From Gaetbulibacter sp. S0825 (GTDB lineage: Bacteria > Bacteroidota > Bacteroidia > Flavobacteriales > Flavobacteriaceae), in the NCBI RefSeq assembly GCF_011777505.1, contig NZ_JAATJT010000001.1, positions 620,001 to 684,000 of the forward strand: DNA of 64,000 nucleotides, in the 5' to 3' direction. Each line of letters opens with the position of its first letter. The first letter of the stretch is position 1. The position numbers were made by a program, and so were the translations under genes. The notes under the pieces are model-generated. The model made no database searches. It was not told the DNA's origin and saw only the letters and a list, made by a program, of their open reading frames with translations. Positions 1 through 64,000 of this stretch are shown piece after piece.

Positions 1-1093
1 AATCTAAGTCGAAACCCATATTATGTTTAACGTCCCTTGAAATATTGTTCGAAAAAAAGTGCGCTATGTTGTTGGGGTTGTTGGGTAAAACCTCGGTTTT
101 ACTTTTGGTCAATCTTTTGTAATATGGCACAAACTGAGTGTTGGCTGCTGCGCTTAAAGTCGTGTTCTCGTTTATATCCCAGTCAAAATTTGCATTGGCA
201 TTATGTGTTTCAACCCAAGTATTTCTATCAATATCTGTATTCCAAAATTGATTATTCGAAAAGTCGATAGTTTCCTTATCTACACGATCAATTTTCTGCC
301 TACCGTAGCTGTAGTTGGCAAAAAAGCTAATGTTTTCACCTTTAAAATAATTTGTCATACCATAATTGGCACTTGGAAACACACCTTGAGTTACCCTGCT
401 AAACACACTTCCGTTATAACCAGAAATTACATTTTTAGCCATCACAATATTTAAAACAACACCGCTTTCTGCATCATAACGAGCTGGTGGATTTGTGATA
501 ACTTCAACCGATTTAATATTAGATGCCGAAGTGCCCTGAAGCAGTTCTACAATCTCGCTTGACGAAATATGCACTTTTTTATCATTAATATATACTGTTG
601 GTTGCGATCCTTTAACCGTAATTGCATCGTCCATAACAATAACACTTGGAGTGCTCCTTAAAACCTCCATTAAATTTCCTTCACTCAAGGCAGTGCTCTC
701 AACATTAAACACCAATCTATCAACCTCTCGTTTAAGTGTTGGTTTTTTATAAACCAGTTCAATTTCTGATAACGCTTCAATAGATTCTTCTAAAATAATT
801 GTTGGGGTTTGAGTATCTTGAGAAATTATAATGCTTGAATAATTGTCAATATAACCTATAAAACTTGCCTTTAAGATGTAGTTATTTGGAGCAACGTTAT
901 TAAAAATAAATTTACCGTTATCATCTGATGTTGTTCCAGAAACTATTGTTGAATCTTGACTTTGGAGTAATAAAATATTTGAATACGCAACTGGACGATT
1001 TGATTCATCAACAATATTCCCAGATAAAGTAAAGGATTGAGACCAAATGGTTGTTGTGCTTAAAAAAAGTAAGGTTATATAAAAAATCCTCAT
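1..1093 (-). CDS. TonB-dependent-receptor-like outer membrane beta-barrel protein (3' part outside window)
   Basis: The frame is open on the minus strand from an ATG at 1093 to the window edge, giving 364 codons with no stop. It starts with a signal peptide (MRIFYITLLFLS, cut after IWSQ). A carboxypeptidase-regulatory-like beta-sandwich follows at about residues 20-100 (FTLSGNIVDESNRPVAYSNI, then DDNGKFIF and the IGY motif). A plug-like domain with VIVMDDAITVKG, TVYINDKKV and TNPPARYDAESG comes next at about 115-190, then the start of amphipathic barrel strands. This order is that of the outer-membrane beta-barrel family related to TonB-dependent receptors; the substrate cannot be told. It is divergent from lepA, with a TAAGTTTG promoter box at 1127-1134. 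Family assignment is firm; transport function is inferred, since many such proteins have no proven ligand. Confidence 0.88.
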   Translation of the reverse strand, partial: MRIFYITLLFLSTTTIWSQSFTLSGNIVDESNRPVAYSNILLLQSQDSTIVSGTTSDDNGKFIFNNVAPNNYILKASFIGYIDNYSSIIISQDTQTPTIILEESIEALSEIELVYKKPTLKREVDRLVFNVESTALSEGNLMEVLRSTPSVIVMDDAITVKGSQPTVYINDKKVHISSSEIVELLQGTSASNIKSVEVITNPPARYDAESGVVLNIVMAKNVISGYNGSVFSRVTQGVFPSANYGMTNYFKGENISFFANYSYGRQKIDRVDKETIDFSNNQFWNTDIDRNTWVETHNANANFDWDINENTTLSAAANTQFVPYYKRLTKSKTEVLPNNPNNIAHFFSNNISRDVKHNMGFDLD

Positions 1094-1126
1094 ATTCAAT
1101 TTAATAGCTTTTGCATTTTACAATCA

Positions 1127-1134
1127 CAAACTTA
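1127..1134 (-). promoter_or_regulatory. Promoter -7 box for the TonB-linked receptor
   Basis: On the minus strand this reads TAAGTTTG, a full match to the Bacteroidota -7 consensus TAnnTTTG, 33 bases before the ATG. No clear -33 TTTG is seen. Confidence 0.5.
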
Positions 1135-1215
1135 TAATAATAAATCGAAACCATATTACGTGTTTTCCGTAATCTTTAAAGCACTCGTTTAGGGTTTTAC
1201 AAAATTTATTTTGTG

Positions 1216-1223
1216 TATTTTTG
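1216..1223 (+). promoter_or_regulatory. Promoter -7 box for lepA
   Basis: TATTTTTG matches TAnnTTTG and lies 32 bases before the lepA ATG. A purine-rich AAAAGGA at about 1246-1252 sits at ribosome-binding distance, one of the few SD-like sites in the window. Confidence 0.55.
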
Positions 1224-1255
1224 CGATCTGGTAAAAATACCTCCTAAAAGGATAG

Positions 1256-3052
1256 ATGAAAAAGATTAGAAACTTCTGCATTATTGCACATATAGATCAC
1301 GGAAAAAGTACGTTAGCCGACAGGCTACTGGACTTTACTGGTTCGGTTACTGAGCGTGAAAAACAAGATCAGCTTTTAGACAGTATGGATCTTGAAAGAG
1401 AGCGTGGTATTACTATAAAATCGCATGCCATTCAAATGGATTATAACTATAAAGGTGAGGATTATGTCCTTAATCTTATAGATACTCCTGGTCATGTGGA
1501 TTTTTCATACGAAGTATCAAGATCTATTGCTGCCTGTGAAGGCGCCTTACTTATTGTAGATGCTGCACAAAGCATACAAGCGCAAACCATTTCTAATCTA
1601 TATCTTGCTCTAGAGAATGATTTAGAAATAATTCCTGTGCTTAATAAAGTAGATTTGCCAAGCGCAAACCCTGAAGAGGTTACTGATGATATTGTTGACT
1701 TATTAGGCTGCAAACCAGAAGAAGTTATTCATGCAAGCGGAAAAACTGGATTTGGAGTTGATAAAATATTGGAAGCTGTTATTGAGCGTATTCCTGCTCC
1801 AGCTGGAAATGTAGATGAGCCTTTGCAAGCATTAATATTTGATTCGGTTTATAATTCTTTTCGTGGTGTTGAAACTTATTTTAGGGTTATTAATGGCTCT
1901 ATAAAAAAGAACCAACAAATTAAATTTATTGCTACTGGTAAAACTTATGGTGCAGATGAGGTTGGTACTTTAAAGCTCAAACAAGTTCCAAAACAAGAAA
2001 TAAAGGCAGGTGATGTTGGTTACGTAATTACTGGAATTAAGGAAGCCAAAGAGGTTAAGGTTGGAGACACCATTACTGATGCAAAAAATCCAACTACAAA
2101 TGCTATTGAGGGTTTTGAGGATGTAAAGCCAATGGTATTTGCTGGGATTTACCCTGTTGATACTGAAGATTACGAAGAGCTTAGAAATTCCATGGAAAAG
2201 CTACAGCTTAATGATGCCTCTTTGATTTTTGTTCCTGAAAGCTCAGCAGCTCTTGGGTTTGGTTTTCGTTGTGGTTTCTTAGGAATGCTGCACATGGAAA
2301 TTATTCAGGAGCGTTTGGAGCGTGAATTTAACATGACCGTTATTACAACCGTGCCAAATGTTAGTTATCATGCTTTTACAAGAAAGTATCCAGACCAACC
2401 TATAATAGTAAATAATCCTACCGATTTGCCTGAACCTTCTGGTTTAGATCATGTTGAAGAGCCATATATTAAGGCAACCATAATTACAAAAGCTGATTTT
2501 GTAGGAAATGTGATGTCCTTATGTATTGAAAAAAGAGGTCAAATTACTAATCAAACATACTTAACTACTGAGCGTGTTGAATTATCGTTTGACATGCCTT
2601 TAGCAGAAATTGTTTTTGATTTTTATGATCGTTTAAAAACAGTCTCTAAGGGTTATGCTTCTTTTGATTACCACCCAATTGGAATGCGAACTTCTAAATT
2701 AGTACGCGTAGATATTCTATTAAATGCTCAGCCTGTAGATGCGCTTTCGGCATTAATTCATGCAGATAATGCACATCATATTGGTAAAAAAATGTGTGAA
2801 AAACTAAAAGAGTTAATTCCTCGTCAACAATTTGATATTCCTATTCAGGCTGCAATTGGTGCAAAAATTATCTCTAGAGAAACAGTAAAAGCACTTAGAA
2901 AGGATGTAACAGCAAAATGTTATGGTGGTGATATTTCACGTAAGCGTAAATTGTTGGAAAAACAGAAAAAAGGTAAAAAACGTATGCGTCAAGTAGGTAA
3001 TGTAGAAATACCTCAACAAGCGTTTATGGCTGTTTTGAAGCTAAATGACTAG
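1256..3052 (+). CDS. lepA: Elongation factor 4 (LepA), ribosome-associated translational GTPase
   Basis: LepA is a GTPase that acts on stalled or mis-translocated ribosomes. The 598-residue length is that of the family. The G1 loop AHIDHGKS is at residues 11-18, G3 DTPGH and G4 NKVD follow, and the EF-G-like domains lead to the LepA-specific C-terminal domain with the lysine/arginine-rich tail ([17 protein letters not shown]). The ATG start gives the expected [16 protein letters not shown]-terminus. A TAnnTTTG box and an AAAAGGA site lie upstream. A small membrane-protein gene begins 2 bases after its stop and is probably cotranscribed. Confidence 0.98.
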
Positions 3053-3054
3053 CC

Positions 3055-3210
3055 ATGAACAAAAGACAAGTCATTGGATTGATATTATTAATTGCAGCAA
3101 TTACATGTTATTTTTTGCAACCTTTTAAATCGGATATGTTTGATTTCTTCTCTGGTATTATTGCAGCAATTGGTGTTGGATTATTAGTTGGTTGGATTAG
3201 AAAAAATTAA
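3055..3210 (+). CDS. Small two-helix membrane protein, 51 aa
   Basis: An ATG two bases after the lepA stop opens a 51-codon frame ending at TAA 3208-3210. It encodes a hydrophobic segment (VIGLILLIAAITCYFL), a short polar stretch (QPFKSDMFD) and a second hydrophobic segment (GIIAAIGVGLLVGWI) ending in the basic tail RKN. This looks like a helical hairpin in the inner membrane with a positive-inside tail. Tight coupling to lepA and clean protein-like composition support a real gene; its last four bases overlap the convergent antiporter gene. No function is recognised. Confidence 0.62.
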   Translation: MNKRQVIGLILLIAAITCYFLQPFKSDMFDFFSGIIAAIGVGLLVGWIRKN

Positions 3211-5051
3211 GCAATTTCAGTAACTTCAACGTCAAAAGGTCTCCCTAAATACACTAGTTTACTTCCTTCATCTACATCTTTAACGTCTTTGTTAAAAGAT
3301 GATATAATATGCAACTCGCCTGTATGGTCTTTTACAAATAAAGGAATGACGTCTTTATCATTATTGGTTATTTCAATAAGTTCAAGGTAATGGGCTTCAT
3401 CTTTTAAATTAATTTCTTGAATCGATGGAAATTTTTGGGTTAGCTCAAAAAGTGTGTTATAATCATCTGTTTGACTAAACAGTCCTTCTTTTGGATTGTT
3501 CTGGTCGTCTAACATTTCATCTTTTGTGACGAGTCTAAATGACCCGTTTTCACCAAATTGCTCTCCAAACTTATCAATAGCATATTTGTTAATATCGGAA
3601 TTACCTGTTAAAGCCATTAAATACCCAATATCGTTTAATTCAATGTTATCTGTCAGTGTTTCAGAATAAATATTAGTATCAAAGGCCTCTAGCCCAAGCT
3701 CTTTAGCTTTTTTAATATTGGTTTGATTGCTATCTATTAACACAACGTGTCTTCCGTTGTTTTCTAAATAATGTCCTAAAAGGCGTGATATTTTGGAGGC
3801 TCCAACAATTAAAATTCCATCAGATTTTGTTAAAAATACCCCAACAATTCTTGCAAATAATCTTGCTGTAGTAGCATTTAGCAAAACAGTCCCCAGCACA
3901 ATCATAAATACCAGCGGCGTAATATATTCTGCTCCTTCAACTCCTTCTTTTATTAACTTACTACCGAAAAGAGACGCAATACCTGCAGCAACAATTCCTC
4001 GTGGTCCAACCCAGCTAATAAATAGCTTTTCGTTGAGCTTAAGATTTGAGTTGTAAGTGCTTAAAAACACTGCTAAAGGCCTGACTACAAATACTATTGC
4101 GGCAAATAATATGCCTGTTTTCCAGCTATATAGCAGCTCTAAATCTTCAATATTTATATTAGCGGCCAATAAAATAAATAGTATGGATATTAACAATACA
4201 CTTAGAGATTCTTTGAAATACAAAAGTTCTTTCAAGTTTTCAAGTTTTCCGTTACCGAGTACCATTCCCATGACAACAACCGCCAGTAGCCCTGATTCGT
4301 GAGCAAATATTTCAGACTCTACAAACACCAGTAAAACTGTTGAAAGTGACACCACATTAAGCAAATAATGAGGGATTAGTTTCTTGTTTATAGCAAAGGC
4401 TAAGGCGTGAGCAAAAGTGAATCCGAATGTCGTTCCAAAAAGAATGATTTTTCCAAATTCCATAAGTGCCGTTTTTGTAAAACCACTATCACCACCAACA
4501 CTTATAAACTCAAAAACTAATACAGCTACCAATGCGCCAATAGGGTCAATAAGAATGCCTTCCCACTTTAAAACTGCAGACACGTCTTTTTTAAGGGGAA
4601 TGTTTCTCAAGATAGGTGTAATAACTGTTGGGCCAGTTACAATAATTAGCCCAGAAAATAAAAATGAAATTTCCCAACTTAAATCAAAAACAAAATGTGC
4701 TAAAATACCTGCAGCAAAAAATGTAACAGCCGATCCTAGAGTAATTAACTTGGTAATTACTGGTCCAACATTTCTTATTTCAGAACGCTTTAATGTTAAG
4801 CCTCCTTCAAATAAAATAATACTTATGGCTAACGACACAAAATAGTATAATCCTTCTCCGGGAAAAAGACCTTTTTCTCCATTCCATATTGGTTCTATCC
4901 ATTTTGCTCCGTCTTCACTTAAAAATTCTGCTGCAATTGGACCTACTAATAAACCAATTAAAATCAGTGGTAATATTGCAGGAATTTTAAAACGCCATGC
5001 AACCCATTGAGCTAAAATTCCTAAAATAATGATTCCTGCTAGTTCTAACAT
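3207..5051 (-). CDS. Cation:proton antiporter (CPA1/NhaP type) with RCK-like nucleotide-binding domain
   Basis: This 614-residue inner-membrane protein should exchange Na+ or K+ for H+. Residues 1 to about 400 hold some twelve hydrophobic helices with antiporter motifs: ILFEGGLTLK, the discontinuous-helix VTGPTVITPIL, the ion-binding LIDPIGA (family ND/DP-type motif) and GPRGIVAAG. From about residue 410 a Rossmann fold begins (GILIVGASKISRLLG, then VVLIDSN), as in TrkA-N/RCK domains, followed by a small C-terminal beta domain ending VYLGRPFDVEV that resembles TrkA-C. That architecture suggests nucleotide gating. The ATG at 5051 is preceded by a TATATTTG box. The transported ion cannot be told. 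Confidence 0.92.
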   Translation of the reverse strand: MLELAGIIILGILAQWVAWRFKIPAILPLILIGLLVGPIAAEFLSEDGAKWIEPIWNGEKGLFPGEGLYYFVSLAISIILFEGGLTLKRSEIRNVGPVITKLITLGSAVTFFAAGILAHFVFDLSWEISFLFSGLIIVTGPTVITPILRNIPLKKDVSAVLKWEGILIDPIGALVAVLVFEFISVGGDSGFTKTALMEFGKIILFGTTFGFTFAHALAFAINKKLIPHYLLNVVSLSTVLLVFVESEIFAHESGLLAVVVMGMVLGNGKLENLKELLYFKESLSVLLISILFILLAANINIEDLELLYSWKTGILFAAIVFVVRPLAVFLSTYNSNLKLNEKLFISWVGPRGIVAAGIASLFGSKLIKEGVEGAEYITPLVFMIVLGTVLLNATTARLFARIVGVFLTKSDGILIVGASKISRLLGHYLENNGRHVVLIDSNQTNIKKAKELGLEAFDTNIYSETLTDNIELNDIGYLMALTGNSDINKYAIDKFGEQFGENGSFRLVTKDEMLDDQNNPKEGLFSQTDDYNTLFELTQKFPSIQEINLKDEAHYLELIEITNNDKDVIPLFVKDHTGELHIISSFNKDVKDVDEGSKLVYLGRPFDVEVTEIA

Positions 5052-5080
5052 TTTTATTACTTTTTTGTGAAAATACTAAA

Positions 5081-5088
5081 CAAATATA
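5081..5088 (-). promoter_or_regulatory. Promoter -7 box for the antiporter
   Basis: Minus strand TATATTTG, a full match to TAnnTTTG, 29 bases before the ATG. It lies in the 125-bp divergent gap shared with the stress-protein operon. Confidence 0.5.
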
Positions 5089-5118
5089 ATAGTAAAAACG
5101 ACCTAAAGATTTAAATAG

Positions 5119-5147
5119 TTGTAGTTTTTGAAAAAGTACTATCTTTC
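5119..5147 (+). promoter_or_regulatory. Possible promoter for the universal stress protein/SulP operon
   Basis: TTG at 5119-5121, an 18-base spacer and TATCTTTC at 5140-5147 (7 of 8 to TAnnTTTG) lie 29 bases before the TTG start. The match is imperfect. Confidence 0.3.
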
Positions 5148-5176
5148 AAAACTTATTAATATAAGATTAAATAGTA

Positions 5177-6025
5177 TTGTCTCTAAAACCATTTAAAAAA
5201 ATAGGAATTGGTGTTACCTTTTCCCCAAATCTCAAAGCCAATATTCATGAAGCCTCAAGGCTAGCATTAAGGTTAAGGTCTAATTTAGTATTGATACATG
5301 TTGGAGAGCAATCAACTGATAAGGACGCTAAGTTTAATGCTATATTAGAGCCTTTTGTAAAAAAAGGGCTTGTTTTTGAGATAATTTTTAAGCCAGGAAA
5401 CCCTGTTGATGTCATTTTGTCTATCACTAATGAAAAAAATATAGATTTATTGATTCTTGGTGCGCTTCAGCGAGAGAATTTTTTAAAATACTATGTTGGG
5501 TCAATCGCTAGAAAAATTACTAGAAAGGCACAATGTTCTGTTTTATTACTAATCAATCCTTCTGTTGAGCATATAGCTTGTCAGCATATAGTTGTAAATG
5601 GATTAAAAGACCCAAAGACTACTCAAACAATTAATACAGCTTTTTATGTTGCGCATCAACTTAATTCTGAACGTATTACAATTGTAGAAGAAATTAATCA
5701 GGATGAAATAGCTATTAAGGTTGATGACGATAAGTCCTTAAGAAAAACTAATATTTTAAAAGAACGGATTAGACAACGTGAAGCTTCTAGAATAAATGAA
5801 ATTATTAAAACCATAGATAGTGAATACACTAAAAACATATCTATAAAATCCCAACCAATTTTTGGAAAGCAGGGATACTCAATAGGTCATTATGCTCAAA
5901 TAATGCGAGCTGATTTATTAGTGATGAACGCGCCTTCAAAAATGACGTTTTGGGATAGATTATTTCCCCATGATATAGAACATATTTTAACCGAATTACC
6001 AACTGATGTATTAATCATTCAATGA
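5177..6025 (+). CDS. Tandem universal stress protein (UspA family)
   Basis: At 282 residues this is twice the size of a single Usp domain. Domain 1 (about 1-135) carries an ATP-loop-like stretch LLILGALQRENF with GS in YYVGSIARKI. Domain 2 (about 140-282) has the same fold, but its loop (LLVMNAPSKMTFWDRLF) is degenerate, so it may not bind ATP. The start must be TTG at 5177: an in-frame TAA lies at 5168-5170, only ATA and GTA stand between, and the expected beta strand KKIGIGVTFS follows. The stop overlaps the SulP start by four bases (ATGA), so the two genes are translationally coupled and the protein may regulate the transporter. Confidence 0.88.
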   Translation: MSLKPFKKIGIGVTFSPNLKANIHEASRLALRLRSNLVLIHVGEQSTDKDAKFNAILEPFVKKGLVFEIIFKPGNPVDVILSITNEKNIDLLILGALQRENFLKYYVGSIARKITRKAQCSVLLLINPSVEHIACQHIVVNGLKDPKTTQTINTAFYVAHQLNSERITIVEEINQDEIAIKVDDDKSLRKTNILKERIRQREASRINEIIKTIDSEYTKNISIKSQPIFGKQGYSIGHYAQIMRADLLVMNAPSKMTFWDRLFPHDIEHILTELPTDVLIIQ

Positions 6026-8214
6026 GTCCAAAGAAAAATATTCTGATAGATTTTTTAAAATCTATGCCAAAAAACATTTTTTCTGGTTTTGTGGTAAGTC
6101 TTATTGCTTTGCCATTAGGTCTTGGACTAGCCATGGCAAGTGATGCTCCTCCTATTGCTGGAATCATCGCTGCAATAGTTGGAGGTTTATTGGTTTCTAT
6201 TTTAGGTGGAAGCCATGTAACCATTTCAGGGCCTGGTAATGGGTTGGTTGGTGTTTTATTGGTTGCAATATCAACGTTAGGGTTGGAAAGCGCTTATGCT
6301 GCAATTATTTTTTCTGGAATCTTGATGATTCTTTTGGGGTTTCTCCGTTTGGGTAAACTGGCTGATTTCTTTCCCTCTTCTGCAATTCAAGGTATGCTTG
6401 CTGCTATTGGTTTGATTATTCTGGGAAAACAATTTCACATTATGTTAGCTCATAAGATAGATAGAGCCGATACAATCGATTATTTATTGGAGATTCCTTA
6501 CACAATTAATGATGCCATTCACTATACAAATCCAGGATTGATTTATGCAGCAATCATAGGTGTTTTAAGTTTATGCATCATGTTGTTCTATCCTAAAATT
6601 AGAAATAAATACCTACAATTAATACCTGCGCCAATGTGGATTGTTATTTTATCAATTGGTTTTAGTTATTATTTTGAGTTAGTAGCGCATGAGGCTAACC
6701 CAATAGATAAAAATTACATGATTTCAGGAATACCCAATATCAGCACTATTATATCTGAAATACCAATCATAGATTTTAGCAAAATTGGAACAACTGCTTT
6801 CTGGGCAAGTGTTGTTGCTTTAACTCTTATTGCTAGTATTGAGTCGTTGTTAAGCATAAAGGCGGTTGATAAGCTCGACCCTCAAAAAAGACGCTCTAAT
6901 GTTAATAGGGATTTAAAGGCGCTTGGATTAGCTTCAGTTGGTAGTGGTTTCTTGGGAGGGTTAAATGTTGTAACGGTTATTGCAAGAAGTTCTGTTAATG
7001 TAAACAATGGAGGAAGCAATCGTTCGTCAAATTTTTTCCATGCGCTTTTTTTAGTCATTTTTATAGTGCTTTTTAGTACTGAATTAAAACGAATTCCGTT
7101 ACCAGCACTAATGGCAATACTAGTGTTTACTGGCTACAAACTAGCCTCTCCCAAAACCATCAAAAATATATTTTCGATAGGTAAGGAACAGCTTATTATA
7201 TTCTTTGTAACTCTATTTGTAACGCTAAAGGTTGGTTTAATTACTGGAATCACTTCTGGTGTTGTTGTAACATTTATTATTCATATAATTATGAATAAAG
7301 GAGTGTCATTATTTGCTAGAAATGTTTTAAAGCCAAATGTTCTTATGTTTAAAGAAGATGAAGGAGGCAATTATTATGTGAGTGTTAAACACTTTTGTAG
7401 CTTCTTGAATTTTTATAGACTAAAAGAAAAGCTAGATGCCATTCCAGAAGACCAAGATGTTGTAGTAGATTTCTCTTTATGTCAATTTGTTGACCATACG
7501 GTGATGGAAAACCTTAATGATTATCAAGAATTATTCACTAAAAGGGACGGTCATTTTGAGGTAATTGGTTTAGATATGCACGATACCGATTCGAAGCACC
7601 CTTTTGCCATGAGGCGTCTGTTACCTGTTCCTAATTTAATCAAGAACAGTTTGACTAAACGACAATCTGCAATAGAGGGTTTTGCTAAGGATTATGGGTT
7701 GAATTATAATGCTGACAAACAAAGGGAAACGCATTTTTTAGATTATTTTTTATTTTTTAGAACCAAAAAAATCAATCACATCTACAATAAGCAATCTGAA
7801 AAAAATCTAGCAATAAAACTGTTTGATATTGAGTTTTCTGAAGGGGAGTTTATAGCAAAAGAAGTTGTGCGTTCAACTATGCTACATATTCAATTAGATA
7901 AAAACATTCCTGAATTTACCTTAGATAGAGAAGGTTTTTTAGAAAAAGTATATGCATTTGCGGGATTCAAGGATATTCCTATTCAAGACCATAGTGATTT
8001 TTCCAAACGTTTTTATCTTCTTGGTGAGGATGTTGAGGCTATAAAAACATTTTTCAAAGACGACATTACTCATTTCTTCGAGAGCAATCCATATTATCAT
8101 ATTGAAAGTAACGGAAATGCTATTTTAGTGTTTGGTAAAGAGCGGTTAGCTAGCATAAAAGAGATAAAAGCACTATTTGATTTTGGAAAGCGTCTAAAAG
8201 ACGTTATCTCTTAA
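6022..8214 (+). CDS. SulP-family anion transporter with STAS domain and an extra C-terminal domain
   Basis: SulP/SLC26 proteins move bicarbonate or sulfate across the inner membrane. Residues about 10-430 form the transport core, with GFVVSLIALPLGLGLAMAS, the central GSHVTISGPGNGLVGVL (substrate-pocket helix) and ASIESLLSIKAVD. A STAS domain follows at about 445-545 (DVVVDFSLCQFVDHTVMENL). Some 180 further residues after STAS are not part of the usual protein; they carry two segments that look like a duplicated alpha/beta unit (FIAKEVVRSTMLHIQLD and YHIESNGNAILVFGKERL). I do not recognise that domain. Coupling with the Usp gene suggests stress control. Which anion is carried is unknown; bicarbonate is a common guess in marine bacteria. 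Confidence 0.9.
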   Translation: MSPKKNILIDFLKSMPKNIFSGFVVSLIALPLGLGLAMASDAPPIAGIIAAIVGGLLVSILGGSHVTISGPGNGLVGVLLVAISTLGLESAYAAIIFSGILMILLGFLRLGKLADFFPSSAIQGMLAAIGLIILGKQFHIMLAHKIDRADTIDYLLEIPYTINDAIHYTNPGLIYAAIIGVLSLCIMLFYPKIRNKYLQLIPAPMWIVILSIGFSYYFELVAHEANPIDKNYMISGIPNISTIISEIPIIDFSKIGTTAFWASVVALTLIASIESLLSIKAVDKLDPQKRRSNVNRDLKALGLASVGSGFLGGLNVVTVIARSSVNVNNGGSNRSSNFFHALFLVIFIVLFSTELKRIPLPALMAILVFTGYKLASPKTIKNIFSIGKEQLIIFFVTLFVTLKVGLITGITSGVVVTFIIHIIMNKGVSLFARNVLKPNVLMFKEDEGGNYYVSVKHFCSFLNFYRLKEKLDAIPEDQDVVVDFSLCQFVDHTVMENLNDYQELFTKRDGHFEVIGLDMHDTDSKHPFAMRRLLPVPNLIKNSLTKRQSAIEGFAKDYGLNYNADKQRETHFLDYFLFFRTKKINHIYNKQSEKNLAIKLFDIEFSEGEFIAKEVVRSTMLHIQLDKNIPEFTLDREGFLEKVYAFAGFKDIPIQDHSDFSKRFYLLGEDVEAIKTFFKDDITHFFESNPYYHIESNGNAILVFGKERLASIKEIKALFDFGKRLKDVIS

Positions 8215-8232
8215 TATATTCTTAACTTTTTC

Positions 8233-8260
8233 TTGTAATTCTTCTCATTTTATTACTTTG
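8233..8260 (+). promoter_or_regulatory. Probable promoter for the MBL hydrolase/peptidase genes
   Basis: TTG at 8233-8235, a 17-base spacer and TTACTTTG at 8253-8260 (7 of 8 to TAnnTTTG) lie 8 bases before the ATG at 8269. Confidence 0.42.
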
Positions 8261-8268
8261 CAATAACT

Positions 8269-9123
8269 ATGAAATTATATCCTATAAACGCCGGAAATTT
8301 TAAATTAGATGGAGGGGCTATGTTTGGTGTGGTGCCAAAATCTCTATGGCAAAGAACCAATCCTGCCGACAGTAATAATATGATTGATATTGCGGCACGC
8401 TGTTTGTTAATTGAAGATGGAAATCGATTAATTTTAATTGATACTGGAATGGGAGATAAACAAAGTGATAAATTCTTTGGGTATTATTATTTGTGGGGAA
8501 ACGACAGTATTGATGCCTCATTGAAAAAATATGGCTTTCATCGTGATGATATTACCGACGTGTTTATGACACATTTACATTTTGACCATTGTGGTGGTAG
8601 TATTCAGTGGAACAAAGATAAAACTGGTTATGAGCCTGCTTTTAAAAATGCTGCGTTTTGGAGCAATGAAAATCATTGGCAATGGGCTATAAAACCCAAT
8701 AAAAGAGAAAAAGCATCGTTTTTGACTGAAAATATTATTCCAATGGAAGAAAGTGGTCATTTAAAATTTGTTGACCTTCCAAGTGACAAGGTTTTAAAAA
8801 ATTCACCGTTAGGTTTTGATATTTTCTTTGCCGATGGTCATACCGAAAAACAAATGATTCCACTTATTAAATATAAAGATAAAACCATAGCTTTTATGGC
8901 AGATTTATTACCTACGGTAGGCCACTTACCTATACCATTTGTAATGGGTTACGATACTAGACCGCTTTTAACACTTGATGAGAAAGATGTGTTTTTAAAT
9001 ATGGCAGCCGATAACAGCTTTTATTTATTTTTAGAACATGATGCACATCATGAAATAATAACAGTACAGCACACCGAAAAAGGTGTTCGCTTCAAAGAAA
9101 AACTTACTTTAAATGATTTATAA
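8269..9123 (+). CDS. Metallo-beta-lactamase-fold hydrolase
   Basis: The 284-residue protein has the zinc motif HxHxDH as H102-L-H104-F-D106-H107, followed by CGG. Downstream FADGHTEKQ and FMADLLPT give the further ligand His and Asp, and LEHDAHH near residue 260 fits the last ligand region. No signal peptide is present, so it should be cytoplasmic. The layout (ILIDTGMGDK before the motif) is that of lactonase- or AttM/quorum-quenching-like members, but this superfamily is too broad to name a substrate. The S8 peptidase gene starts three bases after its stop, so the two are probably cotranscribed. Confidence 0.85.
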   Translation: MKLYPINAGNFKLDGGAMFGVVPKSLWQRTNPADSNNMIDIAARCLLIEDGNRLILIDTGMGDKQSDKFFGYYYLWGNDSIDASLKKYGFHRDDITDVFMTHLHFDHCGGSIQWNKDKTGYEPAFKNAAFWSNENHWQWAIKPNKREKASFLTENIIPMEESGHLKFVDLPSDKVLKNSPLGFDIFFADGHTEKQMIPLIKYKDKTIAFMADLLPTVGHLPIPFVMGYDTRPLLTLDEKDVFLNMAADNSFYLFLEHDAHHEIITVQHTEKGVRFKEKLTLNDL

Positions 9124-9126
9124 AAA

Positions 9127-10737
9127 ATGAAAAAACTTAACCTCTTTATTTTAGGCATACTAACAATGACTTTGTTATTTGGCTGTGGCTCTTCTGCCGC
9201 TATTTTGTCTACACCTATTGAAAATATTGACAATACACCCTTAAAGTATACTGAGCTTTCGGAAAACGAATCTAAAAACTGGATGCATCTAGATTTGATG
9301 AAAGATACCATTCCTGGAATGAGCGTTAATAAAGCTTATAGCGAAATCATTAAAAACAAAAAAGGTCAAACCGTTATTGTAGCTATAATTGATGCTGGAA
9401 TAGACACAAAACACGAAGATCTCGATGATGTAATCTGGATAAATAAAAAAGAAATACCCAACAACAATAAAGATGATGACAAAAACGGTTATGTAGACGA
9501 TATCCATGGCTGGAATTTTTTAGGAGATACCTATGATGAACAATTCGAATATGTTCGGATATTAGTAAGCGGCGACAAAAGTCATCCAAGATATGCTGAA
9601 GCCCAAGCTGAGTACAATAAAGAATATCAAGAATACAGCAGCCTAAAAGCACAATACGACCAAATAATTCAACAAGTGGTTGCTTCTCACCAGGCTATTT
9701 CGAAACATTTAAAAAAAGAGGATTATACCAAAGAAGAGGTGTTAGCTATTAAAACAACAGACCAATCTTTGTTGAGAGATGTATCGGTTATTAAGCAAAC
9801 ATATGGCTTTGGTATTGGCGACATAAAAGAAACCATTGAGGCTTTTAAAAACGATCTTTCCCAAATTAATGATCGATTAAATGTTAATCTAAACAAAAGC
9901 CTAAAAGGAAGAAAAACAGGAGACGACCCTAACGATTTTACTCAAACAACATACGGTAACAACAATGTTAACCCTGTTAAAAAAGAAGAATTACATGGTA
10001 CGCATGTAGCTGGCGTTATAGCTGCAGAGCGTAACAATGGTAAAGGAATGAATGGTATTGCTAATCACGTGAAAATAATGGCATTAAGAGCAGTGCCGAA
10101 TGGTGATGAGTATGACAAAGATATCGCTTTAGCAATTAAGTATGCGGTAGATAATGGTGCTAAAATCATTAACGCAAGCTTTGGTAAGTACTACTCACCA
10201 CATAGTGATAAGGTACAAGAAGCGCTTGTTTATGCGGCCGATAATGATGTGTTATTCGTTGGTTCGGCAGGAAATGAAAGTTTAGATCTTGATAAAAAAC
10301 CAAGCTATCCTAATGATCAAAAAAATGATGGTTCAGAGATAATGGACACCTATTTATCGGTTGGTGCTACAGATTCTAAATATGGTTCCAATCTTGTAGC
10401 ATCCTACTCTAATTACGGAAAGAAAAATGTTGATGTATTTGCTCCTGGATCTCAAATTTATTCTCCTAAACCAAATAATGAATACGATTTTATTGATGGT
10501 ACATCGTTTGCTGCACCAGCTGTTTCAGGTGTAGCTGCCTTAATACGTTCGTACTATCCAAAACTTACGGCAGTACAAGTAAAACAAATCATCATGGATT
10601 CTGGTTTACAACTTCCAGCAAAGGTTACGGTTCCTGGTAGTCAAAATTCTGTCAAATCATTTGGAGAACTGTCAAAATCTTCTAAACTTGTAAACGCTTA
10701 TAACGCTTTGATTATGGCAAGCAAAATATCAAATTAA
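9127..10737 (+). CDS. Exported S8 (subtilisin-family) serine protease lipoprotein
   Basis: A lipoprotein signal (KKLNLFILGILTMTLLFGC, lipobox Cys at residue 20) predicts membrane anchoring outside the cytoplasm. The catalytic triad is complete: Asp89 in IIDAGIDTKHEDL, His290 in LHGTHVAGVIAA and Ser460 in DGTSFAAPAVSG. The Asp-to-His distance is about 200 residues, against roughly 35-40 in subtilisin. The insertion (about 130-280) is charged, helical and repetitive in Q, K and Y. No propeptide domain or sorting tail is evident in the 536 residues. It shares an operon-like run with the MBL hydrolase and the M1 peptidase. Confidence 0.94.
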   Translation: MKKLNLFILGILTMTLLFGCGSSAAILSTPIENIDNTPLKYTELSENESKNWMHLDLMKDTIPGMSVNKAYSEIIKNKKGQTVIVAIIDAGIDTKHEDLDDVIWINKKEIPNNNKDDDKNGYVDDIHGWNFLGDTYDEQFEYVRILVSGDKSHPRYAEAQAEYNKEYQEYSSLKAQYDQIIQQVVASHQAISKHLKKEDYTKEEVLAIKTTDQSLLRDVSVIKQTYGFGIGDIKETIEAFKNDLSQINDRLNVNLNKSLKGRKTGDDPNDFTQTTYGNNNVNPVKKEELHGTHVAGVIAAERNNGKGMNGIANHVKIMALRAVPNGDEYDKDIALAIKYAVDNGAKIINASFGKYYSPHSDKVQEALVYAADNDVLFVGSAGNESLDLDKKPSYPNDQKNDGSEIMDTYLSVGATDSKYGSNLVASYSNYGKKNVDVFAPGSQIYSPKPNNEYDFIDGTSFAAPAVSGVAALIRSYYPKLTAVQVKQIIMDSGLQLPAKVTVPGSQNSVKSFGELSKSSKLVNAYNALIMASKISN

Positions 10738-10753
10738 TATTACACTATATTTT

Positions 10754-12673
10754 ATGAAAACTTTATTCTCAAGAATTCTTTTAATAGCCATCTTTTTAGT
10801 TGGTGTTAAATCAAACTCACAAAACAATCCTAATCCTGGTTATTGGCAACAACACGTTGATTATACTATGGAAATTGATATGAATGTTGAAACATTTCAA
10901 TATCAAGGAAAGCAAAAATTAGTTTATACCAATAACTCCCCTGATGTTTTAGATCGTGTGTTTTACCATTTGTATTTAAATGCATTTCAACCTGGAAGCA
11001 ATATGGATATGCGCTTACAGAACATTGCAGATCCAGATGGAAGAATGGTAACAAATGTTGGTACTAAAGAAAATCCGATTATTGAAAGTAGAATCAGTAA
11101 ACTAAAACCTAATGAAATTGGTTATATTAAAGTCGCTTCGTTAACACAAAATGGAAAACCGCTTGAATATGATGTTGCTGACACTGTTTTAGAGGTTAAG
11201 CTAGCAACTCCAATAAAACCAGGCGAAAAAGCAACATTCGATATGGTTTTTAGTGCGCAAGTGCCTTTACAAATCAGAAGAAATGGTAGAAATAGTCGTG
11301 AAGGTATAGATTTATCTATGGCACAATGGTATCCTAAATTAGCAGAGTATGATTTTGAGGGTTGGCATGCTGATTCATATATAGCAAGAGAATTTCATGG
11401 TGTTTGGGGAGATTTTGATGTTAAAATATCCATAGACAGAAATTATGTTATAGGTGGTACTGGTTACCTTCAAAACCCAGAAGAAATAGGGCATGGTTAT
11501 GATGCTAATAAAACAAAAGGGCCAATAGGTTCTGGCGAGAAATTAACATGGCATTTTAAAGCTCCGAACGTTCATGATTATACTTGGGCCGCAGACCCAG
11601 ATTATAATCACGAAAGTCTTCAAGTACCAGACGGACCTATGCTTCATTTTCTTTGGAAAGACAATCCTGAAACCAACGAAAATTGGAAAAAATTACAGCC
11701 CGTTACAGCGCAATTAATGCAATTTTTTAGTGAAAACGTTGGTAAATATCCTTACGAGCAATACTCTGTTATTCAAGGTGGAGATGGAGGTATGGAGTAC
11801 GCTATGTGTACTTTAATTACTGGCGGTAGAAGTTTAAATGGGTTAATTGGTGTGACATCGCATGAAATGGCACATACATGGTTTCAATTTTTACTGGCCA
11901 CAAACGAAGGTAAACATGAGTGGATGGACGAAGGGTTTGGAAGTTACATAAGCGCTTTGGCAATGACCGAAATTTCTGGACGAACAAGTGAAAATCCTCA
12001 CCTTGGATCCTATAGAGGCTATATTAGATTAGCAAATTCGGGATATGAGCAACCACTTACTACACATTCTGATCGTTACGACCTTAATCGTGCTTATGGT
12101 ACTGCTGCTTATAGCAAAGGTGCTGTTTTTATGGCTCAATTAGGCTATGTAATTGGTGAAGATAATTTAAAAACGACCATCAAAAAGTATTTTGATGACT
12201 ATGCGTTTTCTCATCCAACACCAAATGATATTATTCGTACTGCTGAAAAAATTTCAGGCTTAGAATTAGATTGGTACTTAATAGATTTTGGACAAACCAC
12301 AAATACTATTGATTATGGAGTTACATCGGTAGAAGCAACTGATAAAGGAACAACTATAACATTAGACAGAAAGGGGTTAATGCCAATGCCTATTGATTTA
12401 AGAGTTGAATATGTTGATGGAACTTTTGAAGATTTTTATATTCCATTAGAAATGATGCGAGGCGAAAAGCCAACTCCTGAATCCACAAAAGTATTGTCGG
12501 ATTGGTCTTGGGCTAATAAAAGTTTTAGTTTTGGTGTTGCAGTAGATAAAAGTAAAATAAAGGCTGTAACTATTGACCCTATTAAGAAAATGGCAGATGT
12601 TGACGATTCAAACAATTCTTTAACCTTGGTTAAAGATGATGAATTAAAGAACAAGCCGAAAATTAAAGGTTAA
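10754..12673 (+). CDS. Exported M1-family zinc metallopeptidase (aminopeptidase)
   Basis: M1 enzymes remove N-terminal residues from peptides. The 639-residue protein has a Sec signal (FSRILLIAIFLVGVKSNSQ), an N-terminal beta domain and the zinc site HEMAH at 370-374 with the third ligand Glu393 exactly 18 residues further (WMDEGFGSY). The exopeptidase motif appears as GGMEYAM at about 345-351, matching the family GxMEN with Ala-Met after Tyr. The C-terminal helical domain of large M1 enzymes is short, as is usual for this Bacteroidota subgroup. It lies 16 bases after the S8 protease and ends at a shared bidirectional terminator. Confidence 0.95.
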   Translation: MKTLFSRILLIAIFLVGVKSNSQNNPNPGYWQQHVDYTMEIDMNVETFQYQGKQKLVYTNNSPDVLDRVFYHLYLNAFQPGSNMDMRLQNIADPDGRMVTNVGTKENPIIESRISKLKPNEIGYIKVASLTQNGKPLEYDVADTVLEVKLATPIKPGEKATFDMVFSAQVPLQIRRNGRNSREGIDLSMAQWYPKLAEYDFEGWHADSYIAREFHGVWGDFDVKISIDRNYVIGGTGYLQNPEEIGHGYDANKTKGPIGSGEKLTWHFKAPNVHDYTWAADPDYNHESLQVPDGPMLHFLWKDNPETNENWKKLQPVTAQLMQFFSENVGKYPYEQYSVIQGGDGGMEYAMCTLITGGRSLNGLIGVTSHEMAHTWFQFLLATNEGKHEWMDEGFGSYISALAMTEISGRTSENPHLGSYRGYIRLANSGYEQPLTTHSDRYDLNRAYGTAAYSKGAVFMAQLGYVIGEDNLKTTIKKYFDDYAFSHPTPNDIIRTAEKISGLELDWYLIDFGQTTNTIDYGVTSVEATDKGTTITLDRKGLMPMPIDLRVEYVDGTFEDFYIPLEMMRGEKPTPESTKVLSDWSWANKSFSFGVAVDKSKIKAVTIDPIKKMADVDDSNNSLTLVKDDELKNKPKIKG

Positions 12674-12700
12674 AAGGTTTTAATATATAATGTTAGTTTT

Positions 12701-12730
12701 AAAAGGGTGTCTTAGTTAAGACACCCTTTT
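12701..12730. terminator. Bidirectional intrinsic terminator
   Basis: A perfect inverted repeat, AAAAGGGTGTCTTA / TAAGACACCCTTTT, with 14-base arms and a two-base centre. It lies between the convergent M1 peptidase and hydrolase genes, and the hydrolase stop codon (12716-12718) falls inside it. A and T tails serve both directions. Confidence 0.85.
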
Positions 12731-13918
12731 GTACCATTTTAGGTTTTTATACATCTCTTTTTTTGAAGTTCTTTCTCTATTAAAAAGCAACATATGCGTG
12801 GTGTTTTTTTGTTTATTTCTATAGCCAAATAAGTGAAATATTTGTTTGGCAAGGTATTTAGTTACTTTTAAATTTACTCGTAAAACTCCTCGTTGTTTAT
12901 CCATCCACGTGATGCCTGGAAGCATGGTTATTAAGGTGTCCATTTTCCATTTTCTAATAACCTCGGAAAGACTTAAGAAAAACGGATGTATTTTTTTAAT
13001 AATAAAAAATCCTTCGCTTCCTTTTTTTTGATAAAGAGGCATGAAAATTTTTGCACTATATGGCGATTCAATGGTTTTATTCTCCTCTGTTGCTAGTTGC
13101 TCCCCTTTTTTGACATTTTGAAAACTCTTAAAATTTGGTTTCATTTTAAAATTTTTCGTTTTTAAAAGTCTATGGAGGTAAACCACTTCATAAACTTCTT
13201 TATCTTTATCGGAGGCATTTACTAAAATATCGTAATAATCATGAAAGTTTTGCACTTCGCCTTGCTCTAAGGCGCCTGCATAAATCAAACTTAAAAAGAT
13301 AAATGCTACATTGTTTGTTATGGCACTTAAATCGTCATGTTGACCAGACTCAAACCCAAGCGACACATAGCCAAGTTGATTGATATAACTCAGCAGCGGT
13401 CCATCTAAATACTCTTCAATACCTAAAACTACTGGAACTGGGAACAAGCTTGAAAATTTTCTGTTAATTAAAGCATCGTTAATAGTAATAAAAGGCAGAG
13501 TTTTACTCGAGGTTGTGTGTAAGTCTATAAAATAAAATGGCCCTTCTTCTTCTTTTAAAATATGTTTTAATATTCTATACAACTCTTGTTGCTCCCCTTC
13601 TTCGTTATTGAGATTTGTTTTATTTTCTAGCTGGCTTAAGTTTTCTTTTAACCAAACCCTATTAAGATCCTTATCTATAAATCTTTGGTTAGTTTTGAGA
13701 GCTTTTAGGTTTCCAGAAATACCATATATTGTGCCTTGTACTTGAGTTTCTTTTATTTTCTCAAAAACTTCTTTAAGTGCAAATACTCCTGCTGTTTCGT
13801 TGCCGTGTATTCCACCAAAAAAAACTATGGTAGGTCCATTGGGTTTTCCTTTAATTTTTCCAATTAATCTATCAACTAAAATAGACGTGTTTAATGCTTT
13901 GCTATAAATTTCCACCAT
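12716..13918 (-). CDS. Succinylglutamate desuccinylase/aspartoacylase-family zinc hydrolase
   Basis: The 400-residue protein is a member of the AstE/AspA branch of M14-like carboxypeptidases, which cleave N-acyl amino acids. The zinc site shows as GGIHGNETAG (His and Glu ligands, residues about 36-45) and FIDLHTTSS (His ligand). The substrate-binding arginine region NRVWLKEN and a catalytic Glu region (LGFESGQHDD) follow. The last 130 residues form the family's C-terminal beta domain plus a basic tail. No signal peptide is seen. It is 8 bases downstream of the GCS2-CBS gene in the same direction, so ligase and hydrolase are probably made together. The actual acyl substrate is unknown. Confidence 0.83.
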   Translation of the reverse strand: MVEIYSKALNTSILVDRLIGKIKGKPNGPTIVFFGGIHGNETAGVFALKEVFEKIKETQVQGTIYGISGNLKALKTNQRFIDKDLNRVWLKENLSQLENKTNLNNEEGEQQELYRILKHILKEEEGPFYFIDLHTTSSKTLPFITINDALINRKFSSLFPVPVVLGIEEYLDGPLLSYINQLGYVSLGFESGQHDDLSAITNNVAFIFLSLIYAGALEQGEVQNFHDYYDILVNASDKDKEVYEVVYLHRLLKTKNFKMKPNFKSFQNVKKGEQLATEENKTIESPYSAKIFMPLYQKKGSEGFFIIKKIHPFFLSLSEVIRKWKMDTLITMLPGITWMDKQRGVLRVNLKVTKYLAKQIFHLFGYRNKQKNTTHMLLFNRERTSKKEMYKNLKWYKRVS

Positions 13919-13926
13919 CTAGTTTT

Positions 13927-15777
13927 TTAAACGTCTTTTGAAGTTATAATTCCTATTAACCTATTTTTTTCTACAACAGGAAGACTATTTATATTGTGCT
14001 TTTTCATAAGTTTTTTTGCGTCTTTTGCGCTTGAATATTGGTTAATAGTAACAATGGTTTTTTGCATGATTCCACTAATAGTACGTCTCCCATTGTGAGA
14101 ATTACTTATGTATTTCTCCATATCTGTTGATGATAATAAGCCAACCAATTCCTTATCATTGTTAATTACAGGCATGTGATTAAATTTTTTCCACTTCATA
14201 ATATTAATTACTAAATCAAGACTATCATTTTCATCTACAGAGAAAATATCCGAACTCATAAGGTGCTTCACTATTTTTTTTGGAGAGAATTCTGGCATCG
14301 TGTCTTTTTTAACAATATTCCATGATGATATTGGATATTCCTTTTGCTGCTTTGCATACATCTTAGAGGTTAATATTTGAATGGCTTCAAATCGTTTTCT
14401 AGTTTTTAAAAGATTTCTGTAGCTCTTAGTAATCCATTGAGATCCATTATTTGAGATAATTCTATTTTTTATAATTTCTAAATAATATTCAGCATCTTTT
14501 GGAGAAACATTCATTTTATAAAGCCCTTTGTAGGCCATTGGAATTAGTTCGTTCAAAATTAGTTCGTGACTAGGAATAATTTTACCATTCCAATGAAACT
14601 GTGTGTTCATACCATATCTTGCAGCGTTAAAAAAGTTGCTTTTAACGTCTTTAAAATTCATTTTTTGATGAATATTATCATACATTTTAGGTTTTCCCAT
14701 CATGACTCCTACCCAAAATACCATATTGGCTATTTCATCAATCATTGTTGGTCCCGAAGGAATATACCTATTTTCAATTCTAAGATGTGGTTTCCCTCCG
14801 CCAACACCATAACAAGGCCTGTTCCAGCGATACACGGTACCATTGTGAAGGTTTAATGCTTTTAACCCAGGAATTTCTCCTTTTTCAAGCATTTCAACGC
14901 TGTCCTTAGTGAACTCTGTAGTCACTAAGCTTCTAAATCTAGAAACATTATCTCTAAAAATATCAGCGACACTTCCTGTAGACCAATGGTCACCAAAGCT
15001 CACTCTAGATTGTTTTTCATTTAATAAAAATGAATTGGCTCTTGTATCTACACTTTGAGTAAACAAAGATATTCTCGTTTCGCTCCAAAGTTCTTTTCCA
15101 AATAAAAGGGGGGAATTAGTACAAGCACTTAAAATAGGACCCGAAATTGCTTGTGCCCAATTATGTGTGTCTATAAACGTGTCTGGATCTACCTGTAAAT
15201 GCATTTGAAAACTTGTGTTACAACCTTCAAGCATTACGCTGTCGTGGAGTAAGTTTATCTCATCAACGCCCTTAATATAAATATTAAAATCTTGCTTTCT
15301 AGACTCTTTTATGGCTTCATTTAACACAAAATATCTATCTATTGGCGTCATGTTTTCTATGCCAATATGTTTAAGCGTGAGTGTTGGTAATATTCCTGTT
15401 AATAGAACTTTAGTTTTTTTGTTTTCAGCTATTTTATTGGCTTTACCTAAAAGTTCGGTTAACTGATTGTGAAGTTTTGAAAAGCAATCATTTTTTAATT
15501 CAAGAGGGTCTAAATTTATCTCTAAATTATAGTTACCTATTTCGGTTGTAAAATGATTGTCGTTAATATCCTTTAATATTTCTACAGCATTATTACTTGG
15601 TAAAAACTCACTATCTACTAAACAAAATTCTTGTTCTGCACCTATTCTAATAGGTGATTTCTCGATTAAATCATTATTAATCATAAAATCGAGAGCCTCT
15701 ATGTCCTTAAGTAAATGAAAGATATAATTAGCTTTATCTTCTTTACTGGTAAGTTTTGTTACTTTTAATTCTCCCAT
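13927..15777 (-). CDS. GCS2-type carboxylate-amine ligase with C-terminal CBS pair
   Basis: The N-terminal part (about 40-400) resembles the glutamate-cysteine ligase type 2 (YbdK) family, which joins a carboxylate to an amine using ATP: IGAEQEFCLVD is the family's EQE metal/ATP motif, followed by EINLDPLEL, SFQMHLQVDP and HLRIENRYIPSGPT. From about residue 500 to the end there are two CBS domains (VDENDSLDLVINIM with HMPVIN, and INQYSSAKDAKKLM with SLPVVE), which usually bind adenine nucleotides and regulate the attached enzyme. The protein is 616 residues, far longer than the 370-400 of plain GCS2 enzymes. No gshB follows, so classical glutathione synthesis is not indicated. The downstream gene is an aspartoacylase-like hydrolase. 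Confidence 0.85.
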   Translation of the reverse strand: MGELKVTKLTSKEDKANYIFHLLKDIEALDFMINNDLIEKSPIRIGAEQEFCLVDSEFLPSNNAVEILKDINDNHFTTEIGNYNLEINLDPLELKNDCFSKLHNQLTELLGKANKIAENKKTKVLLTGILPTLTLKHIGIENMTPIDRYFVLNEAIKESRKQDFNIYIKGVDEINLLHDSVMLEGCNTSFQMHLQVDPDTFIDTHNWAQAISGPILSACTNSPLLFGKELWSETRISLFTQSVDTRANSFLLNEKQSRVSFGDHWSTGSVADIFRDNVSRFRSLVTTEFTKDSVEMLEKGEIPGLKALNLHNGTVYRWNRPCYGVGGGKPHLRIENRYIPSGPTMIDEIANMVFWVGVMMGKPKMYDNIHQKMNFKDVKSNFFNAARYGMNTQFHWNGKIIPSHELILNELIPMAYKGLYKMNVSPKDAEYYLEIIKNRIISNNGSQWITKSYRNLLKTRKRFEAIQILTSKMYAKQQKEYPISSWNIVKKDTMPEFSPKKIVKHLMSSDIFSVDENDSLDLVINIMKWKKFNHMPVINNDKELVGLLSSTDMEKYISNSHNGRRTISGIMQKTIVTINQYSSAKDAKKLMKKHNINSLPVVEKNRLIGIITSKDV

Positions 15778-15888
15778 AAAATTTAGAAATTTTAGCTGTG
15801 TTAAATTACTACTCCCTGGGTTTTTAAAACATGATTTTTATCATACCTTAAATGAGTGTTGTATCTTGCGATTTGTTAAGTCTAATAA

Positions 15889-16260
15889 ATGGATACCTCT
15901 TACTCTAATAAAGAAAAGCTAAAAAGCAAAAAGCTTATTGAAAAAATGTTTGTAGAAGGACGCTCTATTTCTGCTTTTCCTTTACGTTTAGTGTATCTAA
16001 AAACCCATTTTAATGATGGCGTTACTATTAAAACTGGAGTTTCGGTAAGTAAACGCCATTTTAAAAGCGCCATTGATAGAAATAGGATAAAACGATTAAT
16101 GCGAGAGGCTTATCGATTAAATAAACCTATATATTTTAACAACTTTTCAACACAATGTGCGTTTATGATTTTGTACATTGGGAATGAAAAACCAACATTT
16201 GAAGAGGTCGATAAGGCTATGAAGCAGTTGTTGGAAAAGGTCCTTAAAAAGGTTTCTTAG
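15889..16260 (+). CDS. rnpA: Ribonuclease P protein component
   Basis: RnpA is the small basic cofactor of the RNase P ribozyme that matures tRNA 5' ends. The 123-residue protein has the expected N-terminal SNKEKLKSKKLIEKMF, then FPLRLVYL, and the diagnostic RNR motif region DRNRIKRLMREAYR. The gene is not next to rpmH or yidD as it is in many phyla; here it heads a run with a DUF4349-like lipoprotein (7 bases apart) and an S41 protease. A weak TATCTTGC at 15862-15869 may be its promoter. Confidence 0.95.
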   Translation: MDTSYSNKEKLKSKKLIEKMFVEGRSISAFPLRLVYLKTHFNDGVTIKTGVSVSKRHFKSAIDRNRIKRLMREAYRLNKPIYFNNFSTQCAFMILYIGNEKPTFEEVDKAMKQLLEKVLKKVS

Positions 16261-16267
16261 AATAATT

Positions 16268-17080
16268 ATGAAAACACTTTATATCTTTTTATTGCTGATT
16301 TTACCATTAGCCTGTACAACAAGCTCAGACAAAGAGAGCCGTGGAGATGTATCTTCTATCAACGGCTTACTTAATAGCGATTTTACACCCATGAGCGATG
16401 ATGTTCGCTATGAAGAAGTGGATTTCGAACAAAAACTTATAAAAGAATCTTATTTTGAATTTGAAACCAATGATCTTGATAAAACCTATAATTCTATCTT
16501 AAGATATGTAAAAACTAATCGTGGGTTTATTCAAAGTGATAATGCAAATAAATCCTATGCTAGGCATTCTAGAAACTTGATTATTCGTGTTCCTACTAGT
16601 AATTTTCAAAAAACGATTGACTCAATATCAACATTAGTCGATTTTTTTGACACGAAGCGTATTACTCTAAAAGATGTTACTGAAGAGTTTATCGATTTAG
16701 AAGCTAGGCTTAAAGCAAAATTAGAGTTAGAAAAAAGGTATTTAGAGCTGCTATCTAAAGCAAAAAATGTAAAAGAAATGCTTGAAATAGAACGCGAGCT
16801 ATCACATATTCGAGAAGAAATTGAAGCAAAGCAAGGTCGTCTAAAATACTTAAACGACAAAGTTTCATTAAGCACTTTAAACGTTGAGTTCTATAAAATA
16901 TCTGCCGAAACTGGTGTAACAACATCTTATGGTAGAAAAATGTGGAACGCTATTCAATCTGGATTTAATGGTCTTTCAATTTTCTTTTTAGGCCTTCTAA
17001 ATATTTGGCCATTTATTATTATTTTATTAGTGGCTGCTTATTTAATAAGAAAGCAACTAAGAAAAAAACGAAAAAAATAA
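16268..17080 (+). CDS. DUF4349-like lipoprotein with coiled coil and C-terminal membrane helix
   Basis: The lipobox (LLILPLACTTS) predicts a lipid anchor. A beta-rich region (YFEFETNDLDKTYNSILRYV, then RNLIIRVPTSNFQKTIDSIS) leads to a long charged coiled coil at about 135-195 (LEARLKAKLELEKRYLELL) and LNVEFYKISAE. One hydrophobic helix near residues 240-260 (FLGLLNIWPFIIILLVAAYLI) and a basic tail follow. This is the layout of DUF4349 proteins, whose function is not established. It sits 7 bases after rnpA and 4 bases before the S41 protease. Confidence 0.82.
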   Translation: MKTLYIFLLLILPLACTTSSDKESRGDVSSINGLLNSDFTPMSDDVRYEEVDFEQKLIKESYFEFETNDLDKTYNSILRYVKTNRGFIQSDNANKSYARHSRNLIIRVPTSNFQKTIDSISTLVDFFDTKRITLKDVTEEFIDLEARLKAKLELEKRYLELLSKAKNVKEMLEIERELSHIREEIEAKQGRLKYLNDKVSLSTLNVEFYKISAETGVTTSYGRKMWNAIQSGFNGLSIFFLGLLNIWPFIIILLVAAYLIRKQLRKKRKK

Positions 17081-17084
17081 TGTT

Positions 17085-18719
17085 ATGAAAAACTTTTTGA
17101 AAAAGAAATTCTTAGTTCCTTTATTGGCTATCGGTCTTTTTTTAACTGGAACTGCTTTTCAAAGTGACTTTTTTGAAATTGCGAAGCAAATAGAAATTTT
17201 CACCACCATGTTTAAAGAGGTTAACATGAATTATGTTGACGAAACAAATCCTGGTGATTTAATGGATACTGCTATAAAAAGTATGCTAAAGGACCTAGAC
17301 CCTTACACTGTTTTTTTTAACGAACAAGATGTTGAGGCTTCTAGAATAAACAATACAGGCGATTATACAGGAATTGGGGCAAGTGTGAAAACATTAAAAG
17401 ACAAACTTGTAATTATTGAACCTTATAAAGATTATCCTGCTGACCAAGCTGGATTAAAAGCTGGAGACGAAATTATTAAGGTTGAAGACATAACCGTAGC
17501 GTCTTTTAAAGAAAATGCTGGTGATTTATTGCGTGGTGCTCCTGGGTCAAAAGTAAATGTTACATATATTCGTCAGGGTAAAACAAATACAGCTACAATT
17601 ACTCGTCAAGAAGTTGAAGTTGGTGCTGTTCCTTTATACGATATGATTGACGAAAATACTGGTTATATAGCATTATCTAAATTTACAAGAACAGCTTCTA
17701 GAGAAACCGGAAATGCACTTAAAGAATTAAAGGCAGAAGGAGCAAAATCTATAGTTTTGGATTTAAGAGGAAATCCAGGGGGCTTGCTACTTGAAGCAGT
17801 GAATATTGTTAATTTGTTTGTTGAAAAAGGGCAATTAGTAGTAACTACTAAATCGAAAGTAGATAAGTATAATAAAACCTATTATACCCAAAATCAACCC
17901 ATCGATTTAGAAATCCCATTGGTGGTTTTAATAGATGAGGGAAGTGCTTCGGCTAGTGAGATTGTTTCTGGTTCACTACAAGATCTTGATAGAGCTGTGG
18001 TGGTTGGTGTGCGAAGTTTTGGTAAAGGTTTGGTGCAAAGGCCTAAGCAACTTACTTATGGTACTCAAATTAAAGTTACTATTTCAAGATATTACACACC
18101 TTCTGGTCGCTGTATTCAAGCTTTAGATTATTGGAATAGAGATAAAGATGGTAATGCTGTTCGTGTAAAACAAGATAATTTTAACGAGTTTAAAACAAAA
18201 AATGGTCGCTCTGTTTTTGACGGTGGAGGTATACAGCCAGATATAGTCATTGAAGATGCTAAACCTTCAACAATTACGAAAGCAATTGTTGGTGGTGATT
18301 ATATTTTCAACTTTGCCACAAATTATTATTACAATAATTCTGTGGATGATTTAATGTCTTTTAAATTTTCTGATTCAGACTTTAAAGATTTTAAAAATTA
18401 TTTAAAGACTACTAATTTTGATTTTAAAACAAAAACTGAAAATCAGCTTAGTGAATTAATGGTAATAGCTAAAAGTGAGGGATTGGACGAAACCCTTGAA
18501 AATGACTATTCTAAACTCATTTCATCCTTAAAATCTTACAAAACCCAAGCAGTTGACGAAAATAAAAGCCAGTTAACCTCATTATTAGAAAATGAAATTA
18601 TTAAAAGATATTTTTACAGGGAAGGGCTTCATAAGTACTATTTAACCCATAATAATGAAATTAAAAAGGCCGTTGAAGTGCTAAGTGATGCAAATACTTA
18701 TAAAAGCTATTTAAACTAG
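17085..18719 (+). CDS. S41-family C-terminal processing peptidase (CtpA-like)
   Basis: S41 peptidases cut proteins near their C-termini in the cell envelope. The 544-residue protein has an N-terminal signal or anchor (FLVPLLAIGLFLTGTAFQ). A PDZ domain follows at about 90-175 (GIGASVKTLKDKLVIIEPYK, then AGLKAGDEIIKVED), and the protease core has LDLRGNPGGLL. The nucleophile region GSASASEIVSG is at about 286-296, and the lysine base is in VVGVRSFGKGLVQ. A roughly 150-residue C-terminal helical extension follows the catalytic domain, common in Bacteroidota. It is 4 bases after the DUF4349-like gene. Confidence 0.95.
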   Translation: MKNFLKKKFLVPLLAIGLFLTGTAFQSDFFEIAKQIEIFTTMFKEVNMNYVDETNPGDLMDTAIKSMLKDLDPYTVFFNEQDVEASRINNTGDYTGIGASVKTLKDKLVIIEPYKDYPADQAGLKAGDEIIKVEDITVASFKENAGDLLRGAPGSKVNVTYIRQGKTNTATITRQEVEVGAVPLYDMIDENTGYIALSKFTRTASRETGNALKELKAEGAKSIVLDLRGNPGGLLLEAVNIVNLFVEKGQLVVTTKSKVDKYNKTYYTQNQPIDLEIPLVVLIDEGSASASEIVSGSLQDLDRAVVVGVRSFGKGLVQRPKQLTYGTQIKVTISRYYTPSGRCIQALDYWNRDKDGNAVRVKQDNFNEFKTKNGRSVFDGGGIQPDIVIEDAKPSTITKAIVGGDYIFNFATNYYYNNSVDDLMSFKFSDSDFKDFKNYLKTTNFDFKTKTENQLSELMVIAKSEGLDETLENDYSKLISSLKSYKTQAVDENKSQLTSLLENEIIKRYFYREGLHKYYLTHNNEIKKAVEVLSDANTYKSYLN

Positions 18720-18751
18720 TTTTTATTGTATCTCTAAGAATTTTTAAGATT

Positions 18752-19594
18752 ATGATTAAAAAAATTCTATACATATTCTTACTGTTTAGTAACATCTTAT
18801 TTGCTCAAACCGAGTTAAAACATGAGGTGTATTTTGATACTGATGAGTATGAGGTTTCTGATATTGAGGATAATAGATTACTTCTTTTTATTAGAGACAT
18901 TCAAAATCAAGACATTGCCAAAATATCCATTTATGGATTTTGTGATGATATTGGAAGTGATTCTTACAATCTTCAGTTATCACAACAACGTGCAAATGCG
19001 ATAAAATCCATTTTTTCTGAACACGAAATTGACAATACGCTTATAAGCAACGTAGATGGAAAGGGAGAGGTGCTTTTAAAAACCGTTAATACCGTTGATG
19101 CAGATGTTATTAGAGGTTTAAATCGTAAAGTTGAAATAATAGCTTATGTATATATTCCTCCTCGTCCTGAAGTTATTAAGGAAGAAGAAACTATGGAAAG
19201 CGCTTTAAAAGGCGATTTGAAAGTTGGAGATAAAGTGGTTTTAGATAACATTTTATTTAAAACAGGTTATAGTGAAATATTGCCTGAATCTATGGAAACC
19301 CTTGAAAAAATTGCTGTACTACTAAACGAACGGAGTGATGTTTATTTTACCATTCAAGGACATGTGTGTTGTACAAAAAACACTCTGGATGCTGTAGATA
19401 GAAAAACAAAAAAACGAAACCTATCTGAAGCCAGAGCGCGTTATATTTACTATTATTTATCTCGGAAAGGTGTGAGTAAAAAACGTATGCGCTACGAAGG
19501 TATGCGTCGAAAATATCCTTTAGGTGGTGATCCAAAATACGACAGGCGCGTAGAAATTTTAGTGACTAGGATTATTAATAATGATGATAAGTAA
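18752..19594 (+). CDS. Exported protein with two OmpA-type peptidoglycan-binding domains
   Basis: A signal peptide (KKILYIFLLFSNILFAQ) is followed by two OmpA C-terminal-like domains in 280 residues. The first (about 22-130) reads HEVYFDTDEYEV, ISIYGFCDDIGSD, LSQQRANAIKSIF and GLNRKVEII. The second (about 155-275) reads KVVLDNILFKTGYSEI, FTIQGHVCCTK, LSEARARYIYYYL and YDRRVEILV. In both, the ligand-binding D-x-Gly and Arg pattern is broadly kept. No beta barrel is present. It probably links outer-membrane partners to peptidoglycan. It lies 32 bases after the S41 protease and converges on the acetyltransferase gene with no gap. Confidence 0.87.
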   Translation: MIKKILYIFLLFSNILFAQTELKHEVYFDTDEYEVSDIEDNRLLLFIRDIQNQDIAKISIYGFCDDIGSDSYNLQLSQQRANAIKSIFSEHEIDNTLISNVDGKGEVLLKTVNTVDADVIRGLNRKVEIIAYVYIPPRPEVIKEEETMESALKGDLKVGDKVVLDNILFKTGYSEILPESMETLEKIAVLLNERSDVYFTIQGHVCCTKNTLDAVDRKTKKRNLSEARARYIYYYLSRKGVSKKRMRYEGMRRKYPLGGDPKYDRRVEILVTRIINNDDK

Positions 19595-20041
19595 TTAAAG
19601 TTTCCTTATCATAGCAACATGAGGTATGCCATCTTCAAGGTACTCCTCTCCTATTTCCTTAAACCCTAAATTATTGTAGAATTTTTTCAAATAAGTTTGT
19701 GCGGAAAGTTTTATTGTAGTTTCATTAAAATTATCTTTTACAGCTTTCATTGAGGCTTCCATAATATCATAGCCATATTTATGTTGGCGTTTATCCTTAC
19801 TCACCACTACCCTGCCAATGCTAGCTTCTTTAAAATAGTCACCTGGTTTAAAAACACGCGTATAAGCCACAATATTGTTGTCTTTTTTTCCTATAACATG
19901 TAGTGCTTTTTCGTCTTTTCCGTCAAGGTCTTGGTATACACAATCTTGTTCAACCACAAATACTTCGCTTCTTAGCTGAAGTAATTCATACAACTCTTTT
20001 GTTGTAAGTTCTTGAAAGGTTTTAGTGGTTATTTTTAGCAT
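19595..20041 (-). CDS. GNAT-family N-acetyltransferase (ElaA-like)
   Basis: The 148-residue protein matches the ElaA layout: TKELYELLQLRSEVFVVEQ, then DLDGKDEKALHV, the acetyl-CoA-binding region SIGRVVVSKDKRQHKYGYDIM (positions of the R/Q-x-x-G/A loop) and LKKFYNNLGFKEIGEEYLEDGIPH. ElaA proteins are predicted acetyltransferases whose substrate is not settled. No signal peptide. It lies downstream of the CDF exporter with a 20-base gap. Confidence 0.88.
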   Translation of the reverse strand: MLKITTKTFQELTTKELYELLQLRSEVFVVEQDCVYQDLDGKDEKALHVIGKKDNNIVAYTRVFKPGDYFKEASIGRVVVSKDKRQHKYGYDIMEASMKAVKDNFNETTIKLSAQTYLKKFYNNLGFKEIGEEYLEDGIPHVAMIRKL

Positions 20042-20061
20042 AATTTACTTTACAAATATTA

Positions 20062-20982
20062 TCAATCTTGTACTATCACATCTTTATCATCACATTTACC
20101 AAATTCTGGTTGAATGTTCACATGATTAATTTCAAATTTATGGAATAATAACTCTTCTATAGTATGAAGTATGTCATCAAATTCAGATAACGTGATATTA
20201 TTATGAAAATCTATATGCGCTTCAAAATGTATCTCCTCTTCGTTTAGTTGCCACACGTGAATGTGATGCGCATGTTTTATTCCTTCTAAAGCATTAATTT
20301 CTTTTACAATTTTATCTATTGGAATATCTTCTGGTGTAAACAACATCAACACCTTAGTTGATGATTTTAATAAATCGTAACCCATCCAAATTAAATATAT
20401 AGCAATTAAAAAAGTTAATACGCTATCTACCCAAAACACATCGTAAAATTTCATTAACAAACCGCCTACTAATACAGCCACACTTGCCATCATATCCGTA
20501 AGTAAGTGTAAATACGCGCTTTTTAGGTTCATATTTATTTCAGAATCTTTTTTTAATAAAAGCACACTAAAACCATTTCCTAAAATTGCAATTGTGGAAA
20601 GCCATATAACTAATCCTGATTCAATTTCTTGTGGATTCTGAAAGCGTTCAATTGCTTCAATAATTAATAAAACTGCTACTATAATAAGTGTAGAGGCATT
20701 AATAAAAGCCGCTAATATTTCGGCACGCTTATAACCAAATGTTTTTTGGAGAGATGCTTTTCTTTTCGCTAATTTATTAGCTATATAACTCACTACTAAT
20801 GAAATAACATCACTAAAATTATGTAAGGCATCACTTAAAAGTGCTAAACTCCCAGAAATAACACCACCAATTACTTGTGCTGCAGTAATTAGAATATTTA
20901 AAAAAATAGTAATTAATAGGTTTCTACCTTGTAAATTTCCATGATTATGATGAGAATGATTATGCGAATGCGAGTGACCCAT
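20062..20982 (-). CDS. Cation diffusion facilitator metal exporter (CzcD/ZitB-like)
   Basis: CDF proteins export Zn2+ or related divalent ions in exchange for protons. The 306-residue protein opens with a histidine-rich stretch (HSHSHNHSHHNHG) that may gather metal. It has six hydrophobic helices, including the metal-site helices with SLALLSDALHNFSDV (HxxxD pattern) and YLHLLTDMMASV, and a cytoplasmic C-terminal domain (IDKIVKEINALEGIKHAHHIHVW). The HxxxD/HxxxD combination fits zinc. It is upstream of the acetyltransferase and 23 bases downstream of rpiB. Confidence 0.94.
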   Translation of the reverse strand: MGHSHSHNHSHHNHGNLQGRNLLITIFLNILITAAQVIGGVISGSLALLSDALHNFSDVISLVVSYIANKLAKRKASLQKTFGYKRAEILAAFINASTLIIVAVLLIIEAIERFQNPQEIESGLVIWLSTIAILGNGFSVLLLKKDSEINMNLKSAYLHLLTDMMASVAVLVGGLLMKFYDVFWVDSVLTFLIAIYLIWMGYDLLKSSTKVLMLFTPEDIPIDKIVKEINALEGIKHAHHIHVWQLNEEEIHFEAHIDFHNNITLSEFDDILHTIEELLFHKFEINHVNIQPEFGKCDDKDVIVQD

Positions 20983-21005
20983 TGTATGCTAATTTTGGAT
21001 TGTTA

Positions 21006-21443
21006 TTAGCAAGATGTTGCAGGAATTTTATTTACACGATTTTGGTGTCTTCCTCCTTCAAACTCAGTGTTTAAAAAAGTGTCAACCATTTGTAAAGCTT
21101 GTGGGATAGCTGTATATCTTGCTGGAATGCATAATACATTAGCATTGTTATGTTGTCTGGTTAACTCAACAATTTCTTTGTTCCAACATAAACCAGCTCT
21201 AACCTCTTGATATTTATTAGCTGTCATAGCCACACCATTTGCACTTCCACAAATTAGGATTCCGAAGTCAGCAGATTTATTAACCACATCTTTAGCAACA
21301 GGATGTACAAAATCAGGATAATCTACACTATCGTTACTATCTGTTCCGTAATTAGTTACCTCTATTCCTTTAGATTTAAGAAGTTTAATAATAGCAAATT
21401 TATAATCGGTTCCTGCGTGATCGTTTCCTATAGATATTTTCAA
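21006..21443 (-). CDS. rpiB: Ribose 5-phosphate isomerase B
   Basis: RpiB interconverts ribose 5-phosphate and ribulose 5-phosphate in the pentose phosphate pathway. The 145-residue length and motifs fit: KISIGNDHAG at the N-terminus, DFGILICGSANGVAMTANK with the catalytic Cys, and RAGLCWN and NNANVLCIPAR. The start codon is TTG at 21443; no ATG or GTG gives the expected first strand. Two minus-strand genes (CDF exporter, acetyltransferase) follow and may share its transcript. Confidence 0.95.
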   Translation of the reverse strand: MKISIGNDHAGTDYKFAIIKLLKSKGIEVTNYGTDSNDSVDYPDFVHPVAKDVVNKSADFGILICGSANGVAMTANKYQEVRAGLCWNKEIVELTRQHNNANVLCIPARYTAIPQALQMVDTFLNTEFEGGRHQNRVNKIPATSC

Positions 21444-21707
21444 AATTAGTTGTTTTAATTAGTTATATTTTTGACACAATAATAAGACGATGTTTAATTA
21501 AAAAAGATGCATTTTAATTGTATTTCATCTTGGTTATAAAATTACAAAATATAAACATGGGCTTTTTAAAGTTGTTAGTTACTTTTTAAATAATTGTTAA
21601 TATCTCATCATTACTTCTAATAACTAATATTTTATTATTTCAATTTTTTTTACAAGTAGAAATCTGTTTTTAAAATCCAAATTTAATTGTTGTTAGAAGT
21701 TGCATTT

Positions 21708-21924
21708 TTGTTAACTAATAAAATGTGGTTACGAACAAAAAAAGCTTAAATATTTATGAGTTTTAAGTTGTTTATATCTATAATATGTAGTTGTTAACTA
21801 AACTATTTAAATTATTAATTATAAAGGGTTTACTATACTAACAACTTGTTAATTACATTTAAATAAAGAGAAGATAACTTAACATCAAAGAAATAATTAA
21901 AAAAGTTATTGTAGTAGTTAACAA
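21708..21924. repeat. TTGTTAACTA repeats (three copies)
   Basis: Exact copies lie at 21708-21717 and 21791-21800 on the + strand and at 21915-21924 on the - strand. A related CTAACAAC-TTGTTAAT stretch lies at about 21838-21852. Each has a GTTAAC palindrome core, suggesting repeated sites for a dimeric DNA-binding protein. Confidence 0.5.
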
Positions 21925-22032
21925 GCAATAATAATCACCATTTTTATTTTAAATTTTAAAAAAGAAATAGTTATTATATTATTAAATGTGAATAAGTCAA
22001 TTTTTAAAATAATCTATTTAAATTTTAAATGT

Positions 22033-22040
22033 TAGCTTTG
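22033..22040 (+). promoter_or_regulatory. Promoter -7 box for rnr
   Basis: TAGCTTTG, a full match to TAnnTTTG, lies 92 bases before the rnr ATG, implying a leader of roughly 85 bases that contains the hairpin at 22093-22112. Confidence 0.5.
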
Positions 22041-22086
22041 CATAAACTTAATACACCTTCTTCACTTAAATATTAAGTTTAAAAAT

Positions 22087-22132
22087 TAATAGATTCCTTA
22101 ACTTCAAGGAATAGAATATGATAAAAAAATAA
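22087..22132 (+). promoter_or_regulatory. rnr leader: hairpin, SD-like site and four-codon minicistron
   Basis: ATTCCTT (22093-22099) pairs with AAGGAAT (22106-22112). The AGGAA of the second arm is placed like a ribosome-binding site for an ATG at 22118, which opens Met-Ile-Lys-Lys-stop; the TAA (22130-22132) abuts the rnr ATG. The same TTAATAGATTCCT...AGGAA...TATGA layout recurs before rmlA at 52967-53002. Confidence 0.45.
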
Positions 22133-24325
22133 ATGACAAGAAAGAAAAGAAAAAAGAATTCTAAACAAATACATAACCTTACAGATAGTATCCACACAAT
22201 TCTTAAAGTAGATAGAAATAAATCTTTTAATTACAAACAAATAGCTGCTAAGCTTGGTGTAAACGATGCTAGTAGTAGAAATCAAATTATTAAAACTTTA
22301 CATCGCTTAAAAGCGAAAGATGAAATAGAAGAAGTTGATCGTGGAAAATTTAAAGCTATCGTTTCATCTGAATATCATACAGGTATTTTTGACGCCTCAG
22401 CAAGAGGATCAGGTTATGTAATATGTGAAGATTTTGAAGACGATATTTTTATCGCTTCAAATAATGTAAATAAAGCACTTCATGGCGATGAAGTAGAATT
22501 ATATGTTTATAAACGCAGAAAAAGAGGAAAACTTGAAGGAGAAATCACACAAATAATTTCCAGACATAAAACCGAGTATGTTGGTGTAATACAAAAACAT
22601 AAAAATTATGCGTTTGTGGTACCAGATAGTAATAAAATGTATGTCGATGTATTTGTACCACTTAATAAAACACTCAATGCCGAAGATGGTGATAAAGTAC
22701 TTGTGAAACTTGTAGATTGGCCAGAAAAACAAGATTCGCCAACAGGAAAAGTGATTAAAGTACTTGGTAAACCAGGAGAACATAACACCGAAATTCATTC
22801 TATTTTAACAGAGTATGGATTACCTTATGAGTTCCCTCATGAAGTAGAAGACTATGCTAATAAACTAGACACATCCATTCAAGAAGATGAAATAAAAAAG
22901 CGTCGTGATATGCGTGATGTGTTGACTTTTACTATAGATCCTAAAGACGCAAAAGATTTTGACGATGCTTTATCGTTTCAAGTACTAAAAAATGGTAATT
23001 ACGAAGTAGGAATTCATATTGCAGATGTATCACATTATGTAAAAGAAGGAACTATTTTAGATGATGAAGCTTACGAACGTGCTACTAGTGTGTATTTAGT
23101 AGATAGAGTAGTGCCAATGCTTCCTGAAGTATTATCGAATAATGCATGTTCATTAAGACCTAACGAAGAAAAATATACCTTTTCTGCAGTGTTTGAGATG
23201 AACAATAAGGCAGAAATAAAAAACCAATGGTTTGGACGTACAGTAACATATAGTGATGCTCGCTTTGCTTACGAAGAAGCGCAAAGTATTATTGAGACCA
23301 AAACTAATGAAATACCTAAAGAAATTTCATTAACAGGAAAAGCTTATAAAACCGATCAAGCTATTGCTGACGCTACTTTAAAGTTAGACGAACTTGCTAA
23401 AATCATGCGCAAAAAGCGAATGGGTGATGGTGCAATATCGTTTGATAAAGTAGAGGTGAAGTTTAACTTAGATGAAACCAACAACCCAGTTGGTGTATTT
23501 TTTAAGACTAGTAAGGATGCTAATAAATTGATTGAGGAATTTATGTTATTAGCTAATAAAAAAGTAGCAGAATTTATAGGTAAACAATCACCTAAAAAAA
23601 CATTTATTTATCGTGTCCACGACGAACCAAATGATGAAAAACTTGCTGCTTTACAAAACATTGTTGGTCGTTTTGGTTACAAATTAAATTTTAAAGATAG
23701 AAAGACTACAACAGCTTCTTTAAATAATTTATTAAAAGAAGTAAATGGAAAAAAAGAACAAAATTTAGTAGATACACTTGCTATTAGAAGTATGAGTAAA
23801 GCTGAGTACACAACACATAATATTGGTCATTATGGTTTAGCGTTCGATTATTACAGTCATTTCACATCGCCTATTCGACGTTACCCAGATGTTATGGCTC
23901 ATAGATTATTACAGCATTATTTAGATAAAGGAAAATCTGCAAGCGAAGAAGTGTATGAAGAAAAATGTCAACACTCCTCTAACATGGAATATCTCGCTAC
24001 TAAAGCAGAGAGGGATTCTATAAAATACATGCAAATTAAATTTATGCAAGACCATCAAGACCAAGAGTTTGTTGGAGTAATTTCAGGTGTGACTGATTGG
24101 GGTATTTATGTAGAAATAATAGAAAATAAGTGCGAAGGTATGGTAAGAATTAGAGATATTAAAGATGATTATTACCAATTTGATCAGGATGAATACGCAT
24201 TAATTGGTCAAGCTACCAAAAACATGTATCAATTAGGTGATGAGGTTGTTGTTAAAGTAAAGCAAGCCGATTTAGTAAAAAAACACCTTGATTTTTCTTT
24301 AATTGGAAAAAGAGAAGATGTTTAA
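22133..24325 (+). CDS. rnr: Ribonuclease R (3'-5' exoribonuclease)
   Basis: RNase R degrades structured RNA processively from the 3' end. The 730-residue protein has the N-terminal winged-helix region (NYKQIAAKLGVNDASSRNQI), two OB/cold-shock domains, the RNB catalytic domain with TIDPKDAKDFDDALSF (metal-binding aspartates) and YTTHNIGHYGLAFDYYSHFTSPIRRYPD, and a C-terminal S1 domain (EFVGVISGVTDWGIYVEI). The basic tail of proteobacterial RNase R is short here. Its start directly follows a four-codon leader frame, so expression may be tuned by translation. Confidence 0.97.
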   Translation: MTRKKRKKNSKQIHNLTDSIHTILKVDRNKSFNYKQIAAKLGVNDASSRNQIIKTLHRLKAKDEIEEVDRGKFKAIVSSEYHTGIFDASARGSGYVICEDFEDDIFIASNNVNKALHGDEVELYVYKRRKRGKLEGEITQIISRHKTEYVGVIQKHKNYAFVVPDSNKMYVDVFVPLNKTLNAEDGDKVLVKLVDWPEKQDSPTGKVIKVLGKPGEHNTEIHSILTEYGLPYEFPHEVEDYANKLDTSIQEDEIKKRRDMRDVLTFTIDPKDAKDFDDALSFQVLKNGNYEVGIHIADVSHYVKEGTILDDEAYERATSVYLVDRVVPMLPEVLSNNACSLRPNEEKYTFSAVFEMNNKAEIKNQWFGRTVTYSDARFAYEEAQSIIETKTNEIPKEISLTGKAYKTDQAIADATLKLDELAKIMRKKRMGDGAISFDKVEVKFNLDETNNPVGVFFKTSKDANKLIEEFMLLANKKVAEFIGKQSPKKTFIYRVHDEPNDEKLAALQNIVGRFGYKLNFKDRKTTTASLNNLLKEVNGKKEQNLVDTLAIRSMSKAEYTTHNIGHYGLAFDYYSHFTSPIRRYPDVMAHRLLQHYLDKGKSASEEVYEEKCQHSSNMEYLATKAERDSIKYMQIKFMQDHQDQEFVGVISGVTDWGIYVEIIENKCEGMVRIRDIKDDYYQFDQDEYALIGQATKNMYQLGDEVVVKVKQADLVKKHLDFSLIGKREDV

Positions 24326-24391
24326 TATAATAAATACTAAATGGTATAGTTATTGATTTAGAACCCTCAAAACAAACAAAACACAATCAAA

Positions 24392-25066
24392 ATGAAAAAT
24401 ATCTTAGTAACAATTGCATTTTTAATCACAACAATCACTTTTTCTCAAAGCGAGATAACAAAAAACATTGGTGAATTTTCCGAACTAAAAGTTTACGATT
24501 TAATAGAGGTAGAGCTTATTAAATCAAACAAAAATGAAGCTGTCATCACTGGTAGAAATAAAAATGATGTGGTGATTTTAAATAAAAATGGGAAGCTTAA
24601 AATTAGAATGAATCTAGAAGAAAGCTTTGATGGTGATAACACCAATGTAAAATTATATTACACAAGTATTGATATTATTGATGCAAACGAAGGTGCAAAA
24701 ATAAGGTCTAACGATAAAATTAAACAATACGAAATAGAGTTAAGAGCTCAAGAGGGAGGTGAAATTAATCTAGAATTAAAAGTAACTACAGCAGATATTA
24801 AATCTGTAACAGGAGGGGTTATACAAACTTCAGGAAAAGCGCAAAGCCAAGATATTTCTATTAGTACTGGAGGTGTTTACAAAGGCAAGGATTTAAAGAC
24901 TGAATCTACTGAAATTGCGATTAGAGCTGGAGGAGAAGCGGATGTTAATGCAACAGATATATTAGATATTAAAATTAGAGCTGGAGGCGATGTATTTGTT
25001 TATGGAGACCCTAAAACAGTAAATAAAAGTAAAGCCTTAGGAGGAAGAATTAAGCACATGGATTAA
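24392..25066 (+). CDS. Exported GIN-domain (DUF2807-like) beta-helix protein
   Basis: A signal peptide (KNILVTIAFLITTITFSQ) is followed by the head-GIN pattern: GEFSELKVYDLIEVEL, then repeated beta-rungs with SIDIIDANEGAKIRSND, ELRAQEGGEINLELKV, and glycine-rich ISTGGVYKG, IRAGGEADVNA and IRAGGDVFVYGDP. Such putative auto-transporter adhesin heads form short right-handed beta-helices; their role is not established. It has 224 residues and stands 66 bases after rnr. No clear promoter is seen, so read-through from rnr is possible. Confidence 0.85.
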   Translation: MKNILVTIAFLITTITFSQSEITKNIGEFSELKVYDLIEVELIKSNKNEAVITGRNKNDVVILNKNGKLKIRMNLEESFDGDNTNVKLYYTSIDIIDANEGAKIRSNDKIKQYEIELRAQEGGEINLELKVTTADIKSVTGGVIQTSGKAQSQDISISTGGVYKGKDLKTESTEIAIRAGGEADVNATDILDIKIRAGGDVFVYGDPKTVNKSKALGGRIKHMD

Positions 25067-25085
25067 TTTCCTTAGCATCTTTTAT

Positions 25086-25093
25086 TATATTTG
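25086..25093 (+). promoter_or_regulatory. Promoter -7 box for the LysE exporter
   Basis: TATATTTG matches TAnnTTTG in full. It argues that translation begins at the ATG at 25145 rather than at the upstream in-frame TTG (25091), which overlaps this box. Confidence 0.5.
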
Positions 25094-25103
25094 TTACAAC
25101 TTC

Positions 25104-25131
25104 AAAATGCTGAATATTTATTCGGCATTTT
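25104..25131 (+). terminator. Terminator-like hairpin before the LysE gene
   Basis: AAAATGCTGAATA (25104-25116) pairs with TATTCGGCATTTT (25119-25131) with one G-T pair and a two-base centre, followed by a T-rich run. It may end GIN-domain transcripts; being downstream of the TATATTTG box, it could also act in the leader of the next gene. Confidence 0.55.
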
Positions 25132-25144
25132 TATTACAAATTAC

Positions 25145-25813
25145 ATGATAGAAGACATACAAGCAGCCATTCCTTTAGGTTTTTTCTTAGCCTTTATGAT
25201 AGGTCCTGTTTTTTTTGTTCTTATTGAAACCAGTGCTACAAAAGGATTTCGCGCAGCAGTAGCGTTTGATATTGGTGTTATTGTTGCTGATGTTTTCTTT
25301 ATATGTTTAGCGTATTTTAGTAGTTTTCAATTGTTGGAAAACTTAAGTAATCAACCAGGTTTGTTTGTTTTTGGTGGGATGATTATTACAGTTTATGGTA
25401 TAATTATCTTTCTTAAAAAACCAAAACGTTCCACTAACGAAGCCAGTGAATTGGTCTTTACAAAAACAAATTATTTAGGATTATTTATTAAAGGTTTTTT
25501 GCTAAACTTCATAAATATTGGTGTTCTAGTATTTTGGTTAGGTATAATTATTATCACTGGACCAAGTCTTGAAAATGACTTTAACAGGTTTGCAACTTTC
25601 TTTGGCACTATGATATTAGCCTATTTTGTTACAGATTTGTTTAAAATATTACTAGCAAAGCAACTAAAGAAAAAGCTTACTCCGGAGCGCATTTTAAAAG
25701 TAAAAAAGCTTTTAGGCCTTATTCTAGTTATATGTGGCTTAGTACTTATTGTAAAAGGGTTTTTACCGAAAGATCAGCTAAATCCTCAGAATTTAATAGA
25801 AGATATTGGGTAA
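25145..25813 (+). CDS. LysE-family amino-acid exporter
   Basis: LysE/RhtB proteins export amino acids or small metabolites. The frame is 222 residues from the ATG at 25145; a longer version from TTG 25091 would overlap the promoter box and add no family sequence. Six hydrophobic helices are visible. The first (AAIPLGFFLAFMIGPVFFVL) carries the family G-x-x-x-G-P signature, and the second contains KGFRAAVAFDIGVIVAD. The fourth reads GLFIKGFLLNFINIGVLVFW, the usual N-P-like position being N-I here. Substrate unknown. A strong terminator follows directly. Confidence 0.88.
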   Translation: MIEDIQAAIPLGFFLAFMIGPVFFVLIETSATKGFRAAVAFDIGVIVADVFFICLAYFSSFQLLENLSNQPGLFVFGGMIITVYGIIIFLKKPKRSTNEASELVFTKTNYLGLFIKGFLLNFINIGVLVFWLGIIIITGPSLENDFNRFATFFGTMILAYFVTDLFKILLAKQLKKKLTPERILKVKKLLGLILVICGLVLIVKGFLPKDQLNPQNLIEDIG

Positions 25814-25814
25814 T

Positions 25815-25846
25815 AAAAAACCCTCAAGTTTCCTTGAAGGTTTTTT
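25815..25846. terminator. Intrinsic terminator between LysE gene and tRNA-Cys
   Basis: AAAAAACCCTCAAG pairs with CTTGAAGGTTTTTT around a TTTC loop with one mismatch. It can serve both the + strand LysE gene and the - strand tRNA gene whose 3' end is at 25848. Confidence 0.85.
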
Positions 25847-25847
25847 G

Positions 25848-25918
25848 AGGCGTCTAGCGGATTCGAACCGCTGTACAAGGTTTTGCAGACCTCTGCCTAG
25901 CCACTCGGCCAAGACGCC
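25848..25918 (-). tRNA. tRNA-Cys (GCA)
   Basis: Read on the minus strand, the 71-nt gene has an acceptor stem GGCGTCT paired with AGACGCC, discriminator T, a D-arm with GGCCGAGTGGCTAGGC, an anticodon loop CTGCAAA (anticodon GCA, cysteine) closed by GAGGT/ACCTT, and a T-arm GCGGTTCGAATCCGC. CCA is not encoded. It lies between LysE and folB and is ended by the hairpin at 25815-25846. Confidence 0.96.
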
Positions 25919-25967
25919 TTATAGGACAGCAAATGTAAAAAAAATAAAGTTTTCACACTATTAACAC

Positions 25968-26330
25968 TTACTTTTTTCGTTTTTCGGCCATTTTAATCGT
26001 TACCATTTCAACGTCTCCACCAATGGGCGGATTTAATTTACTTACACAGACAGTGGCTTTGTTCACTAAAGCATCTTCATTAAATATGCGTGATAAAATG
26101 CGTTTTGCAACGGTTTCAAGTAAATGAGAAGGTTTTTTCATTTCCTCTCTTATAATACGATTTAAAAACACATAGTCAACGGTATCACTCAATTTATCAG
26201 TTTTAGCTGATGTTTGTAAATCTGCTTCTACCTCTAAATCTACACGATAATCACTACCTATTTTAGTTTCTTCTGCCAAACACCCATGATGTGCAAAAAC
26301 CCTAATATTTTCAACTTTAATAATTCCCAA
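25968..26330 (-). CDS. folB: Dihydroneopterin aldolase
   Basis: FolB cleaves 7,8-dihydroneopterin to 6-hydroxymethyl-dihydropterin in folate synthesis. The 120-residue protein shows IRVFAHHGCLAEE (family Y/FAxHGxxxxE with the substrate-binding Glu), DTVDYVFLNRII, the PSHLLETVA region (L-E-T) and the late VCVSKLNPPI with the catalytic-site Lys. The start codon is TTG at 26330, since the first strand GIIKVENIRVFAHHG needs it and no ATG lies nearby. A TATATTTG box lies at 26347-26354. Confidence 0.94.
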   Translation of the reverse strand: MGIIKVENIRVFAHHGCLAEETKIGSDYRVDLEVEADLQTSAKTDKLSDTVDYVFLNRIIREEMKKPSHLLETVAKRILSRIFNEDALVNKATVCVSKLNPPIGGDVEMVTIKMAEKRKK

Positions 26331-26346
26331 AACAAAATATTTTCAG

Positions 26347-26354
26347 CAAATATA
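26347..26354 (-). promoter_or_regulatory. Promoter -7 box for folB
   Basis: Minus strand TATATTTG, a full consensus match, 16 bases before the TTG start. Confidence 0.5.
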
Positions 26355-26370
26355 TTACACTAATATTTAA

Positions 26371-26378
26371 TAACTTTG
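26371..26378 (+). promoter_or_regulatory. Promoter -7 box for glnS
   Basis: TAACTTTG, a full match to TAnnTTTG, 16 bases before the glnS ATG. The divergent folB box is 16 bases away, so the two promoters are nearly back to back. Confidence 0.5.
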
Positions 26379-26394
26379 TCTTTTATTTTTAAAG

Positions 26395-28404
26395 ATGTCT
26401 GAAGAAACCAAATCACTCAATTTTATTGAGCACATTATAGAAGAAGATTTAAAAAACGGAATGCCTAAAAATCATTTACGTTTTCGTTTTCCACCAGAGC
26501 CAAATGGCTATTTGCATATTGGTCATACAAAAGCTATTGGCATTAGTTTTGGCTTAGGTGAAAAGTATAATGCACCTGTAAATCTTCGTTTTGATGATAC
26601 CAATCCAACCAAAGAAGAGCAAGAATACGTTGATGCCATTAAGCGCGATATAGCTTGGTTAGGATATAAATGGGAAAATGAACTATATTCATCGGACTAT
26701 TTTCAACAGCTGTATGATTGGGCGGTTCGAATGATTAAAGATGGGAAAGCTTATGTCGACTCACAATCAAGCGAAGCGATGGCAGAACAAAAAGGAACAC
26801 CAACCCAAGTTGGAACTAATAGTCCGTATAGAAATAGAAGCGTAGAAGAAAACCTAGATTTATTTGAGCGCATGAAAAACGGAGAGTTTCCTGCTGGAAC
26901 ACACGTACTTCGTGCTAAAATAGACATGGAAGACCCAAACATGTTGATGCGTGATCCAATAATGTATAGAGTAATGCACGCTCATCACCACAGAACAGGA
27001 AACGATTGGTGTATTTACCCAATGTACGACTGGACACATGGCGAGAGCGATTATATTGAGCAAATATCACACTCGCTATGCTCATTAGAATTTAAACCCC
27101 ATAGAAAACTTTACGATTGGTTTAAAGAGCAAGTATATGACTATAGTTCAGAAAAATATCCACTTATCCCAAAACAACGAGAATTTGCTAGATTAAATCT
27201 TAGCTACACCATTATGAGTAAGCGAAAGCTGCTTAAATTGGTAGAAGATGGTGTGGTATCGGGTTGGGACGACCCACGAATGCCAACTATTTCTGGCCTA
27301 CGACGACGAGGCTATACACCAAATTCTATTAGGAAATTTATAGAAAAAGTTGGTGTGGCTAAACGCGAAAACGTGATTGATGTATCACTGTTGGAGTTTT
27401 GTATTCGTGAAGATTTAAACAAAACTGCACCTCGTGTGATGGCTGTTCTAGACCCTGTTAAAGTAACAATTACAAACTATCCAGAAGGAAAAGAAGAATG
27501 GTTGGAAGCTGAAAATAATCCAGAAGATGAAGGCGCAGGAACTCGAAAAGTACCTTTTTCGAGGGAAATTTATATCGAAAAAGAGGATTTTAAGGAAGAA
27601 GCAGGAAATAAATTTTTTAGGCTAAAACTTGGAGGTGAAGTACGTTTAAAAAACGCATACATCATCAAAGCAGAAAATGTTATAAAAGATGCCGAAGGTG
27701 ATATTACAGAAATACATTGTACATATTCTGAAGACACATCTAAAAAAGTAAAAGGTACTTTGCATTGGGTGTCTATAAAACATGCTATAAAAGCCGAGGT
27801 TAGAGAATACGACAGATTATTTATGGATGAATCTCCAGATAGCCATCCAAACAAGGATTTTATGGAGTTTATCAATCCAAATTCTTTAAAAACCATTAAT
27901 GCTTTTGTTGAACCAAGTTTAGCTAACGTTAAGATTGGAGAACGATTCCAATTTCAGCGTTTAGGGTATTTTAATGTAGATGATGACTCAAAACCTGATG
28001 CATTAGTGTTTAATAAAACGGTAGGTTTACGTGATTCTTGGGCTAAGCAGAAACCAAAGCAAAATAACACTCAAAATCAACCTAAACCTCAACAACCCCA
28101 ACAACAACGCAAGGCGATAAATGTGATTCAGCAATTAGGTAAGAAATACACCAATCTTCCTGAAGAAAAGCAATTAAAAGCGAAAGCTGAGATACAAGCA
28201 TTGGCGAAAAATGTTGCTTATGATGAGCTCGAGCCATTATTTGGAACTGCTGTTAAAAAAGCAGGAACTCGCATTGCTATCATGATAGTGCTAAAGGAGA
28301 TGCTTAAAGAGGGCTTAGAAAAAAACGATGCCATTAAGGAGTTTGTAGAAAAAGCGTTAGAAGATAGGAATGAGTTATTGGTGGCTGAAGCCAAAGCTAT
28401 TTAA
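26395..28404 (+). CDS. glnS: Glutamine--tRNA ligase with unusual C-terminal extension
   Basis: GlnRS charges tRNA-Gln. The class I motifs are present: PEPNGYLHIGHTKA near residue 35-45 and TIMSKRKLLKLV (KMSKS equivalent, ISKR form) near 275; the specificity region RFDDTNP is also clear. The catalytic and anticodon-binding parts end near residue 550. The protein runs on to 669, against about 555 in E. coli. A linker rich in Gln, Pro and Asn (about 551-575) is followed by a mostly helical charged domain of roughly 90 residues (AINVIQQLGKKYTNLPEEKQ to the end). A strong terminator follows. Confidence 0.96.
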   Translation: MSEETKSLNFIEHIIEEDLKNGMPKNHLRFRFPPEPNGYLHIGHTKAIGISFGLGEKYNAPVNLRFDDTNPTKEEQEYVDAIKRDIAWLGYKWENELYSSDYFQQLYDWAVRMIKDGKAYVDSQSSEAMAEQKGTPTQVGTNSPYRNRSVEENLDLFERMKNGEFPAGTHVLRAKIDMEDPNMLMRDPIMYRVMHAHHHRTGNDWCIYPMYDWTHGESDYIEQISHSLCSLEFKPHRKLYDWFKEQVYDYSSEKYPLIPKQREFARLNLSYTIMSKRKLLKLVEDGVVSGWDDPRMPTISGLRRRGYTPNSIRKFIEKVGVAKRENVIDVSLLEFCIREDLNKTAPRVMAVLDPVKVTITNYPEGKEEWLEAENNPEDEGAGTRKVPFSREIYIEKEDFKEEAGNKFFRLKLGGEVRLKNAYIIKAENVIKDAEGDITEIHCTYSEDTSKKVKGTLHWVSIKHAIKAEVREYDRLFMDESPDSHPNKDFMEFINPNSLKTINAFVEPSLANVKIGERFQFQRLGYFNVDDDSKPDALVFNKTVGLRDSWAKQKPKQNNTQNQPKPQQPQQQRKAINVIQQLGKKYTNLPEEKQLKAKAEIQALAKNVAYDELEPLFGTAVKKAGTRIAIMIVLKEMLKEGLEKNDAIKEFVEKALEDRNELLVAEAKAI

Positions 28405-28424
28405 TAGAAAATTTAGAGTAATAA

Positions 28425-28454
28425 AAAACCTCGAAGCGATAGCATCGAGGTTTT
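28425..28454. terminator. Intrinsic terminator after glnS
   Basis: AAAACCTCGA pairs with TCGAGGTTTT around a ten-base loop, followed on the + strand by GTTTTTT. It lies between convergent glnS and the SPFH gene and has A and T flanks for both. Confidence 0.85.
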
Positions 28455-28480
28455 GTTTTTTAGCTTAAAAAGAATATTAA

Positions 28481-29407
28481 TTACTTTTCCTTTTTATCGT
28501 TTTTATTTTTCATTGCCTCACCAATTTGGTTACTAGCAGTAAAACTAGCGACCATATCATTTAGCATATTACTTCCTGCTTGAGGTGAGTTGGGTAACAA
28601 GATTAAGTTGCTGTTTGTTTCACCACCAATAGCTTGTAAGGTGTCATAATGTTGTGTCACCACAATTAATGCAGATGCTTCTTGAGAGTTAATCCCAACC
28701 TTGTTAAGCACTTCAACAGATTCTTCCAAACCACGAGCAATTTCACGACGTTGGTCTGCAATACCCTGACCTTGTAAACGCTTACTTTCAGCTTCAGCCT
28801 TCGCTTTCTCAACTATAAGAATACGAGCAGCATCACCCTCAAACTGTGCTGCTATTTTTTCACGCTCTGATGCATTAATTCTGTTCATTGCCGCTTTTAC
28901 TTGTGCATCAGGGTCTATATCAGTAACTAGTGTTTTAATAATATCAAAACCATAATCAGACATAGCATCGTTCAATTCCGCTTTTACAGCCAAAGCGATA
29001 TCATCTTTTTTAACAAATACGTCATCAAGCTTCATTTTAGGCACTTCAGCACGAACCACATCAAACACATAGCTTGTAATTTGGTCGTGAGGATAATCTA
29101 GCTTATAAAATGCATCGTACACTTTATCGCGTATTACTTTGTACTGTACAGAAACTTTTAAGCGCACAAACACATCATCTAAAGTTTTCGTTTCTATAAT
29201 TACATCTAGTTGTTGAATTTTTAAACTTAGTTTTCCAGCAATTCGATCAACTAAAGGGATTTTTAATTGCAATCCAGAATGGCGTATACTTTGAAATTTA
29301 CCAAAACGCTCAATAACAGCAGCAGTTTGCTGTTTGACAATAAAAAATGCAGAAATTAAAATTATTAGTCCAAAAAAGACAATAGGTATAAAAACAAACT
29401 GTTCCAT
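28481..29407 (-). CDS. SPFH/band 7 (stomatin-like) membrane protein
   Basis: An N-terminal membrane helix (FIPIVFFGLIILISAFFIV) is followed by the SPFH domain: QQTAAVIERFGKFQSIRHSG, LKIPLVDRIAGKLSLKIQQ, VRLKVSVQYKVIRDKVYDAFY and LNDAMSDYGFDIIKTLVTDI. A coiled coil rich in Ala, Glu and Lys follows (MNRINASEREKIAAQFEGD). The 308 residues fit the stomatin/HflK-C-like family, which forms membrane microdomain scaffolds and often modulates proteases. No NfeD partner gene is adjacent. Convergent with glnS, divergent from the barrel-protein gene. Confidence 0.92.
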   Translation of the reverse strand: MEQFVFIPIVFFGLIILISAFFIVKQQTAAVIERFGKFQSIRHSGLQLKIPLVDRIAGKLSLKIQQLDVIIETKTLDDVFVRLKVSVQYKVIRDKVYDAFYKLDYPHDQITSYVFDVVRAEVPKMKLDDVFVKKDDIALAVKAELNDAMSDYGFDIIKTLVTDIDPDAQVKAAMNRINASEREKIAAQFEGDAARILIVEKAKAEAESKRLQGQGIADQRREIARGLEESVEVLNKVGINSQEASALIVVTQHYDTLQAIGGETNSNLILLPNSPQAGSNMLNDMVASFTASNQIGEAMKNKNDKKEK

Positions 29408-29454
29408 AACAAGAATATTAAATGGTTAGAAAATAAATGAATACTAAATTAAGT

Positions 29455-29462
29455 TATATTTG
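29455..29462 (+). promoter_or_regulatory. Promoter -7 box for the barrel-protein gene
   Basis: TATATTTG, a full consensus match, 22 bases before the ATG at 29485. It overlaps the start region of the longer open frame and so favours the shorter start. Confidence 0.52.
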
Positions 29463-29484
29463 TTTCCGAACGATTAAAAATCCT

Positions 29485-30156
29485 ATGAAAAACAAACAAC
29501 TTACCTTATTAGTAGTACTAAGTGTGCTTTTTGTTACAATTACACAAGCACAGCATAAAAGTTTCAATATTAAAAATGGATTTGGTATAGGTGGAGGTAT
29601 TAGTCTGTTTGATATTAAAACAGATAATTTTACTACAACTAGAGGAAATGGTTTTGTTGTTGCTCTTGCCGCAACAGTTGATATTCCAAACCGATGGTAT
29701 AATGTAAGTTATGGTATGCAAATTTCTGAAAGTACCTTAGAAATTTCTGGCAGAATGACTGATGATGTTGCTGGTAACGAGCAAATAGAATATAAACTAA
29801 CGGCAGCTCAATTAGGTTTTTTCTTCCATACAAAAGTTATAGGAAATAATTTCACAATTGATGCTGGGCCTCAATTACAATATAATGGCGATTTAGAATT
29901 AAAAAATAGCCAACAGGAAGGATATTATATTAATGGTTACGATGACTTAGCAGCACCAGATATTACAGAAATATCTAGATTTAATATCAATGGAGTGTTT
30001 GGAGCTACTGCTGGTTTTGGATCGTTAAGGCTAAAAGCACAGTACATCTATGGGTTTTTGAATATGTTTGATAAACTTAACGATAACCTTAACCAAAATG
30101 CGACTTTTAAAGGCAACCCAGAAACAATAATGCTTACCGCAATATTTACATTTTAA
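29485..30156 (+). CDS. Outer-membrane beta-barrel protein (PorT/OMP_b-brl-like)
   Basis: From the ATG at 29485 the 223-residue protein begins with a clean signal peptide (KNKQLTLLVVLSVLFVTITQAQ). The frame is open to 29437, but that version puts a charged leader before the signal and overlaps the TATATTTG box. Mature sequence alternates polar and hydrophobic residues (GFGIGGGISLFDIK, WYNVSYGMQISEST, LGFFFHTKVIG, FTIDAGPQLQYNGD) and ends in a strand with terminal Phe (TIMLTAIFTF), the outer-membrane insertion signature. It is a small porin-like barrel of unknown role. Confidence 0.82.
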   Translation: MKNKQLTLLVVLSVLFVTITQAQHKSFNIKNGFGIGGGISLFDIKTDNFTTTRGNGFVVALAATVDIPNRWYNVSYGMQISESTLEISGRMTDDVAGNEQIEYKLTAAQLGFFFHTKVIGNNFTIDAGPQLQYNGDLELKNSQQEGYYINGYDDLAAPDITEISRFNINGVFGATAGFGSLRLKAQYIYGFLNMFDKLNDNLNQNATFKGNPETIMLTAIFTF

Positions 30157-30181
30157 TAAATAAGATAAAGCCTATTTTACC

Positions 30182-30199
30182 TTTACTATTTATAGTAAA
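30182..30199. terminator. Weak hairpin between convergent genes
   Basis: TTTACTA pairs with TAGTAAA around TTTA. The stem is AT-rich and short, but it is the only hairpin in the 50-base gap between the barrel-protein gene and gltX. Confidence 0.3.
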
Positions 30200-30206
30200 A
30201 TGGATA

Positions 30207-31745
30207 TTAATTAATCTGTGCGATAGCTAATTCTATTCTTCTTACAGCAGCATCTCGACCAATTAAAAACATGATTTGAAACAGATCTGGACCTTTGAGA
30301 TCTCCTACTAGCGCTAATCGAAGTGGTTGCATAACTTTTCCAAATCCAATGCCTTTTTTGGTAATCCACTCTTTAATTTCTGTTTGAAGATTTTCTGCAG
30401 ATGCCACTTCAATATTATTTATTACAGAAACCAATTCCTTCATGATAGAATCAGTATCATCTTTCCATGCTTTTTTTGCTGATTTTTCAACATAAGATTT
30501 TGGTGCCTCAAAAAAGAAACTACTTAACTCCCAAAAGTCACTAATAAAAGTAGCTCGTTCTTTAACCAATCCAACAACCATTGATATATAGTTTACATCT
30601 ATGGATGCAAGTTCAGGTCGTGATGCTTTAAATTCCATCGCTAATTCATCATTATCGTAATTCTGCATATAATGATGATTAAACCACTTAATTTTCTCTG
30701 GATCAAAACGCGCTCCAGATTTATGGACACGCTCTAAATCAAAAGCATTAATGAGTTCATTTAAACTAAAAATTTCTTGTTCAGTTCCGGGGTTCCATCC
30801 TAAAAAGGCTAAAAAATTCACCATAGCCTCTGGAAAGTAACCATCTTCCTTATAGCCTCTTGAAATCTCTCCAGATTTAGGGTCTTTCCATTCTAAAGGA
30901 AACACTGGGAATCCAAGTTTATCCCCATCACGTTTACTTAATTTTCCTTTTCCAGTTGGTTTTAAAATCAATGGTAAATGTGCAAATTCAGGCATTTCAT
31001 CTTGCCAACCAAGTGCTTGATACAAACTAATATGTAAGGGCAAAGAGGGTAACCATTCTTCACCACGAATTACGTGTGTAATTTTCATTAAATAATCATC
31101 AACAATATTTGCTAAATGATAGGTTGGCATCCCGTCAGATTTGAATAATATTTTGTCATCAAGAAGTTCAAGCCTAAAAGATTGAGTGCCTCTTATTAAG
31201 TCACGAGTTGTTATTGATCCTTGTGAACCTTGGGTTTTTGGGTCTAACATTTTAAATCGAATCACGTAATCATCACCATTAGAAATTCTACTATTTGTTT
31301 CCTCTTCTGAAAGAGAAAGAGAGTTTTTAAAGCGTTTTCTATTACTTAAATTATATATAAAAGTTTCTCCTCTAGCCTCTGATTCAGTTCTGTATTCTGT
31401 TAATTCCTCAGTGGTATCAAATGCATAATAAGCACGTCCGCTTTTAACCAATTGATCCGCATATTGCTTGTACAATTGCTTACGTTCACTTTGTCTGTAA
31501 GGGCCAAATTTTTCATTTCTCCCTGGACCTTCATCAAATGGGATTCCACACCAATTAAAAGATTCCACAATGTAATCTTCAGCACCTTCAACATATCTGT
31601 TTTGGTCTGTATCCTCAATACGTAACACAAAAGTTCCGTTGTATTTTTTTGCGAACAAGTAATTAAAAAGAGCGGTTCTTACACCACCAATATGTAAAGG
31701 CCCTGTTGGGCTTGGTGCAAAACGCACACGAACATTTTTACTCAT
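30207..31745 (-). CDS. gltX: Glutamate--tRNA ligase
   Basis: GluRS charges tRNA-Glu. The 512-residue class I enzyme shows RFAPSPTGPLHIGGVRTALF (HIGH motif at about 18-21), RIEDTDQNRYV, and the KMSKS-type KLSKRDGDKLG near residue 265. The C-terminal helical anticodon-binding region is complete. With glnS also present, the organism encodes direct glutaminylation of tRNA-Gln. The ATG at 31745 has a TATCTTTG promoter box 18 bases upstream. Confidence 0.97.
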   Translation of the reverse strand: MSKNVRVRFAPSPTGPLHIGGVRTALFNYLFAKKYNGTFVLRIEDTDQNRYVEGAEDYIVESFNWCGIPFDEGPGRNEKFGPYRQSERKQLYKQYADQLVKSGRAYYAFDTTEELTEYRTESEARGETFIYNLSNRKRFKNSLSLSEEETNSRISNGDDYVIRFKMLDPKTQGSQGSITTRDLIRGTQSFRLELLDDKILFKSDGMPTYHLANIVDDYLMKITHVIRGEEWLPSLPLHISLYQALGWQDEMPEFAHLPLILKPTGKGKLSKRDGDKLGFPVFPLEWKDPKSGEISRGYKEDGYFPEAMVNFLAFLGWNPGTEQEIFSLNELINAFDLERVHKSGARFDPEKIKWFNHHYMQNYDNDELAMEFKASRPELASIDVNYISMVVGLVKERATFISDFWELSSFFFEAPKSYVEKSAKKAWKDDTDSIMKELVSVINNIEVASAENLQTEIKEWITKKGIGFGKVMQPLRLALVGDLKGPDLFQIMFLIGRDAAVRRIELAIAQIN

Positions 31746-31763
31746 GAATCTTGTTTAAGATTA

Positions 31764-31771
31764 CAAAGATA
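31764..31771 (-). promoter_or_regulatory. Promoter -7 box for gltX
   Basis: Minus strand TATCTTTG, a full match to TAnnTTTG, 18 bases before the ATG. Confidence 0.5.
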
Positions 31772-31797
31772 AAACGATAATTATTAAAAGAAAGATT

Positions 31798-32841
31798 CTA
31801 GATAGAAATCATTTCTCGTGGTACTCGCTTATTCATTATGGCGAACCACAAAGGCGGAAATAAGGCTAAAACCATAGATGTTGGATAGCCATAAGGTAAC
31901 TGCGGGCTGTTTTCATGACATTCTAAAACCTGATATTTTTTTGAAGACCTAAAATGGTGATCGCTATGTCGTGTGAGTTCATAGAGCAAGATTCTACCAA
32001 TGACATGGTTGGAATTCCACGAATGTATTTCTTTAACGCGCTCGTAGCGACCAGACTCTTTTTTCTTCCTCAACAAGCCATAATGCTCAATATAGTTAAC
32101 AGTTTCCAAGAGCAAAAACCCAACAAATGCAGCTATAACAGCAAATAATAAAGCTGTTTTTCCAAAAACAAAAAACACTACGATCAAGTATATGGCTTGA
32201 AGAATCGAATACCAAAGCATATCATTTCGAAATGAAAAAAAAGAAAGGTTATAATTACTCAGTAATCGCTTTTGAATTTTCCATGCACTAAAGTATTGTC
32301 TAATAGTTGATGTTAACCAAAAGGAATATACAGTTTGTTTGAATCTTGCGGTTGCAGGATCTTCCTTGGTCGCTGCATGCAAATGATGTCCAAAATTGTG
32401 TTCTATATAAAAATGCATATACAGTGATGGTAGGAGTAAGGCTTTACCAATAAAGCGTTCTTTTGAGGCTTGTCTGTGACCAAGTTCGTGAGCCACATTA
32501 ATACCGTTTCCACCCAAAACAATACCAACCGACAGTACCAATCCAACAAATTCATAGGATTCAAAACCATAACTTGACACTTCTAACAATGCCCAAACTA
32601 GTAACCCATAAACAATAGGTAGGTTTAAATAGAGCAACCAATCAAAAAGTGGATTAATGGCTCTAGACGACACTTCTTCATTAGAAAAATTACTATTTTC
32701 TTCTTTAAGAATTAGCTCTAAAATTGGTATAAGGACAAAAATATAGATAGGTGTTAAAAACAACCAAAATCCTTTAAAATATAACCCAATAATGACGCTT
32801 AAAGGAACAGATAAGGCTGATAGGTATTTTAAATCTCTCAT
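31798..32841 (-). CDS. AlkB-like membrane fatty-acid/alkane hydroxylase (di-iron)
   Basis: The family of alkane 1-monooxygenases hydroxylates terminal carbons using a di-iron centre held by eight or nine histidines. Here they appear as HELGHRQ (about 115-121), HNFGHHLHAAT (about 146-156), NYIEHYGL (about 247-254) and LTRHSDHHFRSS (about 290-301), interspersed with about six hydrophobic helices. The length of 347 residues is slightly below typical AlkB (about 400). No rubredoxin or rubredoxin reductase gene is adjacent, so the electron donor must be encoded elsewhere. Substrate may be alkane or fatty acid; sequence reading cannot decide. Confidence 0.87.
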   Translation of the reverse strand: MRDLKYLSALSVPLSVIIGLYFKGFWLFLTPIYIFVLIPILELILKEENSNFSNEEVSSRAINPLFDWLLYLNLPIVYGLLVWALLEVSSYGFESYEFVGLVLSVGIVLGGNGINVAHELGHRQASKERFIGKALLLPSLYMHFYIEHNFGHHLHAATKEDPATARFKQTVYSFWLTSTIRQYFSAWKIQKRLLSNYNLSFFSFRNDMLWYSILQAIYLIVVFFVFGKTALLFAVIAAFVGFLLLETVNYIEHYGLLRKKKESGRYERVKEIHSWNSNHVIGRILLYELTRHSDHHFRSSKKYQVLECHENSPQLPYGYPTSMVLALFPPLWFAIMNKRVPREMISI

Positions 32842-32966
32842 TATTACTACAAAAAACCGATTGATAACGTCGGTTGTCGACTTTAACAGAATGTTATAAA
32901 TAAATTATAACACAAGTTAACAATAAAATTGTAGATTTATTAGTTGAAACTATTAAAAACAGGCTA

Positions 32967-35900
32967 TTGAGCAACTTTAATAACATACAAAACAAGCTTG
33001 AAGCGTTTATTAAAAAGTATTACACCAACGAACTTATAAAAGGAACTATTTTATTTTTCGCAATTGGGTTACTCTATTTTTTAATAACGTTGTCAATTGA
33101 ATATGCGTTATGGTTAAGCCCAATAGGAAGAACGGTATTGTTTTGGGTGTTTGTAATTGTTGAGTTAGCCTTGTTTATTAGGTTTATTTTAAAACCAATT
33201 TCTAAGTTGTTTAAATTTCAAAAAGGGATTGACTATTTAGATGCTTCTAAAATTATTGGGAATCATTTCCCAGAAGTTAACGATAAGTTAGTCAATGTGC
33301 TTCAATTAAAGGAAAACTCAAAAGAGTCGGAGCTTTTATTGGCAAGTATTGAGCAAAAGGCGATAGAGTTGAATCCAATTCCTTTTAAACTAGCCATCAA
33401 TTTTAAAAGTAATGTTAAGTATTTAAAGTATGCAGCAATTCCGTTGTTAATTATTTTATTGTCCTTTATATCAGGGAAATATGATTGGTTTAGTGATAGT
33501 TATGAGCGCGTAATAAATTATAAAACAGCTTATGAACCACCAGCACCTTTTCAATTTTTTGTAGTAAATGATAGTCTAAAAGCATTAGAAAACGATGATT
33601 TCACTCTTGTTGTTCAAACCGAAGGCGAAGTTATTCCTGATAATGTTCAAATAAGTTACAATAACGAAACGTATTACTTAAAGCAGATTAACCCTGGAGT
33701 GTTTGAATACATATTTGCACAACCCAAAGAAGCTATAAATTTTCATTTACTAGCCAATGAGGTTGTGTCCAGAGACTATAATTTAGAAGTGATTAATACA
33801 CCAATACTTTTAAGCTTCGATTTGGTACTTGATTATCCAACGTACACCAAAAAACAAGACGAAATTCTTAAAAGTAATGGGAATGCTATAGTACCTCAGG
33901 GCACAAAGGTTATCTGGAATTTAAAAACAAAATCAACAGAAAATGTGGTTTTAAGCACACCAGATTCATTAGTAAAGTTTAATGGTGAAAATGATGTATT
34001 CCAGCTATCGAAACGCTTATACAAATCACTAGATTATAGCCTTCATACAAGCAATAAGAGCTTAAAGGACTATGAAAGTTTGGCCTTTTCAATTAATGTA
34101 ATTAGAGATCAATACCCAGAGCTTAATGTAAAAATGGAACAAGACTCTACTGATAGTCAAACACTTTATTTTTATGGACAAGTAAGTGACGATTATGGTT
34201 TGAGTAAGCTACAGTTAGTGTATTATCCAAGTAATTCTGAAGACGATAAAAAAACAGAAAAGCTAACGGTATCAAGCTCTAATTTTGATGAATTTGTTAG
34301 TGTATTCCCTAATCAATTAAACCTAGAAGAAGGTGTTAGCTACGACCTATATTTTGAGGTGTTTGATAATGATGCTATAAGCAACTACAAGAGCACCAAG
34401 AGTAATGCATTTTCATATAGAAAGCTTACCAAAGATGAAGTTGAGCAAGAACAGCTAAAAGAACAAAGTGAAACCATTGATGATTTAAATAACTCACTTG
34501 AGAAGCTAGAAGAACAAGATGAAGAATTAAAAGAGTTTTCTAAAACTCAAAAAGAAAAGTCCGAACTTAATTTCAACGATAAAAAGAAACTAGAAAACTT
34601 TCTTAAACGACAGAAGGAGCAAGATGAGTTGATGAAAAATTTTAATAAACAACTCAAAGAAAATCTTCAGGAATTTCAAGAAGACAAGGAAGACCCATTT
34701 AAAGAAAGCTTGAAACAACGTTTAGAAGAAAACCAAGAGCAACTTAAAAAGGACGAAGAATTGCTTAAAGAGCTAGAAAAACTTTCCGAGAAAATTCAGA
34801 AAGAAGAATTGTCGCAAAAGCTTGAAGAACTCGCAAAACAGAATAAAAACAAAAAAAGAAGCCTTCAACAGTTATTAGAACTTACAAAACGATACTATGT
34901 GACCATGAAATCTGAAAAGATTCGTGTAGAGTTAGAGGAATTAGCAAAAGAGCAGGAGAAATTATCTGAAGAGTCAGAAGAAAATAACACTAAGGAAAAG
35001 CAAAACGAGTTAAACAAGAAGTTTGAAGACATTCAAAAAGAGCTTGAAGATTTGCGTAAAGAAAATGATAAATTAAGAGAACCTCTAGATGTGCCAAATG
35101 ATAAAAAGAAAGAAGAGGACATTAAGAAGGAGCAGCAGGAAGCAAGTGAAAACTTAGAAAAAAAAGAAGAAAGCCAAGACCAGCAAAATAAAGAACAACA
35201 GCAAAACAACGCTAAGAAAAGCCAAAAAAAAGCAGCTCAAAAAATGAAACAAATGAGCGAGCAAATGCAGCAGTCCATGATGAGTGGAGGCGCCGAACAA
35301 ATGTCTGAAGACATTGATATGTTACGACAGGTTTTGGATAATTTAGTGTTGTATTCGTTTGATCAAGAAAATGTCATGGATAAGTTTAAATCCATTCAAG
35401 TCAATCATAACGAGTATGCTAAATATTTGATTAAACAACAAAGCTTAAGAGAACATTTTGAGCATATAGATGATAGTCTGTTTGCGTTATCCTTACGTCA
35501 GCCGACGTTATCTGAAAGCATCAATAAAGAAATCACCGAAGTTTTTTTTAATATAGACAAATCACTAGAACAACTTGCAGAAAACAGATTGTACCAAGGT
35601 GTTGCAGCGCAGCAATATGCTGTAACTTCAGCTAATAGTTTAGCAAGCCTGCTAAGCGACATTCTTGATAATATGGAAAACCAAATGAATCCCTCTCCAG
35701 GACAAGGACAAGGTGGCGATATGCAGTTACCAGATATTATTATGAGTCAAGAGGAGCTTAATAAGCAAATGGAAGAAGGCTTAAAAAAGAGCGAAGAAGG
35801 CCAAAAGAAAGAAGGCGAAAAAGGCAAAGAAGGACAAGAAGGAGAGCAAAAGGAAGGTGAAGGTGAGCAACAAGGTGAAGGTGAGGGCGGAAATAGTGAA

Positions 35901-36314
35901 GAGTTAAATGGTGAATTGTTTCGAATTTACCAACAACAACAACAATTGCGTCAAGCACTAGAAGATAAGTTAGGAAAAGAAGGAAAAAAAGGCGCAGGAG
36001 GTAACTTATTACGTGAAATGGAGTCTATAGAAAATGATTTACTTAATAGAGGATTCACTAATCGAACACTTCAGCGCATGATGAATTTGCAGCATCAACT
36101 TTTAAAATTGGAGAACGCGACCTTTCAACAAGGGGAGGATAATAAACGTAAATCTAAAACCAACCAACAACAGTTTAACAACCTTACAAACACACAGCTA
36201 CAAAACGCAAAACAATATTTCAATACTACCGAGATATTAAATAGGCAAGCCTTACCTTTGCAGCAAGTTTATAAAAAGAAAGTGCAAGAGTATTTTAAAA
36301 AAACGAATGATTAG
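32967..36314 (+). CDS. DUF4175-like large membrane-anchored coiled-coil protein
   Basis: The 1115-residue protein begins at TTG 32967; an in-frame TAA lies at 32901 and no ATG or GTG comes between. Three membrane helices lie at about 22-42, 53-75 and 150-168 (AAIPLLIILLSFISG). An extracytoplasmic beta-rich part follows (about 180-470). Then comes a very long Glu/Lys/Gln coiled coil (about 470-760), a helical part, and a low-complexity Gly/Glu/Lys/Gln stretch near 930-970. The layout is that of DUF4175 proteins; function unknown. Its end overlaps ybeY by 8 bases, so the two are coupled. Confidence 0.8.
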   Translation: MSNFNNIQNKLEAFIKKYYTNELIKGTILFFAIGLLYFLITLSIEYALWLSPIGRTVLFWVFVIVELALFIRFILKPISKLFKFQKGIDYLDASKIIGNHFPEVNDKLVNVLQLKENSKESELLLASIEQKAIELNPIPFKLAINFKSNVKYLKYAAIPLLIILLSFISGKYDWFSDSYERVINYKTAYEPPAPFQFFVVNDSLKALENDDFTLVVQTEGEVIPDNVQISYNNETYYLKQINPGVFEYIFAQPKEAINFHLLANEVVSRDYNLEVINTPILLSFDLVLDYPTYTKKQDEILKSNGNAIVPQGTKVIWNLKTKSTENVVLSTPDSLVKFNGENDVFQLSKRLYKSLDYSLHTSNKSLKDYESLAFSINVIRDQYPELNVKMEQDSTDSQTLYFYGQVSDDYGLSKLQLVYYPSNSEDDKKTEKLTVSSSNFDEFVSVFPNQLNLEEGVSYDLYFEVFDNDAISNYKSTKSNAFSYRKLTKDEVEQEQLKEQSETIDDLNNSLEKLEEQDEELKEFSKTQKEKSELNFNDKKKLENFLKRQKEQDELMKNFNKQLKENLQEFQEDKEDPFKESLKQRLEENQEQLKKDEELLKELEKLSEKIQKEELSQKLEELAKQNKNKKRSLQQLLELTKRYYVTMKSEKIRVELEELAKEQEKLSEESEENNTKEKQNELNKKFEDIQKELEDLRKENDKLREPLDVPNDKKKEEDIKKEQQEASENLEKKEESQDQQNKEQQQNNAKKSQKKAAQKMKQMSEQMQQSMMSGGAEQMSEDIDMLRQVLDNLVLYSFDQENVMDKFKSIQVNHNEYAKYLIKQQSLREHFEHIDDSLFALSLRQPTLSESINKEITEVFFNIDKSLEQLAENRLYQGVAAQQYAVTSANSLASLLSDILDNMENQMNPSPGQGQGGDMQLPDIIMSQEELNKQMEEGLKKSEEGQKKEGEKGKEGQEGEQKEGEGEQQGEGEGGNSEELNGELFRIYQQQQQLRQALEDKLGKEGKKGAGGNLLREMESIENDLLNRGFTNRTLQRMMNLQHQLLKLENATFQQGEDNKRKSKTNQQQFNNLTNTQLQNAKQYFNTTEILNRQALPLQQVYKKKVQEYFKKTND
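35783..35895 (+). repeat. Low-complexity GAAGG/AAGG purine tract inside the coiled-coil gene
   Basis: About 110 bases of nearly pure purine with irregular repeats of GAAGG, GGCGAA and GGTGAAGG encode Gly, Glu, Lys and Gln in roughly three-residue units. Such a tract can slip in replication and change protein length. Confidence 0.6.
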
Positions 36315-36717
36315 CTTTAATTTCGAAACAGAATTCAATTTACATAATAGTGAAGCATTAGGTGAGTGGATTAGCGAAACTATCCAATCCGAAGGTTGTG
36401 AAGAGGGGGATATTAACTATGTCTTTTGTGATGACGAATACCTTCACAAACTAAACGTAGAGTTTTTAAAACACGATACTTTAACTGACATTATAAGCTT
36501 TGATTATTCGGTAGGAAAAGAGCTACATGGGGATATTTTCATTTCAATTGAAAGAGTTGAAGAAAACGCACAAGAACTTGGTGTTATTTTCCATACCGAA
36601 ATTCATCGTGTAATGATTCATGGCATTCTTCATTACTGTGGTTATAAAGACAAAGAGGAAAAGGATAAAATGCAGATGCGTCAAAAAGAAGATTTCTATC
36701 TATCGAAGCTTACATAA
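36307..36717 (+). CDS. ybeY: Endoribonuclease YbeY (rRNA maturation factor)
   Basis: YbeY is a zinc-dependent endonuclease for 16S rRNA 3' maturation and ribosome quality control. The 136-residue protein shows the family substrate-binding region (VEFLKHDTLTDIISFDY, GDIFISIERV) and the metal site HGILHYCGYKD: His105, His109 and, at the third ligand position, Asp115 instead of His (H-x3-H-x5-D). Bacteroidota members often show such a change, so it probably still binds metal. Start ATG overlaps the end of the upstream gene by 8 bases; the mnmG promoter begins just after its stop. Confidence 0.93.
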   Translation: MISFNFETEFNLHNSEALGEWISETIQSEGCEEGDINYVFCDDEYLHKLNVEFLKHDTLTDIISFDYSVGKELHGDIFISIERVEENAQELGVIFHTEIHRVMIHGILHYCGYKDKEEKDKMQMRQKEDFYLSKLT

Positions 36718-36733
36718 TTCTTAATGTTTGATG

Positions 36734-36741
36734 TATATTTG
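36734..36741 (+). promoter_or_regulatory. Promoter -7 box for mnmG
   Basis: TATATTTG, full consensus match, 38 bases before the mnmG ATG. The parS-like site at 36761-36776 lies between this box and the start codon. Confidence 0.5.
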
Positions 36742-36760
36742 CAAACTTTAATTTTACAAT

Positions 36761-36776
36761 TGTTTCACGTGGAACA
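36761..36776. promoter_or_regulatory. parS-like ParB binding site, upstream of mnmG
   Basis: TGTTTCACGTGGAACA fits the broadly conserved chromosomal parS pattern TGTTNCACGTGNAACA at all 14 fixed positions. It lies between the mnmG promoter box and start codon (ends three bases before the ATG). ParB bound here could affect mnmG transcription as well as seed the partition complex. Confidence 0.85.
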
Positions 36777-36779
36777 CTT

Positions 36780-38657
36780 ATGAGTTTATTTTTGGATACA
36801 TACGATGTTATAGTGGTTGGTGGAGGTCACGCAGGCAGTGAAGCTGCTGCTGCTGCCGCCAATATGGGTAGTAAGACCCTGTTAATTACTATGAACCTTC
36901 AAAACATTGCGCAAATGTCTTGCAATCCTGCAATGGGCGGAATTGCCAAAGGGCAAATTGTACGTGAAATTGATGCGCTTGGTGGTTACAGTGGTATTGT
37001 TAGTGATACGTCAGCTATACAATTTAAAATGCTTAATAAATCTAAAGGGCCTGCTATGTGGAGCCCAAGAGTACAAAGTGACCGTATGCGATTTGCTGAA
37101 GATTGGAGATTGATGTTGGAGCAAACACCAAACCTTGATTTTTACCAAGAGATGGTTTCTGGGTTAATAGTAAATAAAGCAAAGGTCGTAGGCGTAAAAA
37201 CGTCGTTAGGAATTGAAGTGAAAACAAAATCAGTTGTGCTAACTAATGGTACTTTTTTAAATGGATTAATACATATAGGTGATAAAAGTTTTGGTGGCGG
37301 AAGAGCTGGTGAAAGAGCTGCAACAGGAATTACCGAACAGTTAGTAGATTTAGGTTTTGATTCAGGTAGAATGAAAACAGGCACACCACCTCGAGTAGAT
37401 GGACGCTCATTAGATTTTTCTAAAATGATTGAACAGCCTGGTGACCAAAATCCTGAAAAGTTTTCTTATTTAGATATAACTAAGCCATTAAAGGAGCAAC
37501 GCTCTTGCCATATGACCTATACAAGTCCTGAGGTGCATGATTTGCTTCGTGAAGGTTTTAATCGCTCTCCAATGTTTAATGGAAGAATTAAAAGTTTAGG
37601 ACCGCGTTATTGCCCATCAATTGAAGATAAAATAAATCGCTTTGCCGACAAAGACAGGCACCAGTTATTTGTAGAACCAGAAGGTTGGAATACGGTTGAA
37701 TATTATGTTAATGGATTTTCCACATCGCTACCTGAAGATGTTCAGTTTAAAGCATTACGCTCGGTGGTAGGTTTTGAAAATGTAAAATTCTTTAGACCAG
37801 GGTATGCAATTGAGTACGATTATTTTCCACCAACACAACTTAAGCACACTTTAGAAACTAAGTTAGTCGAAGGCTTATATTTTGCAGGTCAAATTAATGG
37901 TACAACAGGATATGAAGAGGCAGCATCTCAAGGGTTAATGGCAGGTATAAATGCGAGTTTAAAAGTTCAAGAAAAAGAACCTTTCACGCTTAAAAGAGAT
38001 GAGGCGTATATTGGTGTGTTGGTTGATGATTTAATCACTAAAGGGACAGAAGAGCCTTATAGAATGTTTACGTCACGGGCAGAATATAGAACACTGTTAA
38101 GACAAGATAATGCAGATTTAAGACTAACACCTAAAGGTTTCGAACTCGGAATTGCTTCAGAAAAACGCATGAAACGGATGCAAGAAAAGCATGCACAAGC
38201 AGAAAATTTCGTTCAGTTTTTTAGAGATACAAGTGTCACTCCAGAGGAAGCCAACCCTGTATTAGAAGCTAAAGATTCAGCTCCAGTAAAGCAGCAGGAT
38301 AAAATGTTTAAATTGTTTACTAGACCAAACATTACCATTGATGATGTGAGGAAATTCGACGCTGTAGAATCCTATATTCAAGAGAATAATTTAGACGCAG
38401 AAGTTATAGAGCAAACAGAAATTCAAGTAAAATATTCAGGATATATTGCGAAGGAAAAGAACAACGCAGATAAGTTAAATAGGTTAGAGCACGTTAAAAT
38501 TCCAGACAATTTTGACTATTCACAAATTAAATCTATGAGTATGGAAGCTCGCGAAAAGCTTAAAAACATTCAGCCAACATCTATTGCACAAGCTTCAAGA
38601 ATCAGTGGTGTTTCACCTAATGATATTTCTGTATTATTGGTTTATATGGGACGATAA
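36780..38657 (+). CDS. mnmG: tRNA uridine-5-carboxymethylaminomethyl modification enzyme MnmG (GidA)
   Basis: MnmG, with MnmE, uses FAD and methylene-tetrahydrofolate to modify U34 of several tRNAs. The 625-residue length is typical. Motifs: FAD Rossmann VIVVGGGHAGSEAA at about 10-23, SCNPAMGGIAKGQIVREIDA (active-site Cys region), TNGTFLNGLIHIG, GPRYCPSIEDKI with the second Cys, FAGQINGTTGYEEAA, and the C-terminal helical tRNA/MnmE-binding domain ending in RISGVSPNDISVLLVY. It is bracketed by two parS-like palindromes. mnmG is near the replication origin in many bacteria. Confidence 0.98.
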   Translation: MSLFLDTYDVIVVGGGHAGSEAAAAAANMGSKTLLITMNLQNIAQMSCNPAMGGIAKGQIVREIDALGGYSGIVSDTSAIQFKMLNKSKGPAMWSPRVQSDRMRFAEDWRLMLEQTPNLDFYQEMVSGLIVNKAKVVGVKTSLGIEVKTKSVVLTNGTFLNGLIHIGDKSFGGGRAGERAATGITEQLVDLGFDSGRMKTGTPPRVDGRSLDFSKMIEQPGDQNPEKFSYLDITKPLKEQRSCHMTYTSPEVHDLLREGFNRSPMFNGRIKSLGPRYCPSIEDKINRFADKDRHQLFVEPEGWNTVEYYVNGFSTSLPEDVQFKALRSVVGFENVKFFRPGYAIEYDYFPPTQLKHTLETKLVEGLYFAGQINGTTGYEEAASQGLMAGINASLKVQEKEPFTLKRDEAYIGVLVDDLITKGTEEPYRMFTSRAEYRTLLRQDNADLRLTPKGFELGIASEKRMKRMQEKHAQAENFVQFFRDTSVTPEEANPVLEAKDSAPVKQQDKMFKLFTRPNITIDDVRKFDAVESYIQENNLDAEVIEQTEIQVKYSGYIAKEKNNADKLNRLEHVKIPDNFDYSQIKSMSMEAREKLKNIQPTSIAQASRISGVSPNDISVLLVYMGR

Positions 38658-38665
38658 TGATTATA

Positions 38666-38681
38666 TGTTCCACGTGGAACG
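38666..38681. promoter_or_regulatory. parS-like ParB binding site, downstream of mnmG
   Basis: TGTTCCACGTGGAACG fits TGTTNCACGTGNAACA except for the last base; its inner 14 bases (GTTCCACGTGGAAC) are a perfect palindrome. It lies in the 34-bp gap between mnmG and the methyltransferase gene, 1.9 kb from the first site. Confidence 0.82.
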
Positions 38682-38691
38682 TCAATATTAA

Positions 38692-39543
38692 ATGAAAGAA
38701 ATCAAACCCTTTTTAGAAGTAAAAGACCATTCCGTTTCTGGAGAAACGTTTCAATTAATAGTAAATGAAACGTATGGTTTTCTAGAAACTTCGCCACAAC
38801 CTACAAAAGATCAACTATCTGAATATTACAAAACCGAAGATTATATTTCTCATACTGACTCTAAGAGAAACCTGTTTGAAAAAGCTTATCATTTAGTTCG
38901 TAACATTTCGCTTAAGCGTAAAATAACGCTCATAAATTCTTTTAATTCTGAAGAAAAAAAGCTTTTAGATATTGGCTGTGGTACAGGAGATTTTTTAAAA
39001 GCGGCTCAAGATAACAATTGGTATGTTTCTGGAATAGAACCAAACCATTCGGCTAGAGATATTGCAAATAAAAAAACGAATAATTCTGTTTTTAATACCG
39101 AGAAAATTCAACAGTTTAAAGAGCGTAGTTTTGATGTAATTACACTTTGGCATGTATTAGAGCATTTGCCAAATTTAGAAGAGCAAATAATAACGCTAAC
39201 GAAATTATTAAAAGCAAATGGAACTTTAATAATTGCTGTTCCAAATTTTAATTGTTTCGACGCAAACTATTATAAAGATTTTTGGGCAGCTTACGATGTT
39301 CCCAGACACCTTTGGCACTTCAATCAAAAATCAATTGCAAGTCTTTTTGAAAGGAAAAACATGACCGTTGTAAAAACACTTCCGATGAAATTCGATGCGT
39401 ATTATGTGAGCTTACTTTCTGAAAAATATAAAACAGGATTCATGAATCCATTAAAAGCTTTTTGGATTGGATTTCGTTCTAATTTAAAAGCTAGACGCTC
39501 CAATGAACACTCTTCAATTATATATATCATCAAGAACAAGTAG
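38692..39543 (+). CDS. Class I SAM-dependent methyltransferase
   Basis: The 283-residue protein has the SAM-binding motif I LLDIGCGTGDFLKAA (about 92-106), the acidic strand end VSGIEPN, and post-motifs SFDVITLWHVLEHLPNL and LLKANGTLIIAVPNF. An N-terminal segment (about 25-60) with YGFLETSPQPTKDQLSEYYK is typical of the group with a methyltransferase type 11/12 core and an N-terminal zinc-less lead. Target unknown. It follows mnmG by 34 bases that consist mainly of the parS-like site. Confidence 0.88.
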   Translation: MKEIKPFLEVKDHSVSGETFQLIVNETYGFLETSPQPTKDQLSEYYKTEDYISHTDSKRNLFEKAYHLVRNISLKRKITLINSFNSEEKKLLDIGCGTGDFLKAAQDNNWYVSGIEPNHSARDIANKKTNNSVFNTEKIQQFKERSFDVITLWHVLEHLPNLEEQIITLTKLLKANGTLIIAVPNFNCFDANYYKDFWAAYDVPRHLWHFNQKSIASLFERKNMTVVKTLPMKFDAYYVSLLSEKYKTGFMNPLKAFWIGFRSNLKARRSNEHSSIIYIIKNK

Positions 39544-39740
39544 TTTTTATTTAAAATGCTTTTGTTGGGATATCTAAAGCCGCTTCACACAAACACCTTT
39601 AAATTTTATTTAAAGCTCTTAAAACGCTTAATTTAAAGCTATTTTTAATAAATAAATTATATCGAAACGCTGTTTTATAATAGATTTCTCTTATCTATTA
39701 GATTAACTATATTTTTGGTAATACCTAAACTTTACTTTTA

Positions 39741-39748
39741 TATTTTTG
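39741..39748 (+). promoter_or_regulatory. Promoter -7 box for the OmpH-like gene
   Basis: TATTTTTG fits TAnnTTTG, 22 bases before the ATG. A TTTG at 39714-39717 could be the -33 element, but the spacer of 23 is long. Confidence 0.45.
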
Positions 39749-39770
39749 CGGAATTGTAAAACATATTAAA

Positions 39771-40286
39771 ATGAAAAAATTACTAAGTATTATTATTATA
39801 GTTTTGAGCGTAGCTTCTTGTCAGGAATCTCAAAAAATCGGATTTGTAGATAATTCGGTTTTAATAAACGACTACCAAGAGAAAAAAGATATTGAAGCAA
39901 ACTTAAAAGGTAAAATTGAAGTGTATGAAAAGAGAAGAGATAGTTTAAGTCAAGCATTTCAATTAGATGTAAAAGCAGCAGAAGTAAAAGCTAGAAGTAT
40001 GTCGCAAGCAAACCTTCAAAAACTGCAACAAGAATTTCAACAGAAAGAACAAATTATTTCTCAACAGCTACAGTTTGAACAGCAGCAAATTGCTCAAGAA
40101 AGTCAGTCAAAAAACGATTCACTTATTAAAAAGGTAAGAGATTTTGTTAAGGATTATGGAAAAACAAATGGCTACAGTTTTATACTTGGAAGCAATGAAG
40201 CAGGAAGTGTAATGTACGGAACCGAAGAAGTAGATTTAACACAAACGATATTAGATGCGTTAAATGAAGCTTATAAAAAGAAATAG
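39771..40286 (+). CDS. OmpH/Skp-family periplasmic chaperone, lipoprotein form
   Basis: Skp/OmpH chaperones hold outer-membrane proteins in the periplasm. The 171-residue protein has a lipobox (IIVLSVASCQES) rather than a plain signal peptide, then KIGFVDNSVLINDYQ (the conserved first strand), a long Gln/Lys/Glu-rich helical arm pair (about 35-115) and the closing strand GYSFILGSNEAGSVMY. The lipid anchor means it may work attached to a membrane. A GNRA-loop terminator follows. Confidence 0.9.
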   Translation: MKKLLSIIIIVLSVASCQESQKIGFVDNSVLINDYQEKKDIEANLKGKIEVYEKRRDSLSQAFQLDVKAAEVKARSMSQANLQKLQQEFQQKEQIISQQLQFEQQQIAQESQSKNDSLIKKVRDFVKDYGKTNGYSFILGSNEAGSVMYGTEEVDLTQTILDALNEAYKKK

Positions 40287-40307
40287 ATAAATCATTAAAA
40301 ATAGTGG

Positions 40308-40331
40308 AAGCCAAACAGAAATGTTTGGCTT
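40308..40331. terminator. Intrinsic terminator with GAAA loop
   Basis: AAGCCAAACA pairs with TGTTTGGCTT around a GAAA tetraloop, followed by TTTT. It lies between the convergent OmpH-like and lipid-kinase genes. Confidence 0.87.
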
Positions 40332-40333
40332 TT

Positions 40334-41260
40334 TTATTTGGTATAAAAAGAAAACGCTTTGGGGATAACACTTGCTTTAATATCTCCTGTTCCAATTAGC
40401 TCACCATCAGCTTGAACGAAAGGAATATTCAATTTGTCTTTACACCTAACAGTAATCGTATTTGTCTTGAGTGTTTCAACTTTTTTAAGTTTCACGATGC
40501 TTCCATTAAAAAGTTTCACCAAATTTTTAAGGATATCTAACTTGCTGAAGTTTTTTGCAATACTTATATCGAACAAGCCATCCGTAGGTTTTGTGTATTC
40601 TGTTAGCTGCATACCTCCACCAGAATACTTACAAAGCCCAATTAAAACCATCAAACTTTTTGTTTTAATTTTTTGTGAATTAGCATCAACTTCCACATCA
40701 AAATTTTTAAACGAAAACAATCCAGAAATTGCCCCAATGAGGTAGGCTAAAGCACCAAAATTTTTATAGCTTCCCACTTTGCTTACCACAGAGCCATCAA
40801 ATCCAATACCTGCCAAATTATTAAAAAATACTGGAGGTTTTTGGGAGTCTAAAAACTCAATTTTACCCACATCTTGACAAATAATTTTACCACTTTTAAT
40901 AATGCTAATAGCATCTTCAATATTTCTGGGAATATTATAGGTTTTTACCCAATCATTTCCAGTTCCAATAGGAATAATGCCAACATTTATACTTGAAGTG
41001 GCAACTGTAGTTTGAGACATAACACCATTAACCGTATTATGAATGGTGCCATCACCACCAATACAAATAATATCACTAAACCCTTGATTTACAGCAAATT
41101 GTACTAATTTAATGTTATGTGCCCCACTGCTTGTAAAATAAAATTCAAACTGAAACCCTTCGCGATTAAGCCGATGTTCTATTTTAGGCCATAGCGTTTT
41201 AGCTTTTCCGTTTCCAGAAGTTGGATTAATTATAACGAACCATTTTTTGGAGTTAAACAC
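40334..41260 (-). CDS. Diacylglycerol/lipid kinase family protein (YegS/DagK-like)
   Basis: The 308-residue protein has FVIINPTSGNGKAKTLWP at the N-terminus and the nucleotide-binding CIGGDGTIHNTVNGV at about 80-94, then IGIIPIGTGNDWVKTYNIP; these are the catalytic motifs of the DAGK/sphingosine-kinase family, which phosphorylates lipid diols. The start is GTG at 41260, one base after the holB stop, giving the expected FNSKKWFVIINP start. The lipid substrate is not known. Confidence 0.9.
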   Translation of the reverse strand: MFNSKKWFVIINPTSGNGKAKTLWPKIEHRLNREGFQFEFYFTSSGAHNIKLVQFAVNQGFSDIICIGGDGTIHNTVNGVMSQTTVATSSINVGIIPIGTGNDWVKTYNIPRNIEDAISIIKSGKIICQDVGKIEFLDSQKPPVFFNNLAGIGFDGSVVSKVGSYKNFGALAYLIGAISGLFSFKNFDVEVDANSQKIKTKSLMVLIGLCKYSGGGMQLTEYTKPTDGLFDISIAKNFSKLDILKNLVKLFNGSIVKLKKVETLKTNTITVRCKDKLNIPFVQADGELIGTGDIKASVIPKAFSFYTK

Positions 41261-41261
41261 T

Positions 41262-42416
41262 TTAAGCAGATTTCTTATGAAGCAATCGCGTTAATTTGAT
41301 TGACAAATCGGTTAGTATTATTTTAGAATTACCATTACGCTCTATATGATAAATTGCATCTTGTAATTCGTTGCTAATATCCATAATGTTGTTTCCATGA
41401 ACAAAAGGCGCAAAATTTTCGAGTTTAAAACCTTCTGATTTAGGTTCCATAAACACCAAATCGGTAGCTTGGTAATTAAACAATAAAGCTTGCCTAAAAA
41501 AATCTAAGCAAAAATGCAGAAATTGCTTTTGGGTTTCTCGTCCTGTTTTGGCAATTTCTTCGCTCCAAGACATTAAATCATGAATAGCTGTTTTATTTCC
41601 TTTAGCTTTAAAAGCACTGCGAATCCAAAATATAAACCATTTTTCAAACTGAATGTCCTCGCTGTCATGATACATCAAGTCACACGCTTTATTAAAATTA
41701 CCATTAGCTTGATGTGCGATTTTATTAGCAACCGCTTCATCGATATTGTATTTTTTAATGAGAGCAGTTTTAATATCATTTTCTGCTAAAGGCGGGAAAT
41801 GCAAAATTTGGCAACGAGACTTTATGGTAGAAATAATCTGTTCTTCATCTTCTGCAATTAGAACAAAAACAGTTTTACTGGGTGGTTCTTCTATTAACTT
41901 TAGCAACTTATTCGCACAGGCAATATTCATTTTTTCAGCCATCCAGATGAGCATCACTTTATGACCACCTTCGTAGGCTTTTAAGGTAAGTGACTTTACA
42001 ATATCATGAGCTTCATCTACACCAATTTGTCCTTGCTTATTATCGATACCCAATTGTTTATACCAATCAAATAAATTACAATAAGGCTGTTCCTTTAATA
42101 ATTTGCGCCAATCCTCAAGAAATAGTTTTGAAACGGGATGTTTTTTAACCATATCGTTAGTTGCAACAGGGAACGCAAAGTGCAAATCAGGATGAGATAT
42201 ATTGTTGAATTTTAAATTACAGGCATCGTTACCAGAGGTGTTTTCACCACCCTTATTTTGGCACAAAATATATTGTGCATAAGCTATTGCCATTGGTAAT
42301 GCTCCAGCCCCTTCCTTTCCTACAAATAATTGAGCATGCGGAATACGTCCATTATCCACACTATGTGTAAGGTGTTTTTTTAGATGTTCCTGTCCAATAA
42401 TTTCACTAAAAAGCAT
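41262..42416 (-). CDS. holB: DNA polymerase III subunit delta' (clamp loader)
   Basis: The 384-residue protein starts MLFSEIIGQEHLKKHL and has IPHAQLFVGKEGAGALPMAIAYA, a broken P-loop without the GKT Lys-Thr. That is expected for delta', which does not hydrolyse ATP, and it argues against tau/gamma. KVMLIWMAEKMNIACANKLL and LKLIEEPPSKTVFVLIAED (the SRC-like arginine-finger region TIKSRCQILHF) follow. A zinc-type Cys set is reduced. It is cotranscribed with the lipid kinase gene. A TATATTTG box ends only four bases before the ATG, suggesting a leaderless transcript. Confidence 0.92.
   Translation of the reverse strand: MLFSEIIGQEHLKKHLTHSVDNGRIPHAQLFVGKEGAGALPMAIAYAQYILCQNKGGENTSGNDACNLKFNNISHPDLHFAFPVATNDMVKKHPVSKLFLEDWRKLLKEQPYCNLFDWYKQLGIDNKQGQIGVDEAHDIVKSLTLKAYEGGHKVMLIWMAEKMNIACANKLLKLIEEPPSKTVFVLIAEDEEQIISTIKSRCQILHFPPLAENDIKTALIKKYNIDEAVANKIAHQANGNFNKACDLMYHDSEDIQFEKWFIFWIRSAFKAKGNKTAIHDLMSWSEEIAKTGRETQKQFLHFCLDFFRQALLFNYQATDLVFMEPKSEGFKLENFAPFVHGNNIMDISNELQDAIYHIERNGNSKIILTDLSIKLTRLLHKKSA
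42352..42360 (+). promoter_or_regulatory. Perfect DnaA-box word inside holB
   Basis: TTATCCACA is the canonical DnaA box. It lies in holB coding sequence, 56 bases from its start codon. Its mate lies at 42788-42796 in opposite orientation. Confidence 0.35.
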
Positions 42417-42420
42417 AGCA

Positions 42421-42428
42421 CAAATATA
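42421..42428 (-). promoter_or_regulatory. Promoter -7 box for holB
   Basis: Minus strand TATATTTG, full consensus match, four bases from the ATG. Transcription from it would start at or next to the start codon. Confidence 0.45.
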
Positions 42429-42499
42429 ACTTATGTTTTTAATATTTGAAGTGTTATGCTATATATGATTGAGCCAAAAAAACATTAAAAAATATTATT

Positions 42500-42517
42500 T
42501 AATCCTTAAAAGGATTA
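42500..42517. promoter_or_regulatory. Operator-like inverted repeat before pgk
   Basis: TAATCCTT and AAGGATTA form a perfect 8-base inverted repeat with a two-base centre. It ends 11 bases before the pgk -7 box, covering the place of the -33 element, so a bound dimer could control pgk. Confidence 0.4.
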
Positions 42518-42528
42518 ATATTGCTTAC

Positions 42529-42536
42529 TACATTTG
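42529..42536 (+). promoter_or_regulatory. Promoter -7 box for pgk
   Basis: TACATTTG, a full match to TAnnTTTG, 24 bases before the pgk ATG. Confidence 0.5.
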
Positions 42537-42560
42537 AAATAAGGTTTAAAAAATAATTAA

Positions 42561-43754
42561 ATGACCATGAAAACTATTGATGATATTAACTTTAAAAATA
42601 AAAAGGCACTTGTTAGAGTAGATTTTAATGTGCCATTGAATGATAATTTTGAAGTTACAGATGGCACACGAATAATCTCAGCAAAACCAACCATAATAAA
42701 AATATTAGAAGATGGTGGAAGCTGTATATTAATGTCGCATTTAGGAAGACCAAAAGGGGTACAAGACCAGTTTTCGTTAAAACATATTGTGGATAAAGTT
42801 GAGGAGATAATAGGTGTTGAAGTAAAGTTTGTAAATAATTGTGTTGGTGAAGAAGTAGAAGCGGTAGCAACAAACTTACAACCAGGACAAATTTTACTAT
42901 TAGAGAATTTACGTTTTCATGACGAAGAAAAACAAGGAGACGAAGCATTTGCAAAACAATTAGCCAAATTAGGAGATATATATGTAAATGATGCTTTTGG
43001 AACAGCTCATAGAGCACATGCATCTACCACAGTTGTGGCTAAATTTTTCCCAGAATACAAATGTTTCGGAAAACTATTAGCTAAAGAAATTGAAAGCATA
43101 GATAAGGTAATGACATCTGGAGAAAAACCAGTATTGGCAGTTTTGGGAGGTGCGAAAGTATCGTCTAAGATTACTATTATTGAAAATATATTAGATAAAG
43201 TTGATCACCTTATTATAGGTGGAGGAATGACCTTTACTTTTATAAAAGCACAGGGAGGAAACATTGGAGATTCAATTTGTGAAGATGATAAAATGGAACT
43301 TGCTTTAGATATTTTAAAACAAGCAAAATCTAAAAATGTCCAAATTCATTTACCAGCAGATGTGATTGCAGCCGATGCTTTTAGCAATGATGCATTGACT
43401 CAAATAGTTGATGCCAACAAAATACCTCATGGTTGGCAAGGATTAGATTGCGGACCAAAATCTATTGTGTTATTTGACGAAATAGTCAATCAATGCAAAA
43501 CCATTTTATGGAATGGCCCTTTAGGAGTTTTTGAAATGGAAAGTTTCGCTAGCGGTACAATAGCATTAGGCGATTCTATAGCTAAAGCGACAAAGAACGG
43601 AGCCTTTTCACTTGTTGGAGGAGGAGACTCTGTAGCTGCTGTAAAACAGTTTGGATTTGAGGATAAGGTAAGTTATGTAAGTACTGGCGGAGGCGCTATG
43701 CTAGAAAGCCTAGAAGGAAAGACACTTCCTGGAATTGCAGCCATTATAAACTAG
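42561..43754 (+). CDS. pgk: Phosphoglycerate kinase
   Basis: PGK makes ATP from 1,3-bisphosphoglycerate in glycolysis. The 397-residue protein shows [13 protein letters not shown] (signature with Arg and Asp for substrate), [22 protein letters not shown], the hinge [36 protein letters not shown], and the nucleotide loop [13 protein letters not shown] near the end. Two ATGs are possible (42561 and 42567); the family start fits either. The second DnaA-box word lies inside the gene at 42788-42796. Confidence 0.98.
42788..42796 (-). promoter_or_regulatory. Perfect DnaA-box word inside pgk
   Basis: TGTGGATAA on the + strand, TTATCCACA on the - strand, in pgk coding sequence. The two boxes point toward each other across the 144-bp holB/pgk gap. 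Confidence 0.35.
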
Positions 43755-43833
43755 GTACATATAAATTTTCAATTCTAATCAAAAAATACGATTTTAGCGT
43801 TTCAACCGTTTAGATATATCACAATCATTAGGT

Positions 43834-45393
43834 ATGAATTTTAGAGTATTAATAGCATTATTATTTATCCAATTTTCTTTTGGTCAATCCAAAGACAGTA
43901 CGGTGGTAAAATCATCCATAAAAACCATTGCAGTTGACACTCTTATTGATGGAAAATCACAAGTTCTAAAGCAGATAAAACCTGTTCATGACTCGATTGT
44001 TAAAAAAGAATTCCAAGATTTAGAAATTGCAGCAGAATTTGATAAAAAATGGATGCAAGAGTTATTTAGCTCTGGGCTTTATGATACCATATACAAATCT
44101 GTTTCAGAACTAAAATATGACGAGGTATATTACCCAGAACTCCCAACTGATACTTTAAAAAAGAGACTCGCTGAGCTTGATGCAAAAACACCGTTTAATA
44201 TTGAATACAATGCCTCACTAGAAAGCGTAATTAAAAGCTATTTAAAAAATAGACGCAAACATCTAGAGCGTTTAATGGCATTAAGCGAGTATTATTTCCC
44301 AATGTTTGAGAAAGAGCTTGATAATTACGATATTCCACTTGAAATAAAGTATTTAGCCATTGTTGAATCTGCCTTAAAACCAAGAGCAAAATCAAGAGTT
44401 GGAGCCACTGGTTTGTGGCAGTTCATGTTTGCAACAGGCAAAGAATTTGGATTGGATGTCAGTAGTTATGTTGATGAACGAAGTGACCCAATCATGGCAA
44501 CCGAAGCTGCTGCAAAATATTTAGCAAGATTATATAGAATATTCGGTGATTGGGATTTAGCATTGGCAGCTTATAATTCAGGACCAGGAAATGTGTCTAA
44601 AGCTATTAGGCGCTCTGGAGGCTATGAAAATTATTGGAATATTCGACCACATTTACCTCGTGAAACCGCAGGTTATTTGCCAGCTTTTTTAGCAACCATG
44701 TATATTTTTGAATATGCAGATGAGCATGGTTTTCAACCACAAAAACCAGAGATTACTTATATAGAGACTGATACTATTAAGGTAAAACAAATGATTACCT
44801 TAGACCAAGTGTCTGAAATAACCAGCATACCCATGGAAATGCTTCAGTTTTTAAATCCATCGTATAAATTGGATATTATTCCGTTTATCAAAGACGAAGA
44901 TTACGTGTTGCGATTGCCTAGAAAGTATGTAGGTCCTTTCGTGGCTAATGAAGCATCTATTTATGCGTTTGCAAAGGCAGAATTTGATAAAAGAGAAAAG
45001 CCATTGCCACAATTTTTTGACACAAACTCAAGAGTTAGATATCGAGTAAAATCAGGCGATTATCTTGGAAAAATAGCAAGAATTTATGGTGTTAGAGTTA
45101 GTCAAATAAAACAATGGAATGGATTGCGAAGCAATAATTTACGAGTAGGACAGCGTTTAACCATTTATCCTAGAAAACCAGTTTCACAAGCACCGAGTAA
45201 GAGCACATCAAGCTCTAAAAAAGTTACTATACAAGACCCAAATGCAAAAACATATAAAGTAAAAAATGGAGATTCTTTATGGACTATTGCCCAAAAATTC
45301 CCTGGAGTTTCGGTTGATAATATTAAAAACTGGAACAACATTAGTAGCTCCAAATTAAAAATAGGAACGGTTCTTGTTGTAAGCAAGAAATAA
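43834..45393 (+). CDS. Membrane-bound lytic transglycosylase (MltD-like) with two LysM domains
   Basis: The enzyme cuts peptidoglycan between MurNAc and GlcNAc. A signal peptide (NFRVLIALLFIQFSFGQ) leads to the SLT domain at about 150-280: LEIKYLAIVESALKPRAKSR carries the catalytic Glu, followed by GATGLWQFMFATGKEFGL and LALAAYNSGPGNVSKAI. Two LysM peptidoglycan-binding domains close the protein (about 404-448, RYRVKSGDYLGKIARIYGV; and about 472-518, KTYKVKNGDSLWTIAQKFP). The length of 519 is typical. No lipobox is seen, unlike E. coli MltD. Confidence 0.94.
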   Translation: MNFRVLIALLFIQFSFGQSKDSTVVKSSIKTIAVDTLIDGKSQVLKQIKPVHDSIVKKEFQDLEIAAEFDKKWMQELFSSGLYDTIYKSVSELKYDEVYYPELPTDTLKKRLAELDAKTPFNIEYNASLESVIKSYLKNRRKHLERLMALSEYYFPMFEKELDNYDIPLEIKYLAIVESALKPRAKSRVGATGLWQFMFATGKEFGLDVSSYVDERSDPIMATEAAAKYLARLYRIFGDWDLALAAYNSGPGNVSKAIRRSGGYENYWNIRPHLPRETAGYLPAFLATMYIFEYADEHGFQPQKPEITYIETDTIKVKQMITLDQVSEITSIPMEMLQFLNPSYKLDIIPFIKDEDYVLRLPRKYVGPFVANEASIYAFAKAEFDKREKPLPQFFDTNSRVRYRVKSGDYLGKIARIYGVRVSQIKQWNGLRSNNLRVGQRLTIYPRKPVSQAPSKSTSSSKKVTIQDPNAKTYKVKNGDSLWTIAQKFPGVSVDNIKNWNNISSSKLKIGTVLVVSKK

Positions 45394-45417
45394 CTAAATA
45401 AAAAACAATACTAACAA

Positions 45418-46392
45418 ATGAAAAAACTATTACTAATAATGTTAAGTGTTTCGCTGCTAACTTCTTGTGGCGAAGGTTCTAAAAGCAAAAGAATAGTATC
45501 TGCTTCTTCTGGAAACATCAATAATTTACAGGTTATTATAGACAGCGAACTCTGGCTAAGTAGAATAGGTGATGAACTTAGAGAGGTGTTTTCTGCCGAA
45601 GTTGTAGGTCTTCCTCAACAAGAACCATTATTCTCTATACGACAAATGCCTCCTATAGTTTTTACTGGATTTGCAACAAAAAACAGAACTATTCTAAAAA
45701 TAGAAAGAGATAAACCAGCAGACACAAAGTTTTTAAAAGACGTTTACGCAACGCCACAATCGGTAGTGGTCATTTCTGGAAATTCGGCAAAAGAAATTAT
45801 TGCAGAAATTAATAAACATGCCGAAAGAATTATTTCAACATTCAAAGCCACAGAAATAAAGGAAAAACAACGTAGAATGGCAAAATCCTTACTTAATGAT
45901 AAAAGTATTGAAGAAACACTTGGGATTACAATTAAACCATCATCAGCCTATAGAATTGCAAAACAAGAAGGGAATTTCTTTTGGTTGCGTAGAGATATTG
46001 ATAATGGTGATGCCAACTTAATGATTTACGAAATGCCACTTGATGCTGTTTCAGATGGAGAAAACGCTATTAACGATATTATTAAAATGAGAGACTCTAT
46101 AGGTAAAGTCCACATTCCTGGACCAATTGAAGGATCTTATATGATTACAGAAGAAGCCTATACACCTTTTTTAAACACCACAATAATAGATAACAAACCA
46201 GCTTTTGAAACAAAAAGTACTTGGGAGGTAAAAGACGCCTTTATGGCTGGACCATTTGTTAATTACGCTGTTAAAGACGAAGTTAATAATCGTTTAATTG
46301 TTCTTGAAGGATTTGTGTTTGCACCATCTAAATCAAAACGCGATTATATTTTTGAACTTGAAGCTATAATTAGAACTTTAAAAATTAAATAA
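45418..46392 (+). CDS. DUF4837-like lipoprotein
   Basis: A lipobox (IMLSVSLLTSCGEG) anchors the 324-residue protein. The rest is soluble, with conserved-looking pieces IVSASSGNINNLQVIIDSEL, DELREVFSAEVVGLPQQEP and FFWLRRDIDNGDANLMIYEM. The layout fits DUF4837, a Bacteroidota-specific family of unknown role. It lies 25 bases after the transglycosylase gene, which suggests a link to cell-wall turnover. A perfect terminator follows. Confidence 0.78.
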   Translation: MKKLLLIMLSVSLLTSCGEGSKSKRIVSASSGNINNLQVIIDSELWLSRIGDELREVFSAEVVGLPQQEPLFSIRQMPPIVFTGFATKNRTILKIERDKPADTKFLKDVYATPQSVVVISGNSAKEIIAEINKHAERIISTFKATEIKEKQRRMAKSLLNDKSIEETLGITIKPSSAYRIAKQEGNFFWLRRDIDNGDANLMIYEMPLDAVSDGENAINDIIKMRDSIGKVHIPGPIEGSYMITEEAYTPFLNTTIIDNKPAFETKSTWEVKDAFMAGPFVNYAVKDEVNNRLIVLEGFVFAPSKSKRDYIFELEAIIRTLKIK

Positions 46393-46406
46393 GTAAAAAA
46401 AGAAAT

Positions 46407-46440
46407 AAAAAAAGCCAACAGTTAACTGTTGGCTTTTTTT
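46407..46440. terminator. Bidirectional intrinsic terminator
   Basis: A 34-base perfect palindrome (17-base arms centred on GTTAAC) with seven A at one end and seven T at the other. It lies between the convergent DUF4837-like gene and tatA. Confidence 0.93.
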
Positions 46441-46455
46441 ATTATAATGTTTTGT

Positions 46456-46641
46456 TTATTCTTTCGTAGGCTCTTTTTCTTTCTCATCCTCTTTACTAGC
46501 ATCTTTAAATTCTTTAATGCCACTTCCAAGTCCTCTCATAAGCTCTGGAATTTTCTTTCCACCGAATAATAGTAAAACCACTACCACAATTAAAATAATT
46601 TGTGGAGCTCCTATCGCTAAAGGTAACATAAATAAACTCAT
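46456..46641 (-). CDS. tatA: Sec-independent translocase protein TatA
   Basis: TatA forms the pore-like oligomer for export of folded proteins. The 61-residue protein has one membrane helix ([19 protein letters not shown]), the conserved [21 protein letters not shown] hinge and amphipathic helix, and a charged tail. This is the smallest recognised gene with a full family signature here. tatC is not in the window. It is divergent from the M23 peptidase gene. Confidence 0.95.
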
Positions 46642-46761
46642 CTGTTTTTTTGTTTAATAAAGCAAAGTTAATAATTAAACTTTAAAAAATACGTTTAAAA
46701 GCAAACTTTAGCATATTGTAAAATACGTTGTACGTATAATTTTAATTAATTTAGCGCAAGA

Positions 46762-47631
46762 ATGTCAAACAAAAAAAAGAAACAAAAAAAGCTAGCAAAA
46801 AAATTACTGCACAAGTATCGATTAGTCATACTTAATGAGGATACTTTTGAGGAACGTTTCGCCATTAAGTTAACAAGGCTAAATGTATTTGTTATCATGT
46901 CGTTATCGGCTATCGTTTTAATAGTTTTAACTACAATTCTAATTGCGTTTACACCAATAAGAGAATATATTCCTGGGTATTCATCAACCAAATTAAAAAA
47001 AGAAGCGACAAACCTTAATTTTAAAACAGATTCATTACAACAAGTTATTACAATGAACGAGCAGTATTTAGAATCTATAAAGCGTGTTTTAAAAGGCGAT
47101 GTCGCCACCGTAGAGTTTAATAAGGATTCTATTATTAAAGCCGCTGAACAAGAAGCCATTGAATACAATTTAAACCCATCGAGAGAGGACTCACTACTTA
47201 GAGAAAAGGTGAACAAGGAAGATAAATACAACCTATTTGAATCTGCAACTTCAAAAGTGAATTTTGTGTTATTCCCACCAGTAACAGGCACTATAAGTGA
47301 AAGTTATAACGTTAAAGAAAAGCATTATGCTGTAGATATTGTTGTTGCTAAAGGTACACCTGTTAAAGCTGCTGCAGACGGTGTAGTTGTTTTGGCCGAA
47401 TGGACTACACAAACAGGTTATGTAGTGATTATCGACCATGGCAACGGACTCATTTCGGCATATAAACACAATGCTTCATTAACCAAAGAGCAAGGCGACT
47501 TAGTTAAAGCAGGTGAAGTAATAGCTATTTCAGGAGATGCAGGAGAGCTTACTACTGGTCCACATTTGCACTTTGAGCTTTGGACAGATGGCTACCCAAT
47601 TGACCCAACTACTTTTATAGATTTTGAATAA
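46762..47631 (+). CDS. M23-family (LytM) peptidoglycan endopeptidase or activator
   Basis: A basic N-terminus and one membrane helix (about 35-60, LNVFVIMSLSAIVLIVLTTI) precede a short coiled coil and the LytM domain. Zinc ligands appear as H188-x3-D192 (HYAVDIV) and H268-x-H270 (PHLHFELW), with DHGNGLISAYKH between. All four are kept, so it should be an active peptidase rather than an inert EnvC-like activator. The GH3-type gene starts directly after the stop (TAA then ATG). Confidence 0.93.
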   Translation: MSNKKKKQKKLAKKLLHKYRLVILNEDTFEERFAIKLTRLNVFVIMSLSAIVLIVLTTILIAFTPIREYIPGYSSTKLKKEATNLNFKTDSLQQVITMNEQYLESIKRVLKGDVATVEFNKDSIIKAAEQEAIEYNLNPSREDSLLREKVNKEDKYNLFESATSKVNFVLFPPVTGTISESYNVKEKHYAVDIVVAKGTPVKAAADGVVVLAEWTTQTGYVVIIDHGNGLISAYKHNASLTKEQGDLVKAGEVIAISGDAGELTTGPHLHFELWTDGYPIDPTTFIDFE

Positions 47632-49152
47632 ATGAGTATAGCAAAAATTACATCGCTAAAAGCGTTATTAGCAAAACCATTTGCAAAACAAATTCGAAAA
47701 AAAGTTAATAAATGGGCAAATAATCCAATAAAAACACAGCAAAAGGTTTTTCAAAAACTAATTTCATCGGCTACACCTACCGTTTTTGGTAAAGACCATG
47801 ATTTCATAAGTATTAATTCATACGAAGATTTTGTAAAACGAGTTCCGGTAAGAGATTATGAAGGATTAAAACATTATGTTGATAGGGTTGTCCATGGAGA
47901 AGAAAACATCCTTTGGAAAGGAAAGCCTATATATTTCGCAAAAACCTCAGGAACAACCTCAGGTTCTAAGTATATTCCAATTACTAAGGAAAGCATGCCT
48001 TCGCATACCGAAGCTGCTAGAAATGCCATTTTAATGTATGTGGCGGAAACTGGTAAAACAAGTTTTGTAAATGGCAAAATGATTTTTTTACAAGGAAGTC
48101 CAATTCTAGAGGAAAAAAACGGAATAAAACTTGGACGACTTTCAGGGATTGTAGCACATTATGTTCCTAAATACCTTCAAAAAAACCGAATGCCTAGTTG
48201 GGAGACCAACTGTATTGAAGATTGGGAAACCAAAGTGGAAGCTATTGTAGATGAAACCCTAAACGAAGACATGACCATTATTAGTGGTATTCCTTCTTGG
48301 GTACAAATGTATTTTGAACGACTTCAACAGCGCACCAACAAAAAAATAGGTGATATTTTTAAAAATTTCAACCTATTCATTTTTGGTGGTGTTAACTATG
48401 AGCCTTATAGAGCAAAATTTGAAAGCTTAATAGGTCGAAAGGTTGATAGTATTGAGTTATATCCAGCAAGCGAAGGCTTTTTTGCTTTTCAAGACAAACA
48501 GAATGAAAAAGGCATGTTACTGCAATTAAATTCTGGTATTTTTTACGAGTTTATAAAAGCAGATGATTTTTTTAGCGACAACCCAAAACGAATTACAATT
48601 AAAGACGTAGAGTTAGGCGTAAACTATGTCATGATTATTTCAACAAACGCAGGTCTTTGGGCGTATAATATTGGCGATACGGTTGAGTTTGCCTCTTTGA
48701 AACCCTATAGATTAATTGTTTCTGGGCGAATCAAACACTACATTTCTGCTTTTGGAGAACATGTTATAGCAAAAGAAGTGGAACAGGCACTTCAAGAAGC
48801 AACAAGCAATAATAATAACATTTTGGTATCTGAGTTTACAGTTGCCCCACAAATAAATCCACCAGAGGGACTACCTTACCATGAGTGGTTTATAGAGTTT
48901 GAAAACGATATTAAAAACCTAGAGATACTGGCAACTAGAATAGATGAATCTCTCCAAAACCAAAACAGCTATTACAAAGACTTAATCCAAGGAAAAGTTC
49001 TCAAACCTTTAAAAATAACAACAGTTAAAAATGAAGGATTTAAGGAATATATGAAATCAGTCGGCAAATTAGGTGGACAAAATAAAATACCGAGACTGTC
49101 TAATGATAGAAAGATAGCCAATACCCTCTATAAAAATAATTTGGTTAATTAG
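47632..49152 (+). CDS. GH3-family acyl-adenylate/acyl-acid amido synthetase
   Basis: GH3 proteins in plants join amino acids to auxin or jasmonate through an adenylate; bacterial members are uncharacterised. The 506-residue protein shows IYFAKTSGTTSGSKYIPIT (the ATP-loop motif), NLFIFGGVNYEPYRAKFE, SIELYPASEGFFAFQ and the C-terminal ISAFGEHVIAKEVEQAL with YHEWFIEFE. Start ATG follows the M23 stop without a gap, so the two are cotranscribed. The acyl acid and amine are unknown. Confidence 0.9.
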   Translation: MSIAKITSLKALLAKPFAKQIRKKVNKWANNPIKTQQKVFQKLISSATPTVFGKDHDFISINSYEDFVKRVPVRDYEGLKHYVDRVVHGEENILWKGKPIYFAKTSGTTSGSKYIPITKESMPSHTEAARNAILMYVAETGKTSFVNGKMIFLQGSPILEEKNGIKLGRLSGIVAHYVPKYLQKNRMPSWETNCIEDWETKVEAIVDETLNEDMTIISGIPSWVQMYFERLQQRTNKKIGDIFKNFNLFIFGGVNYEPYRAKFESLIGRKVDSIELYPASEGFFAFQDKQNEKGMLLQLNSGIFYEFIKADDFFSDNPKRITIKDVELGVNYVMIISTNAGLWAYNIGDTVEFASLKPYRLIVSGRIKHYISAFGEHVIAKEVEQALQEATSNNNNILVSEFTVAPQINPPEGLPYHEWFIEFENDIKNLEILATRIDESLQNQNSYYKDLIQGKVLKPLKITTVKNEGFKEYMKSVGKLGGQNKIPRLSNDRKIANTLYKNNLVN

Positions 49153-49154
49153 TG

Positions 49155-49162
49155 TATCTTTG
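49155..49162 (+). promoter_or_regulatory. Promoter -7 box for the DUF6909-like gene
   Basis: TATCTTTG, full match to TAnnTTTG, 17 bases before the ATG at 49180. Confidence 0.5.
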
Positions 49163-49179
49163 TAGGTTAAATAAACTAT

Positions 49180-50868
49180 ATGAGTAAAAAGCACCAAGGA
49201 AGAACAAGAGCACAGGAAAGTTCTAGTGCCATTGAACGCATGTATATTACAATGCGCCATTTATTTAATCGTGGATTTTATAAACCCATGGGTGTTTCGG
49301 GAGAGACGCTAAGAGAGGCTCTTTTGCTTTTAAGGCCAGAAATTTATGGCTCTATTGCTGAAGAGAAAGCAGAATTAAATGGATTACTGTATGTTATTGA
49401 CAGGCTTCCTAGAGGTATAGAAGAATGTAGGTTTATCAACCTTACAAGTGATGAAGGTTATGGGAATTCACATTTTGAAGTTATTATCCCACCTAAAAGG
49501 CGTCGTAATTGCTACCGTATAGACGAAGAGCAAATGAATATTGAAATCACGAGAGGGCGATCGGAAATTTATGATATTTTAACCCATTTAACATTTTTAT
49601 TCATTGAATCACATAAAATTAGTAAACGTGTAATAATCAACGAAAAAGGAGATACCATACGTGATTGGGTGAAGCTAGAGAAAGCAGTTTTATCTGGGAA
49701 AAAATTAACCCAAAAAGAGCGGGAAATTGCCATTACACACACAGCTAATATTTTAGGAAGAACTTTTGAAGAGCTTACACATACGTATTCCTTATTTGCT
49801 ACAAAATCACAACCAGAACGCTTATTACAAATAGTGTATTGGCTGGGTAAATTAGCTATTGAAGAAGTTATTAGCAACACGAAAAGAACAGTTACTTTTA
49901 GCCCTGTTTTACGAGAACGCTTGGGGCATCATATTCATGGTGAAATTTGGGCAAACAATATTAAAGAGGTACTTAAAAAAAACAATTTATTGGAGCGTCC
50001 GATGCATATTATTAGTGCCAACTTGCATAGTGTTATGAATACACTTCATGCACCAAAAGCATTAAAAACGGGAGCTTCAAAAAAAGATGTTTTTCAAATA
50101 TATGAAGCATTAAGCCAAACTAATAGTGAGGCTTTACGAAATAAAGTGAGCCAAGAGGCTAACAAATCAGGAATGATTTATATTAAAGACACTTCTGGAA
50201 CCAATATTGACGTTCAAATTTTTGATACCGAAAAAATTAATTTTGATTTTCTTGATTTAAAAATAAATAAAGACAATTCTAAATCAGAAAAACCAGTTAT
50301 ATTCGTAATGGATTATGCTTTTGGAGAACAAGCTTTTGAGACTATTGATGAATTCTTGAAACCTTATGAAAATGGAACCGATAAAATACATTTAAATATT
50401 GAATCGATTTCAATTATGGGTAAAGCAGGAATTTTAGAAGGTGGTAAAGGAGATATTATGATTCCGTCAGCTCATATTTTTGAAGGCACTGCAGACAATT
50501 ATCCTTTTACAAATGAGTTATGTAAAGAAGATGTTGAAGGACAAGGTGTTAATGTTTATGAAGGAGCAATGATAACAGTATTGGGAACATCTCTTCAAAA
50601 CAAAGAGATATTGAAGTTTTTCCATGATTCTACTTGGGATGTGATTGGATTGGAAATGGAAGGAGCACATTATCAAAAAGCCATACAATCGGCGGCAAGA
50701 ATTAGAAAAAGTATTAATCCAGATGTTAAAGTGCGCTATGCATATTATGCAAGTGATAATCCTTTAGAAACAGGAAGTACTTTAGCTTCAGGAGGTTTAG
50801 GAACAAGTGGTGTTAGACCAACATATTTAATAACACGTAAAATTTTAGAACAAATATTTAATTCATAG
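49180..50868 (+). CDS. DUF6909-like protein with nucleoside-phosphorylase-like C-terminal part
   Basis: The 562-residue cytoplasmic protein starts with a basic stretch, then helices (SAIERMYITMRHLFNRGFY, EALLLLRPEIYGSIAEEKAE) and IIPPKRRRNCYRIDEEQ. In the C-terminal third, GLEMEGAHYQKAIQSAARI (Glu492-Met-Glu494-Gly) followed by YAYYASDNP (Asp526) recalls the MEG and SD motifs of the nucleoside phosphorylase/nucleosidase superfamily, and INIES-like PVIFVMDYAFGEQAFE precedes it. I recall this arrangement as a Bacteroidota family of unknown function. Promoter box at 49155-49162. Confidence 0.6.
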   Translation: MSKKHQGRTRAQESSSAIERMYITMRHLFNRGFYKPMGVSGETLREALLLLRPEIYGSIAEEKAELNGLLYVIDRLPRGIEECRFINLTSDEGYGNSHFEVIIPPKRRRNCYRIDEEQMNIEITRGRSEIYDILTHLTFLFIESHKISKRVIINEKGDTIRDWVKLEKAVLSGKKLTQKEREIAITHTANILGRTFEELTHTYSLFATKSQPERLLQIVYWLGKLAIEEVISNTKRTVTFSPVLRERLGHHIHGEIWANNIKEVLKKNNLLERPMHIISANLHSVMNTLHAPKALKTGASKKDVFQIYEALSQTNSEALRNKVSQEANKSGMIYIKDTSGTNIDVQIFDTEKINFDFLDLKINKDNSKSEKPVIFVMDYAFGEQAFETIDEFLKPYENGTDKIHLNIESISIMGKAGILEGGKGDIMIPSAHIFEGTADNYPFTNELCKEDVEGQGVNVYEGAMITVLGTSLQNKEILKFFHDSTWDVIGLEMEGAHYQKAIQSAARIRKSINPDVKVRYAYYASDNPLETGSTLASGGLGTSGVRPTYLITRKILEQIFNS

Positions 50869-50871
50869 ATT

Positions 50872-51951
50872 ATGAGTACAAATCTACCAGAACAACAACC
50901 ATCCGAAGAAATCGATTTAGGACAATTGTTTAAACTCATCGGCAATGCATCCGAACGCTTTTTTAAATTTATTGGCAGTATATTTAATAAGCTCTTTCTA
51001 GCGTTTGTCTGGTTTGTGTTTTTCACAAAAAAACATTTTTTAAAATTTGTGATTGCTGGAATTATTGGTGCTGGATTAGGATTTGTTAAAAATAAGACAG
51101 AAAAAAAGGTATATAACTCAACAGCCATTATTAAGCAAAATTATGATACTGGCGAACACCTTTTTAACACTATAAATTATTATAACTCTCTGTTTCAACA
51201 AAAAGACTCAATAGAATCTTCAAAAATATTAAATATAAAAACATCCAGATCTAATGAAATTGCAGGATTAGAAATGGAATCTAATCTAACAGAAAACCAA
51301 AAATTGCAATTGTTTAATGAGTATGTTAAAACCTTGGATTCTGTATTGGCAAGTACAGTTGAATACAAGGATTTTTTAGAAAACTCAAAAGATTATAATT
51401 ACAATATTCAAAAAATAACCTTAAAATCATTTACAAAAAGTAATTTTAATGATGTACTTAAAAATATTATAAAGAATATTGATTCAAGTGAGTTTTTTAG
51501 AAATGAAAAGGAAAAACGTATTACTAAGCTGATAGAGACGGACAAAGTAATTGCGACATCCTTAGAAGAATCTAGAACGCTTAAAGAGGTTTATACTCAA
51601 GTTTTACAACAACAACTGGAAGAAGTGCCATTAGGAGGTTCAACTAATATAGTTGTTGGTGGGGCTAGTGACAAAAACACCACAAAAGAATACGAGCTTT
51701 TTAGCAAAGACCTAGAATTAAGAATGGAACTTGTTGAGAATGAAGCTGGCAGAAAAAATTTAGAAAAAATCATTGAAATAGTATCAATACAAGATGGAGA
51801 TGGAACTCTTGATAATAAAGCTAAATTATTTGGAATTCAAACGAGTTGGATTGTTTCTTATGGAACTAAACTAGTAATATTTTCTTTTTTAGTTTTATTA
51901 TTACTTGAATTCTTAAAATTCCTTGATCGTTACAAAGACAAAGTACAATAG
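50872..51951 (+). CDS. Wzz-like polysaccharide co-polymerase/membrane protein
   Basis: The 359-residue protein has a membrane region near residues 40-75 (LFLAFVWFVFFTKKHFLKFV, then AGIIGAGLGFV), a long helical extracytoplasmic part, and a last helix at about 320-345 (VSYGTKLVIFSFLVLLLLEFL) with a basic tail. This two-helix, coiled-coil layout and the VYNSTAIIKQ strand after the first helix match chain-length regulators (Wzz/PCP). No tyrosine-kinase domain is fused. It lies directly before the rhamnose genes and shares their direction, fitting glycan assembly. Confidence 0.68.
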   Translation: MSTNLPEQQPSEEIDLGQLFKLIGNASERFFKFIGSIFNKLFLAFVWFVFFTKKHFLKFVIAGIIGAGLGFVKNKTEKKVYNSTAIIKQNYDTGEHLFNTINYYNSLFQQKDSIESSKILNIKTSRSNEIAGLEMESNLTENQKLQLFNEYVKTLDSVLASTVEYKDFLENSKDYNYNIQKITLKSFTKSNFNDVLKNIIKNIDSSEFFRNEKEKRITKLIETDKVIATSLEESRTLKEVYTQVLQQQLEEVPLGGSTNIVVGGASDKNTTKEYELFSKDLELRMELVENEAGRKNLEKIIEIVSIQDGDGTLDNKAKLFGIQTSWIVSYGTKLVIFSFLVLLLLEFLKFLDRYKDKVQ

Positions 51952-51952
51952 A

Positions 51953-52963
51953 ATGACTATTTTAATTACAGGAGGAGCAGGATTTATTGGCTCTAATTTT
52001 ATTCCGTATTTTTTAGGTCAACACAAAGAAACACATATTGTGAATCTTGATAAACTCACCTATGCAGGCGAACTTTCTAATCTAAAAGACATAGAGAGCA
52101 ATGAACGTTACACCTTTGTAAAAGGAGACATTTGCGATAGAAATTTAGTTGAAAACCTATTTAACACTCATGATTTTAAAAGTGTAATTCATTTTGCTGC
52201 AGAATCTCATGTAGATAATTCTATTGAAAAACCAGACGAATTTATTAAAACCAATGTTTTAGGGACATTTAACCTTATAGACGCTGCTAAAAACCACTGG
52301 ATGGATGCTCCTTTTAAAGTAAAGGAGAACTATGAGAATTGTCGTTTTCATCATATTTCAACTGATGAGGTGTTTGGTACATTAGGAAAAACTGGATTAT
52401 TTACAGAGAATACGCCTTATGCTCCTAACAGTCCATATAGCGCTTCAAAAGCATCGTCTGATTTTGTAGTACGAAGCTATTTTCACACGTATGGATTAAA
52501 TGTAGTAACCACTAATTGTTCAAATAATTATGGGCCAAAACAACATGATGAAAAATTAATCCCAACCATTATTAGAAAAGCAATTCGAGGAGAAAACATA
52601 CCTATTTATGGAGATGGTCTAAATGTTCGTGATTGGTTGTATGTATTAGATCATTGTGTTGGTATTGATTTGGTGTTTCAAAAAGGAACATCTGGAGAGG
52701 TTTATAATATAGGGGGTAAAAACGAACGTAATAATCTTTATATTGCTCATACAATATGCAATATATTAGATGAGGTATTGCCTAATAAACTATCTTATAA
52801 AGAACAAATAGCATTTGTAAAAGATAGGCCTGGGCACGATTTTAGATATGCCATTGATGCTTCAAAAATTGAAACAGAATTGGGCTGGAAAGCATCTGAG
52901 AACTTTGAAACAGGTATTAGAAAAACTGTTAAGTGGTATTTAAAGAAATATACTAAAAATTAA
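51953..52963 (+). CDS. rmlB: dTDP-glucose 4,6-dehydratase
   Basis: RmlB converts dTDP-glucose to the 4-keto-6-deoxy sugar, step 2 of dTDP-L-rhamnose synthesis. The frame is open from 51923, but ATG 51953 gives the true start ([19 protein letters not shown]). NAD motif GGAGFIGS, then [25 protein letters not shown], and the catalytic [11 protein letters not shown] (Tyr-x3-Lys) are intact; 336 residues is normal. It starts two bases after the Wzz-like gene stop. Confidence 0.97.
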
Positions 52964-52966
52964 ATT

Positions 52967-53002
52967 TTAATAGATTCCTGTGTTCACAGGAAATAGATAT
53001 GA
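52967..53002 (+). promoter_or_regulatory. Hairpin covering the rmlA ribosome-binding site
   Basis: TTCCTGTG (52975-52982) pairs perfectly with CACAGGAA (52985-52992). The AGGAA lies six bases before the rmlA ATG (52999), so the SD-like site is sequestered when the hairpin forms. Flanks TTAATAGATTCCT and TAGATATGA match those of the rnr leader at 22088-22121. Confidence 0.5.
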
Positions 53003-53856
53003 AAGGCATTATACTTGCAGGAGGCTCAGGAACTAGATTGTATCCGCTTACCAAAGCGGTGAGTAAACAATTGATGCCTGTTTACGACAAGCCCATGATT
53101 TATTACCCTTTAAGCATACTAATGTCCGCGGGAATAAAAGAGATACTTATTATCTCTACACCAATTGATCTTCCTAAATTTAAAGAACTACTTGGTGATG
53201 GGAGAGATTATGGCTGTCGTTTTGAATACGCCATTCAAAATGAACCAAATGGTTTAGCCGAAGCTTTTTTAATTGGCGAATCTTTTATAGGTAATGACAA
53301 AGTTGCTTTAATTTTAGGAGATAATATTTTTTATGGTTCAGGTTTAGCCCAGTTATTAGAAACCAATAACAACCCTAATGGAGGCGTTATTTTTGCTTAT
53401 CATGTTCAAGACCCTCAAAGATATGGTGTAGTAGAATTTGATAGCAGTAATAAAGCAATTTCAATTGAAGAAAAACCAGAAAAACCAAAATCAAATTTTG
53501 CTGTTCCTGGAATTTATTTTTATGATAATAATGTCGTAGAGATTGCTAAAAATATTCAACCTAGTCATAGAGGAGAGCTTGAAATTACCGATGTTAATAA
53601 AGCATATTTAAAACAAGGAAAACTCAATGTGCAAATCCTCGATAAAGGCACCGCTTGGTTAGACACAGGAACTTTCAATTCTTTAATGCAGGCCTCACAA
53701 TTTGTTCAGGTTATAGAAGAACGACAAGGTTTAAAAATTGGTTGTATTGAAGAAACAGCCTTTAAACAAGGCTTTATCAATAAAGAAGAGTTACTTAAAT
53801 TAGCACAGCCATTACTTAAAAGTGGTTATGGAAAATATCTTGAACAGCTGGTATAA
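52999..53856 (+). CDS. rmlA: Glucose-1-phosphate thymidylyltransferase
   Basis: RmlA makes dTDP-glucose, step 1 of the rhamnose pathway. The 285-residue protein has the nucleotidyltransferase signature [21 protein letters not shown] (Gly/Arg loop), [26 protein letters not shown] and [11 protein letters not shown]. Length and motifs are complete. A hairpin in the 35-base gap after rmlB covers its SD-like site, so its translation may be lower than that of rmlB. Confidence 0.97.
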
Positions 53857-53857
53857 C

Positions 53858-54403
53858 ATGAATACAGAAGAAACACATTTAAAAGGGTGCTTTGTAATCT
53901 CTCCTAAACTACATCATGATGACAGAGGTTTCTTTTTCGAAAGCTATAACAAGAAGGATTTTGAAAAGGCTATTGGCCAAACAGTAAATTTTGTACAAGA
54001 CAATCATTCCGTATCCAATAAAGGTGTTTTGAGAGGCTTACATTTTCAAACAGGCGATTTTGCACAAGCAAAGCTACTTCGAGTTATAAAAGGAAGTGTA
54101 CTAGATGTTTGTGTAGACATAAGACCAAACTCTTACACTTTCGGACAATATTTTTCGATTATTTTGGACAATATTGATCACAAACAACTATTTATTCCTA
54201 GAGGGTTTGCTCACGGGTTTCTAGTATTAGAAGATGATACTATTTTCAATTACAAATGCGATAATTATTATAGTAAAAATCATGAATCTGGGTTATTGTT
54301 TAACGATCCAGCGTTACAAATAGATTGGAATTTCCCATTGAACAATATCATTTTATCAGAAAAAGACAAGCAACTTCCAACATTTGAAAGTCTATTAAAA
54401 TGA
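53858..54403 (+). CDS. rmlC: dTDP-4-dehydrorhamnose 3,5-epimerase
   Basis: RmlC epimerises C3 and C5 of the keto sugar. From ATG 53858 (the open frame extends to 53822, inside rmlA) the 181-residue protein shows DDRGFFFESYNKKDF, FVQDNHSVSNKGVLRGLHFQ (His-Arg-Gly active site), VLDVCVDIR and LFIPRGFAHGFLVL. All match the family. Its last bases overlap the rmlD start (ATGA). Confidence 0.96.
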   Translation: MNTEETHLKGCFVISPKLHHDDRGFFFESYNKKDFEKAIGQTVNFVQDNHSVSNKGVLRGLHFQTGDFAQAKLLRVIKGSVLDVCVDIRPNSYTFGQYFSIILDNIDHKQLFIPRGFAHGFLVLEDDTIFNYKCDNYYSKNHESGLLFNDPALQIDWNFPLNNIILSEKDKQLPTFESLLK

Positions 54404-55191
54404 GTATAAACGTTTTGGTTACTGGCGCCAATGGGCAATTAGCAAAAACGCTTCAAAAACTTTATAAAAATAATGAAGACCATATCGAATTCACTTTTGT
54501 CACAAAAAAAGAATTAGATATTACAGATATTCAACAAGTTCAAAACTACTTTTCAAATAACACCTTTCATTATTGCATAAACTGCGCTGCTTACACCAAT
54601 GTAGAACAAGCTGAAAAAGCATCAGAGATAGCTTTTAAAGTAAATGCTGAAGCGGTTAAAAACTTAGCAGAAACTTGTAAAAAAGCTAATACCATTTTGA
54701 TTCACATATCAACGGACTATGTGTTTGATGGTGAAAAACATAAACCTTACACTATAGAAGATATTCCTAATCCTATTAATGAATATGGAAAATCAAAATT
54801 ATTGGGCGAACAATATATTGAAGAAACCTTAGAGCACTATTTTATAATTAGAACCTCTTGGTTGTATTCAAAAGAATTTGGACATAATTTCTACAGAACT
54901 ATTTTGAATAAGTCCAAAACAGAAAAGGAACTATGTATTACCGATGCACAGACAGGTTGTCCTACAGATACGGTCAATTTATCTATATTTATCAATAAAC
55001 TCATTTATGAGCAATCAAAAGACTTTGGCATCAAGCATTTTTGTGATACTAAAGCAATGACTTGGTTCGATTTTGCCCAACAAATTTTAAAAGAGAATGG
55101 CTTGGAAAATAAAATAAAACTTGTTAAAGCAAAGAAATACCCTACTTTTGCAAGGAGACCCAAGAACTCTATTTTATTAAATAATAACTAA
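54400..55191 (+). CDS. rmlD: dTDP-4-dehydrorhamnose reductase, C-terminally shortened
   Basis: RmlD reduces the keto sugar to dTDP-L-rhamnose. NVLVTGANGQLAKTLQ (NAD motif), NCAAYTNVEQAEK, ISTDYVFDGEKHKPY, NEYGKSKLLGEQ (Tyr-x3-Lys) and IIRTSWLYSKEFGHNF are all present. The frame stops just after YPTFARRPKNSILLN, 263 residues in all; E. coli RmlD (299) has about 30 more residues after the same RRPxNS motif, forming the last helix. The pseB gene starts seven bases later. The missing tail may weaken or unfold the enzyme, or mark a recombination join. Confidence 0.92.
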   Translation: MSINVLVTGANGQLAKTLQKLYKNNEDHIEFTFVTKKELDITDIQQVQNYFSNNTFHYCINCAAYTNVEQAEKASEIAFKVNAEAVKNLAETCKKANTILIHISTDYVFDGEKHKPYTIEDIPNPINEYGKSKLLGEQYIEETLEHYFIIRTSWLYSKEFGHNFYRTILNKSKTEKELCITDAQTGCPTDTVNLSIFINKLIYEQSKDFGIKHFCDTKAMTWFDFAQQILKENGLENKIKLVKAKKYPTFARRPKNSILLNNN

Positions 55192-55198
55192 AAGACTT

Positions 55199-56218
55199 AT
55201 GTTTGATTTAAAAGGAAAATCTTTACTAATCACAGGAGGAACTGGTTCCTTAGGAAAAGCCTTAACCAAGCACATATTAAGTAAGCATCCAGAAATCAAG
55301 AAATTGGTCATTTTTTCAAGAGATGAACAAAAACAATTTCAAATGGCTCAAGAATTTCCAATTACTGAATTCCCTCAAATACGGTTTTTTATTGGAGATG
55401 TTAGAGATAAAGAACGCTTAGTAAGAGCTTTTCAACATATTGATTATGTGATTCATGCAGCCGCAATGAAACATGTTCATATTGCTGAGTATAACCCAGA
55501 TGAATGTATAAAAACTAATATAGGAGGCGCCGAAAATGTGGTTGATGCTTGTTTTAAAACAAAAGTTACTAGAGTAGTTGCACTATCTACCGATAAAGCT
55601 TGTGCACCAATTAACCTTTATGGGGCAACTAAATTGACTTCAGATAAGTTATTTATAGCTGCTAACAATATTAAAGGAGAAAATCCAATTAGATTCTCTG
55701 TTGTGAGATATGGCAACGTTATGGGCTCCAATGGATCTGTAATCCCATTTTTTATAAATAAAAAGAAAGAAGAAGGCAAACTACCAATTACCGACCCCAA
55801 CATGACGCGCTTTAATATTTCTCTTCAAGGCGGTGTCGATATGGTCATGCACGCACTTGAGCATGCTTGGGGAGGCGAATTATTTGTACCTAAAATCCCA
55901 TCATATAAAATCATGGATGTTGCCAACGCCATTGGCCCTGAATGTGAAAAACCTGTTGTTGGAATTAGGCCAGGAGAGAAAGTACATGAAGAAATGATTA
56001 CACCTTCAGACTCTTTTTACACTTACGATTTAGGAAAGTATTACACTATTCTGCCAGCAACTCATATGTGGAAGCTTGAGGATTACCTATCAAAATTCAA
56101 AGCTAAAAAAGTACCGTTAGGGTTTAGCTATAACTCTGGAGAGAACAGTGATTGGGAAACCGTTGAAACCCTTAGAAAGCTAATTAAGGAGCATGTCGAT
56201 TCTAATTTCAAAGTATAA
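55199..56218 (+). CDS. pseB: UDP-N-acetylglucosamine 4,6-dehydratase (inverting)
   Basis: PseB makes the 4-keto-6-deoxy-L-arabino sugar, the first step of pseudaminic acid synthesis. The 339-residue protein shows KSLLITGGTGSLGKALTKH (NAD motif), FSRDEQKQFQM, HAAAMKHVHIAEYNP (the AAAxKxV motif of the inverting group), and ALSTDKACAPINLYGATK with catalytic Tyr and Lys. Its stop overlaps the pseC start by one base (TAATG), so the two are coupled. Confidence 0.95.
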   Translation: MFDLKGKSLLITGGTGSLGKALTKHILSKHPEIKKLVIFSRDEQKQFQMAQEFPITEFPQIRFFIGDVRDKERLVRAFQHIDYVIHAAAMKHVHIAEYNPDECIKTNIGGAENVVDACFKTKVTRVVALSTDKACAPINLYGATKLTSDKLFIAANNIKGENPIRFSVVRYGNVMGSNGSVIPFFINKKKEEGKLPITDPNMTRFNISLQGGVDMVMHALEHAWGGELFVPKIPSYKIMDVANAIGPECEKPVVGIRPGEKVHEEMITPSDSFYTYDLGKYYTILPATHMWKLEDYLSKFKAKKVPLGFSYNSGENSDWETVETLRKLIKEHVDSNFKV

Positions 56219-57363
56219 TGAAAGCTATACCTTACGGAAGACAGCATATTGACCAAACAGATATTGATGCTGTTGTCTCAACATTACAAGCAGATTTTCT
56301 GACTCAAGGACCAAAAGTTCAAGAATTTGAAAATAAATTTGCTGACTATGTGGGCTCTAAATATGCAGTAGCAGTAAACAATGCCACTTCAGGATTACAT
56401 TTAGCTGTTTTAGCTCTTGGCTTAAAAGAAGGAGAACGCGTTATAACAACCCCTATTACTTTTGCCGCCTCTGCTAACTGTGTTAGATATGCAGGAGGTG
56501 AAGTTTGGTTTGCCGATATTGACCCAGACACGTATTTACTTTCAATAGAAAGCACAAAAAAACTCATAAATAGTAAACCTAAAGGGTTTTTTAAAGGAAT
56601 TATTCCAGTGGATTTTGCTGGACTTCCAGTAAACTTAGAAGCTTTTAGGGATTTAGCAAACGAACACGATTTATGGATAATTGAAGATGCTTGTCATGCT
56701 CCTGGAGGTTACTTCTCAGACTCAAAAGGCGTAAAACAAATGTGTGGCAATGGTAATTATGCCGATATAGGTATATTTTCATTTCATCCAGTAAAACATA
56801 TTGCTTGTGGTGAAGGCGGAATGATAACCACCAATTCTGAAAAACTTTATAAGAGACTTTCATCTTTAAGAACACACGGTATTACTAAAGAAGATATGGC
56901 AGAAAACCACGGTGGATGGTTTTACGAAATGCAAGAATTAGGGTATAACTATAGATTAACAGACATTCAATCGGCTTTAGGAATTACACAACTTACAAAA
57001 AACAAAGCTGGTGTAGCCAGGAGAAATGACATAGCAAACAATTACAAGCAAGCTTTTAACGGAAAAGTAAAGTTCCAAAGCTTACCAGATGGAAATTTAA
57101 ATGCACACCATTTGTTTGTTGTTGAAGTTGATGATAGAAAAGGGCTTTATGACTTTTTAAGAACACATCATATTTATGCACAGATACACTATATTCCTGT
57201 ACACACCTTACCTTATTATAAAGAAATAGGTTATGGAAGTACAGATTTAAGCAAATCAGAAAACTATTATTCTAGGTGTATAAGTTTGCCAATGTATCCA
57301 ACACTAAGTAATGAAGAACAAGGCTTTGTTATAGAGAAAGTATTAAAGTTTGTTAATGGTTAA
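56218..57363 (+). CDS. pseC: UDP-4-amino-4,6-dideoxy-N-acetyl-beta-L-altrosamine transaminase
   Basis: PseC is a DegT/DnrJ-family PLP enzyme that adds the C4 amino group. The 381-residue protein shows IPYGRQHIDQTDIDAVVSTL, AVAVNNATSGLHLAVLALG, VDFAGLPVNLEA, WIIEDACHAPGG, and the PLP lysine in FSFHPVKHIACGEGGMI. All fit PseC/FlmB. The next gene overlaps its end by eight bases. Confidence 0.95.
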   Translation: MKAIPYGRQHIDQTDIDAVVSTLQADFLTQGPKVQEFENKFADYVGSKYAVAVNNATSGLHLAVLALGLKEGERVITTPITFAASANCVRYAGGEVWFADIDPDTYLLSIESTKKLINSKPKGFFKGIIPVDFAGLPVNLEAFRDLANEHDLWIIEDACHAPGGYFSDSKGVKQMCGNGNYADIGIFSFHPVKHIACGEGGMITTNSEKLYKRLSSLRTHGITKEDMAENHGGWFYEMQELGYNYRLTDIQSALGITQLTKNKAGVARRNDIANNYKQAFNGKVKFQSLPDGNLNAHHLFVVEVDDRKGLYDFLRTHHIYAQIHYIPVHTLPYYKEIGYGSTDLSKSENYYSRCISLPMYPTLSNEEQGFVIEKVLKFVNG

Positions 57364-58231
57364 TAAATTAATATTAGGAACTGCCCAATTAGGTCTAGAT
57401 TATGGGATTAATAATCAACTAGGGAAACCCTCAATAGAACAATCATTTGAGATTTTAAATACTGCTTTCGAAAATGGTATTAGGATACTAGATACTGCTG
57501 AGGCTTATGGGAATTCGACAGAAATCATAGGTAGATTTACTAAAGAATATCCTAAAAAAAAGTTCAAGATCATTAGTAAATTAGCAACTACCGCAGATTT
57601 ATCCAAAAAAGACCTATCCACTCATATTACTGAGAGTTGTCACATATTAAATATTGATCAATTTCATGGATACATGTTTCATAATTATAGTAGCTTCAAA
57701 CAAAACATTAATCTATATGATGAATTGTTAACCCTAAAGTCTAAAGGATTAATATTAAACACTGGGATTTCACTTTACACTAATGAAGAACTCCTTGATA
57801 TTATTGAAAATTTTAATAATTTTGATTTTATTCAAATTCCGTTTAATTTACTAGATAACCACTTAAGAAGAAACGCACTGATTTTAAAGGCTAAAGAAAA
57901 AGATATTGCAATACACACAAGATCAACGTTTTTGCAAGGCTTGTTTTTTATGGATTCATCGGCATTACCAGATCGATTAACGCCTTTAAAACAGTATCTT
58001 CAAGAATTAGAAAAAATAAAGGCTGATAATAATTTAACTACAGAAGTTCTTGCGCTTCAATATGTAGTACAGAAAAATTATATTGACCAGATTTTAATTG
58101 GAGTGGAAACACCTCAACATGTAATTGACAATGTAGCTCTATGTAAAGCTCATGCTAAAATACCTCATGATTGTATTGATAAAATTAACGTTATTGAGAC
58201 GGTCTTGTTAAACCCATCTAATTGGAGCTAA
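57356..58231 (+). CDS. Aldo/keto reductase in the pse cluster
   Basis: From ATG 57356 (the open frame begins at TTG 57350) the 291-residue protein has KLILGTAQLGLDYGINNQ, ILDTAEAYGNSTEIIG (catalytic Asp and Tyr), KIISKLAT (catalytic Lys) and GYMFHNYSS (catalytic His), the AKR tetrad. It overlaps pseC by eight bases. AKRs of this sort recur in pse and leg clusters but have no fixed step in the textbook pathway; it may act on a modified sugar or make a precursor of a side group. Confidence 0.85.
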   Translation: MVNKLILGTAQLGLDYGINNQLGKPSIEQSFEILNTAFENGIRILDTAEAYGNSTEIIGRFTKEYPKKKFKIISKLATTADLSKKDLSTHITESCHILNIDQFHGYMFHNYSSFKQNINLYDELLTLKSKGLILNTGISLYTNEELLDIIENFNNFDFIQIPFNLLDNHLRRNALILKAKEKDIAIHTRSTFLQGLFFMDSSALPDRLTPLKQYLQELEKIKADNNLTTEVLALQYVVQKNYIDQILIGVETPQHVIDNVALCKAHAKIPHDCIDKINVIETVLLNPSNWS

Positions 58232-58314
58232 ATTTAAAATCGAAACAAAAAAACTAGTTATAAGCACTTGTCAGTAAAAAAAACTCCTTAATTTAAAGAC
58301 AAAATAGATTTATC

Positions 58315-59289
58315 ATGAAAAGCATAGTACTTCTAGGTCATGGAGTCGGAGTTAAATTCGTTATAGATTCCTTATTAAAAAACAATAAGAATTATCGTGT
58401 TATAGCGGTATTTACGCACCCTTTTAAAGAACATAAAAGAGATTTGGAATTGATTGAAAGGCGGAAAGATATTTATGGAGAATATGCATATAATGTATTT
58501 AATTTAAAACAGGATTATGATATTGATGTGCATGAATCTGATAATATTAACACCCTTGAAACAGTTTCAAAAATCAAAAGCTATAATCCAGCATACATTA
58601 TTAGTATAGGATGTAGAAATATTTTGAAAGTTGATTTTCTGAGAGAATTCCCTCAAAAAGTATTAAACATTCACACAACACCATTACCTACCTATAGAGG
58701 AGCAGCCAGCGACTCTTGGATGATTCTAAACAATGAATTGGGTAAAGAGAAATATGGTTGTATGCATTATATTGATTCTGGGATTGATACTGGAGATATT
58801 ATTGCCAAATCATATTATACCATACCAAAAAAATCTTATCCCATTGATGTATTTAAATCAAGAATGGATGTGTTTCACGACATCATAATAAAAGGAATAA
58901 CCAATCTAGAAGACCCTAACTTTATCCCTGAAAAACAAGACTCAAGCAGATCAACAACTTTTCCAAGGCTTTATACACCTAAAGATGGTCATATCGATTT
59001 CAATAGCTATTCAGGAGATGAATTAATTCGTTTTATACTCGCTTTTGGCTACCCTTTTGAGGGCGCATTTTGTTTTTTAGAAGATCAAAAGATTAATATT
59101 TTGGATGCTGAATTTTGTAGCGACCTTAGTTTTCATTCTTTTTCACATGGATTAATTTTTGGTAAAAACGAAAACAACGAATACAAAGTTAGTGTTAAAG
59201 GTGGCTACATAATTGTGAAGAAGGTTGAAATTAATGGAGTGTTTACAAAACAATCTAAAGTATTTAGACTAGGAAAATATTTAAAGTAA
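58315..59289 (+). CDS. Formyltransferase-family enzyme (probable sugar N-formyltransferase)
   Basis: The 324-residue protein resembles the Fmt/PurN fold: catalytic Asn118, His120 and Asp158 appear in LNIHTTPLPTYRGAASDSW and YIDSGIDTGDII. The C-terminal part (about 225-324) resembles the Fmt C-terminal OB-like domain (LIRFILAFGYPFEGAFCFL). Context in a pse cluster suggests it puts a formyl group on an amino sugar rather than on methionyl-tRNA. The 83-base gap before it has no recognised promoter. Confidence 0.78.
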   Translation: MKSIVLLGHGVGVKFVIDSLLKNNKNYRVIAVFTHPFKEHKRDLELIERRKDIYGEYAYNVFNLKQDYDIDVHESDNINTLETVSKIKSYNPAYIISIGCRNILKVDFLREFPQKVLNIHTTPLPTYRGAASDSWMILNNELGKEKYGCMHYIDSGIDTGDIIAKSYYTIPKKSYPIDVFKSRMDVFHDIIIKGITNLEDPNFIPEKQDSSRSTTFPRLYTPKDGHIDFNSYSGDELIRFILAFGYPFEGAFCFLEDQKINILDAEFCSDLSFHSFSHGLIFGKNENNEYKVSVKGGYIIVKKVEINGVFTKQSKVFRLGKYLK

Positions 59290-60054
59290 ATGAAAGTAGT
59301 TGTAGTCACACAGGCAAGATCAGGATCCACGCGTTTGCCAAATAAAGTCTTATTAAAGATTGAAGGTAAAACATTATTGCAAATTCATATCGATAGGATA
59401 AAGCAAGCAACACAAGTGGATGATATTTTCATAGCAACAACAACTGAAATAGAAGATGATATTATTGCTAATCTTGCAGAGGGCTTAGAAGTAAAATATC
59501 ATAGAGGAAGTGAAAATGATGTGTTAGATAGGTTTTACAAAACTGTAAAAGATATTAAACCAGATTTTATTGTAAGACTTACTTCAGATTGTCCACTTAT
59601 AGACCCTCAACTATTAGATGAGGTTATCATTAAGGCCAAGGAAGAAGATTTAGATTATTATGCTAATATCATTAAAGAGCTTTATCCAGACGGTCAAGAT
59701 ATAGAGGTATTTAAGTTTTCTGCCTTAGAAAAAGCATGGAGAGAGACCAATTTAAAATCAGATCGAGAACACGTGACACCTTATATTAGGAATAACTCTT
59801 CCTATTTAGGAGGTACGATGTTTAAATCTAATAACCATGGTTTAGAACAAAATTATAATCATGTGCGATTAACTGTTGATGAACCTCAAGATTTTGAAGT
59901 TATAAAAAAGATAATTGAAGACCTTGATTTAGATAAAGACTGGAAAACTTATGCAGATTATTATTTGAACAATCCTGAAATTAAAGTACTTAACGATAAA
60001 ATCACGAGAAACGAAGGCTATCAAAAATCTATCGATCAAGACAAAAACAATTAG
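59290..60054 (+). CDS. SpsF-like cytidylyltransferase (CMP-pseudaminate synthase role)
   Basis: The 254-residue protein has the CTP-binding VVVTQARSGSTRLPNKVLLK (ARxGSxRLPxK), LLQIHIDRIKQA, HRGSENDVLDRFYK and FIVRLTSDCPLIDP. This is the SpsF/glycosyltransferase-like branch of CMP-sialate synthases. In this cluster it takes the place of PseF, activating pseudaminic acid to the CMP sugar. Starts directly after the formyltransferase stop. Confidence 0.85.
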   Translation: MKVVVVTQARSGSTRLPNKVLLKIEGKTLLQIHIDRIKQATQVDDIFIATTTEIEDDIIANLAEGLEVKYHRGSENDVLDRFYKTVKDIKPDFIVRLTSDCPLIDPQLLDEVIIKAKEEDLDYYANIIKELYPDGQDIEVFKFSALEKAWRETNLKSDREHVTPYIRNNSSYLGGTMFKSNNHGLEQNYNHVRLTVDEPQDFEVIKKIIEDLDLDKDWKTYADYYLNNPEIKVLNDKITRNEGYQKSIDQDKNN

Positions 60055-60084
60055 TAACTTTACAGATAGTATTATTATTTGAAT

Positions 60085-61398
60085 ATGAGCAAAAGAACAG
60101 GCCAAAATCTTTACAAAAAAGCAAAAACATTAATTCCAGGAGGAACCATGTTGCTTTCAAAACGACCAGAAATGTTTTTACCAGATAACTGGCCGTCTTA
60201 TTTTTCAAAAGCAAAGGGGTGCAAAGTTTGGGATCTTGATGGTAACGAATACACAGATATGTGTATTATGGGCATAGGCACTAACACCTTGGGTTATGGC
60301 AATGATGAAGTAGATAATGCCGTTATCGAAACAGTAAAAAAAGGAAACATGAGCACCTTTAATTGCCCAGAAGAAGTTGCGCTAGCCGAAAAATTAGTAG
60401 AACTCAACCCTTGGGCAGATATGGTTCGATTTGCTAGAAGTGGTGGAGAAGCCAATTCTATCGCTATCAGAATTGCTAGAGCTGCTTCAGGAAAAGATAA
60501 AGTTGCTATTTGTGGGTATCATGGTTGGCATGATTGGTATCTTTCAGCAAATCATAATAAGGGCGACGAATTATCAAGTCATTTATTATCTGGATTAAAT
60601 CCTAATGGTGTTCCTAAAAACTTAAAGAATACAGTATATCCTTTTCATTATAATGATTTTGAAGAACTACTCGAAATCGTCACCAGCAATGATATTGGTG
60701 TTATAAAAATGGAAGTGATGCGAAATTTTGGACCTGAAGATAATTTTTTACAGAAAGTTAGAGACTTAGCAACTCAGCGAAATATTGTATTAATTTTTGA
60801 TGAATGCACCTCAGGGTTTAGAGAAACTTATGGTGGTATTTATAAGAAATATGGTGTCGAACCAGATATGGCAATGTACGGAAAAACTATTGGTAATGGT
60901 TATGCTCTAACGGCTGTTGTGGGCAAAAAAGCAGTCATGGAAGCGGCTCAAACCTCTTTTATAAGCAGTACTTTTTGGACCGAACGAATTGGCCCTACAG
61001 CCGCACTAAAGACCTTAGAAGTAATGCAAAACATGAAATCATGGGATATCATTACTGCTCAAGGAAAAAAAATACAAAGTCAATGGAAGTCTTTAGCAGA
61101 AACGCACAATATAGAAATTATGGTATCAGGTATGCCAGCACTAAGCACCTATAGTTTCAGTAGCGATAATGCAATGGCTTATAAAACATTTGTAGCTCAA
61201 GAAATGCTTAAAAAAGGGTTTTTAGCGAGCACAAATTTTTATGCATGTACAGAGCACAAAGACGATAACATAGCTGATTATTTTGATGCATTAGAAGGGG
61301 TTTACAAGATGATTTCAGATTGTGAAAAAGGTCATAAAAATATTCATGATTTATTAGAGGGACCTGTATGCCATTCGGGGTTTAAACGGTTAAATTAA
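60085..61398 (+). CDS. Class III PLP aminotransferase (glutamate-1-semialdehyde-aminomutase-like)
   Basis: The start is set at ATG 60085; the open frame reaches a TTG at 60079. The 437-residue protein shows YKKAKTLIPGGTMLLSKRP, SGGEANSIAIRIARAASG, ICGYHGWHDWY, IFDECTSGFRE (PLP Asp) and AMYGKTIGNGYALTAV with the PLP lysine. The fold is that of GSA aminomutase, but hemL is not expected here; similar genes lie in many pse clusters with no proven step. It is probably involved in a side-group or an alternative amino sugar. Confidence 0.85.
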   Translation: MSKRTGQNLYKKAKTLIPGGTMLLSKRPEMFLPDNWPSYFSKAKGCKVWDLDGNEYTDMCIMGIGTNTLGYGNDEVDNAVIETVKKGNMSTFNCPEEVALAEKLVELNPWADMVRFARSGGEANSIAIRIARAASGKDKVAICGYHGWHDWYLSANHNKGDELSSHLLSGLNPNGVPKNLKNTVYPFHYNDFEELLEIVTSNDIGVIKMEVMRNFGPEDNFLQKVRDLATQRNIVLIFDECTSGFRETYGGIYKKYGVEPDMAMYGKTIGNGYALTAVVGKKAVMEAAQTSFISSTFWTERIGPTAALKTLEVMQNMKSWDIITAQGKKIQSQWKSLAETHNIEIMVSGMPALSTYSFSSDNAMAYKTFVAQEMLKKGFLASTNFYACTEHKDDNIADYFDALEGVYKMISDCEKGHKNIHDLLEGPVCHSGFKRLN

Positions 61399-62874
61399 AT
61401 GATCAAAAAAGTAATCTTTAGAGCAGATGGGAGTTCTACAACGGGGTTAGGTCATTTATATAGATTATTTAGTCTGGTAGAAATTGTAAAAGACACTTTA
61501 GATTTTGTGTTTTTAACACACGAAACAACTACAAATTCAGTTATATCAAAAACTTATCACAAAGCCATCATACCAAGAGAAATTAATATTGAAGATGAGC
61601 CTGAATGGTTGGCGGCTAATTTTTTACCGGAGGAACATATTATTATTGCCGATGGGTATCAATTTAACTCGCTATACCAAAAAAAAGTAAAACAAAAAGG
61701 ATATAACCTGATTTATATTGATGATTTAGCCAAAGAATATATGTATGCAGATGTGGTTATTAATCATTCACCATATATTCAAGAAAAACGCTATAATAAA
61801 GAACCAAATACAAAATTAGCTTTAGGTACAAAATATGCTTTATTAAGACCATTATTTTTAGAGGAGGCAACAAAAGATAGAACAATAAATGTAATTGATA
61901 GTGCTTTTGTGTGTTTTGGTGGGGCTGACCCTATTAATTTAACATTAATTGCAGTTAAAGCACTTTTACAAATCCCAACCTTTAAAAAAATACATGTTGT
62001 TTTAGGGGGTGCCTATAAACATATTGAAATTTTCGATTTAGAAGTTAAGCATTCTGATAAAATAAAAACGCACAAAAACCTTTCAGAAGAACGATTAATA
62101 AAAGTTATGCAACAATGCAACTTTGCGGTTGCGCCTGCAAGCACAATTTTGTATGAGCTCTCTTGTATTAAAATGCCTATTTTGAGCGGGTATTTTGTTG
62201 ACAATCAAAAGAACATATATAAAGGCTTAGTTAAAGAAAAAACTATCATAGAAGGTGGAGATTTAACCAAATACACAAGCTCTGATTTTAAGCAAGAAAT
62301 TAGTTCTGCTATAAATAAAAATAGAGCAGAATCTTTTATAGCGCATCAGAAGAACCTAATCGACGGAAATAGTAAAAACCGCTTCTTAGGATTGATAAAC
62401 GGATTGACGATTTCTCTTAGAAAAGCAAAAGAAGAAGATATGTTGCTTGTTTTCAAGTGGTCAAATGATAAATTAGTAAGAAAGAACTCTTATAATTCTA
62501 AACCTATTTTATTAGAAAACCACAAAAAATGGTTTTTGCAAAAAATCAAAAGCCAAAACACCTTGTTTTTAATAGCTTTAATAAATGATGAACCATCTGG
62601 AGTAGTAAGGTTTGATATAGGTAAGCATTATTCGACTGTTGGAATTTTGGTGTCAAAATTCTATAGAGGTCAAAAACTTGCTAGTGAATTTTTAAAGGAA
62701 TCTGCAAAAATATATTTCAGAATACAAACGGTGCCCATATTGGCTTATATTAAAAAAGAGAATAAGGCATCAACTAAAGCCTTTGAAAATGCAAATTATA
62801 AGTATTTTAAGGATGAAAATGTTAAAGGAAGTACTAGTTTTGTATATAAATTAGAAAAACAAGATGTTGGATAA
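61399..62874 (+). CDS. pseG: PseG-PseH fusion: UDP-sugar hydrolase with GNAT acetyltransferase
   Basis: Residues 1 to about 330 match PseG, which removes UDP from the diacetamido sugar: KVIFRADGSSTTGLGHLYRLF, IADGYQFNSLYQKK, VINHSPYIQ, VCFGGADPINLTL and CNFAVAPASTILYELS. From about 334 to 491 a GNAT domain follows (ISLRKAKEEDMLLVFKWSN, WFLQKIKSQNTLFLIAL, VGILVSKFYRGQKLASEFL), matching PseH, the N4-acetyltransferase that acts one step earlier. The two usually separate enzymes are joined in one 491-residue chain, and no stand-alone pseH is seen. pseI overlaps its end by 11 bases. Confidence 0.92.
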   Translation: MIKKVIFRADGSSTTGLGHLYRLFSLVEIVKDTLDFVFLTHETTTNSVISKTYHKAIIPREINIEDEPEWLAANFLPEEHIIIADGYQFNSLYQKKVKQKGYNLIYIDDLAKEYMYADVVINHSPYIQEKRYNKEPNTKLALGTKYALLRPLFLEEATKDRTINVIDSAFVCFGGADPINLTLIAVKALLQIPTFKKIHVVLGGAYKHIEIFDLEVKHSDKIKTHKNLSEERLIKVMQQCNFAVAPASTILYELSCIKMPILSGYFVDNQKNIYKGLVKEKTIIEGGDLTKYTSSDFKQEISSAINKNRAESFIAHQKNLIDGNSKNRFLGLINGLTISLRKAKEEDMLLVFKWSNDKLVRKNSYNSKPILLENHKKWFLQKIKSQNTLFLIALINDEPSGVVRFDIGKHYSTVGILVSKFYRGQKLASEFLKESAKIYFRIQTVPILAYIKKENKASTKAFENANYKYFKDENVKGSTSFVYKLEKQDVG

Positions 62875-63886
62875 TAAATGTTTTATAATTGCAGAACTTT
62901 CTGCAAACCATGGAGGAAGCTTAGATATAGCTAAAGAAACAGTTAGAGCAGCTAAAAGAGCAGGAGCAGATGCTATAAAACTGCAAACCTATACTGCAGA
63001 TACAATTACCATGGATGTTAAAACAAATGACTTTAAAATACAACAAGATACAGCATGGGATGGCCAATATTTATATAATTTATATAAAGAAGCTTCTTTA
63101 CCTTGGGAATGGCATAAACCGTTATATGAATTAGCAAAAGAGGAAGGACTAATATGTTTCTCTTCACCTTTTGATAAAACGGCTGTAGACTTTTTAGAAA
63201 AGCTGAATACGCCTATTTATAAAGTAGCCTCTTTCGAAATCACCGATATTCCATTAATAGAATATATTGCATCAAAACAAAAACCGATTATTATTTCTAC
63301 AGGAATTGCCACTATTCAAGATATTGAATTAGCTATTCAAGCTTGCAAATCTGTTGGAAATCATAATATTACCATTTTAAAATGCACATCTGCATATCCT
63401 GCAGCTCCAGAAGATGCTAATTTGTTAACTATCCCCGATATTGTTAAGCAATTTGGAGTAAAATCAGGATTATCTGACCATACAATTGGGACTGAAGCAC
63501 CAATGATAGCAGTTGCTTTAGGAGCAAAAGTTATTGAAAAACATTTTATTTTAGATAAATCAATAGAAAGTGCAGACGCTCATTTTTCATTAGATGAAAA
63601 TGAATTTAAACAAATGGTTGAAGCAGTTAGATTAACTGAAGAGTTACTTGGACATGTTGATTATGAAATGACAGATAAAAAAAAGAAAAGCAGAGAATTC
63701 TCTCGCTCTTTATACGTAACTAGAACTGTAAAATCAGGAGATATGGTTACAGAAGATAATATAAGATCAATTAGACCTGGATTTGGTTTACATCCAAAAT
63801 ATTATAATAAAATTCTTGGGAAAAAGTTTGTATGTAGTGTAAAAAGAGGAGAGCCTTTAACATCTCAAATGATAGAAGGCTTATAA
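62864..63886 (+). CDS. pseI: Pseudaminic acid synthase
   Basis: PseI condenses the altrose derivative with phosphoenolpyruvate to give pseudaminic acid. The 340-residue protein has IAELSANHGGSLDIAKE, DAIKLQTYTADTITMD, FSSPFDKTAVDFLE, ISTGIATIQDIE and GLSDHTIGTEAP of the NeuB family, then a SAF (antifreeze-like) domain at about 280-340 (SLYVTRTVKSGDMVTEDNIR). DTITMDVKTNDF fits PseI better than NeuB or LegI. The start ATG lies inside the pseG-pseH end. Confidence 0.95.
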   Translation: MLDNKCFIIAELSANHGGSLDIAKETVRAAKRAGADAIKLQTYTADTITMDVKTNDFKIQQDTAWDGQYLYNLYKEASLPWEWHKPLYELAKEEGLICFSSPFDKTAVDFLEKLNTPIYKVASFEITDIPLIEYIASKQKPIIISTGIATIQDIELAIQACKSVGNHNITILKCTSAYPAAPEDANLLTIPDIVKQFGVKSGLSDHTIGTEAPMIAVALGAKVIEKHFILDKSIESADAHFSLDENEFKQMVEAVRLTEELLGHVDYEMTDKKKKSREFSRSLYVTRTVKSGDMVTEDNIRSIRPGFGLHPKYYNKILGKKFVCSVKRGEPLTSQMIEGL

Positions 63887-63887
63887 T

Positions 63888-64000
63888 ATGAAGTTACTAT
63901 TTATTGAAAACCGATATAAAACATTTTTTTTTGATTTAGTAGCCACTAAATTAGAAAAACATGGTCATGATATTTATTGGATAGTACAAAACCCAAATTT
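63888..64000 (+). CDS. Start of a probable sugar-transfer or capsule-export gene (truncated by window)
   Basis: One base after the pseI stop an ATG opens 37 codons to the window edge: KLLFIENRYKTFFFDLV, then KLEKHGHDIYWIVQNP. The opening beta strand, helix and second strand are those of a GT-B or capsule export fold, which fits the cluster, but the family cannot be fixed from so little sequence. Confidence 0.5.
   Translation, partial: MKLLFIENRYKTFFFDLVATKLEKHGHDIYWIVQNPN

Follow-up and report, generated by a model that had tools for sequence, protein, structure and literature searches.

Modification at C8 of pseudaminic acid has been described for prophages of Acinetobacter baumannii, in which EpaA, bearing a CTP_transf_3 and an Aldo_ket_red domain, acts together with the short-chain dehydrogenase EpaB to convert Pse5Ac7Ac into its 8-epimer; the excerpts of that paper give NMR after complementation as the proof of C8 epimerisation (PMC12053666). 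Sugars with an amino group at C8 appear in the excerpts of a review, namely an 8-amino nonulosonic acid in the O-polysaccharide of Flexibacter maritimus and 8-amino-Kdo in Shewanella (PMC3210612). The structure of the 8-amino nonulosonic acid is therefore published, and no paper on its biosynthesis was found in the open-access library searched. In Shewanella, 8-amino-Kdo is made by KdnA and KdnB, which belong to other enzyme families than the aldo/keto reductase and the aminotransferase described below.

The window analysed here, a stretch of 64,000 nucleotides from Gaetbulibacter sp. S0825, contains a Pse gene cluster. PseB, PseC, PseG, PseI, PseF, PseH and HemL were judged by NCBIfam profiles with their cut-offs and domains by Pfam; rfbB, rfbA, rfbC and rfbD were named by reading the sequence, without a family search. 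The features are as follows:

51923..55191, + strand: dTDP-rhamnose-type genes rfbB, rfbA, rfbC and rfbD, upstream of pseB (open reading frames and translations)
55199..56218, + strand: pseB, UDP-GlcNAc 4,6-dehydratase (inverting); TIGR03589, 497 bits vs cut-off 408
56218..57363, + strand: pseC, C4 aminotransferase; TIGR03588, 454 bits vs cut-off 424
57356..58231 (from ATG), + strand: AKR, aldo/keto reductase; PF00248 Aldo_ket_red, 125 bits
58315..59289, + strand: FT, sugar N-formyltransferase; PF00551 Formyl_trans_N, 67.5 bits, and PF02911 Formyl_trans_C, 32.9 bits
59290..60054, + strand: SpsF-like cytidylyltransferase in the place of PseF; PF02348 CTP_transf_3, 129 bits
60085..61398 (from ATG), + strand: GSAT, class-III PLP aminotransferase; PF00202 Aminotran_3, 138 bits vs cut-off 30.5
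61399..62874, + strand: pseG fused to a pseH-like GNAT (PseG part about 61408–62220, GNAT part about 62413–62793); TIGR03590, 182 bits vs cut-off 154, and PF13302
62864..63886, + strand: pseI, pseudaminic acid synthase; TIGR03586, 511 bits vs cut-off 340

PseB, PseC, PseG and PseI of the canonical pathway were thus all above their NCBIfam cut-offs. The GNAT domain at the C-terminus of the pseG product (residues 339–465 by Pfam), which the preliminary description had overlooked, is PseH-like yet under the PseH cut-off (TIGR03585, 35 bits vs 93), and its fusion to PseG suggests a PseH role. That description had placed an aldo/keto reductase, a formyltransferase-type enzyme and a GSA-aminomutase-like PLP enzyme between pseC and pseG, which open reading frames and Pfam bear out. 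It was also right that the activating enzyme is SpsF-like instead of PseF, since the protein with 129 bits to PF02348 failed the PseF profile (TIGR03584, 22–23 bits vs cut-off 206). PseF over cut-off was absent from the whole genome too, where the best match outside the cluster reached 126 bits vs 206.

The AKR family tetrad, Asp46, Tyr51, Lys75 and His109, was at least 95% conserved (90 rows, duplicates and short loci included), and we take Asp-Tyr-Lys-His to be the aldo/keto reductase tetrad; a genome search at E 1e-4 returned AKR itself and no second relative. The residues reported earlier as intact in FT, Asn118, His120 and Asp158, are all present and are presumably the catalytic residues of Formyl_trans_N enzymes; His120 and Asp158 were at least 95% conserved across 40 FT domains, duplicate and short loci again counted, and Asn118 is missing from the list of residues conserved to that degree. 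The closest solved structure to FT in the PDB was ArnA, and the PseJ formyltransferases 6ci2 and 6ci4 also matched. In GSAT, Lys267 and Asp239 were at least 95% conserved (103 rows, duplicates and short loci included), and alignment with GSA aminomutase places Lys267 as the putative PLP lysine.

GSAT might be a housekeeping glutamate-1-semialdehyde aminomutase that lies here by accident, as GSA aminomutases come nearest to it among solved structures (E 6.8e-39) and no other HemL over cut-off occurs in this genome. We rejected this reading, whose chance we regard as negligible, because GSAT scored 196 bits vs the HemL cut-off of 527 (TIGR00713), because glutamyl-tRNA reductase over cut-off is also absent from the genome, which leaves a housekeeping HemL with no known substrate source, and because a separate HemL over cut-off was found in 10 of 12 GSAT genomes, the exceptions being this genome and G082.

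A gene co-occurrence survey, as had been suggested, showed that the combination of AKR, SpsF and GSAT recurs. Related loci were taken as the best 80 of 585 GSAT matches; in these, SpsF and GSAT were fused in 50/80 and fused or adjacent in 74/80, AKR was found within 8 kb in 68/80, and PseC over threshold was retained in 47/80, as in the window. The recurrence of AKR near SpsF-GSAT rules it out as a random neighbour. SpsF-AKR fusions were also found (L035, L048 and L133), and one further fusion tying AKR/GSAT to a cytidylyltransferase is known from print. Gene set and gene order repeat in loci labelled with many phyla, including, among these best 80 of 585, marine SAR11, SAR116 and a single archaeal MAG (taxonomic labels of MAGs are not always correct), and this identical order excludes a gene set assembled by chance. 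A phage origin was rejected, as AKR had no match in the phage collection and GSAT reached at most 28% identity among the matches listed there. Of the 6 loci with no labelled SpsF, 4 had a NanA-like lyase at most 4 kb from GSAT, and no such lyase was found in the remaining loci (best 80 of 585), which fits GSAT acting on a nonulosonic acid.

The distribution of GSAT and PseF was compared in two samples. Among 148 genomes of the order, 11 had PseI, of which 5 had GSAT, 5 others PseF over cut-off, none both and 1 neither. Among 395 genomes of the phylum, 56 had PseI over cut-off, with GSAT in 10, PseF in 17, both in none and neither in 29, where GSAT or PseF (over cut-off) was counted if its coordinates lay within 10 kb of PseI, so that G310, whose GSAT is 24 kb away, and G229, whose PseF falls short of the cut-off, were scored as neither. 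Pooling the unique PseI genomes (n = 60) gave 12 with GSAT near PseI, 18 with PseF, 0 with both and 30 with neither, an exclusivity with P 0.008 if the genomes are assumed independent and their relatedness is ignored. PseF-like matches under cut-off occurred elsewhere in three GSAT genomes (G000, G056 and G124), and PseF-like domains co-occurred with SpsF-GSAT in L067, L069, L081 and L137. The conserved AKR-SpsF-GSAT module takes the place of PseF.

We propose that GSAT serves as a C8 nonulosonate aminotransferase, and that the product of the cluster is, with good likelihood, CMP-activated 8-amino-8-deoxy-pseudaminic acid, most likely 8-N-formyl; its backbone would likely be 5,7,8-triamino-3,5,7,8,9-pentadeoxynonulosonic acid. 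PseB, PseC, the PseH-like domain, PseG and PseI would give 5,7-di-N-acyl-pseudaminic acid by the usual route. At the UDP-hexose stage the future 8-oxygen is the ring oxygen and the 8-hydroxyl is free only after PseI, so that the C8 steps should follow PseI. AKR would oxidise C8, beside the C9 methyl, to a ketone, GSAT would move an amino group onto this ketone, FT would formylate the new 8-amine, and the SpsF-like enzyme would be the CMP-synthetase in the stead of PseF. The genes, the conserved residues, the replacement of PseF and an extra acyltransferase slot (below) are seen at the level of sequence; from these we infer amination at C8, the direction of AKR, the substrate of FT and the order of the steps, which might take place on the free sugar or the CMP-sugar. 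The preliminary description had suggested a modified nonulosonic acid, perhaps N-formylated or bearing a side group that the reductase and the aminotransferase would supply. The evidence supports a nonulosonic acid that is modified and probably N-formylated, whereas such a side group appears less likely than C8 amination in view of the fusions to the cytidylyltransferase, the exchange of PseF and the C8 precedent of EpaA.

An 8-amine would offer a further site for acylation. In runs on one strand from PseC (over 450) to PseI (over 400), 24 of 38 GSAT clusters had a GNAT or FT in the interval from PseC to GSAT and 14 had neither there, whereas the interval from PseC to the CMP-transferase held no GNAT or FT in any of 17 controls. 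GSAT loci without such a run were dropped, as were short loci and L128, L130 and L131 (duplicates of L021, L031 and L030); the controls were 16 of the 18 clusters of PseF genomes (L112 and L115 dropped) and the AKR plus short-chain dehydrogenase cluster L139, and L116, with PseF outside the run, was scored as none. Total acyltransferase numbers, counted before duplicates were removed, overlap between cases and controls: among clusters with PseG, cases had 1 (14) or 2 (13) and controls 0 (1), 1 (9), 2 (1) or 3 (1); among clusters without PseG, cases had 2 (7) or 3 (6) and controls 0 (1) or 2 (4). Methyltransferase-like genes occupied the extra slot in GSAT clusters and also in PseF controls (control genes named by reading), and are therefore uninformative on the amine.

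Alternatively, FT might work in the manner of PseJ and formylate the amine that PseC places at C4, which would yield 7-N-formyl pseudaminic acid, while AKR and GSAT would serve to make a distinct acyl or side group. The match to the PseJ structures speaks for this, as does a 5-acetamido-7-formamido sugar of this type given for Pseudoalteromonas in the review excerpts (PMC3210612), and in BLAST the FT of the window scored 89 bits with the AKR-side FT of L078 and hardly less, 81 bits, with the PseG-side FT of L117. In the supported FT tree, by contrast, the FT of the window fell into one group (97/92) with those of L078, L068 and L016, which lie upstream of AKR, and those of L023 and L136, which have other positions, apart from nine FTs that adjoin PseI after PseG or a GNAT (100/99), a kind found beside PseI in PseF controls as well; a quick first tree was in agreement. 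PseG is already fused to a PseH-like domain, and the SpsF-GSAT and SpsF-AKR fusions bind both enzymes to the sugar rather than to an acyl chain. We therefore give the PseJ-like reading a small chance. FT as a substitute for PseH is disfavoured on the same PseH-like fusion and the split of the supported tree. Since this fused domain would already serve the amine of the UDP-4-amino sugar and the FT of the window stands apart (97/92) from FTs beside PseG/PseI, the UDP-4-amino sugar proposed earlier for an in vitro assay of FT was probably the wrong choice.

Loci that lack some of these genes bear on which carbon is aminated. Seven loci had SpsF-GSAT, AKR and an RmlD-like reductase without PseC over threshold (pseB was not seen in two of the seven, L054, at a contig edge, and L064, and L074 holds DegT-type genes under the PseC threshold); they suggest a module independent of C7 amination, a point for the 8-amino reading. 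Four others (L019, L046, L056 and L059) had SpsF-GSAT and a NeuB-type synthase with neither AKR nor PseC over threshold. These four would suit a GSAT that aminates another carbon, either C7 directly from the PseB 4-ketone in the stead of PseC, or C4. However, PseC over threshold is present in the window and in most of the best 80 of 585 loci as counted above, we know of no C4-amino nonulosonic acid, and the EpaA precedent, in the excerpts available, sits at C8 (PMC12053666), making this option quite improbable. In Legionella pneumophila, the genes listed for serogroups 6 and 12 closely resemble this set (PMC3694923), but non-1 serogroups are reported to have homopolymers of the legionaminic type that lack an 8-amino group. 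This reported structure and the four loci without AKR sit awkwardly with the 8-amino reading.

The AKR of EpaA gives rise to a further alternative, epimerisation or another change at C8 that leaves no stable amine, with AKR acting as in EpaA and GSAT only shuffling or removing nitrogen. Pairs of AKR and short-chain dehydrogenase were found within or close to Pse-type clusters (L139, L141 and L143), and near an N-acetylneuraminate synthase-family gene in L142, with GSAT absent from the stretches shown. Compared with GSAT-linked AKRs, these four reached 34–41% identity (124–205 bits) in their best matches and an unrelated AKR 20% (64 bits), and the AKR tree gave moderate support around L139 (85/85; G056, G124, G082 and G013 entered twice). 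These pairs, like EpaA-EpaB, also count for C8 as the position acted on in our own proposal. Such dehydrogenase-paired AKRs of the same family, the epimerase activity of EpaAB in the excerpts (PMC12053666) and the possibility that GSAT near NanA-like lyases runs as a deaminase all favour a change without amine. Against it, a short-chain dehydrogenase of the EpaB kind lay within 8 genes of GSAT in 8 of 102 GSAT loci and was missing from the other 94 (counts with duplicate and short loci), and an additional acyltransferase slot calls for something to acylate; we consider it very improbable. In the window, no EpaB-like short-chain dehydrogenase occurs from pseB to pseI, and by analogy we read GSAT as occupying the position of the EpaB-type enzyme. 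This likeness is drawn from published domain names only, because the EpaA sequence was not found in the phage collection (two partial matches), in viral contigs (without relatives) or in plasmids, where no Acinetobacter was among 20 records listed of 54.

Returning to C8 amination by GSAT, AKR-SpsF-GSAT may be a general, widely transferred module for several nonulosonic acid backbones, on sugars free or acyl-capped, with the 8-N-formyl product of the window as one case and GSAT by NanA-like lyases as a mark of the breakdown of such sugars; we see an even balance for and against this extension. The backbones so meant, a view held with equal reserve, would be those made with PseC, with the RmlD-like reductase or with neither. 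If the proposal is true, the absence of PseF from GSAT clusters is explained, and GSAT beside SpsF (74/80 loci, best 80 of 585) becomes a marker that predicts a third nitrogen on the surface sugar. A sugar with an amine in place of a hydroxyl differs in mass by no more than 1 Da, so that the exchange could be missed in sugars called Pse-like.

Compared with the canonical pathway (PseB, PseC, PseH, PseG, PseI and PseF), the window shares PseB, PseC, PseG, PseI and a PseH-like domain, and differs in having SpsF for PseF and the additional AKR, GSAT and FT. FT is of the same sugar N-formyltransferase family as PseJ but longer (324 aa vs 192–217 aa for the PDB chains), with a C-terminal domain. 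KdnA-KdnB follow a logic like that proposed here, oxidation at C8 and then transamination, although on another sugar whose C8 is a primary alcohol. An SpsF-like CTP_transf_3 domain and an aldo/keto reductase are common to EpaA-EpaB and the window, where they are separate neighbouring genes with FT in between, and the C8 work published for EpaA is on Pse, as the excerpts have it; the second enzyme is a short-chain dehydrogenase there and a class-III aminotransferase here, and the extra acyltransferase is on the side of the window only. C8 chemistry would hence be widened from epimerisation by EpaAB to amination. The sugar of F. maritimus (now Tenacibaculum) has the same 5,7,8-triamino-3,5,7,8,9-pentadeoxynonulosonic acid backbone as proposed here; the review excerpts give its 8-amine as amino, naming no acyl group there, and a 3-hydroxybutyryl group, whereas we propose 8-N-formyl, and the three enzymes would provide a genetic explanation for this rare sugar of a marine fish pathogen.

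The cluster under study lies in region G000:C3:620001–684000 of the 3.16 Mb genome of Gaetbulibacter sp. S0825 (G000), and its genes are arranged in the following order:

rfb-type genes, pseB, pseC, aldo/keto reductase (AKR), formyltransferase (FT), SpsF-like cytidylyltransferase, class-III aminotransferase (GSAT), pseG fused to a PseH-like GNAT, pseI

The gene list and coordinates of the preliminary description proved correct by ORFs and family searches of the window, although the PseH-like domain fused to PseG had been overlooked. By reading, the genes 3' of pseI resembled the remainder of a surface polysaccharide locus; one of the five scanned gave a Pfam match, a weak hexapeptide one. Just 5' of the polysaccharide locus, a DUF6909 protein (window 49180–50868) stood behind a GH3-family protein (47632–49152). 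The nearest GSAT relatives, among the matches listed in the genome-contig scan, came from uncultured Flavobacteriaceae and Polaribacter.

The scan of genome contigs for GSAT gave at least 585 confirmed stretches; the analysis covered the 80 best loci among them. SpsF and GSAT were fused in 50 of these 80, and fused or adjacent in 74. Within 8 kb of GSAT we observed AKR in 68/80, a NeuB-family synthase in 57/80, PseB in 48/80 and PseC in 47/80, where 8 kb was available on both flanks in only 47 loci (for these 47: AKR 41, NeuB 40, PseB 33, PseC 30). SpsF–AKR fusions were also present at three loci (L035, L048 and L133), and available excerpts on Vibrio B9-25K2 describe such a fusion followed by a dehydrogenase (PMC7371886). 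AKR and GSAT thus constitute a conserved module with the SpsF-like cytidylyltransferase.

This module stands in for PseF. Among 148 genomes of the order, PseI was found in 11, of which five had GSAT, five others had PseF over the cut-off, none had both and one had neither. Among 395 genomes of the phylum, 56 had PseI over the cut-off; GSAT was within 10 kb in 10 of them, PseF over the cut-off within 10 kb in 17, both in none, and neither marker was found in 29. The chance of zero overlap was 0.018 for the phylum, 0.013 for the order and 0.008 for the pooled 60 genomes, treating genomes as independent and ignoring kinship. Outside both samples, a PseF-like domain occurred alongside SpsF–GSAT at L067, L069, L081 and L137. 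PseF-like matches below the cut-off were located elsewhere in genomes G000, G056 and G124; in G000 this included a second PseF/NeuA-like cytidylyltransferase distant from the cluster (G000:C3:1528596–1529252, 126 bits).

Identity of GSAT with HemL was rejected: it scored 196 bits against a cut-off of 527, its genome had no glutamyl-tRNA reductase over the cut-off, and 10 of the 12 tested genomes with GSAT had a separate HemL (none over the cut-off in G000 and G082). As G000 had neither enzyme over the cut-off, its heme precursors may come from elsewhere.

Regarding the site of action, the available text of PMC12053666 reports, by NMR after complementation, that EpaA (CTP_transf_3 plus Aldo_ket_red) and EpaB, a short-chain dehydrogenase (SDR), convert Pse5Ac7Ac into its 8-epimer. 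Epimerization by two oxidoreductases would most simply proceed via the 8-ketone. AKR and SDR also occurred together, with no GSAT in the stretch, at four loci outside Acinetobacter: L139 of genome G003 (PseB, PseC, AKR, SDR, SpsF, PseG, GNAT, FT, PseI), L143 on a Priestia plasmid (AKR, SDR, pseG, pseH, pseI), L141 on a Marinovum plasmid (SDR, SpsF–AKR; close by, the opposite strand encodes a pseudaminic acid synthase) and L142 on a Maritalea plasmid (an SDR followed by a protein with SpsF and AKR parts, close to a gene of the N-acetylneuraminate synthase family). These are likely further EpaAB-like C8-epimerase pairs. Their AKRs showed 34–41% identity (124–205 bits) to their best GSAT-linked matches, whereas an unrelated AKR reached 20% (64 bits). 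Of the 102 GSAT loci counted, with duplicates and short ones among them, only 8 had an EpaB-type SDR within eight genes of GSAT. Because AKR–SDR pairs exist apart from GSAT, their AKRs are related and an SDR is so seldom near GSAT, GSAT seems to occupy the place of the SDR. The 8-ketone of pseudaminic acid would be a methyl ketone, C8 adjoining the methyl group, and methyl ketones are a usual substrate type of class-III aminotransferases; among solved structures, GSAT is related to an aminopentol aminotransferase and to C-6' aminotransferases, among others. In the UDP-hexose precursor the 8-oxygen is the ring oxygen, and therefore the AKR and GSAT steps would have to come after PseI.

For the fate of the predicted amine, the slot between PseC and GSAT in 38 non-duplicate GSAT clusters that contain both PseC and PseI was compared with that between PseC and the CMP-transferase in 17 controls (16 from PseF genomes and the AKR–SDR cluster L139). 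A GNAT or FT filled it in 24/38 versus 0/17 (one-sided Fisher 4e-6, treating clusters as unrelated), while total acyltransferase counts overlapped more. In the remaining 14 the slot held a gene of another sort, such as a methyltransferase-like one, or was empty; by reading, methyltransferase-like genes occupied this slot in PseF controls as well. The window has FT in the slot and PseH fused to PseG, the close relative L005 has a GNAT in the slot and a PseG–GNAT fusion, and L006 and L007 have a GNAT in the slot and FT behind PseG, where the PseH domain would be. In a tree of 34 FT domains with branch support, the window FT clustered (97/92) with those of L078, L068 and L016, located 1–3 genes 5' of AKR, together with the FTs that L023 and L136 carry elsewhere in their loci, whereas nine FTs beside PseI (behind PseG or GNAT), from both GSAT clusters and PseF controls, formed a separate group (100/99). 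BLAST with the window FT separated the kinds only slightly (L023 110, L078 89, L117 81 bits). Based on the slot enrichment and the tree, we assign FT to the predicted 8-amine, though less confidently than we propose the amination.

Several loci depart from this arrangement. In seven (L015, L034, L054, L061, L063, L064, L074), AKR–SpsF–GSAT was accompanied by a reductase resembling RmlD and by a different synthase of the NeuB type. These seven had no PseC above the threshold and no labelled PseG in the vicinity; two carried a labelled GNAT. Such loci would fit a sugar hydroxylated at C7, which leaves one fewer amine for acylation, and since they keep the module with no PseC over the threshold, they suggest its independence of the C7 amine. 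At L019, L046, L056 and L059 (SpsF–GSAT–NeuB, with PseB in three), neither PseC nor AKR was over the threshold; speculatively, the PseB-derived ketone itself may feed GSAT. L046 also had a DUF218 protein behind the synthase. L013, L039 and L055 carried, besides another synthase, a second NeuB-like protein (331–336 aa) and a divergent CMP-transferase between AKR and GSAT. NanA-like lyases were within 4 kb of GSAT at L044, L076, L080 and L083, possibly nonulosonic acid catabolic loci, and those of the other three had 32–83% identity to the L076 lyase; the two tested (L044, L076) fell below NCBIfam cut-offs. L044 also encoded a NanM-like and a BNR-repeat protein, and L076 an Opp/Dpp-type ABC transporter. 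Pse clusters lacking a labelled PseG (L009, L010, L011, L014, L107, L109, L124 and others) had an extra GNAT near pseI, and some a calcineurin-like phosphoesterase, which are possible UDP-hydrolase replacements.

Evidence against C8 amination comes from Legionella pneumophila. Excerpts of PMC3694923 list CapD (PseB-like), DegT, AKR, SpsF-like, GSAT-like, PseG, NeuB and HisF/HisH for serogroup 6, a set shared by serogroup 12 and similar to the window genes by description, whereas legionaminic-type homopolymers are reported, in the literature excerpts available, for non-1 serogroups. Either these genes have another function there, or the reported structures are not their products. On balance, we still consider C8 amination plus formylation the probable modification predicted for the cluster's sugar; the modified nonulosonic acid first proposed is partly supported and sharpened to this form. 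No description of the biosynthesis of the Flexibacter maritimus 8-amino nonulosonic acid was found in the open-access literature, and the product class is known from that organism according to excerpts of PMC3210612. Compared with the canonical pathway, the window cluster is a Pse pathway without PseF. Its working would be the same as that of EpaAB, EpaA being known here by its published domain make-up, but with an aminotransferase in place of the second reductase; lacking an EpaB-like enzyme, the cluster is not EpaAB.
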